This document shows, one piece after another, positions 1 to 40,332 of a DNA stretch of 40,332 nt. The notes under the pieces are model-generated. The model saw nothing but the letters and a program-made list of their open reading frames with translations, was not told the DNA's origin and did no database searches. Numbering within the stretch: position 1 is the stretch's first letter; the number at the start of each line of letters is the position of its first letter. Position numbers and translations under genes: made by a program. Source of the stretch: a virus. The DNA lies in the IMG/VR virus record IMGVR_UViG_3300047552_000775, positions 1 to 40,332 of that record; one strand, given 5' to 3'.

Positions 1-105
1 TCCGGTTGGTTGAATAACTTCCGGAACTTTTAAATTATCATCCTTTAATATATGTGGATTATCATAGTCGTCAAAATCATCAAAATTTTTATTTTTCTTA
101 GCCAT
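1..105 (-). CDS. Hypothetical protein, N-terminal 35 codons only
   Basis: This is the beginning of a gene that runs off the left edge of the window. It opens with ATG at 105, downstream of AGAGGG, and reads without a stop to base 1. The visible residues begin MAKKNKNFDDFDDYDN and are rich in Asp, Asn and Lys, as in a disordered or structural-scaffold N-terminus. The start lies inside the last codons of the upstream zinc-ribbon gene (8-nt overlap), typical of the translational coupling seen through this window. No family is recognised from so short a piece. Confidence 0.7.
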   Translation of the reverse strand, partial: MAKKNKNFDDFDDYDNPHILKDDNLKVPEVIQPTG

Positions 106-382
106 ATAGCCCTCTCATATCCACTGACATTGTAGTTTTAAACTGTAGCCCGCTTTTTGACTTTGATTCTATGTGCGGGGTAGGAGTAAAACTTTTTGTA
201 AACGTTGACATATTAAATCCGTATTTTATAGGCATTATAATAGGATCTGAAAAATAATTAAAGCAGTCTTTGCAAATATATTTAACTAAGCCCTTTACTA
301 TATTTGTAGATTTGCATTTTGGGCAACAATCTTGATTTATTATTTTTTCAGTATAATCTTTTGCTGTCTTATCTATTGGCAT
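98..382 (-). CDS. Small zinc-ribbon protein, unknown function
   Basis: A 94-residue protein whose N-terminal part carries two CxxC pairs (CPKC and CKDC about 15 residues apart), the arrangement of a zinc ribbon. The rest has no motif I recognise. The chosen start is ATG at 382, immediately after the TAA of the preceding gene, with a GGGG stretch 5-6 nt upstream. An in-frame TTG at 400 would add six residues but has no better ribosome binding site. Zinc ribbons of this size in phages may bind nucleic acid or host proteins; the role here is unknown. Confidence 0.65.
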   Translation of the reverse strand: MPIDKTAKDYTEKIINQDCCPKCKSTNIVKGLVKYICKDCFNYFSDPIIMPIKYGFNMSTFTKSFTPTPHIESKSKSGLQFKTTMSVDMRGLYG

Positions 383-383
383 A

Positions 384-620
384 TTAACCCCAATGTCCAA
401 ACATCTTCATAACTAATTTTATAAGCCAAAAATAAGGCTCATCTGTATTAATAACAATATACTCGTTACCTAGCTTCTTTTTACTTCTTAATCTATAGTG
501 CCAAATAGCATCTTGAACACTTCTCAATGATAATTTAAAATGTGCGTCTAGGTGGTTTATATCATCTAATTTTAATACTACAAATTTTCTTTCCGCTCCG
601 CAATTCATTGTATTATTCAT
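384..620 (-). CDS. Hypothetical protein, 78 aa
   Basis: This small protein has no family I recognise. The start is ATG at 620, with AGGAG seven nt upstream; the open frame extends further but only through sequence that belongs to the preceding adenosyltransferase gene. The middle is basic (YRLRSKKKLG) and the C-terminus is aromatic and hydrophobic (PYFWLIKLVMKMF), which could be an amphipathic helix. It sits eight nt after the CobA-like gene and one nt before the zinc-ribbon gene, so all three are probably translated from one message. Confidence 0.65.
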   Translation of the reverse strand: MNNTMNCGAERKFVVLKLDDINHLDAHFKLSLRSVQDAIWHYRLRSKKKLGNEYIVINTDEPYFWLIKLVMKMFGHWG

Positions 621-628
621 TTTATCTC

Positions 629-1249
629 CTAAAACTCTATTCCTTTTCTCGGTCCTACACACGCTGTAAGTTTTTTGCCACAATGAGGGCAGAATTGAAA
701 TCTATAATTGAACTCGATTTTACAGGATTTACATCTTGTGTTGAAGGGGTGTCTAACACATTCTATTTTAGACATTAAATCTGAGATATCTTTTATTTTG
801 TTAAGCTTATCTCTGTCATATATACGTCCCGTAACAATTAAATTACAGCTCTTTTTCATTTGTAGAAGCCATTCAATCACAGCATCAAAATTCAATAAAT
901 TAAGCTGTAAAACCGGCAACAACTCATCTAAAACTATCAGGTCATAACTCTCGCACTGAATGGCTGACAATAGTAATTCCCAACCTTCCTGAGCCTCTAA
1001 AATATCTGCCGGAGTTTTGTTGCTCTCTAAAACAATTTTGTTTGAACCCGTTTGGATAACTTTAATTCCTAATTTTTCGCAAGTTTTTAATTCCCCATAC
1101 TCGCAACTGCCAACACCCTTTAAAAATTGTACTACTAAAATATTTAAACCCTGACCGTAGGCTCTCATTACCTTTCCTAAAGCTGACGTGGTTTTTCCGG
1201 ATCCATCACCATACCAGACATTGATGTAATGTTCTTTAGTTTCTGACAT
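629..1249 (-). CDS. CobA/CobO-like corrinoid adenosyltransferase with C-terminal zinc ribbon
   Basis: This 206-residue protein resembles ATP:corrinoid adenosyltransferases of the CobA/CobO/BtuR family, which transfer the adenosyl group of ATP to cobalt in cob(I)alamin. Visible features are a P-loop near residues 14-20 (GDGSGKTT), the following GLNILVVQFLKG strand, a LIVLDEL Walker B-type strand, the TGR turn and the VRHPF segment near the C-terminus. The usual GIEY ending is replaced by a zinc ribbon (CKSC then CPHCGKKL). The start is ATG at 1249 behind GAGAGG. Adenosylcobalamin could serve a class II ribonucleotide reductase, but none is in this window. An ATPase of this fold with another role is the main alternative. 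Confidence 0.75.
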   Translation of the reverse strand: MSETKEHYINVWYGDGSGKTTSALGKVMRAYGQGLNILVVQFLKGVGSCEYGELKTCEKLGIKVIQTGSNKIVLESNKTPADILEAQEGWELLLSAIQCESYDLIVLDELLPVLQLNLLNFDAVIEWLLQMKKSCNLIVTGRIYDRDKLNKIKDISDLMSKIECVRHPFNTRCKSCKIEFNYRFQFCPHCGKKLTACVGPRKGIEF

Positions 1250-1259
1250 CTGTACCTCT

Positions 1260-1409
1260 CTAATCTTTTATAAAGACATTTCTACGAAGCTTATTACTTT
1301 GTATTTTTTGAAAACAATTCGGACCAAAGCCCAACTTTTTACTTTCTTCTGACTTCAAAGGCTTTCCACATCTTTGACAATGAGAATATAGTCTATTCAT
1401 CACAGTCAT
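1260..1409 (-). CDS. DUF6011-like small zinc-finger protein
   Basis: This 49-residue protein contains a compact C-x2-C ... GFGPNC pattern (CQRCGKPL followed about 15 residues later by GPNC). It matches the short domain annotated as DUF6011 in many phage and plasmid proteins, where a conserved G-x-GP-x-C ends the motif. The start is ATG at 1409, six nt after AGGAGG; a second ATG three codons later would also work. It overlaps the end of the MerR-like gene by 17 nt. Its function is not established; a zinc-stabilised nucleic-acid binding module is a reasonable guess. Confidence 0.65.
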   Translation of the reverse strand: MTVMNRLYSHCQRCGKPLKSEESKKLGFGPNCFQKIQSNKLRRNVFIKD

Positions 1410-1872
1410 CCCACTCCTCCTCGTCAGGTATATCCCCACCACTTCCGTATTTTTCATTTAAGGCAGCTAAAGCCTCAGGAGGAACAACATACTCATCATC
1501 TACAATTTGACCTTTTAAATTTATTCTCCCCGATGATTTTCGTAAGCGCCCCTCTCTCTCCATATCTTTAATCAATCTGTCAGTGTGATGCTTTAGATTA
1601 TCGGGGTCTATCTCAGATGCCTGCATTAACTTAGATATAATAGCTATACTAGCTAAGTTTAAATTATACTTAACTTTCAGATAGCAAATCCATTCTATAA
1701 ATTTCATTTCATTCAGGCTAAAATATCTATTGGAGTATTTGTGGTTTGTCTTTTTTGTGCAAGGGAGGATACCATAATCCTCCCACTTTCTCACTACATC
1801 GTGGCTAATTGCAAAAGTATGACATACTCCCCGCATTGTAAAATATTTATAATTTGGATCCAAATTAACCAT
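1393..1872 (-). CDS. MerR-like winged-helix protein
   Basis: A 159-residue protein with an N-terminal helix-turn-helix of MerR type. Residues 10-60 contain a segment resembling FTMRGVCHTFAISHDVVRKW followed by EDYGIL and a wing ending in NRYFSLNEM. The middle is helical, and the C-terminus ends in a very acidic tail (DEEEWDDCDE). MerR-type domains bind DNA, and phages use them as regulators or as small terminase-like proteins, so a transcription factor is likely but not certain. The start is ATG at 1872 behind GAGG, overlapping the thyX stop by 8 nt. Confidence 0.65.
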   Translation of the reverse strand: MVNLDPNYKYFTMRGVCHTFAISHDVVRKWEDYGILPCTKKTNHKYSNRYFSLNEMKFIEWICYLKVKYNLNLASIAIISKLMQASEIDPDNLKHHTDRLIKDMEREGRLRKSSGRINLKGQIVDDEYVVPPEALAALNEKYGSGGDIPDEEEWDDCDE

Positions 1873-2614
1873 TACTCGCCTCTAACCTACTTAAAAATAC
1901 TTCTATCATTTTACAAGGGTCTTTTTCCTTGCACTGGAGATACTTTCCACATTTAGGAACTAAGAACTTTGTAGTCCAAGGCTCTTCAAACATAACTAAA
2001 TTACATAACTTGCCTACTAGAGAACGAATTTCCCACTGAGCCTTAGAACATAATCTCAAATTAGATATATACATTAATTCTCTAAAATTGCAGCTAAATA
2101 TATAGGATGTTTCACAAGCGTTTGGAAATATGTATCGAGCATCCTCGCCTGGAATTCCGTCATCCAACATCTTACCATAAAAATCTTGAATTATACCCAT
2201 AAGTTCGTTATAGGATAAAGCCAAAGTTGGGTGAGATTCAGCATTCAATGTGTAAATTTTATCTGGATTTATTTTAGGCGGTACTATGTATTTAAACGGA
2301 GTACGATAAGTAACATATCTTTGGCTTTTTTGAGAAAACGTAGCGTGTCTGTGCCTTACGTGTTGGTGAGATAGAGTTCTCGAAACTCCAGAAATTGCAA
2401 AGTTTAGATAAAAATGCTCTATAATACTTTCGTGACCATATCCTAAAATTTTATTTACCAGCTTTAGCATTGTTTCTTCTGAAATATTTTTATCAAACAT
2501 CTCTAGGGCATTATCTTCTGAATAACACGTTCTAGCTGCTGAATACACTACTTTAAGCGGTTGAGGTGTATATCCTAATAGCCTCACTTCCTGACTTACC
2601 TGTCTATCATTCAT
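1865..2614 (-). CDS. thyX: Flavin-dependent thymidylate synthase ThyX
   Basis: ThyX makes dTMP from dUMP using methylenetetrahydrofolate, FAD and NADPH. The diagnostic signature RHRx7S is visible at residues 87-97 (RHRHATFSQKS, then QRY). Upstream GHESIIEHF is the usual region that packs against the flavin. At 249 residues the protein is of normal family length and looks intact. It belongs to a nucleotide-supply set with the dNMP kinase (3.4-4.0 kb) and the dCMP deaminase (14.3-14.8 kb), which would feed it dUMP. The start is ATG at 2614 with AAGGAG upstream. Confidence 0.95.
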   Translation of the reverse strand: MNDRQVSQEVRLLGYTPQPLKVVYSAARTCYSEDNALEMFDKNISEETMLKLVNKILGYGHESIIEHFYLNFAISGVSRTLSHQHVRHRHATFSQKSQRYVTYRTPFKYIVPPKINPDKIYTLNAESHPTLALSYNELMGIIQDFYGKMLDDGIPGEDARYIFPNACETSYIFSCNFRELMYISNLRLCSKAQWEIRSLVGKLCNLVMFEEPWTTKFLVPKCGKYLQCKEKDPCKMIEVFLSRLEASNG

Positions 2615-2619
2615 TTTAA

Positions 2620-2880
2620 TTAACTCCTTTTCTTATCCTTGAATAACGGCACTTTAACTTCCACCATAGCTCCATAACTATCTTTATTTGGAGCGGTTTG
2701 ATAAATAATTCCTCCTTTTATATCTAGATTGTTATTAAACTTTACTCCTATTCCGGCTGTATTTTTTAACTTTTCATCTAGATATTCCGACTTTTCATGT
2801 AAATAGATTTCCTTAGCCCCTGCCTGAGCAGAAATACTAACAACTGCTAAACTAATTAGCAGCCTTTTAAATATGTTCAT
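2620..2880 (-). CDS. Small exported protein with signal peptide
   Basis: An 86-residue protein with a clear Sec signal peptide: basic MNIFKR, a hydrophobic core LLISLAVVSIS, and an AQA-GA cleavage-like site near residue 22. The mature part is about 64 residues and alternates polar and hydrophobic positions (IGVKFNNNLDIKGGIIYQT, then GAMVEVKVPLF), which suggests two or three beta strands. This could be a periplasmic or outer-membrane protein, or a spanin-like lysis component, but no family is recognised. The start ATG at 2880 lies five nt after AGGAG. It stands alone among nucleotide-metabolism genes. Confidence 0.65.
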   Translation of the reverse strand: MNIFKRLLISLAVVSISAQAGAKEIYLHEKSEYLDEKLKNTAGIGVKFNNNLDIKGGIIYQTAPNKDSYGAMVEVKVPLFKDKKRS

Positions 2881-2882
2881 TC

Positions 2883-3065
2883 TTACTCCTTTATACTATG
2901 TATATCCGTTGAAAACACAACGTTAAAACAATGTTCGTGAAGTTCTTTAGTTAGGTATCTAGTAAGAACTCTATCGTTATCCTTAACTCGGCGTCTTACA
3001 GTTACTTGATTGGATTCCGCTAAGATTTCATTTCCACAATGGTCACATATAATCTTTGTTGCCAC
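2883..3065 (-). CDS. Small zinc-binding protein, unknown function
   Basis: A 60-residue protein beginning MATKIICDHCGNE, with a CxxC pair near residues 7-10 and a second potential metal site (HEHC) near residues 43-46, giving a plausible treble-clef or zinc-ribbon fold. The start codon is GTG at 3065, supported by GGAGG five nt upstream. It is the first gene after a roughly 160-nt non-coding stretch that contains promoter-like sequence and repeated GGGGTT motifs, so it may head a transcription unit running into thyX. Confidence 0.65.
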   Translation of the reverse strand: MATKIICDHCGNEILAESNQVTVRRRVKDNDRVLTRYLTKELHEHCFNVVFSTDIHSIKE

Positions 3066-3224
3066 TTTGTCCTCCTTTATACTAATTATTACAATTTTGT
3101 TACTCGTACAAACGTTTTAAACAGTTTTAAATTGTGGGTTATGGGGTTTCATAAGGGGTTAAACTTTTACGGGGGTTATAGGTCAACCAGTGCAAACAGT
3201 GTAAACCCTTACTATTATTATATT
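3066..3224 (-). promoter_or_regulatory. Intergenic region with repeated GGGGTT motifs and possible promoter
   Basis: No gene is seen in these 159 nt. On the plus strand, four variants of GGGGTTA-like sequence occur between about 3135 and 3180, one of them AGGGGTTAAA at 3154-3163. On the minus strand, TTTACA (3200-3205) is followed after about 19 nt by TATAAC, a weak sigma-70-like match with long spacing. The same ten bases AGGGGTTAAA recur upstream of the 38.9-kb operon. The arrangement suggests an operator array next to a promoter, but it is unproven. Confidence 0.35.
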
Positions 3225-3371
3225 TTAACCTTTTTTATTATTGTCGAATATTACGTTAGACGGTTTTATAATTTTGTCCCACATTTCACAATATAGTTGA
3301 AATTGCTTGTGTTCGTTCTGTTCTTTCTCATAATAGGATATGAGATTATTAATAGGTTCGTTTTCCATCAT
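3225..3371 (-). CDS. Small hypothetical protein, 47-48 aa
   Basis: A short open frame beginning MMENEPINNLISYYEKEQ and ending FDNNKKG. It follows the dNMP kinase directly, its start overlapping the TGA stop in the arrangement ATGATGG. GGAGG lies just upstream; spacing favours the second ATG (3368), but either start is possible. The composition is charged and helical, with no recognised family. Coupling to the kinase and a well-placed ribosome binding site are the reasons for calling it a gene. Confidence 0.5.
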   Translation of the reverse strand: MMENEPINNLISYYEKEQNEHKQFQLYCEMWDKIIKPSNVIFDNNKKG

Positions 3372-3970
3372 ACCTCCATAGCTTTTATAAGATCTTTATC
3401 CAATGACAGTTTTTTTAGATATTCCAACGGCAACTCCTCTTCGTGTTTGAAGCCGTCATTAAGAATTTTTTGCGCTAATTTTTCAGAAACGTGCTCGTTT
3501 GTATTGCTATACCTGTCAGATTTATAATCTGTAAAAATAAATTTAACATCGAACCCAGATTTCAACATCAAGGCAGCTTGAAGCTCATTTAAAAATCTCA
3601 AATCAGAGCAGCAGACACTTTTTCCAGATCTCAGCGCTTCTAATGTTTTTATATGCCAGCACTCTGTCCAGAAATCTGGTATTCTTTTACGAATTACTTC
3701 CGTTCCCATTTTTTGAAGTAACTCTCTTCCAGTTAAATCAAACATGCAGTTAAGCTGCTCATTTTTAAAATAAGACATATTGCATTTTGATTTTTTAAAT
3801 ATTTCATACTCCTCATCATTCTTAGGTCTCCAGTTAAAGAGTGTATAAATGCACTCCCTAAGCTCATCGGCGAAGTCAATCTTAACGTAATTTTGCTCTT
3901 CTACTAACTTATCACAGCGAAAACCTTTTCCACTTCCTAAACACCCAATAAAAATTCTAAGCTCCGACAT
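3368..3970 (-). CDS. Deoxynucleoside monophosphate kinase-like P-loop protein
   Basis: A 200-residue protein with a P-loop at residues 9-16 (GCLGSGKG) directly after the first strand, followed by KIDFADELRE. This matches the layout of phage dNMP kinases such as T4 gene 1, which phosphorylate dNMPs to dNDPs with ATP. The segment SVCCSDLRFLNEL resembles the strand that carries the Walker B/DR motif, and the ending EHVSEKL is also typical of that family. The start ATG at 3970 has GAGGAG upstream; a longer open frame exists but overlaps the neighbour without a binding site. Substrate specificity cannot be read from the sequence. Confidence 0.75.
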   Translation of the reverse strand: MSELRIFIGCLGSGKGFRCDKLVEEQNYVKIDFADELRECIYTLFNWRPKNDEEYEIFKKSKCNMSYFKNEQLNCMFDLTGRELLQKMGTEVIRKRIPDFWTECWHIKTLEALRSGKSVCCSDLRFLNELQAALMLKSGFDVKFIFTDYKSDRYSNTNEHVSEKLAQKILNDGFKHEEELPLEYLKKLSLDKDLIKAMEV

Positions 3971-4202
3971 TATTAAACTCCTCATTATAACACTTAATAC
4001 AGTACACCTTTCCATCTTTTTGAACAGTAGGCTTATAGGAGCAGCACTTTTTAAAATAAGACTCATCCCCTACAGCCATTTTAATATAGTCTAAAATATC
4101 CTCTTTTATCTTAGAAAGGGAATATTCTTTATTATTGTCGATATCCTCAATTTCGTCAAAATATTCCCGTATTTTCAATAACGCATTTCTATGAATATCC
4201 AC
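3957..4202 (-). CDS. Small cysteine-containing protein, unknown function
   Basis: An 81-residue protein with a helical, charged N-terminal half (KIREYFDEIEDID) and a C-terminal cysteine cluster (CCSYKP ... CIKCYNE), which could bind one zinc ion. I place the start at GTG 4202, directly after the stop of the clamp-loader delta gene, because GGAGG lies five nt upstream. An upstream GTG at 4226 has no such site. It overlaps the dNMP kinase start by 14 nt. No family is recognised. Confidence 0.55.
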   Translation of the reverse strand: MDIHRNALLKIREYFDEIEDIDNNKEYSLSKIKEDILDYIKMAVGDESYFKKCCSYKPTVQKDGKVYCIKCYNEEFNNVGA

Positions 4203-4204
4203 AA

Positions 4205-5179
4205 CTACCTCCGCAACAGTTGGCACGTCACATAATCTAAAGCTATTTCAGAATCTAATAAACCGATTTTTATTCCTTTCTCGGCAGATCTAATTATCTT
4301 TATATTTTCAATTAATTCGAGAGTCGTATAGTGATTTTTTTGTTGACGTAAGTAATAAATCTGACCACTTGATAATCCCGTTAATTCAGGCGTAGCCTGT
4401 GCCGGGCACCCCTGCACAAGTAGCATGTTTTTAAAATTGGTATATAAAGCTGCCAACGCTTTTAAATTATTTTCATTATATTGTTGCAATTCGTCTAACA
4501 ATTTCAAAGAATTAACATAGTCATTGCTTAGAACAGCGTTTGCAAAATCAAAAAGTCTATCTTCAGGATTACTGTAAAATAGATTGCACTTAATCGCTCT
4601 TTGAAATATATCATTGTAATCTGCGGATCCTTTTTCGGCTACCTCTGCAAGATATAATTGTTTCAACTTATCAATTTCAAACAACAGACGTCCATAATCA
4701 AAATTAGAAAACTTTACAAGACTTTGAGAGTTGACGGCATTCAAGGAAATTTCTTTGAATACGTATTTAAGTAATTGGTCTTCTGATAACTTCTCAAAAG
4801 AAACTAAAGGCTGTTCCTCATCCAAAAAAGCTGTATTGGTGAAGTGCTTATAAAACTTTTCTCTTTTATCCAATTCAGGATAAATCGCTATTAGATAATT
4901 GTCGCCTATAAGCTTGTCCACGTTCTTCCAAACAGTTTCAGCCCTTCTAAAAAGCTTATCTTCGTATAAGACATAGAGTTTTTTCTCATTGGTTAGTGTT
5001 TTACTTTTACTATCGGCGAGAACGATTTTTATATCTTCCTTTCTACTAATAGTAAGCCCGAACACTCTGGCTATTCCATTAATGTATGTCTTAGCCACCG
5101 CCTGCTCTTCTCCAGTAAACACTAAAACTTTTGGACAGTTTTTTGCTTTTATTTTATTTACTAAAGTTATTAAATCCAT
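4205..5179 (-). CDS. Clamp-loader delta subunit (HolA-like)
   Basis: A 324-residue protein with the features of the delta subunit of a bacterial clamp loader, which opens the sliding clamp ring. It begins with PKVLVFTGEEQAVAKTYI, the degenerate P-loop region of HolA with no functional Walker A lysine. The middle LLFEIDKLKQLYL matches the conserved E-KL segment of HolA, and the C-terminus ends in a helical collar with YYLRQQKNHYTTLELIENI. Length is close to bacterial delta (about 340). Delta-prime and split DnaX lie just upstream, so a full gamma-delta-delta-prime set is encoded. The start ATG at 5179 follows GGGAG. Confidence 0.8.
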   Translation of the reverse strand: MDLITLVNKIKAKNCPKVLVFTGEEQAVAKTYINGIARVFGLTISRKEDIKIVLADSKSKTLTNEKKLYVLYEDKLFRRAETVWKNVDKLIGDNYLIAIYPELDKREKFYKHFTNTAFLDEEQPLVSFEKLSEDQLLKYVFKEISLNAVNSQSLVKFSNFDYGRLLFEIDKLKQLYLAEVAEKGSADYNDIFQRAIKCNLFYSNPEDRLFDFANAVLSNDYVNSLKLLDELQQYNENNLKALAALYTNFKNMLLVQGCPAQATPELTGLSSGQIYYLRQQKNHYTTLELIENIKIIRSAEKGIKIGLLDSEIALDYVTCQLLRR

Positions 5180-5180
5180 T

Positions 5181-5609
5181 TTAAACTCCCACTGCTATTA
5201 ATGTTTCAGCACCGTACTGGTCTACAAATGCCTTAACATATGACTTCATTACACATCTGCCTCTTAGACTGTCAAATGAATTATAGAAACAAGATTTGCA
5301 ATTACACCGTTGCTCAAAACAATCTCTTAACGTTTCAGAAAAGCCCGAAAATACAGGACTTTTTTCTGATTGCTTTTTATCCCACAACTGATTAAATGCC
5401 TCCACGAATCTATCAATATCAGCAATATGAGCGCAGGGTCTTTTTGCATGGTTACTAGATTTTAAAACAACCATAGCAGCTAAATCTTTATCTTCCCTAA
5501 TAAACGAATTAGTCACTGCCTGCAACGACATTAAAGACTGCACGTTGCACTTTAGTCTTAAATACTCTTTGTTTTCCCATAAATCACGCATTGTTACTTC
5601 TCTTTTCAT
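5181..5609 (-). CDS. Cysteine-rich hypothetical protein between clamp-loader genes
   Basis: A 142-residue protein starting MKREVTMRDLWENKEYL behind AAGGAG. Its C-terminal half contains a run of cysteines (C-x4-C-x-C-x2-C, then another Cys 14 residues later) that could hold zinc or an iron-sulfur cluster. No catalytic motif is recognised. It sits between the delta-prime and delta clamp-loader genes and ends one nt before the delta start, so it may work with the replisome, but that is only positional evidence. Confidence 0.6.
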   Translation of the reverse strand: MKREVTMRDLWENKEYLRLKCNVQSLMSLQAVTNSFIREDKDLAAMVVLKSSNHAKRPCAHIADIDRFVEAFNQLWDKKQSEKSPVFSGFSETLRDCFEQRCNCKSCFYNSFDSLRGRCVMKSYVKAFVDQYGAETLIAVGV

Positions 5610-5646
5610 TCCACAACTCCTTTAGTTCTACAAAATATGCTCTACA

Positions 5647-6492
5647 CTATTTCCAGATTTCACGTAATGCCATAATCCAAGCATCAGCAAGCATATTCTT
5701 GCTAATGGATTTTATATCTAATTCACTCAAATATTTTGTGGTTACTTCCAAACTCTTTTCTACCTTACCGTAATGCTCGAAACTCTCGCAAACTTTGTCC
5801 TTAACGCTCCAATAAAGCCACTTTTTACAGGCTGACATAAACAAATCTATATCATACCCTTTATCAGTATCCTTTATCTTAAGCAATTGCCTAACCTTGA
5901 AGTTTTCAACTCCAGAAGTTTTTCCGATATTTCTAAGGTAATCACCAACATCATTCCACAATTTAACTATATCTAACTTCAACAACTCTTGAACATCTCC
6001 CGGAGTATCGCATAACTTGCCGATAAGCATTATATCTTCGTTATTCAAATTCCAGGTTGTATCTAAATCCCTTGCATAATCAATCAAAGAATCTTTAGAG
6101 TAAGGATTAATTTTAACAACATATGCCCGACTCTTTAAAGTATCTAAAATTCCTTTAGCATTGGTTGCTGTAGTTATGAAATAAGCCTGTCTAGGCGGTT
6201 CTTCAGTTACTTTCAATAAACTATTTTTAGCATTAGTGTGCATAGCTTCAATATTTCTAAGCCGGTAAACTGTAGGAACTGCCACCCTGTACGATGTTTG
6301 AACAGCTTCTCTAACTGCTTCCGTAGATTGCTCTACCTCAATACAATCTCCTAATTTATTGGCAATATACTCTGCTATAAGTTTTTTACCGCTTTTTCTT
6401 GCCCCCATTACTATTATAAATCTGGGCATATGATTTTCAGCTATTAATTCATTTATATGATTTATGAGTTCATCTTGTCCTACAATATTCAT
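5647..6492 (-). CDS. Clamp-loader delta-prime subunit (HolB-like AAA+)
   Basis: A 281-residue AAA+ protein like bacterial HolB, the stator of the clamp loader. The N-terminal NIVGQDELINHI matches the conserved opening, followed by a modified P-loop (GARKSGKK). The segment NSLLKVTEEPP matches the near-universal HolB/DnaX string, and LKSRAYVV is the SRC-like arginine region with Cys replaced by Ala. The start ATG at 6492 has GGAG seven nt upstream and lies just past the stop of the DnaX C-terminal part. Placing the P-loop protein here, next to delta and DnaX, supports the call. Confidence 0.85.
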   Translation of the reverse strand: MNIVGQDELINHINELIAENHMPRFIIVMGARKSGKKLIAEYIANKLGDCIEVEQSTEAVREAVQTSYRVAVPTVYRLRNIEAMHTNAKNSLLKVTEEPPRQAYFITTATNAKGILDTLKSRAYVVKINPYSKDSLIDYARDLDTTWNLNNEDIMLIGKLCDTPGDVQELLKLDIVKLWNDVGDYLRNIGKTSGVENFKVRQLLKIKDTDKGYDIDLFMSACKKWLYWSVKDKVCESFEHYGKVEKSLEVTTKYLSELDIKSISKNMLADAWIMALREIWK

Positions 6493-6494
6493 CT

Positions 6495-6983
6495 TTAAAC
6501 TCCACACAAAATTGTAATCGAAACTTCCGCAATTAATTTTGGATCTTGTTCATTTTTTAAGTTATTACACAAAGAATTAATAGCTACTAATTCTTTATTT
6601 AGATCTACTTCAATAGAATCTAAATTACTCTTAAACTGATTGGGGATTTTAATATATTTGAAATCCTTGTAAAATTGATATTTCATTACATCCATTATTA
6701 ATGACAAGAATTGTTTAAAGAATGTTTTTAATTCTTTACCCGACATATAAACATCTTCTATTTTCTTAATAGCTTGGGCTCTATCTTTATTAATCAAATA
6801 ACCTAAAAGCTCAAACAAATCCTCATACCCGCAAACATTTAAAGCCTTTGTTACAGACTCAACAGTTAAAGTTTTTGAATACCCCAAGGCTGTTTCTAAC
6901 AATGAAAGCGCCTCCCTCATTCCGCCATCTGCCGTTTTTGCAAGATACTCCACAGCTTCCAAAGTATAAGTTTTTTTATTCAT
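6495..6983 (-). CDS. dnaX: Clamp-loader DnaX (gamma/tau), C-terminal part
   Basis: This 162-residue piece matches the part of DnaX that follows the ATPase core. It opens with EAVEYLAKTADGGMREALSL, equivalent to the sensor 2 segment (GGMRDALSLLD) of bacterial DnaX, and continues into the helical collar domain. The ATPase core lies in 7856-8383; the two are separated by a GIY-YIG gene. ATG at 6983 has GGAGG seven nt upstream, so this part may be translated on its own. If the intervening DNA is an intron instead, the two parts join in frame. There is no long tau-type extension. Confidence 0.8.
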   Translation of the reverse strand: MNKKTYTLEAVEYLAKTADGGMREALSLLETALGYSKTLTVESVTKALNVCGYEDLFELLGYLINKDRAQAIKKIEDVYMSGKELKTFFKQFLSLIMDVMKYQFYKDFKYIKIPNQFKSNLDSIEVDLNKELVAINSLCNNLKNEQDPKLIAEVSITILCGV

Positions 6984-7701
6984 GTATAATCCTCCAATTA
7001 AATCCACACGCTGTCTTATTTTTAGTACAAGCTTGACTAATTCCGGTTATTCCAGTAAGCTCTACGGCTTCTTTGATACTGGAATAAATAATGCCTGTTT
7101 CTACACACAATACTTTTTTACGATTCTGAGCAGGTTTTCCTAAATGAGCCTCACTCATTTTTATTTTTGTTTCTTCAGAATGTTTAAATTCACCAACTTT
7201 TCTACAACTTCTAAATAATCTAGGATCTTCTTTCGACAACCCTTTATTCCAAACAGGTTTATTGGATATTTTTCTATCAGCGTAAACTCCGTTAGCCCAA
7301 TGCTGCTTAACTGTAGATCTTATACGATCTTTAACAGAATTCGACATATTTAAGTTTAATTGTCTAAGTTTTTCTTTAGTTTTCTCACTAACGGTTCCTC
7401 CACAGATAGGTCCTAAATTATATGTTTCATTATCATCATAACCGCCCAAATAGTTAAGCCACTCTAGCTCTAGCTTATCCAACTCTTCAGAGGCGCATTC
7501 TTCTAAAATTTCAAACTTAAAGTTTTCTTCTCCGTATTTATTCCAGGCTCTTTGTAAATAACTATTTCTATGAATGTTTTTATTTAAAGAGTATCTATGG
7601 CTTCTTAATCTACTTTCGCAGTTCACACTCTGCCCTATATAGCATTTTCCGTTTAGCTTGTTAAAAATCCAATAAATACCGCAAATATTTTCTCTTACCA
7701 T
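6976..7701 (-). CDS. GIY-YIG homing endonuclease inside dnaX
   Basis: A 241-residue homing endonuclease of the I-TevI type. The GIY ... YIG catalytic core lies in the first 30 residues (CGIYWIFNK, then CYIGQ), with Arg and Glu further on (LEECASEELDKLELEWL). A NUMOD3-type segment (KHSEETKIKMSEAHLGK) and a NUMOD1-type C-terminus (VLCVETGIIYSSIKEAVEL) follow, both DNA-binding modules of homing enzymes. The start is ATG at 7701 behind AAGGA; the longer open frame would cross a structured RNA. The last codons overlap the start of the DnaX C-terminal gene, which puts that ribosome binding site inside this frame. Confidence 0.9.
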   Translation of the reverse strand: MVRENICGIYWIFNKLNGKCYIGQSVNCESRLRSHRYSLNKNIHRNSYLQRAWNKYGEENFKFEILEECASEELDKLELEWLNYLGGYDDNETYNLGPICGGTVSEKTKEKLRQLNLNMSNSVKDRIRSTVKQHWANGVYADRKISNKPVWNKGLSKEDPRLFRSCRKVGEFKHSEETKIKMSEAHLGKPAQNRKKVLCVETGIIYSSIKEAVELTGITGISQACTKNKTACGFNWRIIHE

Positions 7702-7855
7702 CTCAGTTCCTTCCAAATAAGAAACCCTCCCTTTGAATGTCAAACCACAAGGAGGGTTAATATGCTCTTGGCATATCAAATTCTTAGCAATACTATTTCC
7801 GTGGTTTGACATTCCTATTATAGGGTATTTATTCTTATTTGTAAAGTTAATGAGA
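7702..7855 (-). ncRNA. Pseudoknot-forming RNA upstream of the endonuclease gene (intron-like leader)
   Basis: Between the stop of DnaX-N and the endonuclease start lies a highly structured RNA. A 14-bp perfect helix joins 7801-7814 with 7735-7748. An 8-bp helix joins 7751-7758, inside the first, with 7723-7730, outside it, forming an H-type pseudoknot. A 6-bp hairpin (7760-7765 with 7771-7776) sits in the connecting loop. The pseudoknot ends about 14 nt before the AAGGA ribosome binding site. It could be part of a self-splicing intron or a translational control element for the endonuclease. I could not identify group I core elements with confidence. Confidence 0.5.
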
Positions 7856-8383
7856 TTACTCACAAACATATCCTTCTTTTTCTAAAACATGTATTAGCCT
7901 ACTCAATATTCCCTCAAAACTTATTTTTTGGAAATCAAACCGCTGACCTCTTGAAAATATAGTTTGTGGGAATTTTTGCGGGTCTGTGGTACAAAATAAA
8001 AATACCACATTCTTAGGAGGCTCCTCGAGCAGCTTTAAAAATGCACCAATGGCTCCAGCACTCAGCAAATGAGCCTCGTCTATTATATAAACCTTGTAGG
8101 GAACTCCTATAGGTTTTTTATAAGAATCTTCGATAATTCCTCTGACCTTATCTACGCCATTATTTGAAGCCGCATCCACTTCTATATAGGCATCGGGAAT
8201 ACCGTTCAGTTCATTGGCGAATATCCTCGCACTGGTAGTTTTACCAGTTCCGGCGCTTCCCAAAAACAAATATAAACTGTGTACTTTCTGTTCCTTAATC
8301 TGATTTTTTAATATTTTGATGATAAAAGATTGCTCTACCACATCTTCGAATCTCTGCGGACGATACAAATTGTATAAACTCAT
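7856..8383 (-). CDS. dnaX: Clamp-loader DnaX (gamma/tau), N-terminal ATPase part
   Basis: This 175-residue piece holds the AAA+ ATPase core of DnaX. It opens MSLYNLYRPQRFEDVVEQ as bacterial DnaX does, has Walker A at residues 42-50 (GSAGTGKTT), Walker B IIDEAHLL, the string FLKLLEEPP, and the arginine-finger region as SRGQRFDF (Cys of the usual SRC replaced by Gly). The four-cysteine zinc module of bacterial DnaX is missing. It stops at VLEKEGYVCE, exactly before the sensor 2 helix, which continues at 6983. ATG at 8383 follows AGGAG. Confidence 0.85.
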   Translation of the reverse strand: MSLYNLYRPQRFEDVVEQSFIIKILKNQIKEQKVHSLYLFLGSAGTGKTTSARIFANELNGIPDAYIEVDAASNNGVDKVRGIIEDSYKKPIGVPYKVYIIDEAHLLSAGAIGAFLKLLEEPPKNVVFLFCTTDPQKFPQTIFSRGQRFDFQKISFEGILSRLIHVLEKEGYVCE

Positions 8384-8617
8384 TTATTTGCTCCTTTTCT
8401 TTCTAATATAACTTAACACGTCTTCTTCTGTCGCTTTAACAGCGTCCATATAGTTAGTCGAGAAATTACGACTAAGATCCCATTTAAGATCTAATAAACT
8501 ATCTTTGATTTCTTGAAGAATATCTAAAAGCCAATTGAATACTATCAAACAGAATAAAATATATCCACCTATGATAGTTGAAATATGGCATAAAATTTTC
8601 AATAAAAATTTACTCAC
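8384..8617 (-). CDS. Small membrane protein with one transmembrane segment
   Basis: A 77-residue protein with a strongly hydrophobic N-terminal stretch at about residues 5-33 (LLKILCHISTIIGGYILFCL, then IVFNWLL), followed by a charged cytoplasmic-type tail ending IRKKRSK. It starts with GTG at 8617, six nt after GGAGG, and overlaps the stop of the nuclease gene by 8 nt. No family is recognised. It could be an inner-membrane effector or holin-like protein, but its position between nuclease and DnaX genes gives no clear hint. Confidence 0.55.
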   Translation of the reverse strand: MSKFLLKILCHISTIIGGYILFCLIVFNWLLDILQEIKDSLLDLKWDLSRNFSTNYMDAVKATEEDVLSYIRKKRSK

Positions 8618-8969
8618 TGTCCGCCTCCGTTTTTAATAACTCCATACACTCTTTAAATGTTTTCTCTGTTATAATATAATATCTATCTTCACTTTCTGAC
8701 GAAGGACCAAAATCAAAACAAAGAGCCGCATACTGCTTTCCCATTCTAAATCTTTCTCTATTTAATTTCTCCAACTCTTCTTTTTTAACACTGTATACTT
8801 TTTTGTCTGTTGTGGATGTTTTAGCCTCTATGAGAAACTCTGAGCAGTCTATATCACCTTTTCGGAATGTCATAGCGCCTGAGTTAGGCTGCCTTCTACC
8901 ACCTAGGCTTTTTGCAATCTTTTTCTCCTGAATTCCGCTAAAATAACGGGTACTTTTCTTATCTTCCAT
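8610..8969 (-). CDS. PD-(D/E)XK nuclease, Holliday junction resolvase-like
   Basis: A 119-residue protein with the signature of a small PD-(D/E)XK nuclease: GGRRQPNSGAM, then GDIDCSEFLIEAKTS, giving the catalytic Asp and the E-x-K pair. This layout, with conserved Gln-Pro-Asn-Ser-Gly before the acidic site, is common in phage resolvase-like proteins. It may cut branched DNA during recombination or packaging, alongside the RecU-like protein at 19.3 kb. The start ATG at 8969 has GGAG five nt upstream. Confidence 0.65.
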   Translation of the reverse strand: MEDKKSTRYFSGIQEKKIAKSLGGRRQPNSGAMTFRKGDIDCSEFLIEAKTSTTDKKVYSVKKEELEKLNRERFRMGKQYAALCFDFGPSSESEDRYYIITEKTFKECMELLKTEADSE

Positions 8970-8971
8970 AA

Positions 8972-9319
8972 CTACTCCGGCATCCAATCTAAGTATCTAC
9001 AAGTATTTGCCAATATTTCCTCTAACTCTTTAGGATAGTTAAATTCAGCCCTGTGCTCTTTTATAACTTCAAAAATATCTTTTTTATGCACATCTGCATA
9101 AACTGTCAAAACTACTGCCATCTCTATCAAATCTACAAGATTCATCGTATTGAGCTTTCCATACATTAGCCCCATATCGAATCTTCTAAATTTGACATTG
9201 AAAGATTTAGGATTAACCTGTTCAAAAACCTCTCTGGTTTTATGACTTATAGATCTTTGGATAATTTCACTACTGACACTAATAAGTCTTTCTTTTGTTA
9301 GCTTCACAGCATCGCTCAT
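8972..9319 (-). CDS. DUF5662-related protein lacking the metal-binding half
   Basis: A 115-residue protein whose C-terminal half is clearly related to its upstream neighbour. Both share MNLVD(I/L)(V/I)E, then an EILANTCRYLDW / QILLNTVDYLGW ending. The N-terminal part keeps the general length but has lost the His-Asp (KHDASKF) and downstream His residues that mark the neighbour as a DUF5662 protein. It therefore looks like a tandem duplicate that lost the presumed metal site. Function unknown. The start is ATG at 9319, adjoining the neighbour's stop. Confidence 0.6.
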   Translation of the reverse strand: MSDAVKLTKERLISVSSEIIQRSISHKTREVFEQVNPKSFNVKFRRFDMGLMYGKLNTMNLVDLIEMAVVLTVYADVHKKDIFEVIKEHRAEFNYPKELEEILANTCRYLDWMPE

Positions 9320-9793
9320 TTATTTCCACCCCAAATAGTCTACAGTATTTAACAGTATTTGCTTAACATCGTCTGAATATCCAAACCTATATTGATTATA
9401 TTCTATGGATCTTCTAATATCTCCGTTTTTACTTAATTCAGCAGCGGCTTTCCAGTCAGCTAAAAGCTCTACTATATCCACTAAATTCATTCCGGTGAAT
9501 CCGTTGGGGTAATGCTCCGGATGATGAGAATTTACCTCGTAATGATGATTTAATGCAGGACGCATTTTCTCCAAGCAATCTTTATACTCATCAGAGCCAT
9601 ACTCCATATGTCTTAACTTGGGGCTATATTCGATAAAATAGGATGATTCTTCATCTTCAAACTTACTGGCATCATGCTTTATAGCTCGTAAACTTAACTC
9701 TATTATCATAGAGTGAATATTAAGACCTACTTTATATACGTGCCTCGTGAGTAACTCTATAAAAGCTTGCTTTTCGTTGACAGGTTCATTCAT
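9320..9793 (-). CDS. DUF5662 family protein
   Basis: A 157-residue protein resembling the DUF5662 family found widely in phages. Visible marks are IKHDASKF near residues 53-60, a histidine-rich stretch (NHHYEVNSHHPEHYPNGFTG) and the MNLVDIVELLADWKAA helix. The clustered His and Asp residues suggest a metal-dependent HD-like hydrolase fold, but no reaction is established for the family. It overlaps the ligase stop by one nt and is followed by a shorter paralogue, so the pair is probably co-translated. Confidence 0.75.
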   Translation of the reverse strand: MNEPVNEKQAFIELLTRHVYKVGLNIHSMIIELSLRAIKHDASKFEDEESSYFIEYSPKLRHMEYGSDEYKDCLEKMRPALNHHYEVNSHHPEHYPNGFTGMNLVDIVELLADWKAAAELSKNGDIRRSIEYNQYRFGYSDDVKQILLNTVDYLGWK

Positions 9794-11733
9794 TATAACA
9801 TCCCCATAAATTCATCATACGAGATACATTTCACTCCTAGTTTTTGAGCTTTCTCCAACTTACCACCGGCACTGTCTCCTACTATTAAATAATTCAGCTC
9901 TTTTGAAATTCCTTTTATTTTTCCGCCATTTTGTTTTATCAAATCCTCGGCAGCGGTTCTTGAAACAGGTAGAGTACCTGTTACACAAAAAGCTAAATTT
10001 TGCAAATTACCAGATAAAACTTGTGAAGATTCTTTTTCTTTAACAAAAGGGGCTAGATATGAATAAGCTGGGTTTTTATTAATTTCGTGTAAATTTTTAG
10101 CTAAAATAGTTCCGATTCCATCTATATTCACAAAATCGTAATAAGTCATCTTCTTTAAATCTTGATAAGTGAAATACTCTAATATTTTTTCAGCCACGTT
10201 TATGCCAATACCTTCAATAAATAAAGTTGCTACTGCTTTTGCAGGACTTATTTTATTTTCTAATAAAGTACGAATCTGGTCATAAATCTTTTGACCTAAA
10301 ACGTCACTATCGCATGCCCAGACCCATTCCTCTAAGGTCATATCCAATATTGTGTAATAATCTAAATCAACTTTTCCAAAGTCTTCGGCTATTTTTTGAG
10401 CCGTAACATCTCCAATTCCATTTATGTCTAATATATTGGAAAATTTTAGGATTTTATGTTTTAGCACCCCTGAGCATTTAGGGTTAGTGCAGTATAGAAA
10501 TTTATCTTTACGAGATACAGCGGAATTGCAAGCTGGGCAAAAACTTGGAATTATTATTCTACAACTCTTATCGGTTTGTTTTCTTGCTTTTAAGAATGGA
10601 ATAACATCATTAGCTCTTGTTATAAGAACTTCGTCGTTGTTGTGTAACTTTAGCCCTTCTATAATTTCTAAGTTGTGTAAGGAAACATTCTCTATCATAG
10701 CATCACATAAACTAACTGGCTCTACAACTCCCACAGGATTTATTCTTCCCGTTGCAGATGTTTGCCACTCTACATCCTTTAAGATAGTCCACTCTTCATC
10801 AGATTTGAATTTAAAGGCTACAGCTGAGCGGGGATGGTGAGAAGTATTTCCTAATTTTTCAATAAGTTCTTTATTAGTTAGCTTTATAACAAGACCGTCT
10901 GTTTGATAATTTAAACTATCTTTTTGCCCGGCAAACTCCTCAAACCAATTATTTGGAAATAACTCAGGCTTAGGGGAATAAGAAATTCTAGGGGTCTTAA
11001 AGCCTAAGTTAGTTAAAGTTATATCCATTCCACCTAAATCTTCAGATAGACCCTGTTCATTATAGATGTAATAAGCAAAAAATTCTAAATTTCTATCTTT
11101 AGCCCCGTCATTATTTTTTGTTCTAATAGATCCAGAAGCTAGATTACGTGCGCTGACGAATTCCGGATTTTGCTTTTTCATTTCTTCAAAATTAGATTTG
11201 CTTATTACAACTTCTCCTCTTATTTCCATATAAGATTTATCTCTAAAGTCATCTATGAATGTTGGAATAAAAACGGGGGTTTCATTCTTTTCATTAATTT
11301 TTATATAAAATATGTTATGGCTTACGTTCTCCCCCTCGTTCCCATTTCCACGAGTTACAGCTTTGAGTAAATGTCCATAAACATACACCAAACTTAGGGA
11401 TACACCATCAAGCTTCCAATCAATACATAATCCTGTATCATAGTGACTAAATTTGCTAACCCATTTCTCTAATCCATCTTGAGTATTTACTTTTTCTAAG
11501 GACAGCATCTGGTGTACGTGAGTTTCCTTTTTTAACTTTTTAGATAAACTTCCCCCAACCTTTTCATAATCCTTTCCAGTTTCTTTTTTATAGCGCTCTT
11601 TTAAAGCATCGAACTCTTCATCTGAGATTTCACTTACGCTATTTTTGTAGTAGGAATCGCTGTAGTAGTCGAGTAATTTTTCTAAATTATTATTAGATTT
11701 AACTTCCTTTTGTTGTATATTTATAAATCCCAT
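9793..11733 (-). CDS. ligA: NAD+-dependent DNA ligase
   Basis: A 646-residue LigA-type ligase that seals nicks in duplex DNA using NAD+. The adenylated lysine lies in KLDG at residues 107-110, where bacterial LigA has KIDG or KLDG. Domain order matches LigA: an N-terminal NAD+-binding region with Tyr pairs, adenylation domain, OB fold, four-cysteine zinc finger (CPAC ... CTNPKC), helix-hairpin-helix region, and a C-terminal BRCT domain (VTGTLPVSRTAAEDLI). Length is close to the usual 670. The start ATG at 11733 follows AGGAG. It would join Okazaki fragments for the phage replisome. Confidence 0.95.
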   Translation of the reverse strand: MGFINIQQKEVKSNNNLEKLLDYYSDSYYKNSVSEISDEEFDALKERYKKETGKDYEKVGGSLSKKLKKETHVHQMLSLEKVNTQDGLEKWVSKFSHYDTGLCIDWKLDGVSLSLVYVYGHLLKAVTRGNGNEGENVSHNIFYIKINEKNETPVFIPTFIDDFRDKSYMEIRGEVVISKSNFEEMKKQNPEFVSARNLASGSIRTKNNDGAKDRNLEFFAYYIYNEQGLSEDLGGMDITLTNLGFKTPRISYSPKPELFPNNWFEEFAGQKDSLNYQTDGLVIKLTNKELIEKLGNTSHHPRSAVAFKFKSDEEWTILKDVEWQTSATGRINPVGVVEPVSLCDAMIENVSLHNLEIIEGLKLHNNDEVLITRANDVIPFLKARKQTDKSCRIIIPSFCPACNSAVSRKDKFLYCTNPKCSGVLKHKILKFSNILDINGIGDVTAQKIAEDFGKVDLDYYTILDMTLEEWVWACDSDVLGQKIYDQIRTLLENKISPAKAVATLFIEGIGINVAEKILEYFTYQDLKKMTYYDFVNIDGIGTILAKNLHEINKNPAYSYLAPFVKEKESSQVLSGNLQNLAFCVTGTLPVSRTAAEDLIKQNGGKIKGISKELNYLIVGDSAGGKLEKAQKLGVKCISYDEFMGML

Positions 11734-11734
11734 T

Positions 11735-12850
11735 TTATTCTCCTAGCATTTTATGATGTAGCTCTACATATAACTTTGCATATTCTTCGGGGTTATTTTC
11801 AAAATATTCCTTAACGTTGTGTTGCCCTTGGAATTTTTCCTCCCCGTAAGCATACCAAGCACCCATTTTATTAATTAACCCTAAATCCGGATCTATCGCT
11901 AAATCAACTGCGTCTCCGATAGTATCGATTCCCTCTAAATAAATGAGGGTAAAGTGGCTTAACTTTCGGTCAGGGCGGCATACCTTAGTTTTTTTAATGC
12001 TCATTTGGATTTTGTGTCCGTGTGGATTATCACAACTATTAGGAACTTTAGACCCCCTATCGTCTATATACTCCATAATACTGAACATTATTCTGAGCAT
12101 ACAACTGTGGCGCCAATTATCCCCTCCTGGGGTTCTGTAAAGAGCGTAAGGGTTTTTAACATCACTACGTATCTGATTTATGCCGATAAAAGTACAATCG
12201 TTCTTAGCGCAGTAACCTACTGCTCTTTTCGCAAATCTAGTAAGCGGTTTTGAAATACCCCCTATCTTTTCTTCCTCAGTAAGTTCTTTATTAAGATCAT
12301 CTTTAGATACCAACGTACCTAAACTATCTAAAATTACTAATCCGAACTCTCCGGTATTGATAGAATTTTCAACTACTGCAAAAATTTCCTCAGCACACTC
12401 AGCCATAGGGGTGTATACAAACAAACTAGCTACGTCTATTCCTAAAGTCGCTGCCCAGCTTTCCTCTAAAGAGTTTTCAGCGTCTACAAATAAAACTTTT
12501 TGAGGACCTCTTTTTTCTAATAAATCTAATCTTTTTTGTTTCAGGTCTCTATCAGCTTTTCTAGTTAATGTAGGAATTTCTTCAGTCAAAGCTGCCACTT
12601 CCTCTTCCCACTCTTCTTGAAATAATTCCTGGGCGCTTTTAATTAAATCTAAACAAGCTGTGGTTTTGCCACTAGATTCAGGACCGAAAAACTCAACTAA
12701 CTTTCCTCTAGGAACTCCACCATAAAGAGGCCAGTTTGCTCTAATACTACTAAATGGAATACGAGCCTTTGCGCCGTAACTAATTCCCTTAGTAAAAATA
12801 GCTTCTTTATACTTTTTATTAACATCGTTCAAAAGTTCGTCTAAGGACAT
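11735..12850 (-). CDS. recA: RecA-like recombinase
   Basis: A 371-residue RecA-family ATPase that would coat single-stranded DNA and promote strand exchange. Walker A is GPESSGKTT at residues 56-64, Walker B LVILDSLG, and the strand before L1/L2 contains FIGINQIRSDV, all as in bacterial RecA and phage recombinases. Between Walker A and Walker B is an acidic helical insertion (about residues 72-110) that bacterial RecA lacks. The start ATG at 12850 has GAGGAG upstream and overlaps the preceding gene's stop by 10 nt. Confidence 0.93.
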   Translation of the reverse strand: MSLDELLNDVNKKYKEAIFTKGISYGAKARIPFSSIRANWPLYGGVPRGKLVEFFGPESSGKTTACLDLIKSAQELFQEEWEEEVAALTEEIPTLTRKADRDLKQKRLDLLEKRGPQKVLFVDAENSLEESWAATLGIDVASLFVYTPMAECAEEIFAVVENSINTGEFGLVILDSLGTLVSKDDLNKELTEEEKIGGISKPLTRFAKRAVGYCAKNDCTFIGINQIRSDVKNPYALYRTPGGDNWRHSCMLRIMFSIMEYIDDRGSKVPNSCDNPHGHKIQMSIKKTKVCRPDRKLSHFTLIYLEGIDTIGDAVDLAIDPDLGLINKMGAWYAYGEEKFQGQHNVKEYFENNPEEYAKLYVELHHKMLGE

Positions 12851-13659
12851 GGTGTCTCCTCATTATTTATTTTACCTTTACATAAATTACTATAATAATC
12901 CATTATTTTTAATGCTTTCGGCTTAGACACACCTAATTCATGATTAGCCCATATAGCAACCTGTTTTCTTTTATCGCTCCCTTTTCTACTATTATATTCT
13001 TTTATAATATCGGCTGTATGTTCTTTAGAAACCTTTAGTAACTTGCCGCAATTTATATAAGTTTGATTAATTCTTTCTCCCTTAGAACACCTATTAATAA
13101 CCGAGGTTTCAGGAGCTGAAGTTTCTACCTGTTCTGTTTTAGGAACAACAGTACGAGCTGAAAATCCTACATTACCAAAATTATTAGGTGTTCTTTTACC
13201 TTTCAACTCTGTTAAAACATTTATTAAAAAAGATTCACCACTATTGCTTATATCTTCTAAACCTATTCCCAAATAATATTTTATTATAGTTTTTACTGTA
13301 GAATAAGGATAAATCATGTGTCCATAATTATTTCCTTTTTCATACTGCAATAGATCTAAATCAGTTAATTTGCTAACCATAGCAGTGGCTTTTTTGGGTA
13401 TTATTAAATAACCCCGAAACCCAAAACCTTCTTCTTCATGCTGCTTTCTTTGGGTTTTATATAAATGGTCTAACATTTGTTCGGTTGCGCTTGTATATTT
13501 TATTTTTCCATCTGTAGTAGGTTTAAATATTTTAGTGGAATTAGTCCAGTATTTAGGATTACTTACTAAATATTTATGAATGTCATATGACGTGGCACAC
13601 AATCCAATATCTGCTACTGTAAATAGCGTAAGAGTTCTTTTTGACGACTTTATTCCCAT
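12841..13659 (-). CDS. Hypothetical protein, 272 aa
   Basis: No family recognised. The protein is basic, with an N-terminal half that may fold as a winged helix (a TATSY-like helix pair, then KLTDLDLLQYEKG as a possible recognition helix and wing). A low-complexity linker near residues 175-190 leads to a C-terminal helical domain containing KQVAIWANHELGVSKPKALK, which also resembles a helix-turn-helix. Lying directly before recA and after the exonuclease, it may bind DNA in replication or recombination. The start ATG at 13659 follows AAGGAG. Confidence 0.6.
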   Translation of the reverse strand: MGIKSSKRTLTLFTVADIGLCATSYDIHKYLVSNPKYWTNSTKIFKPTTDGKIKYTSATEQMLDHLYKTQRKQHEEEGFGFRGYLIIPKKATAMVSKLTDLDLLQYEKGNNYGHMIYPYSTVKTIIKYYLGIGLEDISNSGESFLINVLTELKGKRTPNNFGNVGFSARTVVPKTEQVETSAPETSVINRCSKGERINQTYINCGKLLKVSKEHTADIIKEYNSRKGSDKRKQVAIWANHELGVSKPKALKIMDYYSNLCKGKINNEETPCP

Positions 13660-13663
13660 TAAT

Positions 13664-14230
13664 TTACTCCTTTATAAACTGTCTAAAACTTAGCATTATT
13701 TCTCGAGTTGCTTTTATATCTTCTAAAGCATCGTGAGCATTAAATTCCACTTTCATAATCTCGGCAATAGTTCCTAATTTCAAATTTTCAGGTTTTATTT
13801 TTCCGATTATAGTAAAGAATCCGGATAAAGCCATCAAATCTATAGAGTGGTAATCAACATAGGATCCAAAAAATTTATTATTGTTTTTAACAAAAAATTG
13901 TCTAAGAAAATTTATATCAAACTGAACGTTTTGCCCTACTGGAGTGAATTTATCTGCCTTATTGTATTTATCAACATACTTATCTAAAATACTCACAAGC
14001 TGCTTATATGCTATTTGAGGAGCCTGAAACATTTTTAATTGCTCAACGTTCATCTTATTTGTCTCTAATGCCTGAGGGCTTATAGTCTCATAGTCAAAAG
14101 GCTGACATTTTATATTAAACTCTTCTTTAACAACTCCATCAATTTCAACAATTCCAGCCAACTGAATAATGTCATTCTTAACCGGATCTAAACCAGTCGT
14201 TTCTGTGTCTACCCACAACATTTTTACCAT
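13664..14230 (-). CDS. DnaQ-like 3'-5' exonuclease (DEDDh)
   Basis: A 188-residue exonuclease of the DEDD superfamily, histidine subtype. Motif I is WVDTETTGLDP (Asp and Glu), motif II VGQNVQFDINFL (Asp), and motif III AHDALEDIKAT (His and Asp), in the correct order and spacing. The family includes the DNA polymerase III epsilon proofreading subunit and RNase T. Because the phage polymerase has its own exonuclease domain, this protein may trim DNA or RNA ends. The start ATG at 14230 has AAGGAG six nt upstream; a longer frame reaches into the deaminase gene. Confidence 0.88.
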   Translation of the reverse strand: MVKMLWVDTETTGLDPVKNDIIQLAGIVEIDGVVKEEFNIKCQPFDYETISPQALETNKMNVEQLKMFQAPQIAYKQLVSILDKYVDKYNKADKFTPVGQNVQFDINFLRQFFVKNNNKFFGSYVDYHSIDLMALSGFFTIIGKIKPENLKLGTIAEIMKVEFNAHDALEDIKATREIMLSFRQFIKE

Positions 14231-14255
14231 TTTTTGCTCCTTATTTTTTACTCTA

Positions 14256-14819
14256 TTACAAATCTTCCCAATCTTCATCTACCCTGATTACTTTAACTTC
14301 TGAATTATCATCTTTTTTAAGATAAACAAAAGTAATACCCGCTTGCATAATAAAACGCTTACAAAGAATACATACCATTTCATGCCCGTAAATGTACATT
14401 CTAGACCAACGGCATTTTTCTTCTCCGGCTTGAATTATCGCATTTTGTTCCGCATGAATGCTTCTGCAAGTTTCATACTGTGTTCCGGATGGAATCTTAT
14501 TCTCTTGCCTATAACAATTCCCTCTCGCAAAACAAGATTCAATTCCTGATGGAACAGAGTTATAGCCCGTACTTTTCACTTTCTTATATTGGTCTACGAT
14601 AACAGCACCAACTTGAGCTCTTATGCATCCTGAACGTGAAGCCGCTACCTTAGCTAAATTGAAGAAATACTCATCCCAAGCAGGTATCTCTCTAACAGGT
14701 TCGACGGACACCCATTTAGAATAGTTATTATTCATACAATCCAGATAATATTTTGGGTCGTAAGAAGCCGGGCACTTAAATTCTATTCCGGTTGCACAGT
14801 TACTACAGCTCTTTTCCAT
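14256..14819 (-). CDS. dCMP deaminase-like zinc enzyme
   Basis: A 187-residue deaminase of the cytidine/deoxycytidylate family, which converts dCMP to dUMP for ThyX. The zinc site is HAEQNAI (His and proton-transferring Glu) and the later Cys pair in VCILC, where the usual Pro before the first Cys is Val. Between them lie extra cysteines (SCFARGNCYRQ) as in T4-type dCMP deaminases. The N-terminus has an additional cluster (SCSNC ... CPASYD ... CMNN) that may bind a second zinc and is not typical. ATG start at 14819. With ThyX and the dNMP kinase it forms a pyrimidine-supply set. Confidence 0.88.
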   Translation of the reverse strand: MEKSCSNCATGIEFKCPASYDPKYYLDCMNNNYSKWVSVEPVREIPAWDEYFFNLAKVAASRSGCIRAQVGAVIVDQYKKVKSTGYNSVPSGIESCFARGNCYRQENKIPSGTQYETCRSIHAEQNAIIQAGEEKCRWSRMYIYGHEMVCILCKRFIMQAGITFVYLKKDDNSEVKVIRVDEDWEDL

Positions 14820-14840
14820 TATTTCAACTCCTCTAGTTCT

Positions 14841-15383
14841 TTAATACCTTGCGGGTCTTCCCGTATCTGACTTATTAAAATCTCCTTCTGAAATTTTTTG
14901 TCTTAATACTATCTTTGCAGAATTTAAAAGCTCGTACATAACTTTGGTTTTTTCTCTAACCTCATCCAAAATTAATTCGTATATACCCAGCACAAGCCCT
15001 TCCTGTACTGAATCTTGCTCTGCTATTAAATCCCTTTCTTTTGAATTTCCTTCTGCGCTTAGATAAGAATCACTGTATAACTCTTTTTTAATTCTGCGCA
15101 TTATAATTTCTTTACCGCCCAATACCGCTAATTTTGAAAAAGTATAATGCTGAGCCAAAGGAATCTCTAAAATTAATTTGTTTAGATCTTCTACCAATAT
15201 TTCAGGCTTAACGAGCATAGCGTTACCTTGTTTAATAACCTTATCTAGAGGCTCTAAATAATCTAGTAATATCTTAGACTTTATTTCAGATACTTTCACA
15301 AAATTATCATCCACTTCTTCAACTAAGCTTTCCGCAATAGTTTCGTTAAGTTTGGCTAATTCTTTCAAAGTAATTCTACTCAT
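14841..15383 (-). CDS. Hypothetical helical protein, 180 aa
   Basis: An almost entirely helical, charged protein starting MSRITLKELAKLNETIAESL, with long amphipathic stretches that could form coiled coils and a Gly/Arg-rich C-terminus (TGRPARY). No family recognised. Its size, charge pattern and position two genes before recA are compatible with a recombination mediator or single-strand-binding accessory protein, but this is positional inference only. The start ATG at 15383 has AAGGAAG upstream. Confidence 0.55.
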   Translation of the reverse strand: MSRITLKELAKLNETIAESLVEEVDDNFVKVSEIKSKILLDYLEPLDKVIKQGNAMLVKPEILVEDLNKLILEIPLAQHYTFSKLAVLGGKEIIMRRIKKELYSDSYLSAEGNSKERDLIAEQDSVQEGLVLGIYELILDEVREKTKVMYELLNSAKIVLRQKISEGDFNKSDTGRPARY

Positions 15384-15392
15384 AGCACTTCC

Positions 15393-16043
15393 TTACTTTT
15401 TGATAACAAACTCTATCACGTTATGGCACCCAATCTTAGTTAATTCTAATTTTTCCATTTTAAAGGGCACTAAAATTACATTTCCAAACTTATCTGAGTA
15501 ATACAAATCGTGGTCTTGTATATAAAAATTCCACTGGTGTAATCCAAGATAGTTGCAGTTTTCAGCTTCTCTCTCGTGAACAGTGATATATACATACCCG
15601 CCTGCTTTTGCTATAGAAACCAAGTTTTTAATAGCCTCTAACGGATTGTGGCAATGGTCTACAGCATTTGAGCAATGCACAAAATCGTAGAAATTTTCAC
15701 CAAAGACTGTTACTAGACTTTCAAAATCACAGTTTCTAGTTACAACTGGAGGTTGTATATCGTTTTCCTTCAATATCCGGTTATACTCTACCGCTAATAC
15801 ATCTGTAGCACTTATATTTAATTTTTTACCGTTAAGTCTTTTTCCTAACTTAGTACAAACAGCAGCACCTACATCTATAATCTTACTGTCCTTGTTTACA
15901 TAAGGTCTATACTCTGGTTGTAACTCTGAATACGAGTTAAACCAGCTTTCTATAGTATGGTATCTGCCATTGGCGTTAGATACAGTATCTTCCCAGTATT
16001 TAATTTCTTCATCCAATAATGATGCCCAATCTTCACGATTCAT
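15393..16043 (-). CDS. SAM-dependent methyltransferase-like protein
   Basis: A 216-residue Rossmann-fold protein. Motif I is IIDVGAAVCTKLG, an unusual version of the VLDVGCGxG glycine-rich loop, and the later FDFVHCSNAVDHCHNPLEAI is the motif IV/V region typical of class I methyltransferases of the Methyltransf_11 type. The C-terminal half YVYITVHERE gives the following strand. It lies next to a second methyltransferase and two sugar-related genes, so it may modify a glycan or nucleotide sugar. The start ATG at 16043 has AAGGAG six nt upstream. Confidence 0.7.
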   Translation of the reverse strand: MNREDWASLLDEEIKYWEDTVSNANGRYHTIESWFNSYSELQPEYRPYVNKDSKIIDVGAAVCTKLGKRLNGKKLNISATDVLAVEYNRILKENDIQPPVVTRNCDFESLVTVFGENFYDFVHCSNAVDHCHNPLEAIKNLVSIAKAGGYVYITVHEREAENCNYLGLHQWNFYIQDHDLYYSDKFGNVILVPFKMEKLELTKIGCHNVIEFVIKK

Positions 16044-16044
16044 T

Positions 16045-16602
16045 TTATTCTCCTTTTTTATACCCAATTCCATACAAACTGTAGTTATTATCTTTAGTGA
16101 ATATATCCACCTTCTCAAATCCCGTATCAATTAAAACAGCTCGCAACGTCGCAATATTAAATGCTGTTTTGTGGGCATGGTACTTATCTTTTTTTACGTG
16201 AGGACCAAATCCATATAACAAATCCAATATAGAAAAGTTTCCTTCAATAGTATCAAATAAAGTAGCATTCAAATTACGATATAAAGCATCTGAATCCACT
16301 AATAGATTTGGGACAATTATCACCAACATTCCACTATGTTTTAATACTCTTTTAAATTCATTCAGAGCTATGACTACTTCGTGTGTATGAATATGCTCTA
16401 AGCAATGAGAACAGTAAATTCCATCAAAGGTGTCATTCTCAAAGATAGATAAATCTGTTATACTTCCAACAAAATCTGGCTTTACATCTGGATTTATATC
16501 ATACCTAACTTCTTGCCACATTTCGGAATTGAAAAACTGTTCCGATATTATGTTATAAACACTATCTCCACATCCTACATTTAAAACACTTTTTCTCTTC
16601 AT
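16045..16602 (-). CDS. Class I SAM-dependent methyltransferase
   Basis: A 185-residue methyltransferase. Motif I is clear at the N-terminus (VLNVGCGDS), followed by DINPDVKPDFVGSITDL as the acidic loop and DGIYCSHCLEHIHTHEV as the region that places the substrate, then GMLVIIVPN. This matches the Methyltransf_11 type associated with glycan and polysaccharide modification. It overlaps nothing but starts one nt after the HAD gene's stop, with CGGAG upstream, so it is probably translated with it. Substrate unknown. Confidence 0.8.
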   Translation of the reverse strand: MKRKSVLNVGCGDSVYNIISEQFFNSEMWQEVRYDINPDVKPDFVGSITDLSIFENDTFDGIYCSHCLEHIHTHEVVIALNEFKRVLKHSGMLVIIVPNLLVDSDALYRNLNATLFDTIEGNFSILDLLYGFGPHVKKDKYHAHKTAFNIATLRAVLIDTGFEKVDIFTKDNNYSLYGIGYKKGE

Positions 16603-16603
16603 A

Positions 16604-18262
16604 TCAAAACTCCGCATTAATCATATCTAATAATCTTAATCTAAAAATATTTTTATTTGAGCTCTTGTTATACTGCCTAATCAAATCAGACAAATCTGGT
16701 TTTGCGATATAAACTCCAAAATCATCCGAACCGCTGTAGTTTTTTATCTCTCCCAGCATATTAGCCTCTTCTAAACTAGGGGAGGTCAATAGCCGGGAAA
16801 ATTTTATTTTACCTAAGTTAGCTGGATTATCAATAATCATATTTTTAAAATCTTCAACAAAGTCTAAAATACCGTTGTGAATCCATTCTACATATGGCTT
16901 TCTCTCACCATCCATAACCGGATTTAACTCGTCATAATCTACTAAACTTCCTTCGCCACAAGTAAATAGATTTTCTATTAACCAAACGTTGCTTAGACAA
17001 ACGCAATCCTTATCTAAAAACGATTCTAAATTTAATATTTCTTTATTCTTATCGGCTCCCATAGAGGTTGCGAAGTAATACCCGAACATTTCAGGCATTG
17101 TAGTAAAATCATCTAGTAGAATCTTCAGAGCTTTTTGGATAGATCCTTGCCAGCCTATATCTACAATAGCTATTTTACTACAGTAATTTATTTTACGAGC
17201 CAAATAATATAAGATTCGCTGCCTAAATTTTGAACATTCTTCCCTAAAGTAGAAATACACCTTTTTCAATAATTTATCCTGACAATGCTCTCTCTTATGA
17301 GAAGATAGCTTACTGTAATCCAAATCATTAGAGGCAGCCATATCATACAAACCTAAATAATTAAGAAAGTCTCTTTCATTTTTACAAAGCTGATTTCTAA
17401 TAAACCAATATATAAATTCGTTATTAGGATTATTAAAAAAATCATCCCACTCTAGATTAGCTACTACAGCAAGGTGAGTTGTTTTTCTGGAGACATAAAG
17501 ATATTCTGAATTAGGGTCGCTATAGTCTCTTATCAAGTCATAAACTTTTTTAAATATTAAGCCTTCCCGGCTCAGAAAATAGGCTGTCTCTACACCCTGT
17601 TCTCTGAATCTATTTCGCAGCCAACTTACAAAGGCTAAAGTAATACAGCCTAAATCGTTATAACCTAGTCTATACCAAAAATCATGCTCTGAAAATGTTT
17701 TGCGATAGTGAACGGCTTTAAATCCACTTTTAATAGCCATATCATAGTCACTGTGCTTATTGTCACCTATCATTAAAGCTTTATCTGTACCTAGATTGAG
17801 ATAGTACAACATTCTAGATATGTTAGAATACATTTCTCCTGTTTCTTTTTTAGCCAAAACCTCACTAGACACATATAAGAAGTCCATTTCCACATAACCA
17901 CTTTTATTAAGGATTTTTTGAATTACCTCTAAAGGTAGATACATATCAGAAGCAAAACCTACCTTTTTTCCCTGTTTAAGAGCGTACTGATATAAGCTAT
18001 GAATTTCCGGATTTTGATATGTAAGCGCCAATTCCAAATCTATCTCTTTTTGTTTAAGATGACTTAATTCAGGAATTTCATCATAAATATCGTCTATATT
18101 GGGGTTTTTAGTTGCAGCAGCGTGTTCAGCTTGCATTCTCTTGAATTTAAAACCCGTACCGAGTAAGTTGAATACCTCAGATGGTTGACTGACCTTTCTG
18201 AACACGGCAGTGTCAAAAACATCAAATAGAACTACGTCGCTTTCATCAATAAGACTATACAC
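16604..18262 (-). CDS. COG5610-type HAD hydrolase with C-terminal extension
   Basis: A 552-residue protein with an N-terminal HAD domain: the DVFDT motif with the presumed catalytic Asp14, then SDMYLP (motif II), a Lys in KKETGEMY (motif III), and IGDNKHSDYDMA (motif IV). After about residue 200 comes a long domain with the segment TAYFLSREGLIF followed by SRKTTH, a pairing I associate with COG5610 proteins found in cell-surface polysaccharide clusters. The role may be a sugar-phosphate phosphatase, but no substrate is known. The start is GTG at 18262, seven nt after AAGGAG, overlapping the glycosyltransferase stop by 8 nt. Confidence 0.75.
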   Translation of the reverse strand: MYSLIDESDVVLFDVFDTAVFRKVSQPSEVFNLLGTGFKFKRMQAEHAAATKNPNIDDIYDEIPELSHLKQKEIDLELALTYQNPEIHSLYQYALKQGKKVGFASDMYLPLEVIQKILNKSGYVEMDFLYVSSEVLAKKETGEMYSNISRMLYYLNLGTDKALMIGDNKHSDYDMAIKSGFKAVHYRKTFSEHDFWYRLGYNDLGCITLAFVSWLRNRFREQGVETAYFLSREGLIFKKVYDLIRDYSDPNSEYLYVSRKTTHLAVVANLEWDDFFNNPNNEFIYWFIRNQLCKNERDFLNYLGLYDMAASNDLDYSKLSSHKREHCQDKLLKKVYFYFREECSKFRQRILYYLARKINYCSKIAIVDIGWQGSIQKALKILLDDFTTMPEMFGYYFATSMGADKNKEILNLESFLDKDCVCLSNVWLIENLFTCGEGSLVDYDELNPVMDGERKPYVEWIHNGILDFVEDFKNMIIDNPANLGKIKFSRLLTSPSLEEANMLGEIKNYSGSDDFGVYIAKPDLSDLIRQYNKSSNKNIFRLRLLDMINAEF

Positions 18263-19289
18263 CTATAAGCTCCTTTACTGCCGTTCTAAACTGCTCAAAA
18301 CCCAAATCATACTTCCTGGTTCTCATAAATCTATAAACATCGGCTCCTGCTAATTCTAAATTTTCGGGCTTCTGAACCAGTTCACATATTTTAGCTCCAA
18401 GACTATCGTAGGTGTTACTCTCCGGAACAAAAGGTCTATAATCATCTCCAAAATCATATTTATTATTATCTAAGTTGAAGTCCAAAACAGGTAAACCGGC
18501 TGCGTACATTTCAAAAGGTATTCTACTTGGGTTTGTAGGACTGAAACACATGCCTAATTGACACATATTATATAGATAGTTACACATTTTGATATCCAAT
18601 AGCCCCAAATATTTAAAATCTGGATATTTTTCTTTTATAATGTCTCTACCTTCCAAACTTCCATAAGTATAGACTTTTAAATCAGGTATTCTGTCTTTTG
18701 CATAGCGCAAAGCTTTTAAGCCCATTTCCCAACATCTTCTATGTTTTTCCGGTTGAAATAGGAAACATACTGCCTTTTCTCTTTCCAAGTTCAAAGGTTT
18801 GTACACGCTTAAGTCAGCGCAGAAATCAATAGAGTTGGAATCTATGTTATATAGCTTTTTAAGTTCTTTGGCTATCCATCTTCCCATTGTAATACTCTTA
18901 AATCCGTAAGTATAGGATTCCTGAGCCCATAAATACCAATCGCTCATCGGAAAGAACATATACTCTAAATCCTGAACAAAATAAGCCTTTTCTCTGGCGC
19001 TTATTTTATTGACTTTGAAGGCGGTCATGCACCAAGTAGCCATTAATAAATCGTAATAATCATCTTTTATTTTGTCATGCCCGCAATATATACTAACACC
19101 AGGCATTTCTCCAAAATATTTATTAATTATGGCTTTTGCCTCTGCGTCCGTTTTTACTTTTTCTGTTCTACTAACATATATATCCTGTTCATATAAACCT
19201 GAAAGGCAATTTACAAAATCAAATAAGGTTTTTAATCCACCGCTGCCTTCTGTTTCAAAGTTGGGCATTACCCATCCAATAGTTTTCAT
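18255..19289 (-). CDS. GT-B glycosyltransferase (WsaF-like)
   Basis: A 344-residue glycosyltransferase of GT-B type. The N-terminal MKTIGWVMPNF ... GSGGLKTLF resembles rhamnosyltransferases such as WsaF, with the donor-site strand LKVYTYGSLEG and the C-terminal GLGMCFSPT ... PFEMYAAGLPVLDF, where the Glu before the Met-Tyr-Ala segment contacts the nucleotide sugar. The start is ATG at 19289 with AGGAG eight nt upstream; an ATG at 19298 lies too close to that site. With the HAD protein and the methyltransferases it forms a sugar-modification group that may act on the host surface or on phage DNA or proteins. Confidence 0.78.
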   Translation of the reverse strand: MKTIGWVMPNFETEGSGGLKTLFDFVNCLSGLYEQDIYVSRTEKVKTDAEAKAIINKYFGEMPGVSIYCGHDKIKDDYYDLLMATWCMTAFKVNKISAREKAYFVQDLEYMFFPMSDWYLWAQESYTYGFKSITMGRWIAKELKKLYNIDSNSIDFCADLSVYKPLNLEREKAVCFLFQPEKHRRCWEMGLKALRYAKDRIPDLKVYTYGSLEGRDIIKEKYPDFKYLGLLDIKMCNYLYNMCQLGMCFSPTNPSRIPFEMYAAGLPVLDFNLDNNKYDFGDDYRPFVPESNTYDSLGAKICELVQKPENLELAGADVYRFMRTRKYDLGFEQFRTAVKELIGV

Positions 19290-19774
19290 ACACACCATCT
19301 CCTGTAGCATTCTCTCTTTAACAGCATTAATAAATTGGCGCCGTCGTACTCAAAGTAAGTTCTTTTCTTTTGCCCTCTTACTACAATATGAGATACCTCA
19401 TTCAGCTTATTAGTATTAATAGACTTACAACCTGAATTTATCAATCTTTTTATTTCTCGTATATCCACAAATATTGTCAGATCTTTATCATAAAAAACTA
19501 AAACAACTCCAGCCAATATGCCAGTAATACTACTTTTCTCTAACATGCTCTCTAACTGATTGCTGGATAAGTTACTAAAATTCCAAGTATTTCCAGCCGA
19601 TGTTTTGCACTCTAAAAACATAAGATAGGGATGGGCATAAAGCTCAAAATCGCATATATTTTTAATTCCTAAAAATGAGGATGTAGGATCGTGAAGCCTC
19701 ATTATAGAAACATTTGGGACTTTTAGAAAAGTTTCTTTTATTATTTGTTCAAACCTTTTAGCATAACTACTCAT
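19286..19774 (-). CDS. RecU-like Holliday junction resolvase
   Basis: A 162-residue protein resembling RecU, the branched-DNA resolvase of Gram-positive bacteria. The PD-(D/E)XK core is visible: ICDFELYAHPYLMFLECKTS, giving an Asp at about 42 and E-x-K at 55-57, followed by NFSNLSSNQLESM as in RecU (FHxHQIEHM). Length is within the RecU range. It likely resolves recombination intermediates produced by RecA. The start ATG at 19774 follows AGGTGG. Confidence 0.75.
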   Translation of the reverse strand: MSSYAKRFEQIIKETFLKVPNVSIMRLHDPTSSFLGIKNICDFELYAHPYLMFLECKTSAGNTWNFSNLSSNQLESMLEKSSITGILAGVVLVFYDKDLTIFVDIREIKRLINSGCKSINTNKLNEVSHIVVRGQKKRTYFEYDGANLLMLLKRECYRRWCV

Positions 19775-19776
19775 AT

Positions 19777-20307
19777 TTACACCACCTTCTTGGATCTGGG
19801 ACGTTTATTTTTAGCTTGAACCTTCATAGTTACCCATCTAATATTATCCTTAACATAGTTACCATTATTATCTTCTCTATCTATAGTTACATTTTCTTCG
19901 CCTAATTCCTTACACGCTTTTAAATAATTTTCATAATGATCTTTCATAAACGGAATAAAGTCTAAATAATCATTACAGGTTATGCCTCTTCCGCCCCAAT
20001 CTTTATAACGAGGATGAGTAACCTTAGTACACCTACACTTCATACTCCACCAAGTTCTATAGAATTTGGTTCCGTGCATAGAGTGTTTTTTAATACATTC
20101 TATAGCAAGTTTTATATTTTTAACCCCGTTTTCGGACTGTAGGCAACCACAAGATTTAGTATCTCCATTCACTAATTGACTAACACAAACTTCTTTGAAA
20201 TTTCCACAATCACAAATACATCTCCAAATATACTTACCTTGTTTATTTTTATTTACCGGATTTAAGGCTATAAGTTTTCCAAATTTCATCCCAGCTATAT
20301 TTTTCAT
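19777..20307 (-). CDS. HNH-type homing endonuclease with zinc-binding N-terminus
   Basis: A 176-residue free-standing homing endonuclease. The N-terminal part carries zinc ligands (CICDCGN ... SCGC), then the characteristic string FYRTWWSMKCRC, then YKDWGGRGITC, then NVTIDREDNNGNY and NIRWVT, the HNH-family pattern with DRxDxxGxY. It is a close relative of the protein at 33077-33709. It sits between the resolvase and Cas4-like genes without interrupting either. Start ATG 20307 follows AAGGA. Confidence 0.8.
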   Translation of the reverse strand: MKNIAGMKFGKLIALNPVNKNKQGKYIWRCICDCGNFKEVCVSQLVNGDTKSCGCLQSENGVKNIKLAIECIKKHSMHGTKFYRTWWSMKCRCTKVTHPRYKDWGGRGITCNDYLDFIPFMKDHYENYLKACKELGEENVTIDREDNNGNYVKDNIRWVTMKVQAKNKRPRSKKVV

Positions 20308-21087
20308 TTATCTATCCTTTTCGCAAGTGGACTTGTATTTGCAGTAGAAACAATTTTTCTTATTTTCTGTTTTATAAGGAACTTGTAGTTTAGAAACATA
20401 GTTATCACATTCTGAAATTTTATTAATAACTTCTTGTTTCAGCGCCTCATGAACGGTAAACAAAAATGTTTTCTTTTCTAATGTGTCTCTATTTTCATAT
20501 AAATAAATTATCTGAGGAATATTAAAAGCTATAGAGTAGCAAATTCCTTGCGTTTTATGTTCCGGCTCTATATCCTCTCTTTTTGAAAATTTCATAGATT
20601 TTTCAGTTTTTATTTCTAAAATATAATAATTATCTCTTACTCTTACTATGCCGTCGCACATGAAGCTGAGATTTAAAACAGTATGAAAACATTTTGTCTC
20701 AGTAGCAGTCTTGCTAATAACCTTTAAATTAGGAATATTAAATTTATTAATATAATCTGCCACGTCTATGTATTCATACTGCTCGTTATCTCCAGATAAA
20801 CTTATTACGGCTTTTTGTATACGCTCGTGTCTATCTGTTCCTGACTCCCCCGCCCCAATATTAGCTGCCGAAATACTTGATGGATCTGGAGTTATTCCTA
20901 TAATCTGATAATACATATTTCTCATACAATGCAACGATGATGGCTTGTATGTTCGACTTGCAGGTCTACTTTCATCACACTTTTCAATAGACATAACTAA
21001 ATCCTGCAAGAATTGTTTGTCTATAGACATATTTTCAACTTGCTGATTTACGAAACCATGTATTTGTTTTATAGAAATTCTAGACAT
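20308..21087 (-). CDS. Cas4/RecB-like PD-(D/E)XK nuclease with four-cysteine cluster
   Basis: A 259-residue nuclease. The motif YILEIKTEKSMKF gives the E-x-K pair of the RecB/Cas4 fold, and QGICYSIAFNIPQIIYLYE is the usual helix-strand after it. Four cysteines at 54, 246, 249 and 255 match the iron-sulfur ligands of Cas4/AddB-type nucleases (one early Cys, then C-x2-C-x5-C at the C-terminus). Start is ATG at 21087 with AAGGA upstream; a TTG one codon earlier is not needed. It is probably involved in processing DNA ends during recombination or host DNA breakdown. Confidence 0.85.
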   Translation of the reverse strand: MSRISIKQIHGFVNQQVENMSIDKQFLQDLVMSIEKCDESRPASRTYKPSSLHCMRNMYYQIIGITPDPSSISAANIGAGESGTDRHERIQKAVISLSGDNEQYEYIDVADYINKFNIPNLKVISKTATETKCFHTVLNLSFMCDGIVRVRDNYYILEIKTEKSMKFSKREDIEPEHKTQGICYSIAFNIPQIIYLYENRDTLEKKTFLFTVHEALKQEVINKISECDNYVSKLQVPYKTENKKNCFYCKYKSTCEKDR

Positions 21088-21101
21088 CAATCTTCCTTTA
21101 C

Positions 21102-22304
21102 TTAATAAGCTGCTTCTTCCATAACATCTTCAGTCATTAAATCTTCTGAAATTTCATCAATCTCAGCTAAAGATTCTTCTTCCTGCTGCTGTGTTTGAAC
21201 TACGTCCTCAGAAACAAGAGCTAACGCATACTGTACGTTATCTCCTATTATTTTAAGAACGCTTTCATTTCCGTACTGTAACTCTACGCAGGCTTCTCTT
21301 TTTTCTTCAGCCGCAGTTACATCTTTTTGAGCAGCTATTATTTCCTTAATGTAGTTGTAAATTACATAGCACTCGAAGTTTCCAAAATTTGTGCTTTTTG
21401 CGTAAGGAATAAGCTCGTTTCCGGTTTCGGATTTACTGCTTACTTCTAAACCTGCTTGAGTAAATTTGAATTTAAGAACATCATTATCCTGTTTGTTAAT
21501 AAATAGGCTAACCCTATCCATTACATCTAATAACAACGCCTTAGCCAACTTACAGGAGCTTTGTGGGGCTAATGCTACGTATTGTAAAAATACATCGTAT
21601 TGGAATGCGGTAGCTTCCTCTAACTCCATTGAGTAAATTACAACATCTTTAGTAACGAATACTATTTCTTTATCTTTTCTGAGAATACTAACAGTTTCAT
21701 CCGATAAAGTAGACAATAAAACAAATAGTTCTCTTGATGCTAAAAATGGCTTATCTAATACTTTTACATCATTTAAGACTATAATTTCATTGTTAGTTGT
21801 CATAACTTTGTCGGCGCAGTAGTATCCAGTTCTTGCCACAATATCTCCGGATCTAGATAAAGCTAATTTATTGTAATCCAAAACTGCCCTGATTGTCTTT
21901 AGGTCTACGGCAGACCGCTCTCCTTGTATTTGCGGGATATTAGGAAACTTAACTACATCATTTGTAGATGGGTCAATAGGCAATTCCAGCTTGTAATTTC
22001 CATTTCCTTTTAACTCTAAGTGGTCTACTTTATTAATTAAAGTAATATCCTCTGAGGTTGTCTTTTGAATAATTTTATTGAATCTTTCAGCTAAAACTGT
22101 TATTTCAAAATTATCCCCGACAACATGTTCTTCCTTTACCTTTATATAATTCAACTTATCGTAAGCTGAAATAGATAAAAGACCATCTTCTAATTTAATT
22201 CCCAGCATCGACGTTATGGGAAGTAAAGGGCTATCCAAAACCCCCTTCATTACTTTGTTTAAAAGTTTCTGCATTATAGCAGTTTTTACTGTTAGTTTTG
22301 ACAT
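21102..22304 (-). CDS. dnaN: DNA polymerase sliding clamp (beta subunit)
   Basis: A 400-residue beta-clamp-like protein. The N-terminal MSKLTVKTAIMQKLLNKV with SPLLPITSMLGIKLEDGLLS matches the bacterial DnaN opening (PILSNLLIE), and the length suits three clamp domains plus a short tail. It ends in an acidic, disordered tail of about 25 residues that standard DnaN lacks. It would tether the phage polymerase and be loaded by DnaX/delta/delta-prime. Phages with A-family polymerases rarely encode such a clamp. ATG at 22304 follows AGGAG. Confidence 0.85.
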   Translation of the reverse strand: MSKLTVKTAIMQKLLNKVMKGVLDSPLLPITSMLGIKLEDGLLSISAYDKLNYIKVKEEHVVGDNFEITVLAERFNKIIQKTTSEDITLINKVDHLELKGNGNYKLELPIDPSTNDVVKFPNIPQIQGERSAVDLKTIRAVLDYNKLALSRSGDIVARTGYYCADKVMTTNNEIIVLNDVKVLDKPFLASRELFVLLSTLSDETVSILRKDKEIVFVTKDVVIYSMELEEATAFQYDVFLQYVALAPQSSCKLAKALLLDVMDRVSLFINKQDNDVLKFKFTQAGLEVSSKSETGNELIPYAKSTNFGNFECYVIYNYIKEIIAAQKDVTAAEEKREACVELQYGNESVLKIIGDNVQYALALVSEDVVQTQQQEEESLAEIDEISEDLMTEDVMEEAAY

Positions 22305-22318
22305 TTTGTTCTCCTTTT

Positions 22319-22909
22319 CTATCCTTTTATTAACTGTAAAAATTCCTGTCTTAAATTATAGTTAGTTCTAAAAGATCCTAACATTGATGATGTAACCATT
22401 AGGCTTTCTCTTTTTCGTACTCCTCTAGCCTTCATACAAAAATGCTGAGCCTCTACTATGACAGCGACCCCTCTAGGTTTTAGTATTCTTTTAATGTCAT
22501 TAGCAATATCTGCGGTCATTTTTTCTTGTATCTGTAATCTATTAGCGTGCATATCCACCAATCTAGCTAATTTAGATATTCCAACTACCTTTCTCGAAGG
22601 CAGGTAGGCAATGCTAACTTTTCCAAAAAATGGGAGCATATGATGTTCACAAGTAGAGTAAAATTCACAATCTTTTAGAATGATTAACTCATCATAATTT
22701 CCGAATTCCTTAAAGCCCACTTTTAGAATATCCTCGGCTTTTTTAGTATAACCTCCGTAAATCTCCTTCCAAGAATTAACCACCCTTTTAGGAGTATCTT
22801 TTAAACCCTCTCTATCTGGATTTTCTCCGATATATTCTAAGATTTTTTTAATATGGATTTTAGAATTATAATCACCTAAATTAAAATCTTTAGTTCCGTC
22901 TGTTACCAT
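22319..22909 (-). CDS. folE: GTP cyclohydrolase I
   Basis: A 196-residue FolE that converts GTP to dihydroneopterin triphosphate, the first step toward 7-deazaguanine. The zinc site is visible: CEFYSTCEHHMLPFFG provides Cys and His ligands, and the later AQHFCMKARGV gives the second Cys. The string ISKLARLVDMHANRLQIQE is the family hallmark. The protein is intact. It lies downstream of QueD, QueE and DpdA in the same transcription direction, so it probably feeds them. Start ATG 22909 with GGAG ten nt upstream. Confidence 0.95.
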   Translation of the reverse strand: MVTDGTKDFNLGDYNSKIHIKKILEYIGENPDREGLKDTPKRVVNSWKEIYGGYTKKAEDILKVGFKEFGNYDELIILKDCEFYSTCEHHMLPFFGKVSIAYLPSRKVVGISKLARLVDMHANRLQIQEKMTADIANDIKRILKPRGVAVIVEAQHFCMKARGVRKRESLMVTSSMLGSFRTNYNLRQEFLQLIKG

Positions 22910-23067
22910 TATTGAAAAACTCCTTTTACTGTAGAATATCCTAAATATATGCCTAAAATTGCCACAATTCCTCCAAAATTAATAGGGGCTGGACACGGAA
23001 GGTAAATGAAACCACAAACCACTCCTACACCTATTCCAACTATTAAATTTAATATTAAATTAAACAT
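22909..23067 (-). CDS. XapX-domain membrane protein
   Basis: A 52-residue membrane protein with two hydrophobic segments around a conserved LPCPAPINFGG turn and an AILGIYLGY ending, matching the XapX family (LPxPAPxxxxGxxGIxGIxxGY). The function of XapX proteins is unknown; they are usually predicted integral membrane proteins. The start at ATG 23067 overlaps the previous gene's stop by 8 nt; an ATG at 23091 would lengthen it without a better ribosome binding site. Its place inside the deazaguanine cluster may be coincidental. Confidence 0.65.
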   Translation of the reverse strand: MFNLILNLIVGIGVGVVCGFIYLPCPAPINFGGIVAILGIYLGYSTVKGVFQ

Positions 23068-23401
23068 ACGCAACAGCTCCATTTTCACCATCCTCTAATA
23101 CTTGAACGCTGTCACACTGGAACTGATTTAAAATTCGCTTAGCCAGCTGCTCACAACTTAAATTTCTTAGCCATAAACATCTATCATCGTCGTTGTAAAA
23201 AGATTTATGCAGGTAAGTTAAGATATCTCTCTTGAATTGAATAATTTCTATATCCCTATCATCATGAGTTACTTCTTTTTCTACTTTAATGTGGAACATA
23301 TGCCTATGAGAATTTCTTAAAAAAGCTACCTCCTGTATTGGACAGTTTTCCCAACTATGCACGCCCTCTACTTGAAGATTAACTATTATAGCTGTTTTCA
23401 T
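23060..23401 (-). CDS. Divergent T-fold protein, QueD/PTPS-like
   Basis: A 113-residue protein that I read as a distant QueD/6-pyruvoyltetrahydropterin-synthase relative. His15, His32 and His34 (in a SHRHMFHIKVE string) sit where E. coli QueD has the zinc ligands His16, His31 and His33 (LHGH). The later NLSCEQLAKRILNQF matches the NPTSENLAKWIW helix, and VLEDGENGAVAYV the final conserved Glu strand. The QueD catalytic cysteine is not obvious; Cys20 is a candidate. A canonical QueD is also present 1.6 kb upstream, so this second T-fold may act on a different pterin or deazaguanine intermediate. Confidence 0.5.
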   Translation of the reverse strand: MKTAIIVNLQVEGVHSWENCPIQEVAFLRNSHRHMFHIKVEKEVTHDDRDIEIIQFKRDILTYLHKSFYNDDDRCLWLRNLSCEQLAKRILNQFQCDSVQVLEDGENGAVAYV

Positions 23402-23415
23402 AATTTCACTCCTTT

Positions 23416-24387
23416 TTATACTAAAGAAATTATATTATCTACGTTACTTGAATATCTCATTGGATAAAATTTAATATCTTCTCCCATAGCTAATCTTATT
23501 AAATCTACAGCTTCTCCCAAAGTGTTGTATAGAGGATATTCTTTTAGGGTCTCTTTATACGCTAGTCTATTAGGAGCTATAGGATAACATTTTAAATTAA
23601 CTGCCTCTAACATAGCTATTCCGAACAATTCGTGAGTAGCGAAACTTATAACAGCTTTACTTTTTGCAAGTAGAGTATAATAGGCTCCCTTAGTCAAATT
23701 ATAATCCAAAGTTCTAATGAACTCAATATTTGAATATGGATATTTGTCTTTATACATTTCTTCAATGACTTTGAATAATTCCGGTTGTTTATCTTTTCCT
23801 AATCTATGAGGAAATATCACTATATTTTCTTTATTCTCGGTGTATGAGAGATACTCTGAGCATTCATAAACGGGATAATCTACTACAGTTATTTTACACA
23901 GTTCGCCACGTCTTTGAACTATTTCCTGTCTATGCAATTGAGATCCTACAAATACCTCATCGGCAATTTTGAGAATGGATTTTTCAAAGTCCTCTCCCCA
24001 TACTCCACATCCATTTTGCGTTATAAAGTCGTAGTCGTCGTATGTCCCAGCATGAAGCATTCCTTTAATTCTAAAATTCATACGAGCGTTATCTCTGATA
24101 TAGGCTAATGCCTCTACTCCTGGGAACCAGTAATCCATAAAGAATATACAATCAATATCATTATGAATCTTGAGCAATTCAATTATTTCTTGTAACTGTC
24201 CTAGTTTATAGCTATTAGTGTCATACACATCCAAAAACTGCCCGACTTTTATTTCTTTTAAATTAGTATCCCCGACAACTAAAACTTCTTTATCGAAACG
24301 CTTAAAGCTAGCCATAAACCAATCAAACCACTGATTGCTATACCGTCTATCTATTCTCTCTATTGGAACAAAAATAACTTTACCCAT
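23416..24387 (-). CDS. DUF3524/QTMAN-like glycosyltransferase
   Basis: A 323-residue GT-B glycosyltransferase. Two strings match the family of the tRNA-queuosine mannosyltransferase (DUF3524, also GTDC1): FPHRLGKDKQPE in place of the NHRWEHDKNPE motif, and ATHELFGIAMLEAVNLKCYP, very close to the family's HEFFGVAMLEAVYCGCYP, followed by PNRLAYKE. QTMAN adds mannose to the cyclopentenediol of queuosine in tRNA-Asp. Here the gene lies inside a 7-deazaguanine cluster and overlaps queE by 3 nt, so its acceptor may be a deazaguanine base in DNA or tRNA. The acceptor is not proven. Confidence 0.65.
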   Translation of the reverse strand: MGKVIFVPIERIDRRYSNQWFDWFMASFKRFDKEVLVVGDTNLKEIKVGQFLDVYDTNSYKLGQLQEIIELLKIHNDIDCIFFMDYWFPGVEALAYIRDNARMNFRIKGMLHAGTYDDYDFITQNGCGVWGEDFEKSILKIADEVFVGSQLHRQEIVQRRGELCKITVVDYPVYECSEYLSYTENKENIVIFPHRLGKDKQPELFKVIEEMYKDKYPYSNIEFIRTLDYNLTKGAYYTLLAKSKAVISFATHELFGIAMLEAVNLKCYPIAPNRLAYKETLKEYPLYNTLGEAVDLIRLAMGEDIKFYPMRYSSNVDNIISLV

Positions 24388-25037
24388 TATACGCCTCTCT
24401 TATTCGGATCCCAAATGTATTTGTGAAGTTGGAGCTGAAAAACAGCCTTTAAATCATTCTCTTTGATAAAATCAACTACTAACGGCGGGTAAAAACCAAA
24501 TACAGGACTGATATACGGAACAGCCTCTGTTTTAATACTTTCTATAATAGTTTTTGCGTAATATAAATCTTCTTCACTTCCTACTACAAATTTAATAACG
24601 TCTAAATTATTTAGCAGTTTTAAATTTTCAAAATTATTATTTTTGTGCATTCCGCTAGAGGGACATTTTATATCCATAGTAAAGAAAAATTTACTTCTCC
24701 TCAATTTATACCTTAATTCTATAAACTTAGCTAAAAATACACTTCCATTAGTTTCTATGTTGGTGAATTTATCAGCTATCATTAAATCAGATATTAATTT
24801 TTCCACTTCTTGGTGAATTAATGGCTCTCCGCCTGTCAAAGTAACGCAGTCTGTCTTTATCTTACTTACAATATCCTCACTAGACATTAGAGTATATTCC
24901 TCTTCTGTTTGAGCATATTTAGTATCACAATAACTACATCTAAGGTTACATCCCGCCAACCTGATAAAAGTAGTTAAATACCCCGTTCTTTTACCCTCAC
25001 CCTCTATGCTGGAAAATATTTCATTAACTTTTAGCAT
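24387..25037 (-). CDS. queE: 7-carboxy-7-deazaguanine synthase (radical SAM)
   Basis: A 216-residue QueE, the radical SAM enzyme that rearranges 6-carboxytetrahydropterin to 7-carboxy-7-deazaguanine. The Fe-S motif C-x3-C-x2-C is CNLRCSYC, preceded by EIFSSIEGEGKRTG and FIRLAG, the family's typical opening. TLTGGEPL is the SAM-binding glycine-rich motif. Length and order are normal. It overlaps QueD by 7 nt and the glycosyltransferase by 3 nt, so the three are translationally coupled. ATG start at 25037. Confidence 0.95.
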   Translation of the reverse strand: MLKVNEIFSSIEGEGKRTGYLTTFIRLAGCNLRCSYCDTKYAQTEEEYTLMSSEDIVSKIKTDCVTLTGGEPLIHQEVEKLISDLMIADKFTNIETNGSVFLAKFIELRYKLRRSKFFFTMDIKCPSSGMHKNNNFENLKLLNNLDVIKFVVGSEEDLYYAKTIIESIKTEAVPYISPVFGFYPPLVVDFIKENDLKAVFQLQLHKYIWDPNKRGV

Positions 25038-25414
25038 TCTGAATACTCCGCTTCGTTATTAACTGATTCTACGACTACAACCTTTGAGCATTTTATAAGG
25101 GGCTGCTCATTGTATTGTATAACCAACTCTCTATTGATAGATTCATAAACCCATTTAGCTATGTTCTCAGCAGTAGGGTTAAAATTTAACTCCTCGTTCA
25201 AATTTTTATGGTCTAATTTACTATGGATTCTAGCTTGGAATATATCTTTAAGTCTTCCAAAATCCATTATCATACTATTTCTGTCTAAACAAGGGGAAGA
25301 CAGTTCTACAATTATGGACCAATTATGCCCGTGACAATTTTTGCACTTGCTTTCGTAATCCAAATCTAATTTATGAGCCCCAGCTACTTCAAAGGTTCTT
25401 CTAATTTTAAACAT
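25031..25414 (-). CDS. queD: 6-carboxytetrahydropterin synthase
   Basis: A 127-residue QueD that converts dihydroneopterin triphosphate to 6-carboxytetrahydropterin. Zinc ligands are His14, His28 and His30 (CHGH), with Cys24 in the catalytic position (CxxxHGH). DFGRLKD, LDHKNLNE and TAENIAKWVYE match conserved parts in order. It overlaps the end of dpdA by 8 nt and the start of queE by 7 nt. ATG start at 25414, with GGAGAG upstream. Confidence 0.95.
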   Translation of the reverse strand: MFKIRRTFEVAGAHKLDLDYESKCKNCHGHNWSIIVELSSPCLDRNSMIMDFGRLKDIFQARIHSKLDHKNLNEELNFNPTAENIAKWVYESINRELVIQYNEQPLIKCSKVVVVESVNNEAEYSEC

Positions 25415-26342
25415 TTACACTCTCCATTATAAATCTTGCCTTGTTACCTAAATCTGAATTATATTTAAACTTTTTAGATCTGTTTATGTAATACTCAATA
25501 TCAAACTTTAATCTCTCTTTGTAATCTTTTCTTAATTTATCTAAATCAAATCCCAATGAATTTACATATTTTTCAAGCCCTTCGTATATCGCCTTAGGCA
25601 TGTTACACACGTGTGCAGGATCTTTTATCCTAGTATCACTCACCACGTAACCTCCCTTAGGAGTTATAATAGATCCCATTGTTGAATTTTGAATCCAAGT
25701 AGAAGAGTCACAGCTGTAAAAAGGGTATTTTTCCAGCAGCTTGAAGGTAGTTACCCCAAAGGCGTGAACCTTAACATTTGGATTTTTACTACTGTTCACA
25801 ACCCTTCTAGCCCTCTCTAAATGAACGTCTCTATCTCTATTTGACCTGATACTTAACCCCCCGAAACCGATATAATCTAAATACTTTCCGTTAAATTTAG
25901 TGTTAAGAATTCTGTCTAAATATTTTAAATCCTCACCTAAGTGAAATACAGGAAGTAATCTATCTGGGCAATTAACTTTATCAAGCATATAAACGAAGTT
26001 TTCCCAACTTTTTTCTGCGGATTCTGTAACGTGTTCTTTTGTTCTAGGCATTCCAAAAATTCCAGGAATGTGGTCTAATTGAACAAAGTAAACATCCGAT
26101 GATGTAAAAGAATTAATATAATCGATGTATTCGTCTACGTTAATCATTTTATGCTTAGTATGAGCTGTAAAAGCTCCACTATCAATCAAAAGTTTATTGT
26201 GCTTACTGAGGTATTTATTTTTCCAAGATTCAATGTCCTTTCTCTCAGTGTACTGACTATACAGCTTGTGCCCGCCTTTTTTGTAAATATGTTCAATGGC
26301 TTCTTCGCATTGTTTACCAGCAAAATATAAAACGATACTCAT
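25407..26342 (-). CDS. dpdA: DpdA-like DNA 7-deazaguanine transglycosylase
   Basis: A 311-residue protein of the TGT/DpdA superfamily, which exchanges guanine in DNA for a 7-deazaguanine base. The N-terminal strand LLIDSGAFTAHT contains the presumed catalytic Asp (about 54), and FVQLDHIPG and YIGFGGLSIRSN follow the TIM-barrel order. Near the C-terminus VHAFGVTTFKLLEKYPFYSCDSS is a hallmark of phage DpdA proteins. With FolE, QueD and QueE nearby it predicts modified DNA. QueC is not in this window and would be needed for preQ0. ATG at 26342 overlaps the GIY-YIG stop. Confidence 0.88.
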   Translation of the reverse strand: MSIVLYFAGKQCEEAIEHIYKKGGHKLYSQYTERKDIESWKNKYLSKHNKLLIDSGAFTAHTKHKMINVDEYIDYINSFTSSDVYFVQLDHIPGIFGMPRTKEHVTESAEKSWENFVYMLDKVNCPDRLLPVFHLGEDLKYLDRILNTKFNGKYLDYIGFGGLSIRSNRDRDVHLERARRVVNSSKNPNVKVHAFGVTTFKLLEKYPFYSCDSSTWIQNSTMGSIITPKGGYVVSDTRIKDPAHVCNMPKAIYEGLEKYVNSLGFDLDKLRKDYKERLKFDIEYYINRSKKFKYNSDLGNKARFIMESVNV

Positions 26343-26977
26343 AAAGACTCCTTTTTATCATACATTTTAGCTACTCTGGGGTCTTCTTTTGTTAAACCCT
26401 TATTCCAAGGAATTCTACCTTTATGAGAATCGCTCATTTTTTTTCTTGTTTCTTCGGAATGTTTTAATCCCAATGTTGGAGATTTTCTACCTTTTAAGGT
26501 ATTACTTATTTTTTGTCTAACCTCTTCTGGAATAATATTACCTAATAAGCTTATACTATTAGCTTGTCCTATTTTTAACTTAGTTTCCGCAGATAGCGGC
26601 TTTCCTAATCTTTTGTATTTATTAGCTCTGCCTATTTTTAACTTTACTTCTTCACTTATACTGCCTCCAGTAATACTTCCTTGATTATAAGTTTCTGAAT
26701 TATTATAGCCCCCAAAGTAATTCAACCATTCCAACTCTAAAGCATTTAATTCTTCGGGTTCGCATTCTTCCAAAACTTCAAATTTGAAGTTTTCGGAGCC
26801 ATACAAATTCCAAGCTGATTGTAGATGCGGATTAGAATGTTTATTGCAACTTAACATTATTTTATGGTCTTTAAATCTTTTATTACAATTTTTACTCTGC
26901 CCAATGTAGCATTTTCCATCGAACTTGTTAAAAATCCAATAAATTCCACATATTTTAGTTATATCTTCATGAAGCAT
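26339..26977 (-). CDS. GIY-YIG homing endonuclease (free-standing)
   Basis: A 212-residue homing endonuclease closely related to the one inside dnaX. The catalytic GIYWIFNK ... CYIGQ lies at residues 12-29 and the Glu-rich LEECEPEELNALELEWLNY after it. The rest has three NUMOD3-type repeats (KLKIGRANK, KLKIGQANS, KKMSDSHKG), DNA-binding units of homing enzymes. It overlaps the last 11 nt of the DNA polymerase gene but does not disrupt it, so it appears free-standing. Start ATG 26977. Confidence 0.9.
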   Translation of the reverse strand: MLHEDITKICGIYWIFNKFDGKCYIGQSKNCNKRFKDHKIMLSCNKHSNPHLQSAWNLYGSENFKFEVLEECEPEELNALELEWLNYFGGYNNSETYNQGSITGGSISEEVKLKIGRANKYKRLGKPLSAETKLKIGQANSISLLGNIIPEEVRQKISNTLKGRKSPTLGLKHSEETRKKMSDSHKGRIPWNKGLTKEDPRVAKMYDKKESL

Positions 26978-29351
26978 TTTTTAATTCTTCTCCATTCCAT
27001 CTAGAAGTTATAGATATATCACATTTCATCGGTACGCTTATTACGCTAGCAGCTGATTTAATCATAACCTGAGAAACTATCTCGGCTGCTCTTTTTACAT
27101 TTTCTATAGGAGCTTCTAGCATAAGCTCATCGTGGATTTGTAAGATAATTCTTCCACCTATTTGCTCAAATTCCTTAGCTAATTTATAAACTTCCAAATC
27201 TACCACATTAGTTAGTTTACCTTGCTGTATCCATTTTTCTTGAATTTTTAAATTTCTAAGACGTACCATTGCATTCTTTACCATATCTCCCGAACTACCT
27301 TGTATAGGACTATTTCTCGACTGTCTCTCAGCTTCACCTATGATAAAAGAATTATCTTTTATTTTTATTCCCTCAGATTTAGCAGATTCTTTAATATTAT
27401 TTATTTCTTTAAAATTTCTAGCTTTGATAAGAGCATTAGTATATTTATCTACTAAGTAAGGGTCTACCTCTGTTGATATATTTTCACTATCCTCTAGTAA
27501 CGAATCAAACAACGGGTCTATGTCTGTTCTCTTTCCTTCTATATAGCTAAATTCGTAAGTGGAGAGTAGCATATTAGCCAATCTTCTTCTCCTGCCCCAT
27601 GCCGTTTCTACATATCCATTTATGTGGGCATTATCTAATAAATTATTTATCCAAATATCTACGCTAGGAAAAGCTTTGAAAAAGGAAGCTTTGATGCTCG
27701 CAGCTTCTTGAATAGTTACTTTAAGACTTTCTGCCAGAGATTTCAGCTCTAAGCCATACATCAAAGCCAAAACTATGATTTTCATTTTGTCTCTTCTGAC
27801 TTTACCTTCTGGATTTGCAGTTCCGTCTGCTCTTTTCTCCAAGCAATCTTCATAGGCTACCTTGAATACTTTCTCACCTAAGAAAGCGTATATATCCTTA
27901 CCCTGCCTGTATGCTTCTATTAGGATCTCATCCTGACTAAAGTGAGCCAGAACTCTCGGTTCTTGTTGGGAAAAGTCACACGATATTAAATAACAGTTTA
28001 AGGATGGAACAAACATTGTTCTTATTTTTTTATCTTTACTTGGAATATTTTGAAGATTGGGGTCATCCGAACTATACCGTCCAGTTTCTGTTCCCACCTG
28101 ATTAAAATTAGCATGAATTTTACCAGTCTTAGAATGTAATTCTCCAGGAAGTTTATCTATATATGTTCCTAGTAATTTTGCTACCCCTCTGCACTCTAAA
28201 ATAGCCTTACATATTGGATGGTTTATTTTTACTAAAATTTTAGACCCTGTGGTTTTTTTATCTCTCTTATCAGGGCTTTCCAATTTTAAAATAGCATAAA
28301 TCAATGTTCCAACCTGTGTGGGACTGTTATAGTTTATTTTTTGGTCTAAGCCGTGCTTTGGATTTCTAAGTTTATAGTCAGATATTTGCTTAGAATACAT
28401 TTCACAAATCTTGTAAAAACTTTCTTCTTTTTGTTTTAGTTTTTCGTGATATTCCACAGAAAGTTCTTCAGCTACTTTTAAATCAAGGCTTACTCCATTA
28501 TCTTCCATCTCAGCTGTAACACCTACCAACGGCACTTCTACTTCGTGAAATAACTTAGCTAACTTTTCCATTTTTCTAGCCTTACAAACTTCGCTATCCT
28601 CTGTTAAATAAGGTTTTTGGAATTCGTATAAATCGAAAGTCATTTTAGTATCCTTAGCGGCGTACAAATAACCAGAATGTATCGGAATTAAAGTGAAAGG
28701 AAGTCCGTCAAACAAAGATTCATAATCTAAAGATTTTTCGCTTTCGTCAGTGCAACAATAATTATTCCACTGCCACTTTAACCCTTTTTTATCCAACTCA
28801 TTTAACAAATGAGCGCCGATTATAGTATCCCAATATAAACTCTGAGCAAAATCTAAATCTAATTTATTTCTAATAACTCTTATATCAAACTTAGCATTGT
28901 GCATTATAACAGGAACGTCTAACAACCTAGCCAACTGTTCTTTAACTACATCTATAGGCATTTGATTATCTAATTTTTCGCCCGTTATGTAGTTTACATG
29001 TCCTACAGAAACATAAGCCGGTTTTTCACCTTTTATGTAAAAACTGAATCCAGCTAAATCGCATGATATAGGATCCAAACTACTCGTTTCTGTATCATAA
29101 GCATACAAACCGGCTTCTATAATCTTATCAACAAAATTTTTAAATTCTTCAGGAGTTTTTAAAAGTATATAATCCGATTTATTAGGAAAAGTTTTATTCA
29201 CCAACGCTATGATATTATTTATTCTATCAATAAGCGTATTTCCTGTTTTTTTACCGGCGACCGCTACCGATTTAGACTTAGAACTAGCCCTCTTCGCAAT
29301 ATTTGAATTTTCTGCCCTAGAGCTAGTTCTAGGGGTTTTCATAAAACCCAT
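26967..29351 (-). CDS. polA: DNA polymerase I-type (family A) with 3'-5' exonuclease
   Basis: A 794-residue family A DNA polymerase, the probable phage replicase. The proofreading domain has AYDTETSSLDP, MHNAKFDIRV and YAAKDTKMTF (DEDD residues). The polymerase motifs are A (SCDFSQQEPRVLAHF), B (RRDKMKIIVLALMYGL) and C (QIHDELMLEA). The 5'-3' exonuclease domain of bacterial PolI is missing, as in many phage versions. The first 50 residues are basic and disordered. It would work with the sliding clamp, unusual for family A phage polymerases. ATG at 29351 follows GGAG. Confidence 0.95.
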   Translation of the reverse strand: MGFMKTPRTSSRAENSNIAKRASSKSKSVAVAGKKTGNTLIDRINNIIALVNKTFPNKSDYILLKTPEEFKNFVDKIIEAGLYAYDTETSSLDPISCDLAGFSFYIKGEKPAYVSVGHVNYITGEKLDNQMPIDVVKEQLARLLDVPVIMHNAKFDIRVIRNKLDLDFAQSLYWDTIIGAHLLNELDKKGLKWQWNNYCCTDESEKSLDYESLFDGLPFTLIPIHSGYLYAAKDTKMTFDLYEFQKPYLTEDSEVCKARKMEKLAKLFHEVEVPLVGVTAEMEDNGVSLDLKVAEELSVEYHEKLKQKEESFYKICEMYSKQISDYKLRNPKHGLDQKINYNSPTQVGTLIYAILKLESPDKRDKKTTGSKILVKINHPICKAILECRGVAKLLGTYIDKLPGELHSKTGKIHANFNQVGTETGRYSSDDPNLQNIPSKDKKIRTMFVPSLNCYLISCDFSQQEPRVLAHFSQDEILIEAYRQGKDIYAFLGEKVFKVAYEDCLEKRADGTANPEGKVRRDKMKIIVLALMYGLELKSLAESLKVTIQEAASIKASFFKAFPSVDIWINNLLDNAHINGYVETAWGRRRRLANMLLSTYEFSYIEGKRTDIDPLFDSLLEDSENISTEVDPYLVDKYTNALIKARNFKEINNIKESAKSEGIKIKDNSFIIGEAERQSRNSPIQGSSGDMVKNAMVRLRNLKIQEKWIQQGKLTNVVDLEVYKLAKEFEQIGGRIILQIHDELMLEAPIENVKRAAEIVSQVMIKSAASVISVPMKCDISITSRWNGEELKNAS

Positions 29352-29400
29352 TCTAAATCTCCAACTATCAGTTTAATTCACGCTCACTCGACTTATCTGC

Positions 29401-30075
29401 CTAATATGGGGCAGGTGCCTGCCTATTTACTTGTGTCCTTCTTTGAACAGGCGGTGTATTGTTAGAATCTGTTTCTGTATTTTCAAACTGCCCGTGCTGT
29501 AGATAAAAATTCATCTCATCAACTGTTTTTATAAGAATTATCTTTTCTCTTTCTACAGGCTCTCCCAAGTCCTCTAAAACAGTATTATCCGGCTCGTTTT
29601 GGGGAAGTAAGCTCATAGGGTATGTTGTTTCCTTACTTTTAGCAGCCCCGCTTCTAACAATTTCGAAGATATTAGCCACTAGCGGAAGTTTAGCCCTTCT
29701 AAGAGCCGTGCTAACAACGTCTCCATAACCTTTGCCACGTTCAAAAATAGCCGGTCTATTTACAGGAGTTACTTCTGAGCCTATTATCTTATTCACCACG
29801 TAAAGTTGTAAGAACAATTTTAGCTGTACCGGCATCCCGGCTTGACAAAATGGACATTTTTCAATAGGGTCAGTATGAACTCTCAAGCAATCAACCCATT
29901 TTTCTTTCTTACTTACTTGGTCTATAACAACTCTGTGAACAGCATCATACTGAATCTCATCAGGGTCACTGTAAAATAGTCTTACCTCCGCCGCATGATT
30001 ATGGTCTTTTAGTCCAAAAAAATCATAATCAAAAGATTTGTAATTGTCAGCATCCTGACGATTTACTCTTACCAT
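29401..30075 (-). CDS. Phage single-stranded DNA-binding protein, zinc-containing
   Basis: A 224-residue protein resembling phage SSB proteins. A Cys63/His67/Cys74/Cys77 group (VDCLRVHTDPIEKCPFC) suggests a structural zinc as in T4 gp32, and the following AGMPVQLKLFLQLYVVNK with GKGYGDVVSTALRR are characteristic of these proteins. The C-terminus is Gln/Pro/Thr-rich and disordered but not acidic, unlike classical SSB tails. It sits immediately upstream of polA in the same direction. The ribosome binding site (AAGAG) is weak. Confidence 0.65.
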   Translation of the reverse strand: MVRVNRQDADNYKSFDYDFFGLKDHNHAAEVRLFYSDPDEIQYDAVHRVVIDQVSKKEKWVDCLRVHTDPIEKCPFCQAGMPVQLKLFLQLYVVNKIIGSEVTPVNRPAIFERGKGYGDVVSTALRRAKLPLVANIFEIVRSGAAKSKETTYPMSLLPQNEPDNTVLEDLGEPVEREKIILIKTVDEMNFYLQHGQFENTETDSNNTPPVQRRTQVNRQAPAPY

Positions 30076-30110
30076 ACTCTTCTCTCACTTTCCTTTTACT
30101 AAACGTCTAT

Positions 30111-31520
30111 CTAAAAATTAATTATACTGTATCTTTCATCATTTAAAGTTTTAAGCATTGTCTGCTCAGGTGTTTCCAAACCTCCTAATACACATTTTAA
30201 AACATTAGGCGAGAACCCTGACACCAAAGCTGTTCCAGCTGTTCCAATCTGAACAGGATAATTGGATGTACTTCTGCTAGCCAGATTCCAAAATACAATT
30301 TGAGGTCTTTTATAGCCGGCGGAGGTAAACCTTCTATCTATATACTCGAAGTTAGTCGTAGAGTTATTATCACAGGCTCTGTCAAACTCCATATCCGATA
30401 ATATAAGGACTTTCGATGGTAAATCCTCTTGAGATAAATTATCTCTAACAGCCGTATCTAAAATAAGTTCAAATACTCTTTTCAAATCCGTATTAGCTAC
30501 CTCTCCGGTATTGACTTGTTCAATTCTATCACAAACATTTCCTTTTAAAGTTTGTAATTTCGGGTTACGGCTAAATGTTAAGAAGTTATCTTTAAATGCG
30601 CCGCCCATTCTCTCAGAAACATATATTCCCAGCGCTAAACAAACATCTATAGCTCTCACCTTTCCGGATACTTCTGTAGTCATGCTCGCCGATGTATCAC
30701 ATACCGGAAGTATATTTTCAATATTGCCTTTTAGCAAATCTGGAAGATTCTTCCACTGAGCATCGATAGCCTTTCTGTTTGAAGAATACTTATTGCGCAT
30801 AAATTCACACACTATATCGTGAGGAAATATAGATTTAGCATTTATCTTAACTTCGCCATTATTTGCTTTTTCTATAAATTTATTAAATCTGCTTTCGTCA
30901 TGCTTTTTAAAAGCGCCTCTATAGTTTTTAAAGGCGCAGCTAGGAACGTGGCTATAGTTTATGCCAGCCCATTCGTTATCGCACATTTTGTTTTCCACTA
31001 CTTCTGTAGCCTGTACAATAAGCTGTCTATAGTATTTCAAACTCATTTTAAAGTGACGTCTAAAGCCATCTCCAAAATTATCATATTGCTTTTTACGAGG
31101 CATCCACTTACCCACTAAACCATCTTTGGCTTTTAGTTTTGTATATAAATATTCGTACACTTTTGGATTTTTAATGCTGAACAAACTATCAACTCTACTG
31201 AAAAACGGAATATTTTCAATATTATTTAAAGCTATTTCAGGATGATTATTCCATAACCAACCCAAACCTACTCTAAAAAATCTTCTTTCTCCGGCTCCTT
31301 CTCGAACATCACCCGCCCAGAATAGCAATCTTAAAGTTAGTTCTTTGTTAGTATTATAAGCCAAACTAAACTTTGAAATAATTTGAGCTTCTGTAAGTTG
31401 TCTCGAAGCTCCTGCTAAACTAAATAAATCCAATACCGGATTCAAAGTAGTTGAGTTGGTTACGGCGCCATTTTCTGTACGGCTTTCTCTCCTAGTGATA
31501 CCTTTTAATAATTTGCTCAT
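30111..31520 (-). CDS. DUF2828 protein, Ro60-like helical repeats plus vWA domain
   Basis: A 469-residue protein with an N-terminal helical-repeat half (LTLRLLFWAGDVREGAGERRF) and a C-terminal von Willebrand A domain from about residue 270. The metal-dependent adhesion motif is DTSASM at 275-280, with TDL and LILSDMEFD completing it. The layout matches DUF2828 and is analogous to Ro60/Rsr proteins, ring-shaped RNA chaperones that bind misfolded RNAs and tRNA-like Y RNAs. It starts directly after the permuted tRNA region, with GAGG nine nt upstream, so both may be on one transcript and work together. The RNA partner is unproven. Confidence 0.75.
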   Translation of the reverse strand: MSKLLKGITRRESRTENGAVTNSTTLNPVLDLFSLAGASRQLTEAQIISKFSLAYNTNKELTLRLLFWAGDVREGAGERRFFRVGLGWLWNNHPEIALNNIENIPFFSRVDSLFSIKNPKVYEYLYTKLKAKDGLVGKWMPRKKQYDNFGDGFRRHFKMSLKYYRQLIVQATEVVENKMCDNEWAGINYSHVPSCAFKNYRGAFKKHDESRFNKFIEKANNGEVKINAKSIFPHDIVCEFMRNKYSSNRKAIDAQWKNLPDLLKGNIENILPVCDTSASMTTEVSGKVRAIDVCLALGIYVSERMGGAFKDNFLTFSRNPKLQTLKGNVCDRIEQVNTGEVANTDLKRVFELILDTAVRDNLSQEDLPSKVLILSDMEFDRACDNNSTTNFEYIDRRFTSAGYKRPQIVFWNLASRSTSNYPVQIGTAGTALVSGFSPNVLKCVLGGLETPEQTMLKTLNDERYSIINF

Positions 31521-31574
31521 TTGTATATCCTCTCTTAATATGCTCCAGACTACTGTTTATCGCTTCACCGATTT

Positions 31575-31596
31575 ATTACTTGCTGTAAGTAATCCT
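31575..31596 (-). repeat. Solo copy of the flanking element, hairpin form
   Basis: On the minus strand this copy reads AGGATTACTTACAGC, matching the consensus of the strand that opens each permuted-tRNA unit (RRRATnn then CAGC). Unlike the others it has no 7-nt partner downstream. Instead it forms its own 7-bp hairpin (31575-31581 with 31587-31593) with loop ACAGC on the minus strand. It lies about 55 nt upstream of the DUF2828 start. It may be a remnant of a fifth unit or a 3'-end signal of the array. Confidence 0.45.
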
Positions 31597-31606
31597 AAAA
31601 TTTAAC

Positions 31607-31718
31607 AGAATGGCATTTTTTATATTTGCTCTACCAATTGAGCTAGATTCACTGTGGCGTAAATCATAGGAATCGAACCTATTACATAATATTTTTTTAT
31701 GTTTGCTGTTACCATTCT
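31607..31718 (-). repeat. Flanked unit C of the permuted-tRNA array
   Basis: Read on the minus strand, the unit begins with AGAATGG (31712-31718) followed by TAACAGC and ends with CCATTCT (31607-31613). These form a perfect 7-bp helix around the permuted tRNA. The helix differs from those of units A and B at several positions, with compensating changes. The unit is 112 nt, exactly 12 nt shorter than A and B, which are each 124 nt. The shortage lies between the D-arm and T-arm. Confidence 0.7.
31622..31692 (-). tRNA. Permuted tRNA C, 3' half before 5' half, CCA encoded
   Basis: In transcript order come the T-arm (ATAGG-TTCGATT-CCTAT, 31682-31666), the 3' acceptor strand GATTTAC, discriminator G, an encoded CCA, two linker bases, and then the 5' acceptor strand GTGAATC, TA, and the D-arm GCTC-AATTGGTA-GAGC (31643-31628). 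The acceptor strands make seven pairs with one G-U. The strands AATAT (31626-31622) and ATATT (31692-31688) could form an anticodon stem, but the bases between and around them are nearly all A and no loop with U33 can be drawn. It may be a degenerate copy or need an unknown rearrangement. Confidence 0.6.
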
Positions 31719-31731
31719 TATAAGTTTTTAC

Positions 31732-31855
31732 GGAATAGAATTTGTTTGTATACGGTGCTTTAGACCTCTAAGCTAACCCCCGTTATTCGGGGGTGTAGGA
31801 TTCGAACCTACGATACCCGGCTCCTAATGCAACAATAAAATGCTGTTACTATTCC
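31732..31855 (-). repeat. Flanked unit B of the permuted-tRNA array
   Basis: On the minus strand this 124-nt unit opens with GGAATAG (31849-31855) and TAACAGC and closes with CTATTCC (31732-31738), a perfect 7-bp helix. Inside, TTGTT just before the tRNA 3' half can pair with AACAA just after the 5' half, giving a second short helix next to the presumed splice points. About 11-12 nt (upstream) and 14 nt (downstream) separate the 7-bp helix and CAGC from the tRNA sequence. These distances are the same in unit A. Confidence 0.75.
31753..31830 (-). tRNA. Permuted tRNA B, predicted anticodon UAG
   Basis: Transcript order is: GC, loop ATTAGGA, stem GCCGG, variable GTATC, T-arm GTAGG-TTCGAAT-CCTAC (31811-31795), 3' acceptor ACCCCCG, A73, linker ATAA, 5' acceptor CGGGGGT, TA, D-arm GCTT-AGAGGTCTA-AAGC, A26, CCG. 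The acceptor pairs perfectly over seven bases. Joining the final CCG (31755-31753) to the initial GC (31830-31829) restores a perfect anticodon stem CCGGC/GCCGG with loop ATTAGGA, anticodon UAG (codon CUA, Leu). The body has a short variable region and a C1-G72 pair, which are not typical of bacterial tRNA-Leu, so the amino acid is uncertain. CCA is not encoded. Confidence 0.8.
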
Positions 31856-31872
31856 TATAATATTGTAATTTC

Positions 31873-31942
31873 AGAATGCCTTTTTATTCGTATTCTTTTG
31901 CTTGAAAAAAGTTTTTGAATTTATTTTCGCTGCAAGCATTCT
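31873..31942 (-). repeat. Flanked unit D, remnant without a tRNA body
   Basis: This 70-nt unit lies between A and B. On the minus strand it opens with AGAATGC (31936-31942) and TTGCAGC and closes with GCATTCT (31873-31879), again a perfect 7-bp helix. The interior is A-rich and lacks acceptor and D-arm sequences. A hairpin CTTTT-TTCAAGC-AAAAG (31911-31895) has the shape and TTCAA loop of a decayed T-arm. It is best read as a degenerated fourth unit. Confidence 0.5.
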
Positions 31943-31962
31943 TATATTTTCTTAAAATAATC

Positions 31963-32086
31963 AGGATATCTTTTTTTGCTTATCTCTACCAATTGAGTTA
32001 CATACATCTTTCGACATACGGCTGGACTCGAACCAACATCTTTTAATTTTCAGTTAAAATGCAAATTTAGTTGCTGCAAATATCCT
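31963..32086 (-). repeat. Flanked unit A of the permuted-tRNA array
   Basis: On the minus strand this unit opens with AGGATAT (32080-32086), preceded by TATA and followed by TTGCAGC, and closes with ATATCCT (31963-31969), forming a perfect 7-bp helix. It is 124 nt, the same as unit B. TTTGC before the tRNA 3' half can pair with GCAAA after the 5' half, a second short helix in the same place as in unit B but with a different sequence. It starts three nt after the stop of the DUF932 gene region, so the array is probably co-transcribed. Confidence 0.75.
31982..32060 (-). tRNA. Permuted tRNA A, predicted tRNA-Phe (GAA)
   Basis: Transcript order is: anticodon arm TTTAA-CTGAAAA-TTAAA (32058-32042), anticodon GAA with U33 and A37 as in tRNA-Phe; variable AGAT; T-arm GTTGG-TTCGAGT-CCAGC (32037-32021); 3' acceptor CGTATGT; C73; linker GAAAG; 5' acceptor ATGTATG; TA; D-arm ACTC-AATTGGTA-GAGA (31998-31983). 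All seven acceptor pairs form, three of them G-U. In the D-stem, A10 faces A25. The whole anticodon arm is in the upstream piece, so the junction lies near position 24-26, not inside the anticodon loop. CCA is not encoded. Confidence 0.75.
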
Positions 32087-32094
32087 TATAGTTT

Positions 32095-33075
32095 TTAGTC
32101 TACTAAACTCAACGCTACCGATAAGGCTTTTCTATTAAGCCTATCTCCATCTCCAAACCATAGATTTTGATATCTCGAATCTTCGGAAGTTTTTTCAGTA
32201 CCCCTGACATGTTGGATATAACCTTGAGCCGCATTGTAAGCTCCCCAAAGTGTACCTCTTGCAGGATCTAATTCAAAAATTTCCTCGACACGATTTAACA
32301 ACCTTGTTCTGGCTTGTTCTATTTGTTCCTTCTCATCTTCCTCCGTACTTTCAAACATCTTATCCAACGATTTTGTGGAAAAAACTTGCTGAACATAATT
32401 TTCTAAATCAGCGCTATTAATATCTGTGTAGTACAAGCACTTATAATGCTCTACTGTGGTTTTAAAATTAATATTTACCAAATCCATTATATTTCTTAAT
32501 TCTTGAAGGTTATCTAATATTTTAGTTGTATGCCGTACTCTTATTAGCTGGCTCAACTCGTGTTCCTCAGCCATTTTAAGAGTATTGTTGCAAACCGCCC
32601 TAACAGGAGTAAATCCTACCCTTGCCGATGTTGTACCATCGTGAGAATTAGATAAAAGAATAAACCTTTCAACCTCATCCCCCTCACAAACTTGTAAGTT
32701 GGCATCTTTTATCTTAGCGAGTATGAATACCTTCTTACCGCTAAATAAACAACCGGCTGTTTCTAATGAAACTAATCCCGATTCTAAGTAAGGCTGAAAC
32801 CAATCAAAAGCTTCTACATTTTGAAGGGGTCTGTAATTACTTCCGACAACTCCTAAAATATGTTTTTTATCGTTCAACATTCTATAAGCGGCTTTACTAG
32901 GAACTTTAATATTGTCAGGTGTGTATAAATCATCCAATTCTACATTCCAATTTAAACCCGCTAGTTTTATGCCCTCTTCGATTGAAGGAGCCTCTTCAAC
33001 TACAGTTCCAAATTTATGCCAGGGACGTTTTTTAACACTAAAAAAGGAGTTATTATCCTCAAAACCGTGAGCCAT
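32095..33075 (-). CDS. DUF932 / TIGR03299-type phage protein
   Basis: A 326-residue protein that matches the DUF932 (phage/plasmid-like TIGR03299) family by its opening MAHGFEDNNSFFSVKKRPWH followed by KFGTVVEE, and by a later NSHDGTTSARVGFTPVRAVC with NTLKMA. This family is widespread in phages and plasmids, often near replication genes, and its function is not established. The protein is of normal length and intact. It precedes the permuted-tRNA region in the same direction, with only a few nt between its stop and unit A. ATG start 33075 with GGAGG upstream. Confidence 0.88.
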   Translation of the reverse strand: MAHGFEDNNSFFSVKKRPWHKFGTVVEEAPSIEEGIKLAGLNWNVELDDLYTPDNIKVPSKAAYRMLNDKKHILGVVGSNYRPLQNVEAFDWFQPYLESGLVSLETAGCLFSGKKVFILAKIKDANLQVCEGDEVERFILLSNSHDGTTSARVGFTPVRAVCNNTLKMAEEHELSQLIRVRHTTKILDNLQELRNIMDLVNINFKTTVEHYKCLYYTDINSADLENYVQQVFSTKSLDKMFESTEEDEKEQIEQARTRLLNRVEEIFELDPARGTLWGAYNAAQGYIQHVRGTEKTSEDSRYQNLWFGDGDRLNRKALSVALSLVD

Positions 33076-33076
33076 A

Positions 33077-33709
33077 TTATGCCGCCTCCAAATAATTAAA
33101 TTTCCAACCTTTGTGCTGTTTGTTAATTCCTTTTAAACATAAATGTATATTTTGTTGCTGAAGATTGTGTTCAATAGAAAAATGTTTCTGATTATTGCTT
33201 ACAAACTCCTCTCCAGTAGGAGAAATTGCTTTAAATTTTTTATTTGTTGTTTTATTGCTATTTTGAACTTTCGTAGTAACCCATCTAATATTTTCTTTTT
33301 CGTAGTTTCCATCGACATTTATTCTATCTATGGTTACGTTCTTTTCTCCTAATTCTTCACAAGCTTTTAAATAAGACTCATAGTGGTCTTGCATAAAAGG
33401 AATAAACTCTAAATACTCTGTGCAAGTTATTCCACGACCCCCATAGTATGGGTAGTGTAAATTCGCTATATTCAGGCATCTATTCTTCATACTAGCCCAT
33501 ATTGAATGAAATCTAGTACCCGACATATTATGATTACAACCACAAGATTTTACTTTTCCGGCAGTTAAGTCATTTATAGGAACTTCATGAGTATTTCCGC
33601 AATCGCACTTACATAACCATATTGTGCTTCTATGTCTAAATTTGTCGGTAGGCTCTAAAGCTACCAGTTTTCCAAATTTAAAACCAGTTATGTTTTTTGA
33701 CAGACCCAT
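33077..33709 (-). CDS. HNH-type homing endonuclease with zinc-binding N-terminus
   Basis: A 210-residue homing endonuclease closely related to that at 19777-20307. Shared features are the N-terminal FKFGKLVALEPT and CKCDCGNTHEV ... SCGC zinc ligands, the FHSIWASMKNRC string, YPYYGGRGITC, and NVTIDRINVDGNY followed by NIRWVTTK. The C-terminus is longer and carries extra basic residues. It stands first after the 33.77-kb promoter and just before the DUF932 gene. Free-standing; start ATG 33709 near GAGGAG. Confidence 0.82.
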   Translation of the reverse strand: MGLSKNITGFKFGKLVALEPTDKFRHRSTIWLCKCDCGNTHEVPINDLTAGKVKSCGCNHNMSGTRFHSIWASMKNRCLNIANLHYPYYGGRGITCTEYLEFIPFMQDHYESYLKACEELGEKNVTIDRINVDGNYEKENIRWVTTKVQNSNKTTNKKFKAISPTGEEFVSNNQKHFSIEHNLQQQNIHLCLKGINKQHKGWKFNYLEAA

Positions 33710-33765
33710 TTATTGCTCCTCGATTTACTATCGTGTAAAAATGTGTTGTTTTTGATTATGGGTTA

Positions 33766-33794
33766 ATATTAACATATAAATTTAGTATTGTAAA
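33766..33794 (-). promoter_or_regulatory. Putative promoter for the 33.7-30.1 kb genes
   Basis: On the minus strand TTTACA (33789-33794) is followed after 17 nt by TAATAT (33766-33771), with a TG one base before it, an extended -10 arrangement. The -35 matches the sigma-70 consensus at five of six positions, the -10 at four. The rest of the roughly 125-nt gap (33710-33835) is A/T-rich with no gene; TAACCC follows the -10. It would drive the HNH gene, DUF932, the permuted tRNAs and the DUF2828 gene. Confidence 0.45.
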
Positions 33795-33835
33795 CAATTT
33801 TTTTATAAACTTTTGTAAACATTTAATATATACAA

Positions 33836-34015
33836 TTATTCAACTTTTGAGTTTAATTTTTCTTCCTTTTTCAAGGCATCTTTCTCCTCCAAACGCTTAC
33901 GGGTCTGACACATTGCACAGTTTTTAATTCTGTTCTCAAACTTTGAATTTTCCCTTTCTAATTGTTTAATTCTCTCAATAGCGTTTTTGTACTGACTACA
34001 CTCACACTTATCCAT
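33836..34015 (-). CDS. Small charged coiled-coil protein with cysteines, 59 aa
   Basis: A 59-residue open frame starting MDKCECSQYKNAIERIKQLE behind GGAGG, with a Cys-x-Cys pair near the N-terminus and CAMCQTRKR in the middle, so one zinc ion could be bound. Most of it is a charged helix (ENSKFENRIKN and KRLEEKDALKKEEK), consistent with a coiled coil. It lies 12 nt after the primase stop. No family is recognised. The spacing from a strong ribosome binding site makes it likely to be real. Confidence 0.6.
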   Translation of the reverse strand: MDKCECSQYKNAIERIKQLERENSKFENRIKNCAMCQTRKRLEEKDALKKEEKLNSKVE

Positions 34016-34027
34016 ATTTCCTCCAAA

Positions 34028-35104
34028 CTATTTTTTCAAAGCATCTATCATTTTCTTATACTGAACATTATCTAAATGATTTACTCTATACTCTGGTAAA
34101 CTATCAAATTCTTCTTTACTCAAATCGTTTACATCTTTACCCTGCGGAATTTCCAATTCAGATATTAATTTAGTTTTACTTAATTTATTTCTCAGCCTTA
34201 ACTTACCCTTATACCCCGCTTCATCCGGATCTAAAGCTAATACAAATCTACTAATGTGAGATTTATTCAGAATTTCAATCTGTTCATACGAGCCAGTACC
34301 TATTAAAGCAATAGCTGGATAACCGTAAGCCCAACACGTCAGCGCATTAAAAATGGACTCGCATACTACCACGGACCTAATACGCCTAGGTATAAAATTT
34401 AATCCATATACAGGCTTATCTGCATCCGTCGGGTAGTGAAAAAACTTAGTATGAATGGCTCTACGAGCTACAAAAACGCAATTTCCTTTACTATCCCATA
34501 CAGGAAAAGTAATACATTCAATAGATGGTAATAAATTTCCATCTTTATCTTTTAATCTAAAACAAGAGTCGTAGCCAACATCGAATTTTTCAATAATCTC
34601 ATCCGTCAATCTCCTTTTATACATATAAGGATGTATAAATCTATACCCATCGAGCTCGTTCTCCGTTATAAAGTCTTGGGTTTGTGATAATTTTGGCTGC
34701 CGCTGTCTTACCTGAATAGTAGGAATTCTGCTACTTGGTTTAGATTCTATACTTACGAAGTTATCTAAAAGCCAATTAACTCCAAATCTACCCATATCAT
34801 CATAACCAAAGCATGCAGATATGAGTTCAGTTAAAGAAGATGTGTATCCACAAGAAAAGCAATGAACCCTTCCCGCAGGTACTTCATCTATTTCGTGCTT
34901 AGATATTCCGCAAGAAGGTTTAGTCTCTTGTCCAACTTCCCCCGTTTTTTTGGAAGTGTGTATTGGACAACAAACCATTACATCGCTATTTAACTCCTTT
35001 ATTTTATAAAATCTCTCTATTCCATTAACCGCTAATTGAGCTTTTAATTCGTGAATGATGTCTATTAAAGGAGTTATTATTTCTACGTTTCCTACTTTGA
35101 GCAT
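34028..35104 (-). CDS. dnaG: DnaG-type primase
   Basis: A 358-residue primase that would lay down RNA primers for replication. The N-terminal zinc finger has CCPIHTS, then about 30 residues on CFSCGY, as in the CHC2 finger of DnaG. The central TOPRIM domain shows VVVCESIFNALTCWAYG (catalytic Glu) and LALDPDEAG (Asp-x-Asp). It is shorter than bacterial DnaG (about 580) and lacks the helicase-binding C-terminus. It is followed by and preceded by helicase-related genes. ATG at 35104, with GGAGG upstream, inside the end of a small zinc-ribbon ORF. Confidence 0.88.
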   Translation of the reverse strand: MLKVGNVEIITPLIDIIHELKAQLAVNGIERFYKIKELNSDVMVCCPIHTSKKTGEVGQETKPSCGISKHEIDEVPAGRVHCFSCGYTSSLTELISACFGYDDMGRFGVNWLLDNFVSIESKPSSRIPTIQVRQRQPKLSQTQDFITENELDGYRFIHPYMYKRRLTDEIIEKFDVGYDSCFRLKDKDGNLLPSIECITFPVWDSKGNCVFVARRAIHTKFFHYPTDADKPVYGLNFIPRRIRSVVVCESIFNALTCWAYGYPAIALIGTGSYEQIEILNKSHISRFVLALDPDEAGYKGKLRLRNKLSKTKLISELEIPQGKDVNDLSKEEFDSLPEYRVNHLDNVQYKKMIDALKK

Positions 35105-35241
35105 TTTTCTTTATCCTCCAAGCGACGGCTACCGCATTTAGAACAACGTATTTGCCTACGCCCTGTAGGGCAGTAACCAAAAGCTTCTAATTCCTCACTC
35201 CCGCACTCTTTACATTTTTTATCCATTGAAACTTTTTGCAT
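35092..35241 (-). CDS. Small zinc-ribbon protein, 49 aa
   Basis: A 49-residue open frame starting MQKVSMDKKCKECGSEELEA, with a CKECG pair, then CPTG and CSKCGS, forming a plausible zinc ribbon with four or five cysteines. AGGAG lies six nt before ATG 35241. Its last 13 nt overlap the start of the primase gene, suggesting coupled translation. It is too short to assign a family; such ribbons often bind nucleic acids. Confidence 0.6.
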   Translation of the reverse strand: MQKVSMDKKCKECGSEELEAFGYCPTGRRQIRCSKCGSRRLEDKEKCSK

Positions 35242-35253
35242 ATTCTTCTCCTT

Positions 35254-36525
35254 TTAAAATACATCTGTTCCTTCTTTTACTTGCCCTCTTTGTTGAACTT
35301 TTCGTTCTCTATCTTGCTCTCCGGGAATATAATCAAAGCGTCCCATATCAATATTCCACCTATACATTACAGAGTCACCAACTCCGCCAAAATGCCTATC
35401 CTTAGCTTTATACAATTCCAAACCGTCTCCGACCTGTCTTATGGATATTATTCTGGTAGCATTTTGTCCTATTTTATCAGATTCTGCCAAATCCTCAATT
35501 TCACCGCTTTTATCCTTATCTGATTTAGTTCCTCTTTTTTGCTGGTTTACCGCTATTATAGGAAGTTTATACTTCATAGATAAATTTAATAAATCGTCTG
35601 TTATATGTCCTAACTCGTCTCTCCGCTGGTCTCCTCTGGTTTTCTTTTCATCCTGCATAAAAGATAGTTGGTCTATAACAAACAAATTCAGTTCATTTCT
35701 TTCTATAACAGCCTCTAATTTAGACACCGTAGCTTTGTTATTTAACGACTGTCTATCCACACTAACAAATTTATTCTTATGCTCCTTTAAACTCTCAATA
35801 TACCTTTGATACTCATCTATGTTTGATAGTGTTCCTAATTTTAAAGCCGTATTTGAAAAATTTCCATACAATGTATCTAATCTATAAAAGTTAGAATTGT
35901 GAGACATTTCTCCAGTAAATATTCCAACATTTTCGCCCAATAACCATGCATCTAATAAACACATTCCGGCTATCCAAGATTTGCCCTGATTCGGGCGAGC
36001 CTGCAAAATTACTAAATCTTCGTCTCTCGCCCATCCATAAATAAGTTTATTAAACTCTTGCAATCTAGTTTTTATCAACCTATCATCTTTAATTTCTTTC
36101 TTATTAACACACATATCAAAACGTTCTTGAGAATCCTTTACAAAATCCTTAACAGGAATTTGAATATGTATATTTAAAGATGAAAATTTTGTTTTGGCTT
36201 TTAAGTACGCCTCAGTGGGATCTCCAAAATCCATCTCTTGGCTATACTCATTGATAATTTGAGCGGACTCGTTAGTTACTTTATCTCTAAGCAATTCCTG
36301 GATTAAAAAGTCTTCAGATTCGTTGACATCCACATAATCAAATTCTGGAAATCTATAAATAAAAGTTTCTTTATCTGGAACATTTCCGAATTTTTTATAA
36401 TGCTCTACGAGATAGTTATACTCGTCCGAATATAATCCAAAATAAGAAACTTCTAAATTATGATAAACCAAAAAATTAAAATTCTTAGATTTAATCACAT
36501 ACGAGATTACTTGAGCTTGTATCAT
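35254..36525 (-). CDS. dnaB: DnaB-type replicative helicase
   Basis: A 423-residue RecA-fold helicase. Walker A is RPNQGKSW at about 177-184, and Walker B is LFVIDQLSFM, followed by LPIIAVNQQKRG, the DnaB-like motif 3 with a conserved Gln. The N-terminal part is a poorly conserved helical domain, and the overall length is close to phage DnaB proteins. Together with the loader, primase and organizer it forms the primosome set on both sides. ATG start 36525. Confidence 0.9.
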   Translation of the reverse strand: MIQAQVISYVIKSKNFNFLVYHNLEVSYFGLYSDEYNYLVEHYKKFGNVPDKETFIYRFPEFDYVDVNESEDFLIQELLRDKVTNESAQIINEYSQEMDFGDPTEAYLKAKTKFSSLNIHIQIPVKDFVKDSQERFDMCVNKKEIKDDRLIKTRLQEFNKLIYGWARDEDLVILQARPNQGKSWIAGMCLLDAWLLGENVGIFTGEMSHNSNFYRLDTLYGNFSNTALKLGTLSNIDEYQRYIESLKEHKNKFVSVDRQSLNNKATVSKLEAVIERNELNLFVIDQLSFMQDEKKTRGDQRRDELGHITDDLLNLSMKYKLPIIAVNQQKRGTKSDKDKSGEIEDLAESDKIGQNATRIISIRQVGDGLELYKAKDRHFGGVGDSVMYRWNIDMGRFDYIPGEQDRERKVQQRGQVKEGTDVF

Positions 36526-36527
36526 TG

Positions 36528-36923
36528 TTATTTCCTATCCAAGTCTAATTGTTCTGTAGTAGGTATAGCCATATAACGATTTCCTGATGTTGAAAACTCA
36601 CATTCTCCAAAATCTATAAATCTTTTTATTACACTAGGTTCATAGGTGTCTACAAAATAAAAAGATGTTCCCATAGTTTCAACTAATGTTCTAAGTAATT
36701 CAGACTTCATTTTTTCAATCAACTCTGAATTTTCTTTTGATATTTTTAAAGAATGATGCTCGCAAGGACACAAACCTATAAATTCTATATAAACGCTAGG
36801 AAAACTTTTTCCTTGAAAATACCCTAATCTTAAATGAGCTTGAACAATGGGGTATCTATTTTCAAATTCCTCAGAGTTCATAGCAATTAGCATTCTTTCA
36901 TTCAAATTCCATCCAATGTACAT
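36528..36923 (-). CDS. Hypothetical protein, 131 aa
   Basis: A protein beginning MYIGWNLNERMLIAMNSEEFE, with a moderately hydrophobic middle (YFQGKSFPSVYIEFIGLCPC) and helical stretches. It contains a CPCEHH string that could bind a metal ion. No family recognised. It lies between the helicase and another small protein, with a start ATG at 36923 and two nt before the helicase start, so it is likely part of the primosome operon. Confidence 0.55.
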   Translation of the reverse strand: MYIGWNLNERMLIAMNSEEFENRYPIVQAHLRLGYFQGKSFPSVYIEFIGLCPCEHHSLKISKENSELIEKMKSELLRTLVETMGTSFYFVDTYEPSVIKRFIDFGECEFSTSGNRYMAIPTTEQLDLDRK

Positions 36924-36934
36924 TTAACTTCTCC

Positions 36935-37195
36935 TTACTCTTCCTCATATAATCTATCTAAATCGTATCTATCTTGTTCTACCTTCAATAAATATCCTAT
37001 TAGCATAAACATAAGAACTATTTCATTAATAGAACTTTGTTTTAAAAATACATCAAAATTTGTATTATGAATGGAATCGGCGCAAGTGTTTAAAACTTCT
37101 TCCGACATTTCCAAAAGACCTTCTGAATATAAATCTGTACTGGCACAATCCCTAATAAAACTTTTTATGCTTTCTACCCGCTCCGTATTTAACAT
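36935..37195 (-). CDS. Hypothetical protein, 86 aa
   Basis: A small helical protein beginning MLNTERVESIKSFIRDCAST, with acidic stretches and a hydrophobic central helix (INEIVLMFMLIGYLLKV). No family recognised. It overlaps the start of the previous gene by seven nt and is followed by the other hypothetical protein after 11 nt. Its place within the helicase-loader operon is the only clue to function. Confidence 0.5.
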   Translation of the reverse strand: MLNTERVESIKSFIRDCASTDLYSEGLLEMSEEVLNTCADSIHNTNFDVFLKQSSINEIVLMFMLIGYLLKVEQDRYDLDRLYEEE

Positions 37196-37881
37196 TCGCC
37201 CCTCCTATCATCACCTTTAAACTCTACTGCTATCGAAGATTTACAAATTCTACTATATAATTTTTTCCCTAAACTTTTTACAAAGTCGTCTTGGGATAAA
37301 TTACTTGTGTATATGTTGCTTAAACCATTAGCCAATCTATAATCTATTATTGAGTACATATTTAAGAAATCAAAATCTTTTAAATTACTCGCTCCTATAT
37401 CATCCCAAACAACTAAGTCTACACTATAAATGAGGTTTTCAATATCCTCGCTACTTTCTTCTTTTTTAAACATTCTTTTTCTAAGGTCAACTAAAAAAGT
37501 GGATTGATTTACGTAAAGACCTCTTGTTTTAAATCTATTGCCATACCACACCTTGTCAAAATAGCTTTGAAGAAGTTTTATAGCCCACGTGGTCTTACCG
37601 TTCCCGCAAGTTTCAGAAAATATGTATAAATTTTCCCCGTTTTTAACAAACTCAAAAATATTCTTTTTTACATCGTTTAATAAATCAAACGCAGGCTCAT
37701 CTATCTCATAAGGAATTAAATCGTGCCTTTTTTGCAGCTTTTTAGGAATTAACGCATTATTCATTAAATGCGACATTTCTAAATGTCTAAGACAGCCATT
37801 TGCACAAGACTCTGTTCCAAACTCTGGACAAATTATATTATACCAACACGCTTCGCTATCAAATTTGTAATCTAATTCCAC
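37189..37881 (-). CDS. DnaC-like helicase loader with an N-terminal cysteine cluster
   Basis: A 230-residue AAA+ ATPase like DnaC/IstB. Walker A is CGNGKTTWA, Walker B is LVVWDDIGA, and the sensor part TSNLSQDDFVKSLG is typical of DnaC. The N-terminal 35 residues carry four cysteines (ACWYNIIC ... SCANGC) that may bind zinc or Fe-S, as in some DnaC loaders. It would place the DnaB helicase on single-stranded DNA. The start is GTG at 37881, overlapping the organizer's stop, with AAGGG upstream. Confidence 0.83.
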   Translation of the reverse strand: MELDYKFDSEACWYNIICPEFGTESCANGCLRHLEMSHLMNNALIPKKLQKRHDLIPYEIDEPAFDLLNDVKKNIFEFVKNGENLYIFSETCGNGKTTWAIKLLQSYFDKVWYGNRFKTRGLYVNQSTFLVDLRKRMFKKEESSEDIENLIYSVDLVVWDDIGASNLKDFDFLNMYSIIDYRLANGLSNIYTSNLSQDDFVKSLGKKLYSRICKSSIAVEFKGDDRRGEC

Positions 37882-38900
37882 TAATACACCCTTTTACTTA
37901 ATCCTTTTTTAGCTTCTTCTCGTCCTTCTTCAGTAGCCATTCTTTTTGAATGCTCTACTATAGCTTTTCTTTGCTCGTCTGTTGTACTTCTATCAGCGGG
38001 GTCTGGGTAGTATACCCCATTGCTGGATTTATTTCCGCCACATCCGGGCGGATTAAAATCTTCTTGAACATAAAAGCCTTTCCAATTTCTCTCAATACTT
38101 CCCATCACTATATCGTACTTATCTTTCTTATACTGCTCAGATAAGGCTGTTAAGGTTAAAAGCATAGATTCGAAGCTAACACAGGATGGAAATTGCTGCC
38201 TACTTAGCTGTCTAAAATGATTTAAAAATAACTCCAAAGCATTTCTTAATTTTTCATCATCTGTATAATTCGCTATAAGATTTGTTAGTGTCTTTTTTCC
38301 TGGTTTAGCCCTTGCCACAGAAAATTTAGATAGCTTAGCAAACTTAGGATCTTCAGAAAAGGGGGTAGGGGGTTTTTTAGAGGTATTCCCTATAATAGTA
38401 TTATCTATATTATTCGGCTCTTCATCTTTCTCCCCACCAGTAGATAATATAGTATCTTTAGATACTATATTAGATACTGTATTAGTACTTTGTTTATTAG
38501 TACTTAGTAGATGCGGGCTGACCGATGCGGTATTCCCGCAACAGTCAACATTGTTTATATGTTCTTCGGTAACAATGTTTACAGGTTGTTCGGATATAAT
38601 AGGACTCTCTATTATTTCAAAAGAATACCCAGAAAACCTGCCCCCTATTTTAGGATTTAATTCCTTTTTTAAATAGCCTAGGTTTTCTAGTTCTGTTATA
38701 GCACTACTTAGTGAATCTTTTCCGTCAGAAACGTGGTTCTGAATTTCTTTTAAATATATTTTCCAATCTTCCGGAAGGCTTAGTAGATAACACATCAGCC
38801 CTTTAGCCCTAAAAGATGCTCGTGAGTCTTTTAGTATAGTATTATCTATAACACTATAATTTCTCTCTTTTTTAGTTCTATGAAAAGTTGTTCCAGACAC
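37881..38900 (-). CDS. Phage replisome organizer-like protein (winged helix)
   Basis: A 339-residue protein with an N-terminal winged-helix domain: SRASFRAKGLMCYLLSLPED, then KIYLKEIQNHVSDGKDSLSS and ELENLGYLKKE, a pattern common in phage replication initiators and replisome organizers. A low-complexity Ser/Thr/Asn linker (about residues 115-185) leads to a C-terminal domain of unknown fold that may recruit the helicase loader, by analogy with DnaD-like proteins. It starts with GTG at 38900, five nt after GGAGG, directly downstream of a structured leader RNA. Confidence 0.75.
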   Translation of the reverse strand: MSGTTFHRTKKERNYSVIDNTILKDSRASFRAKGLMCYLLSLPEDWKIYLKEIQNHVSDGKDSLSSAITELENLGYLKKELNPKIGGRFSGYSFEIIESPIISEQPVNIVTEEHINNVDCCGNTASVSPHLLSTNKQSTNTVSNIVSKDTILSTGGEKDEEPNNIDNTIIGNTSKKPPTPFSEDPKFAKLSKFSVARAKPGKKTLTNLIANYTDDEKLRNALELFLNHFRQLSRQQFPSCVSFESMLLTLTALSEQYKKDKYDIVMGSIERNWKGFYVQEDFNPPGCGGNKSSNGVYYPDPADRSTTDEQRKAIVEHSKRMATEEGREEAKKGLSKRVY

Positions 38901-38924
38901 CTTAACCTCCTAGTATTAGATTAC

Positions 38925-38987
38925 AAAAAGAAAATCCCTCTTTAGTATATGAAGTTTCTCTGCCTAAGAACCGTGCCTAAAGAGGGA
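38925..38987 (-). terminator. Leader terminator (attenuator)
   Basis: On the minus strand, TCCCTCTTTAG (38987-38977) pairs perfectly with CTAAAGAGGGA (38945-38935), an 11-bp stem with a 31-nt loop, immediately followed by TTTTCTTTTT. This is the form of an intrinsic terminator. It stops transcription before the replisome organizer gene unless the hairpin is prevented. A competing fold is described in the next entry. Folding energies need to be calculated. Confidence 0.65.
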
Positions 38988-39043
38988 ATGTGTAGAACTA
39001 TTCTTTTTTAGCGATTCTTAGGCAAACATCGTTTTTAAACTTC
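38951..39043 (-). promoter_or_regulatory. Competing antiterminator-like fold
   Basis: On the minus strand GAAGTTT (39043-39037) pairs with AAACTTC (38957-38951), and TGCCTAAGAA (39024-39015) pairs perfectly with TTCTTAGGCA (38970-38961). Both partners lie in the terminator's loop region, so the structures compete. TGCCTAA could instead pair with TTAGGCA at 38980-38974, inside the terminator's 5' arm. An outer 8-bp pairing (39060-39053 with 38950-38943) is also possible but overlaps the -10 region. This arrangement fits a regulated attenuator or riboswitch, although no ligand site is recognised. Confidence 0.55.
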
Positions 39044-39051
39044 GTATTTTT

Positions 39052-39080
39052 AATATACTACATAAAACAACCCCTGTAAA
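39052..39080 (-). promoter_or_regulatory. Promoter for the primosome operon
   Basis: On the minus strand TTTACA (39075-39080) and TATATT (39052-39057) are separated by exactly 17 nt. Each matches the sigma-70 consensus at five of six positions. GGGGTT lies in the spacer, next to the -35. A start about seven nt downstream would make a leader of roughly 145 nt before the organizer gene. Upstream to 39205 there is no gene; a 6-bp hairpin (CTAAAA-ATTG-TTTTAG) and another AGGGGTTAAA (plus strand 39171-39180) are seen. Confidence 0.6.
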
Positions 39081-39205
39081 CAACAAAACATTTAGCGTAA
39101 TACTTTGCTGAGCGTCTCTAACGAGTGTTTACTCCACACTAGGTACAAACACACCTAAAACAATTTTTAGAGGGGTTAAAAACGATTCTGTTAAGTGTTG
39201 TTGAG

Positions 39206-39436
39206 TTACTGCGCCAAAGGTTTCGGAATTTCTTTTGATTTATTAAACTGTTTATAAATGTCTTCCTGCTCTTCATTAATTTTGTTATTAACAAAGTCTC
39301 TCATTTTGTTGAATTCTTCATCCACTTTATCCACAGGAACTTCTTTTTTAAATCCCCCGCTCATCTTATACCAAACTCCACCAAGCTCAAAAGATACACC
39401 TGTTTCAAAACTAATCTCGGTCTTATCTAAATCCAT
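39206..39436 (-). CDS. Hypothetical protein, 76 aa
   Basis: A small acidic protein beginning MDLDKTEISFETGVSFELGG, with a short beta-type N-terminal part and a helical C-terminal half (DEEFNKMRDFVNNKINEEQE). No family recognised. The start ATG at 39436 has AAGGAG six nt upstream, and the stop lies at the beginning of the promoter/leader region, so it ends the upstream operon. Confidence 0.55.
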   Translation of the reverse strand: MDLDKTEISFETGVSFELGGVWYKMSGGFKKEVPVDKVDEEFNKMRDFVNNKINEEQEDIYKQFNKSKEIPKPLAQ

Positions 39437-39447
39437 AAACTTCTCCT

Positions 39448-39675
39448 TTACTTTTTCTTCTTATCTGTATGCTTTTTCAACTCTTCATCATAGCGTTCTA
39501 TGAATCCATACATCATATTACAATGCACTTCATCCGTCTCTATAAGCTGTTTGTAGCAAATAGATCTAAGATGCTTTCCACACTTTCCGATATTTTTGCA
39601 AAACTTTCTAAGTTCATTAGGATAGGTGTGTTTGTTAAAATAAATTCCATCTATTTTAGCTGTTACTTTGTACAT
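39448..39675 (-). CDS. Hypothetical cysteine-containing protein, 75 aa
   Basis: A 75-residue basic protein starting MYKVTAKIDGIYFNKHTYPN with GGAG six nt upstream, and containing CKNIGKCGKHLRSIC, a cluster that might hold zinc together with a nearby His. The C-terminal tail is very lysine-rich (KKHTDKKKK). It overlaps the stop of the HAD gene by 20 nt. A longer frame starting at 39705 lacks a binding site. No family recognised. Confidence 0.55.
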   Translation of the reverse strand: MYKVTAKIDGIYFNKHTYPNELRKFCKNIGKCGKHLRSICYKQLIETDEVHCNMMYGFIERYDEELKKHTDKKKK

Positions 39676-40147
39676 TAGTAGCTCCAACAATAGCACAAAA
39701 ATCACACTTTAGCGTATTTATGCCTAAAGATTTCCACATACCTATGATATCTTCATTATCATCGATTGCAAATTCTATTTTATAATCTGTAGGCTTTATA
39801 AAAAGGTTGTATAAAAAGGCTTTAACAACCTCTTGCGGAAAATAATTGCCCTCAGGACGCATTATCAATGTGAAATTTTTAAAGTTCATTCTTTTAAGAG
39901 TAAGCTCTGTTAAACTTCTAACTTTTGGAGTATCTTCCCTTGAAGTAAGAAAAAAGATATGGTCATAATTCAATTTGGCTGTATATATTAAATTATATAC
40001 CCAGCTATTCTTAACACACCTGTGTAAATTATCATGAAAATTATTCCACCCTTCTTTTGATTTAGTATCCTCCGGAATGTATTGCTCCATCACTCTACTA
40101 TCAAGAATCGTATTGTCAATATCTACGATTATGGCTGTTTTACGCAC
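39656..40147 (-). CDS. HAD-superfamily phosphatase, T4 Pnkp-like
   Basis: A 163-residue HAD phosphatase. Motif I is IVDIDNTILDS (Asp9 and Asp11), motif II FLTSRED, a Lys in PQEVVKAF (motif III), and motif IV IDDNEDIIGMWKSLGI. That last string closely resembles the C-terminal 3'-phosphatase domain of T4 polynucleotide kinase (FDDRxxVVxMWRxxGL). The kinase half is absent. Such an enzyme heals 3'-phosphate or cyclic-phosphate ends of RNA or DNA. The start is GTG at 40147 with GGAGGG upstream, overlapping the previous stop. Confidence 0.75.
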   Translation of the reverse strand: MRKTAIIVDIDNTILDSRVMEQYIPEDTKSKEGWNNFHDNLHRCVKNSWVYNLIYTAKLNYDHIFFLTSREDTPKVRSLTELTLKRMNFKNFTLIMRPEGNYFPQEVVKAFLYNLFIKPTDYKIEFAIDDNEDIIGMWKSLGINTLKCDFCAIVGATNVQSNS

Positions 40148-40332
40148 TCTTCCCTCCTTTTATCTTCTTAACATTTAAACGTACTGTTTCTGATGTTGTC
40201 ATAGCCGGCTTTAGCAAAGCTGCATCCATCTTTCTATGATATAAAATATCCTCAGACAACACAGTTAAATCTACATACTCTTGAGTCTTAATAACCAATT
40301 TCTGTAAATCCTCAGGTAATACTTCTTTAAGT
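40140..40332 (-). CDS. Hypothetical protein, C-terminal end only
   Basis: The last 63-64 codons of a gene that begins beyond the right edge. The visible part reads LKEVLPEDLQKLVIKTQEYV and ends VKKIKGGKSA before TAA at 40142-40140. It is helical and charged, with no motif I recognise. Its final codons hold the GGAGGG site and GTG start of the HAD phosphatase, so the two are translationally coupled. Confidence 0.6.
   Translation of the reverse strand, partial: LKEVLPEDLQKLVIKTQEYVDLTVLSEDILYHRKMDAALLKPAMTTSETVRLNVKKIKGGKSA

Follow-up and report, generated by a model that had tools for sequence, protein, structure and literature searches.

The dnaX gene of a metagenomic virus is interrupted by a GIY-YIG homing endonuclease gene (HEG) within the region encoding the lid of the AAA+ ATPase. 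The window, that is, the whole stretch of DNA analyzed, comprises the 40,332 bases of IMG/VR virus record IMGVR_UViG_3300047552_000775. We explain the locus with high confidence by a free-standing HEG located in a loop of the DnaX lid, two flanking dnaX genes that are translated separately, and control of the HEG by a leader hairpin. According to this explanation, the HEG would have entered the phage dnaX in the loop separating lid helix 1 from lid helix 2, making two genes of it; DnaX-N and DnaX-C would be produced from one operon and would assemble without a covalent link into a gamma/tau-type ATPase acting with the phage delta' and delta subunits. A chance origin of the split was excluded by the homologies described below and by its recurrence, in the same form, in six further contigs.

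Structure of the split dnaX locus

The sequence-only reading of this DNA had proposed that dnaX is interrupted by a GIY-YIG gene and that the gap is about 870 nt long. Pfam searches and ORF positions bore out both points: the two dnaX halves and the endonuclease ORF were all recovered (Table 1), and the distance from the DnaX-N stop codon to the DnaX-C ATG was 872 nt. DnaX-N matched DNA_pol3_delta2 and AAA and contained Walker A (GSAGTGKTT), Walker B (IIDEAH), sensor 1, and the SRx arginine. DnaX-C matched domain III and, starting at position 17 of the 49-position profile, the DnaX ATPase lid. The HEG product matched GIY-YIG (E = 9e-11) and NUMOD3, with the catalytic domain at residues 7-83 followed by a C-terminal DNA-binding region. 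Aligned with intact phage DnaX, DnaX-N and DnaX-C jointly covered the protein from end to end with nothing missing, and all the hallmarks of DnaX (gamma/tau), namely Walker A and B, sensor 1, the SRC-type arginine, the sensor-2 arginine, and domain III, were present across the two halves. With the delta' and delta genes nearby, the phage encodes a full set of clamp-loader subunit types.

Table 1. Features of the dnaX region in the window and predicted elements of the HEG leader
Feature	Position	Strand	Details
dnaX-N	7856..8383	-	175 aa; RecA-like AAA+ domain and lid helix 1; stop codon TAA at 7858-7856
HEG leader	7702..7855	-	154 nt; from dnaX-N stop to HEG start
GIY-YIG HEG	6976..7701	-	241 aa; ATG at 7701, TAA at 6976
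dnaX-C	6495..6983	-	162 aa; ATG at 6983; lid helices 2 and 3, sensor-2 GGMR, collar domain III
Shine-Dalgarno GGAGG of dnaX-C	6991..6995	-	Supplied by conserved TGG AGG (Trp-Arg) codons close to the C-terminal end of the HEG
delta' gene (holB-like)	5647..6507	-	Directly 3' of dnaX-C, transcribed in the same direction
delta gene (holA-like)	4205..5179	-	Clamp-loader context
Sigma-70-type promoter TTTACA-N17-TATAAT	7817..7845	-	11/12 match, the highest over 11 kb of scanned sequence; located within the hairpin, with transcription predicted to begin near 7810
Outer stem, 5' arm	7832..7856	-	Predicted to pair with the HEG ribosome-binding site and start; missing from internal-promoter RNA
Outer stem, 3' arm	7702..7725	-	Contains HEG Shine-Dalgarno AAGGA (7712-7708)
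Inner hairpin	7735..7814	-	Perfect 14-nt arms at 7814-7801 and 7748-7735
Terminator-like stem AACCCTCC/GGAGGGTT	7758-7746/7735-7723	-	Followed by a U-rich tract

Position of the break in the AAA+ lid

The position of the break differed from that first proposed, which had DnaX-N ending right before the sensor-2 helix and DnaX-C resuming at GGMREALSL. DnaX-C starts approximately 20 residues earlier (MNKKTYTLEAVEYLAKTADGGMREAL), and a whole lid helix lies between the break and sensor 2; the break is thus one helix earlier, in the loop that joins the first two lid helices. The Pfam lid match of DnaX-C begins inside the profile, and therefore the first part of the lid remains on DnaX-N. DnaX-N ends five residues past the end of its homology to intact DnaX, and DnaX-C begins about four residues ahead of the point where this homology resumes.

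A structure predicted for L001, an intact relative, had a mean pLDDT of 90 and resembled E. coli gamma, with Z of 27-29 in the best rows of the comparison. It contained helices at residues 150-166, 175-185, and 189-202, the last being sensor 2. On this model the break maps to the loop at residues 167-174, and in the numbering of E. coli gamma it lies just after residue 195. The same loop varies in intact relatives, by 0 to about 60 extra residues, and this variability in length is consistent with tolerance of a chain break.

Splits at the same loop in other phages

We surveyed about 190 viral dnaX loci, mostly metagenomic and with some contigs counted more than once, for comparison with relatives lacking the insertion. 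In about 178 of these loci dnaX was uninterrupted, as it was in L118 and in the isolated phages MS1 and Dp-1. Besides the window, six contigs carried dnaX split at the same loop (L035, L273, L204, L259, L287, and L401), giving at least seven in all. The survey contained the splits of L273/L199, L204, L259, and L287; the best relative of the window HEG was found in L035, where dnaX is split at the same junction, and L401, whose end falls inside dnaX-C, was added by searching with the shared DNA-binding region described below.

The intervening gene was a HEG in five of these six contigs. In the sixth, a DNA methyltransferase gene (L287:2681-3364; PF01555, 2e-41) occupied the break, its start and stop overlapping the flanking dnaX parts on both sides. 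On a DnaX tree of 50 rows, the split state required six or more changes, a minimum that held when the count was limited to well-supported branches, with gains and losses treated alike. L035 had the uninterrupted L118 as its sister on this tree, for which the dnaX genes of both contigs were read piecewise because of frameshifts. These lie in dnaX-N or near the lid, at L035:3500-3610 and around positions 4546, 4651, and 5000 of L118, and may be sequencing errors.

Positions 1-25000 of the window had no near DNA match in the phage collection, and DnaX-C alone as the query had no match among the viral contigs.

Translation signals and selection on the two halves

DnaX-C has its own start, an ATG with GGAGG seven bases upstream at proper spacing. 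Opening this start site was calculated to cost 4.0 kcal/mol, similar to the values for other genes of the window. The proposal that the HEG ends inside the ribosome-binding site of DnaX-C held insofar as the HEG overlaps that site; the gene also extends over the first 8 nt of dnaX-C (ATGAATAA). By carrying the DnaX-C start signals in its last codons, the insertion would end one ORF and open the next. The sequence TGGAGG followed by the DnaX-C ATG was also present in L035, L204, L273, and L401, and TGGAGG occurred near the gene end in five of the 116 scanned GIY-YIG loci, two of these five being copies of L035. A Shine-Dalgarno sequence and an ATG of its own were found for DnaX-C in all seven split contigs.

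These signals, the retention of the motifs, and the lack of an intron signature strongly supported the view in the sequence-only reading that the clamp loader functions as two polypeptides, as in HEG-split genes of T4-like phages. The gene sequences suggest that the clamp-loader motor probably works as two proteins, and we infer that both are stable and reassemble.

The alternative that retains the most probability, small as it is, holds that the insertion killed the phage dnaX, that the host clamp loader is used, and that the two pieces are relics. The window DnaX lies on a long branch of the tree (1.97), and its C half has diverged (31-42% identity to the aligned set), which fits such a loss. 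Against it, both ORFs are open with every motif kept and a good DnaX-C start site, the delta' and delta genes next door are intact, and both halves are kept in seven contigs, dnaX-C of L401 being cut by the contig end. Moreover, dN/dS was low in both halves of other split genes and about the same as in uninterrupted pairs. We found no close relative of the window; these figures come from L204 and L287, the two split contigs with closely related intact loci, compared with uninterrupted neighbors. The ratio was about 0.07 in N halves and 0.14-0.19 in C halves, values that are rough because dS was near saturation. Selection on dnaX may be relaxed in this one phage, and activity of the window DnaX seems less certain than that of the DnaX of L204 or L287.

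Search for intron and intein signatures

The sequence-only reading had left room for an intron, in which case a self-splicing group I or II element would encode the GIY-YIG protein and splicing would restore full-length DnaX. Phage group I introns often house GIY-YIG genes, the window HEG matches TIGR01453 (group I intron endonuclease), and certain joins across the insert stay in frame. However, the insert had no match to the Rfam group I and II models (RF00028, for the conserved catalytic core, and RF00029, for domain V) up to E = 10, whereas the group I intron of T4 td, used as the positive control, was detected at 2.6e-8 with identical settings. The same was true on a wider scale: no group I or II intron was detected in the whole window at the gathering score, in L035 at E ≤ 10, or in the five other split loci at E ≤ 1. 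The arrangement of the genes also argues against splicing. The HEG extends through the end of the insert and runs into dnaX-C, so that no 3' catalytic core would fit outside the ORF. The HEGs of L035 and L259 begin within the overlap with the DnaX-N stop codon, which leaves no 5' intron RNA. Together with the separate start of DnaX-C, these data make an intron very improbable.

Two further readings can be given almost no weight: joining of the halves by a split intein that flanks the endonuclease gene (a "fractured gene"), and ribosomal bypassing of the insert. The length of the insert far exceeds the known bypass lengths. Split inteins have been described around HEGs (Dassa et al., 2009, as cited in PMC10448857), and related phages have true inteins elsewhere in dnaX, but the junctions have no sequence beyond five residues on the N side and about four on the C side, leaving no room for intein halves.

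Exchange of endonuclease modules

We compared the HEG product in the window, a free-standing endonuclease on the reading preferred here, with those in the other split genes. The C-terminal region was common to the HEGs of the window, L204, L273, and L401 (47-53% identity, z 48-57), whereas the first 95 residues of the window HEG were at chance level against those three (z 1-3). These 95 residues matched L038, whose C-terminal part is unrelated. Catalytic domains of the L204 type matched GIY-YIG weakly in Pfam and clearly in PHROGs. As the nuclease domain in the window is of another type and the C-terminal region is shared, one DNA-binding module is joined to two types of nuclease. All close matches to the shared C-terminal module in the scan came from this dnaX site. 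L035 and L259 have different C-terminal regions at the same site. The patchy presence of the split on the tree and the DNA-binding region shared at one site may reflect homing by the HEG, and we infer that the enzyme is active in homing.

We lean toward the interpretation that DnaX in this phage group has a standing hot spot, namely the loop joining lid helices 1 and 2. This loop would have been split several times, with nuclease domains exchanged and one DNA-binding module kept; the split could outlast the HEG, as in L287, and the two-piece subunit would be stable and repeatedly evolved.

Related GIY-YIG HEGs also adjoined uninterrupted dnaX genes, upstream in L119, L120, L122, and L124 and downstream in L125 and L124 (L124:5848-6726). 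The four upstream HEGs overlapped the dnaX start, and their last codons carried the Shine-Dalgarno sequence of dnaX.

Predicted promoter and hairpin in the HEG leader

The leader RNA (7856-7690) was predicted to fold at -55.9 kcal/mol, compared with -30.2 ± 3.7 kcal/mol for shuffled sequences (z -6.9). The calculated cost of opening the HEG start in RNA reading through from upstream was 12.1 kcal/mol, the highest among the genes compared (2.0-10.8 kcal/mol for 36 others), and it fell to 4.8 kcal/mol in RNA begun near 7810. In the proposed mechanism, the hairpin would hold HEG expression down by hiding the ribosome-binding site in the outer stem of read-through RNA, and RNA from the promoter inside the hairpin, lacking the 5' arm, would allow translation of the HEG. 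These calculations suggest that the leader hairpin probably controls the HEG.

The same effect was calculated for read-through and internal-promoter RNAs of L204 (19.1 versus 7.1 kcal/mol) and L401 (12.6 versus 5.1 kcal/mol). A promoter matching at 11/12 positions lies inside the hairpin of L204, and TTTACA-17-TATAAT, its spacing judged by eye, lies inside that of L401. L273 has the promoter but lacks the hairpin effect (6.2 versus 6.5 kcal/mol), and L035 and L259 have no leader; the RNA switch is therefore not general. A blastn search for leader homologues returned none.

The terminator-like stem and the long inner hairpin of the leader are mutually exclusive. A pseudoknot combining the 14-nt stem with AACCCTCC/GGAGGGTT was considered and rejected, its third loop having only about 3 nt to span a 14-bp stem, and the two stems were taken as exclusive. 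Action of the terminator-like stem as an attenuator is a matter of speculation.

Comparison with known systems

Both a gene split by a HEG and a HEG start hidden in a hairpin have published precedents (PMC2988022; PMC3014915), and the combination of hairpin and internal promoter has been described for I-TevI, T4 segB, and Aeh1 mobE (PMC2988022; PMC3014915). By analogy, the dnaX locus may work like nrdA/mobE of Aeromonas phage Aeh1, where a free-standing HEG splits nrdA, an essential gene related to replication, into two parts that are translated separately, a hairpin hides the HEG ribosome-binding site, the promoter is placed so that its RNA avoids the inhibitory structure, and uninterrupted relatives exist (PMC2988022; PMC3014915). 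The two systems differ in the host protein (ribonucleotide reductase in Aeh1, an AAA+ clamp-loader ATPase here) and in the nuclease family (HNH in Aeh1, GIY-YIG here), and the dnaX loop is in addition split repeatedly by HEGs of varied types.

T4 gene 39/60 topoisomerase with mobA and phage 25 gene 43A/43B with seg43 (PMC2988022) are likewise DNA-metabolism enzymes that are split and whose pieces cooperate, although the enzymes and the insertion positions are different from those of dnaX. The persistence of a split without its HEG in 44RR (PMC2988022) can be likened to L287, where the methyltransferase gene takes the place of the HEG. I-TevI, the GIY-YIG enzyme of the T4 td intron, is similar in that read-through RNA conceals its start, whereas transcripts from an internal promoter leave it accessible. 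I-TevI differs in residing in a self-splicing group I intron; the dnaX insert shows no intron signature.

The open-access literature that we searched contained no description of a split dnaX or of any other split clamp-loader gene. Accordingly, dnaX as a HEG-split host gene and this insertion site appear to be previously undescribed; what is new is the protein affected, the position of the insertion in a loop of an AAA+ lid, the recurrence there, and the swapping of nuclease modules. Few enzymes are considered able to function once a homing endonuclease has cut them in two, and the locus adds to them the clamp-loader motor, in which the RecA-like core must be coupled to the lid. With the break recurring at one loop in at least seven contigs, natural pairs, with L204 and L287 as split and L252 and L272 as intact members, allow a direct test of how well the lid withstands an interruption of the chain. 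The HEGs constitute a natural swap of nuclease domains with the DNA-binding region kept and one target, which bears on how homing specificity is built.

Phage dnaX is a repeated target of mobile elements. In-frame inteins were present in phage dnaX genes at two other sites, at the P-loop in L028 and L029 and after Walker B (IIDEC/H) in L200 and L238. They are like the HEG insertion in being mobile and in occupying dnaX within related phages, but they lie at catalytic motifs and are removed from the protein, whereas the HEG is a separate gene in a tolerant loop.

What the first reader, a model, noticed from the sequence alone, without database searches (positions are those of the whole stretch)
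30111..32092. Ro60-like DUF2828 protein directly downstream of permuted tRNAs
The protein combines helical repeats with a vWA domain carrying DxSxS, the architecture of Ro60/Rsr RNA chaperones. Bacterial Rsr is linked to RNA repair operons and tRNA-like Y RNAs (established knowledge). Here the gene begins about 90 nt after the last tRNA unit on the same strand. It may hold or fold the permuted precursors.
Basis: inference. Interest (0 to 1): 0.8.

Follow-up and report, generated by a model that had tools for sequence, protein, structure and literature searches.

The report
Phage Ro-like protein with Y-RNA array
Directly upstream of a phage gene for a Ro60-like ring protein lies a row of five small non-coding RNAs, three of them shaped like rearranged tRNAs; the same RNA-plus-protein pairing recurs in many other phages and bacterial genomes, where it often sits beside an RNA-repair ligase, so it looks like a widespread, undescribed cousin of the Ro60/Y-RNA particle.

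Summary
30111-31520(-) encodes a DUF2828-DUF7788 protein (phrog_850); its AlphaFold2 model matches Ro60 along the whole chain (Z 24.0, 408 residues). The 574-nt gap upstream, same strand, holds permuted tRNA-like units, better read as Y-RNA-type RNAs than as tRNA precursors. There are five units, not three: each has a terminal stem, then CAGC(A/G)A, and a G after the stem's 3' strand; two have no tRNA-like body. No shuffle of 1000 gave three. A covariance model built from other genomes ranks three of them as its best hits in the window. The motif is tied to this gene family: ACAGCAA-stem units 173 sense to 7 antisense at 68 cellular loci, 58 to 3 at 72 viral loci; a blind pattern search of 116 bacterial genomes hit twice, both just upstream of DUF7788 genes. 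Six TROVE-type Ro loci lack the motif; at least two carry YrlA-like RNAs with the same permuted layout. Cellular loci often include RtcB (29/68) and WYL/WCX proteins (42/68). Some relatives are unpermuted tRNA bodies with the motif hairpin in the anticodon region. RNA expression and binding were not tested. Best reading: a second Ro/Y-RNA-like system.

The parts
30111..31520 (-). CDS, 469 aa Ro60-like protein: DUF2828 helical repeats + DUF7788 vWA domain (phrog_850)
   Evidence: Pfam/PHROGs; AF2 model and fold search
31963..32086 (-). RNA unit U1: terminal stem + GCAGCAA, permuted tRNA-like body; anticodon-type arm 32058-32042 with loop CUGAAAA (Phe GAA), T arm 32037-32021, acceptor helix 32020-32014/32007-32001 closed by C-GAAA-G, D arm from about 32000
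   Evidence: descriptor; Rfam YrlA 19.9 bits and tRNA 27.1 bits, both below cut-off
31873..31942 (-). RNA unit U2: terminal stem + GCAGCGA, no tRNA-like body
   Evidence: descriptor; model R1 E 1.6e-4
31732..31855 (-). RNA unit U3: terminal stem + ACAGCA, permuted tRNA-like body with a C/G-rich acceptor helix
   Evidence: descriptor; Rfam YrlA 30.8 bits
31607..31718 (-). RNA unit U4: terminal stem + ACAGCAA, permuted tRNA-like body (T arm 31682-31666, acceptor helix 31665-31659/31652-31646, D arm from 31645)
   Evidence: model R1 E 3e-5; Rfam YrlA 32.0 bits end to end; fold
31547..31595 (-). RNA unit U5: short hairpin unit with ACAGCAA, no tRNA-like body, between U4 and the gene
   Evidence: descriptor; model R1 E 0.04; its predicted minimum-energy fold does not form the terminal stem, so it is the weakest of the five

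Best explanation
The locus encodes a ribonucleoprotein system parallel to Ro60/Rsr and its Y RNAs. The DUF2828-DUF7788 protein is a Ro60-like ring, helical repeats closed by a vWA domain (model). The array upstream makes five small RNAs; the terminal stem with CAGC(A/G)A beside it and a G after its 3' strand is the handle that the protein binds (inferred from linkage). The distal part of each RNA varies: in three units a tRNA mimic attached near the hinge between D arm and anticodon arm, as in YrlA; in the others a plain hairpin. By analogy with Y RNAs, the RNAs occupy or gate the ring and tether it to factors that recognise tRNA shape (inferred). RtcB and WYL/WCX proteins at the bacterial versions point to RNA repair, most likely of cleaved tRNAs (inferred); in a phage this would protect translation during infection.
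For: Whole-chain Ro60 fold (Z 24.0). Five units against 0-2 in 1000 shuffles. Model R1, built without the window, ranks three window units first to third and finds RNAs in KVP40, S13 and DLP_6, also outside training. ACAGCAA-stem units 58 sense/3 antisense at viral loci and 173/7 at cellular loci. Motif-first: 19 of 34 viral contigs carry phrog_850; two hits in 116 bacterial genomes, both just upstream of DUF7788 genes; a second DUF7788 locus of G037 was marked by R1 hits. TROVE loci lack the motif but L211 and L212 carry YrlA-like RNAs of the same permuted layout. RtcB at 29/68 and WYL/WCX pair at 42/68 cellular loci. A family member, Listeria CKA15_055, is made in infection and found in virions (PMC12282133).
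Against: No expression or binding data for these RNAs. 15 of 34 motif-bearing viral contigs show no DUF2828 (all may be fragments) and no TROVE. No RtcB or WYL gene near the window's gene. Many loci are related, so counts are not independent. Stem pairing was a selection criterion, so covariation is partly circular. U5 does not fold into its terminal stem by energy alone.
Confidence: 0.75

Rival explanations
1. True permuted (and intron-bearing) tRNA genes: the motif stem marks an intervening segment between D arm and anticodon arm that is removed, an RNA ligase such as RtcB joins the ends, and a working tRNA results, with the Ro-like protein as chaperone.
For: Some units keep complete anticodon-type arms (window U1 Phe GAA; L030 Phe, L020 Tyr, L003 Arg); unpermuted relatives score 46-52 bits as tRNA with about 40-50 nt inserted; RtcB is a frequent neighbour.
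Against: Most units have no tRNA-like body but share the motif; anticodon stems are often broken, 3 bp or none; U1's acceptor helix has three G-U pairs and a GAAA cap; no CCA or processing signals; the window shows no RtcB.
Confidence: 0.08
2. The RNAs are cis-acting leader elements of the DUF2828 mRNA (autoregulation), not free RNAs.
For: In bacteria most lie within 1.2 kb upstream of the gene on the same strand (146 of 173); no promoter-like or terminator-like site stands out in the window region.
Against: In several phages they lie downstream (Alf5, Snenia) or 7-10 kb away (KVP40, S13, DLP_6); many diverse units per locus and tRNA-like bodies are unlike leaders.
Confidence: 0.07
3. Decayed tandem phage tRNA genes that happen to lie beside an unrelated gene.
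For: Phages with this gene often carry tRNA clusters; ARAGORN finds no intact tRNA in the window.
Against: Shared terminal stem and motif, found across unrelated phages and bacteria and on one strand only; bodies well paired.
Confidence: 0.03

Closest known systems
Rsr (TROVE) with YrlA/YrlB Y RNAs, e.g. the Salmonella rsr-yrlBA-rtcBA operon (PMC7790460)
   Same: Ro60-like ring protein; RNA whose two ends form a stem; tRNA-like body in the same permuted order; RtcB neighbour in the bacterial versions
   Different: Protein is DUF2828-DUF7788, not hit by Pfam TROVE; different conserved handle (CAGCAA beside the stem instead of the GAGGCGC...GGGUUACUUCG seen at TROVE loci); arrays of up to seven or eight RNAs; most have no tRNA-like body; unpermuted tRNA versions exist; WYL/WCX proteins as neighbours
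Listeria phage CKA15_055 with suspected Y RNAs (PMC12282133)
   Same: Same protein family; its authors suggested Y RNAs upstream from transcript abundance
   Different: No motif, structure or conservation was given; the most transcribed region there may instead be a ROOL RNA (my inference from LP-048)
Ro60 of Thermus phage phiLo (PDB 9l5y)
   Same: Phage-encoded Ro60-like protein; fold match Z 15.6
   Different: TROVE type by its PDB name; its RNA partners were not examined here
Permuted tRNA genes of red algae and archaea (established knowledge)
   Same: 3' half precedes 5' half
   Different: Break lies at the D/anticodon hinge inside a terminal stem; no sign of processing to tRNA; most sibling RNAs are not tRNA-like

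Membership tests
DUF2828/DUF7788 (phrog_850) proteins | Profile match over cut-off | tested here: met
   DUF7788 162.7 bits (cut-off 27.1), DUF2828 135.1 (29), phrog_850 E 1e-127
Ro60/Rsr (TROVE) proteins | Helical-repeat ring closed by a vWA domain over the whole chain | tested here: met
   Z 24.0 over 408 residues to 2i91; unrelated vWA rows at 11.1 or less
Ro60/Rsr (TROVE) proteins | MIDAS motif DxSxS..T..D in the vWA domain | tested here: met
   D275, S277, S279, T344, D376 invariant in 35 sequences
Ro60/Rsr (TROVE) proteins | Match to Pfam TROVE (PF05731) | tested here: not met
   No TROVE row at E up to 10; only remote profile similarity, hhalign E 4e-5, probability 70. So: works like Ro60, not filed as TROVE
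Ro60/Rsr (TROVE) proteins | Binds Y RNA on the ring surface and RNA ends in the hole | not testable with these tools
   Needs binding or structural experiments
YrlA Y RNA (RF02553) | Score over Rfam's gathering cut-off (69 bits) | tested here: not met
   32.0, 30.8 and 19.9 bits; yardstick: an RNA upstream of a TROVE gene in L212 scores only 39.9
YrlA Y RNA (RF02553) | Stem made by both ends, tRNA-like body in permuted order, next to a Ro-type gene | tested here: met
   U1, U3 and U4; not U2 and U5
Functional (permuted) tRNA gene | Complete tRNA parts incl. paired anticodon stem with 7-nt loop, and an acceptor that can be matured | tested here: not met
   Only U1 has an anticodon-type arm, and its acceptor is capped by GAAA; ARAGORN finds none
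Functional (permuted) tRNA gene | Mature tRNA is made | not testable with these tools
   Needs northern blot or RNA-seq
   Five units; R1 E 3e-5, 1.6e-4, 0.04 for U4, U2, U5; U1 weak (E 2.1)

The most novel reading that the evidence does not exclude
The RNAs are purpose-built tRNA decoys, made in permuted and unpermuted forms with several anticodon loops and held by the Ro-like ring to trap or sense anticodon nucleases and help RtcB-type repair: a tRNA-protection system shared by phages and bacteria.
Probability: 0.2. Interest if true: 0.93.

Novelty: new variant of a known kind. Interest (0 to 1): 0.8.

Why it matters
It would link DUF2828/DUF7788, two domains of unknown function matched in 682 of 50,697 phage records and in many Clostridia and other bacteria, to a small-RNA family that no Rfam model covers. 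It shows a Ro-type particle built on a different RNA handle, with tRNA mimicry in two circular arrangements, and ties it to RNA repair, so that the long-open question of what Ro/Y-RNA particles do could be tested in simple phage systems.

Tried and rejected
ARAGORN and Rfam at gathering cut-off miss the units. Chance: 0 of 1000 shuffles gave even three. Decayed tandem tRNAs: rejected by shared terminal stems and one-strand linkage. The first descriptor missed RNAs near the gene in KVP40; the model found one about 7 kb away in that genome. R1 is weak on whole chromosomes (no hit in G035), so an exact pattern was used for the blind test; its sensitivity is low (2 of 8 DUF7788 genomes). TROVE in the 15 gene-less viral contigs: none. 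NCBIfam gave nothing. The CKA15 transcript evidence is ambiguous: its most transcribed region (26,236-26,727, 492 nt) may be ROOL RNA, which Rfam finds at a similar place in LP-048 just below its cut-off (90 against 99.1 bits); I could not fetch the CKA15 record (searches gave other strains).

Full report
1. Observation. The gene at 30111-31520(-) encodes 469 aa with DUF2828 and DUF7788, phrog_850. The MIDAS residues D275, S277, S279, T344 and D376 are invariant among 35 relatives. The AlphaFold2 model (pLDDT 88, pTM 0.88) matches Xenopus Ro60 over 408 residues at Z 24.0, phage phiLo Ro60 at 15.6 and D. radiodurans Rsr at 13.0, while isolated vWA domains stay at 11.1 or less. By sequence the relation is remote: the top PDB hits are Ro60/TROVE but not significant (E 0.13), and Pfam TROVE is not hit; a profile comparison with four TROVE proteins gives E 4e-5, probability 70.

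2. The RNA array. The 574-nt gap upstream holds five units on the same strand: 32086-31963, 31942-31873, 31855-31732, 31718-31607, 31595-31547. Each has a stem strand, two or three nucleotides, CAGC(A/G), a body, and the stem's complement followed by G. In 1000 dinucleotide shuffles 943 had no unit, 52 one and 5 two. U1, U3 and U4 carry a tRNA-like body in the order T arm, acceptor 3' strand, loop, acceptor 5' strand, D arm. U1 also keeps an anticodon-type arm with the loop CUGAAAA (Phe GAA). Rfam's YrlA matches U4 end to end at 32.0 bits and U3 at 30.8, under the 69-bit cut-off. As a yardstick, the RNA directly upstream of a TROVE gene in L212 scores 39.9.

3. Linkage, gene first. Near 72 viral relatives ACAGCAA-stem units number 58 on the gene's strand and 3 on the other; near 68 cellular relatives (mainly Clostridia) 173 and 7, of which 146 lie within 1.2 kb upstream and none inside the gene. 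Control pentamers such as CTGCA, CATCA and CACCA show no comparable sense excess. Cultured phages show the units too: Listeria LP-048, Felix O1-type Alf5, Campylobacter Los1, mycobacteriophage Snenia.

4. Linkage, motif first. An exact pattern in IMG/VR found 34 contigs, 19 of which carry phrog_850. In 116 genomes of one order a pattern matched twice, both about 1 kb upstream of a DUF7788 domain and on the same strand; 8 of the 116 have that domain. A covariance model, R1, built from 64 short units (none from the window) ranks three window units first to third (E 3e-5, 1.6e-4, 0.04) and finds RNAs in KVP40, S13 and DLP_6, which were also outside its training. In genome G037 a cluster of R1 hits lay just upstream of a second DUF7788 gene. 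The stem pairs covary (7 of 7 pairs, score 0.785 against 0.251 shuffled), with the caveat that units were selected by pairing; the G after the stem was not selected for.

5. Variety of forms. Most units are hairpins without a T arm. Some are permuted tRNA-like RNAs; some are cloverleaves nested within the stem (L099, L101); and some are unpermuted tRNA bodies of about 93-126 nt with the motif hairpin in the anticodon region (12 sense, 0 antisense), which score 46-52 bits as tRNA. Anticodon-type loops include those for Phe, Tyr, Met, Arg, Lys, Asn and Leu.

6. Specificity. Six TROVE loci of the same phylum give no convincing hit of the motif: the few descriptor hits lie inside or downstream of genes, and R1 gives nothing under E 0.09. 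At least L211 and L212 have a YrlA-like RNA just upstream of the TROVE gene with the same permutation but another handle (GAGGCGC...GGGTTACTTCG; read from sequence).

7. Context. At cellular loci RtcB (PF01139) lies nearby in 29 of 68 and a pair of WYL/WCX proteins in 42 of 68. Listeria LP-048 has RtcB and an annotated RNA ligase downstream. In Salmonella the rsr-yrlBA-rtcBA operon answers to cleaved tRNAs, and its authors suggest that YrlA's tRNA-like domain might inhibit an anticodon nuclease (PMC7790460). The Listeria CKA15 member of the protein family is present in virions (PMC12282133).

8. Judgement. Shown: fold (model), array, motif, linkage, neighbours. Inferred: binding, gating or tethering, and a role in tRNA repair. 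Limits: no expression or binding data, related loci counted together, 15 motif contigs without the gene, and a small TROVE sample. I found no published description of the motif or of DUF2828-linked RNAs in the library that could be searched; most subscription papers are not in it.

Noticed in passing
window 22319-22909, 24387-25037, 25407-26342 (-): GTP cyclohydrolase, QueE-like radical SAM protein and queuine tRNA-ribosyltransferase-like protein (PHROGs): a set typical of 7-deazaguanine modification of phage DNA.
   Followed up: no
L014 4927-5478 (Listeria phage LP-048): ROOL RNA match (90 bits, cut-off 99.1) about 1 kb upstream of the DUF2828 gene; it may be the most transcribed unannotated region reported for relative CKA15.
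   Followed up: partly
L119, L110, L160, L165, L045, L010: tRNA-scoring genes of 113-123 nt with the motif hairpin inserted in the anticodon region; in Cronobacter phage S13 (L010) such elements are annotated as tRNA-Ser and tRNA-OTHER.
   Followed up: partly
G037:C1:1056323-1058991 (+): A further cluster of R1 hits about 40 kb from the nearest DUF7788 gene, with no DUF7788 gene of its own.
   Followed up: no
L112, around -671 to +1961 of the gene: Repeated TTGAAACAGCA elements in hairpin form around a cellular DUF2828 gene, unlike the arrays of the other loci.
   Followed up: no
window 32095-33709 (-): A DUF932 protein and an HNH endonuclease lie directly upstream of the RNA array.
   Followed up: no
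L020 263-586: Permuted tmRNA (Rfam 71.7 bits, over cut-off) on the same viral contig as a DUF2828 gene.
   Followed up: no

What the first reader, a model, noticed from the sequence alone, without database searches (positions are those of the whole stretch)
31607..32086. A cluster of circularly permuted tRNA genes in a phage
Reading the minus strand, T-arms with intact TTCGA-type loops come before, not after, the matching D-arms. In three units the 3' acceptor strand and the following 5' acceptor strand are complementary over all seven positions (ACCCCCG/CGGGGGT; GATTTAC/GTGAATC with one G-U; CGTATGT/ATGTATG with three G-U), across linkers of only 4-5 nt. Two units give credible anticodon loops when ends are joined: CTGAAAA (GAA) and ATTAGGA (UAG) within a restored CCGGC/GCCGG stem. 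Permuted tRNA genes are, to my knowledge, established in some algae and archaea, with processing through a circular intermediate; I cannot check whether phage examples are already published. Ordinary tRNA finders would miss these genes.
Basis: partly seen in the sequence, partly recalled or inferred. Interest (0 to 1): 0.97.

Follow-up and report, generated by a model that had tools for sequence, protein, structure and literature searches.

The report
Phage Y RNA array mimicking tRNAs
The back-to-front tRNA pieces in this phage are real, but they are most likely the tRNA-mimicking halves of small "Y RNAs" made next to the gene for their Ro60-like carrier protein; what is unusual is that two of the three still carry a complete anticodon arm, which may let them act as tRNA decoys.

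Summary
Three units on the minus strand (31607-32086) encode T-arm, 3' acceptor, short linker, 5' acceptor and D-arm, in that order; a descriptor for this order finds exactly these 3 on that strand against 0.24 expected. They are not lone tRNA genes. Each sits inside a 7-9 bp stem followed by an [A/G]CAGCA motif, and two plain units of the same kind lie between and after them. The array of five fills the gap upstream of a gene whose product has the Ro60 fold (Z 24). A covariance model built only from other phages finds the three at 74-96 bits. They are YrlA-like Y RNAs, whose tRNA-like module is known to be circularly permuted (PMC11472068).

Two things go beyond the published description that I could read. 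Across phages, about half of the 76 units I collected keep a complete anticodon arm, with the Ro-binding stem inserted in its 5' strand (window units 1 and 3 do). And relatives encode the same RNA both permuted and in normal tRNA order. Functional permuted tRNA genes look unlikely: some acceptor stems are closed by UUCG or GNRA tetraloops, and body and anticodon rarely agree. A Ro60-held tRNA decoy or tether is my preferred function, inferred only.

The parts
31959..32086 (-). Y-tRNA unit 1: Ro-type stem AGGATATTT/AGATATCCT, motif GCAGCA, anticodon arm with CTGAAAA loop (32058-32042), T-arm 32037-32021, 3' acceptor 32020-32014, C-GAAA-G cap, 5' acceptor 32007-32001, D-arm
   Evidence: R1 90.5 bits, E 8.4e-18, window not in model; descriptor; anticodon arm
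31870..31942 (-). Unit 2: plain Y hairpin, stem AGAATGCTT/AGGCATTCT with GCAGCG, no tRNA-like module
   Evidence: 9-bp stem plus motif; fold z only -1.06; weaker than the other units
31728..31855 (-). Y-tRNA unit 3: stem GGAATAG/CTATTCC, motif ACAGCA, split anticodon arm (31830-31817 with 31755-31753; loop ATTAGGA), T-arm 31811-31795, acceptor ACCCCCG/CGGGGGT across AATAA, D-arm
   Evidence: R1 74.4 bits, E 2.7e-14; RF02553 30.8 bits; fold z -2.6
31603..31718 (-). Y-tRNA unit 4: stem AGAATGGTA/TGCCATTCT, motif ACAGCA, T-arm, acceptor GATTTAC/GTGAATC across GCCACA, D-arm; no natural anticodon arm
   Evidence: R1 95.5 bits, E 6.8e-19; RF02553 full length 32 bits; fold z -5.0
31543..31595 (-). 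Unit 5: plain Y hairpin, stem GATTACT/AGTAGTC, motif ACAGCA, small inner hairpin
   Evidence: R1 15.1 bits, E 0.23 (not significant alone); stem plus motif
30111..31520 (-). Ro60-fold RNA-binding protein gene (Pfam DUF2828/DUF7788, PHROG 850), helical repeat domain plus vWA domain
   Evidence: Pfam, PHROG 850 E 1e-127, AlphaFold2 pLDDT 86.7, Foldseek and VIA matches to Ro60
32095..33075 (-). DUF932 gene directly upstream of the array, same strand; flank only
   Evidence: Pfam DUF932 E 1e-46

Best explanation
The region is an array of five phage Y RNA units, encoded directly upstream of the gene for their Ro60-fold partner. Three of them (1, 3, 4) are YrlA-like. The basal stem plus [A/G]CAGCA motif is the Ro-binding part. 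The rest folds as a tRNA body whose chain ends lie at the Ro stem and whose acceptor end is closed by a short loop, so the gene reads T-arm, acceptor, D-arm. Inferred function: the Ro60-like protein holds these RNAs, and the exposed tRNA body, with a complete anticodon arm in units 1 and 3, engages proteins that recognise tRNA, either as a decoy for tRNA-cutting host defences or as a tether for an RNase such as PNPase. Shown here: array, structure, family, Ro60 fold, retained anticodon arms. Inferred: transcription, binding and function.
For: Covariance model R1, built from 36 permuted units of other phages with the window left out, matches the three units end to end at 95.5, 90.5 and 74.4 bits. 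Rfam YrlA matches units 4 and 3 at 32 and 30.8 bits. The stems covary: score 0.823 against at most 0.20 when partners are slid, 271 cells changed on both sides. The neighbouring gene's model matches Ro60 over its length (1yvp Z 24.2 over 404 residues, D. radiodurans Rsr Z 13.2; next unrelated rows Z 11 on the vWA domain only). 41 of 92 homologous loci carry an R1 match within the fetched flanks at E<0.01, all but one of 67 matches on the strand of the gene. In a Listeria phage, highly transcribed noncoding regions within 2 kb upstream of an Rsr-like gene were proposed to be Y RNAs (PMC12282133).
Against: None of the units reaches Rfam's gathering score for YrlA (69 bits), and sub-threshold YrlA matches also arise from tandem tRNAs in other loci and in control genomes. 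The protein is not matched by the Pfam TROVE model. Units 2 and 5 have weak individual support. No transcript, binding or phenotype data exist for this phage. The bacterial precedent binds PNPase, so the decoy role is one choice among several.
Confidence: 0.88

Rival explanations
1. True permuted tRNA genes: the transcript is cut at the Ro stems, ligated through the anticodon stem into a circle, opened at the acceptor by RNase P and tRNase Z and used in translation. The Y part would be a permuted intron.
For: Complete anticodon stems across the insertion in 48 of 76 units, 38 of them with U33 and R37, against 4.9 and 0.8 in shuffles. Five of 45 permuted linkers read N73-CCA, including window unit 4.
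Against: Acceptor stems capped by UUCG or GNRA tetraloops, including window unit 1. Window unit 4 has CCA but no anticodon arm; units 1 and 3 have arms but no CCA. Body and anticodon isotype seldom agree: first-ranked isotype in 6 of 41, median rank 6 of 21; unit 3 is Pro-like with UAG. No splicing endonuclease gene noticed among the window proteins searched. ARAGORN accepts the rejoined units, but also most shuffled controls.
Confidence: 0.05
2. Ordinary tRNA genes damaged or interrupted by insertions, or tandem tRNAs read across their boundary.
For: Tandem tRNAs do give YrlA-like sub-threshold matches. The window has two homing endonuclease types.
Against: 7/7 acceptor complementarity within each unit; unit 3's 5' acceptor does not pair with unit 4's 3' acceptor. 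No intact tRNA in the window. Same architecture with covariation in dozens of unrelated phages.
Confidence: 0.03
3. Y RNAs as identified, but the tRNA body tethers a host or phage ribonuclease (PNPase in D. radiodurans) to the Ro60-like ring for RNA turnover; the anticodon arm is only a structural relic. (This is a sub-version of the best explanation, so its confidence overlaps with it.)
For: This is the demonstrated role of bacterial Y RNA and Rsr (PMC8394870, PMC7790460). Anticodons are diverse and do not match bodies. Unit 4 and about half of all units lack the full arm.
Against: U33 and R37 are kept along with the stem, which plain scaffolding would not obviously require.
Confidence: 0.4

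Closest known systems
Bacterial YrlA Y RNA (Rfam RF02553; Salmonella YrlA, PDB 6CU1)
   Same: Basal stem next to a Ro60 gene; tRNA-like module with T, D and acceptor arms; circularly permuted order
   Different: Rfam consensus leaves 3 unpaired nt between the Y stem and the 4-bp anticodon-stem remnant, so no anticodon loop; two of the three window units carry a full arm. Rfam gathering score not reached. Several units per locus; relatives also in tRNA order
Ro60 / Rsr (TROVE) proteins, including Ro60 of Thermus phage phiLo (PDB 9l5y)
   Same: Full-length fold match, helical ring plus vWA domain with DxSxS motif
   Different: 11-15% identity; separate Pfam family DUF2828/DUF7788, no match to the TROVE model
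Circularly permuted tRNA genes of algae and archaea
   Same: 3' half before 5' half with a short intervening sequence
   Different: Embedded in Ro-type stems, acceptor often closed by tetraloops, isotype of body and anticodon discordant
tmRNA tRNA-like domain
   Same: tRNA body whose anticodon stem is replaced or extended by another element; the L003 tRNA-order unit scores as tmRNA
   Different: No resume reading frame or SmpB context seen; Ro motif in the insert

Membership tests
YrlA-like Y RNA | Encoded beside a Ro60 orthologue | tested here: met
   Array 23 nt upstream of a Ro60-fold gene, same strand
YrlA-like Y RNA | 5' and 3' ends pair in a basal stem with conserved Ro-side motif | tested here: met
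   7-9 bp stems plus [A/G]CAGCA in three units; covarying stem in relatives
YrlA-like Y RNA | Circularly permuted tRNA-like module (T, acceptor, D) | tested here: met
YrlA-like Y RNA | Score above the Rfam RF02553 gathering threshold | tested here: not met
   32, 30.8 and 19.9 bits against 69; so not filed under RF02553 itself
YrlA-like Y RNA | Binds Ro60 | not testable with these tools
   Needs binding assay
Ro60 protein | Ro60 fold over the whole chain | tested here: met
   Z 24.2, 404 residues, rmsd 4.2
Ro60 protein | Matches Pfam TROVE (PF05731) | tested here: not met
   No match; matches DUF2828 and DUF7788
Circularly permuted tRNA gene | 3' half precedes 5' half, arms complementary | tested here: met
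Circularly permuted tRNA gene | Joining gives a complete tRNA of consistent identity | tested here: inconclusive
   ARAGORN positive for all three, but also for about three quarters of shuffled controls; unit 3 Pro-like body with UAG
Circularly permuted tRNA gene | BHB splice motif and circular intermediate | not tested
   No BHB scan run; the intermediate needs RNA

The most novel reading that the evidence does not exclude
A widespread, unrecognised class of phage "Y-tRNAs": Ro60-bound RNAs that carry whole tRNA bodies with intact anticodon arms of many isoacceptors, the Ro-binding stem being inserted in the 5' strand of the anticodon stem, and that occur in two circular permutants (Y-like and tRNA-like order), serving as decoys or sensors for tRNA-cutting antiphage defences.
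Probability: 0.3. Interest if true: 0.87.

Novelty: new variant of a known kind. Interest (0 to 1): 0.62.

Why it matters
Phage Ro60 and Y RNAs are known by annotation but have no established function. Intact anticodon arms on Ro60-held tRNA mimics suggest a concrete, testable role in protecting phage translation from anticodon nucleases. The two permutants of one RNA in the same phages are a clean natural case of RNA circular permutation. Copies annotated as tRNA-Ser or pseudo-tRNA in GenBank records would need reannotation, which affects counts of phage tRNAs.

Tried and rejected
Rfam at gathering threshold and ARAGORN: nothing. Rfam tRNA match at 32013-32083 (27.1 bits, below 29): unit 1's T-arm plus chance pairing. 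Sub-threshold YrlA matches alone were judged insufficient, since tandem tRNAs and control genomes ring too; hence the independent model R1. A first stem-motif scan with strict scoring missed most units. ARAGORN on rejoined units does not discriminate: 67 of 70 real against 47-57 shuffled. Isotype matching of bodies gave only weak agreement. Swapping D sides between units still gives 22.7 complete anticodon stems against 48 observed, because many share ACG; the slid-column control (0.404 against at most 0.123) is the better test. Literature: no paper in the held library describes anticodon-bearing or tRNA-order Y RNAs, but the key papers (Chen 2014, Wang 2018, Sim 2018 and 2020) are either not held (Chen 2014) or were not tried, so priority is unsettled.

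Full report
What is there. On the minus strand, between a DUF932 gene (32095-33075) and a gene at 30111-31520, lies a 574-bp gap holding five units. Each has a 7-9 bp stem and a [A/G]CAGC[A/G] motif just inside its 5' strand. Units 1, 3 and 4 contain, between the stem strands, a T-arm, a 3' acceptor strand, a 5-6 nt linker, a fully complementary 5' acceptor strand and a D-arm. Units 2 and 5 are plain hairpins. A descriptor for the permuted order, which ignores the outer stem, finds exactly these three on the minus strand, against 0.24 expected from local shuffles.

What it is. Three lines converge on Y RNAs. First, the downstream gene: Pfam DUF2828 and DUF7788, PHROG 850 "RNA-binding protein", annotated as Ro-like in mycobacteriophages. 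Its AlphaFold2 model (pLDDT 86.7) matches only Ro60 and TROVE structures in Foldseek at E<0.001, and Ro60 over 404 residues at Z 24.2 by VIA-align, against Z 11 for the best unrelated vWA domain. Pfam's TROVE model does not match, so this is a Ro60-fold protein outside the TROVE family model. Second, RNA families: Rfam YrlA matches unit 4 end to end and unit 3 in part, below its gathering score. Third, an independent model: 36 permuted units from other phages (alignment A3) show strong covariation (score 0.823; 0.20 or less when partners are slid), with the caveat that units were picked for paired outer stems and acceptors. The model built from them, R1, without the window, finds the three window units at 95.5, 90.5 and 74.4 bits, E from 7e-19 to 3e-14. 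In 92 loci, nearly all with homologues of the protein, R1 finds 67 matches in 41 loci, 66 on the strand of the gene; some are ordinary tRNAs.

The permutation itself is known. The crystal structure of Salmonella YrlA superposes on tRNA with a circular permutation (PMC11472068), and the YrlA domain is described as resembling the D, T and acceptor arms (PMC8394870). Phage Ro proteins and Y RNAs are mentioned in the literature (PMC7824862, PMC7765460, PMC12282133). From my own knowledge, Chen et al. 2014 reported likely Y RNAs beside Ro60 in many bacteria and phages; that paper could not be read here.

What is not in those descriptions. (a) Anticodon arms. I collected 76 units from IMG/VR and phage records, 45 permuted and 31 in tRNA order. 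The anticodon arm was not a criterion, except that one search pattern fixed ACG on the D side. In 48 units a 5-bp anticodon stem with at least 4 Watson-Crick pairs closes a 7-nt loop at the right distance from the T-arm, and 38 of these have U33 and also R37; within-unit shuffles give 4.9 (maximum 13) and 0.8 (maximum 3). Allowing long variable arms gives 41 units. The stem is usually split: the Ro-binding part is inserted in its 5' strand, most often between positions 29 and 30. Its pairs covary in permuted units (0.404; 0.123 or less slid) and in tRNA-order units (0.397; 0.237 or less). The Rfam YrlA consensus has no room for such a loop. Window unit 1 has a CTGAAAA loop on a stem that can form entirely on the T side, unit 3 has ATTAGGA on a split stem, and unit 4 has none. 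(b) tRNA-order units. In several phages the same RNA is encoded as 5' acceptor, D-arm, Ro hairpin closed by a 2-9 nt loop, anticodon loop, T-arm, 3' acceptor (covariation 0.753). Permuted and tRNA-order units share the insertion site and junction, for example AACGTA... with GCNNNNNNNGCCGT (L017 permuted, L105 tRNA order), and occur together in L004, L009 and L130. In Cronobacter phage S13 two are annotated as tRNA-Ser and tRNA-OTHER, in Aeromonas phage Ahp1 one as pseudo-tRNA.

How it probably works. Because the same body appears with its ends at either place, neither a free acceptor end nor free Y ends seems essential; what is kept is a tRNA body joined to a Ro-binding arm. Acceptor stems of permuted units are often closed by 4-nt loops (16 of 45), six of them UUCG or GNRA, including C-GAAA-G in window unit 1. 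That argues against routine opening by RNase P and tRNase Z. Five linkers read N73-CCA, among them window unit 4, which lacks an anticodon arm; I take these as traces of tRNA ancestry. Bodies match the isotype of their anticodon only weakly. So the RNAs mimic tRNA rather than decode. I favour a Ro60-held mimic that engages tRNA-binding proteins: as a decoy for anticodon nucleases, consistent with retained loops and with phage tRNAs countering such defences (titles and abstracts of PMC10264068 and PMC11555353), or as a tether for an RNase as in D. radiodurans. The Salmonella work already suggested the YrlA domain might inhibit a tRNA nuclease competitively (PMC7790460). I cannot decide between these.

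Limits. No expression or binding data; units 2 and 5 are weakly supported individually; units are partly redundant (70 clusters of 76); the main Y RNA papers were not readable, so novelty of points (a) and (b) is provisional.

Noticed in passing
L009:4895-5137; L012:1232-1345; L105:10101-10768: tRNA-order Y-tRNA units annotated as tRNA-Ser, tRNA-OTHER or pseudo-tRNA in GenBank records, or detected by the Rfam tRNA model with large inserts.
   Followed up: yes
L120, L130: Large arrays of permuted Y-tRNA units with bodies resembling different tRNAs, some with long variable arms (Tyr- or Leu-like), plus tRNA-order-like units.
   Followed up: partly
L009:5310-5592: Possible tmRNA-like gene (T-arm GTGTGGTTCGATTCCATAC, end GCGCCA) directly after the Y-tRNA units of Cronobacter phage S13.
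   Followed up: no
window 24387-26342: QueE-like radical SAM gene and a queuine tRNA-ribosyltransferase-like gene: probably 7-deazaguanine DNA modification, but a link to the tRNA mimics was not examined.
   Followed up: no
window 26339-26977, 6976-7869 and 33077-33709: GIY-YIG and HNH homing endonuclease genes, one of them just upstream of the DUF932 gene.
   Followed up: no
window 867-965 (+): Perfect 9-bp stem AGCCATTCA/TGAATGGCT with an ACAGCA motif, inside coding sequence; shuffles give about 3 such looser hits per strand, so possibly chance.
   Followed up: partly
L008:1883-1955, L052:4070-4144 and others, minus strand: Rfam families RF04354 and RF04351 (plastid UTR RNAs) match the reverse complement of ordinary tRNAs; these families may contain antisense tRNA sequence.
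   Followed up: no
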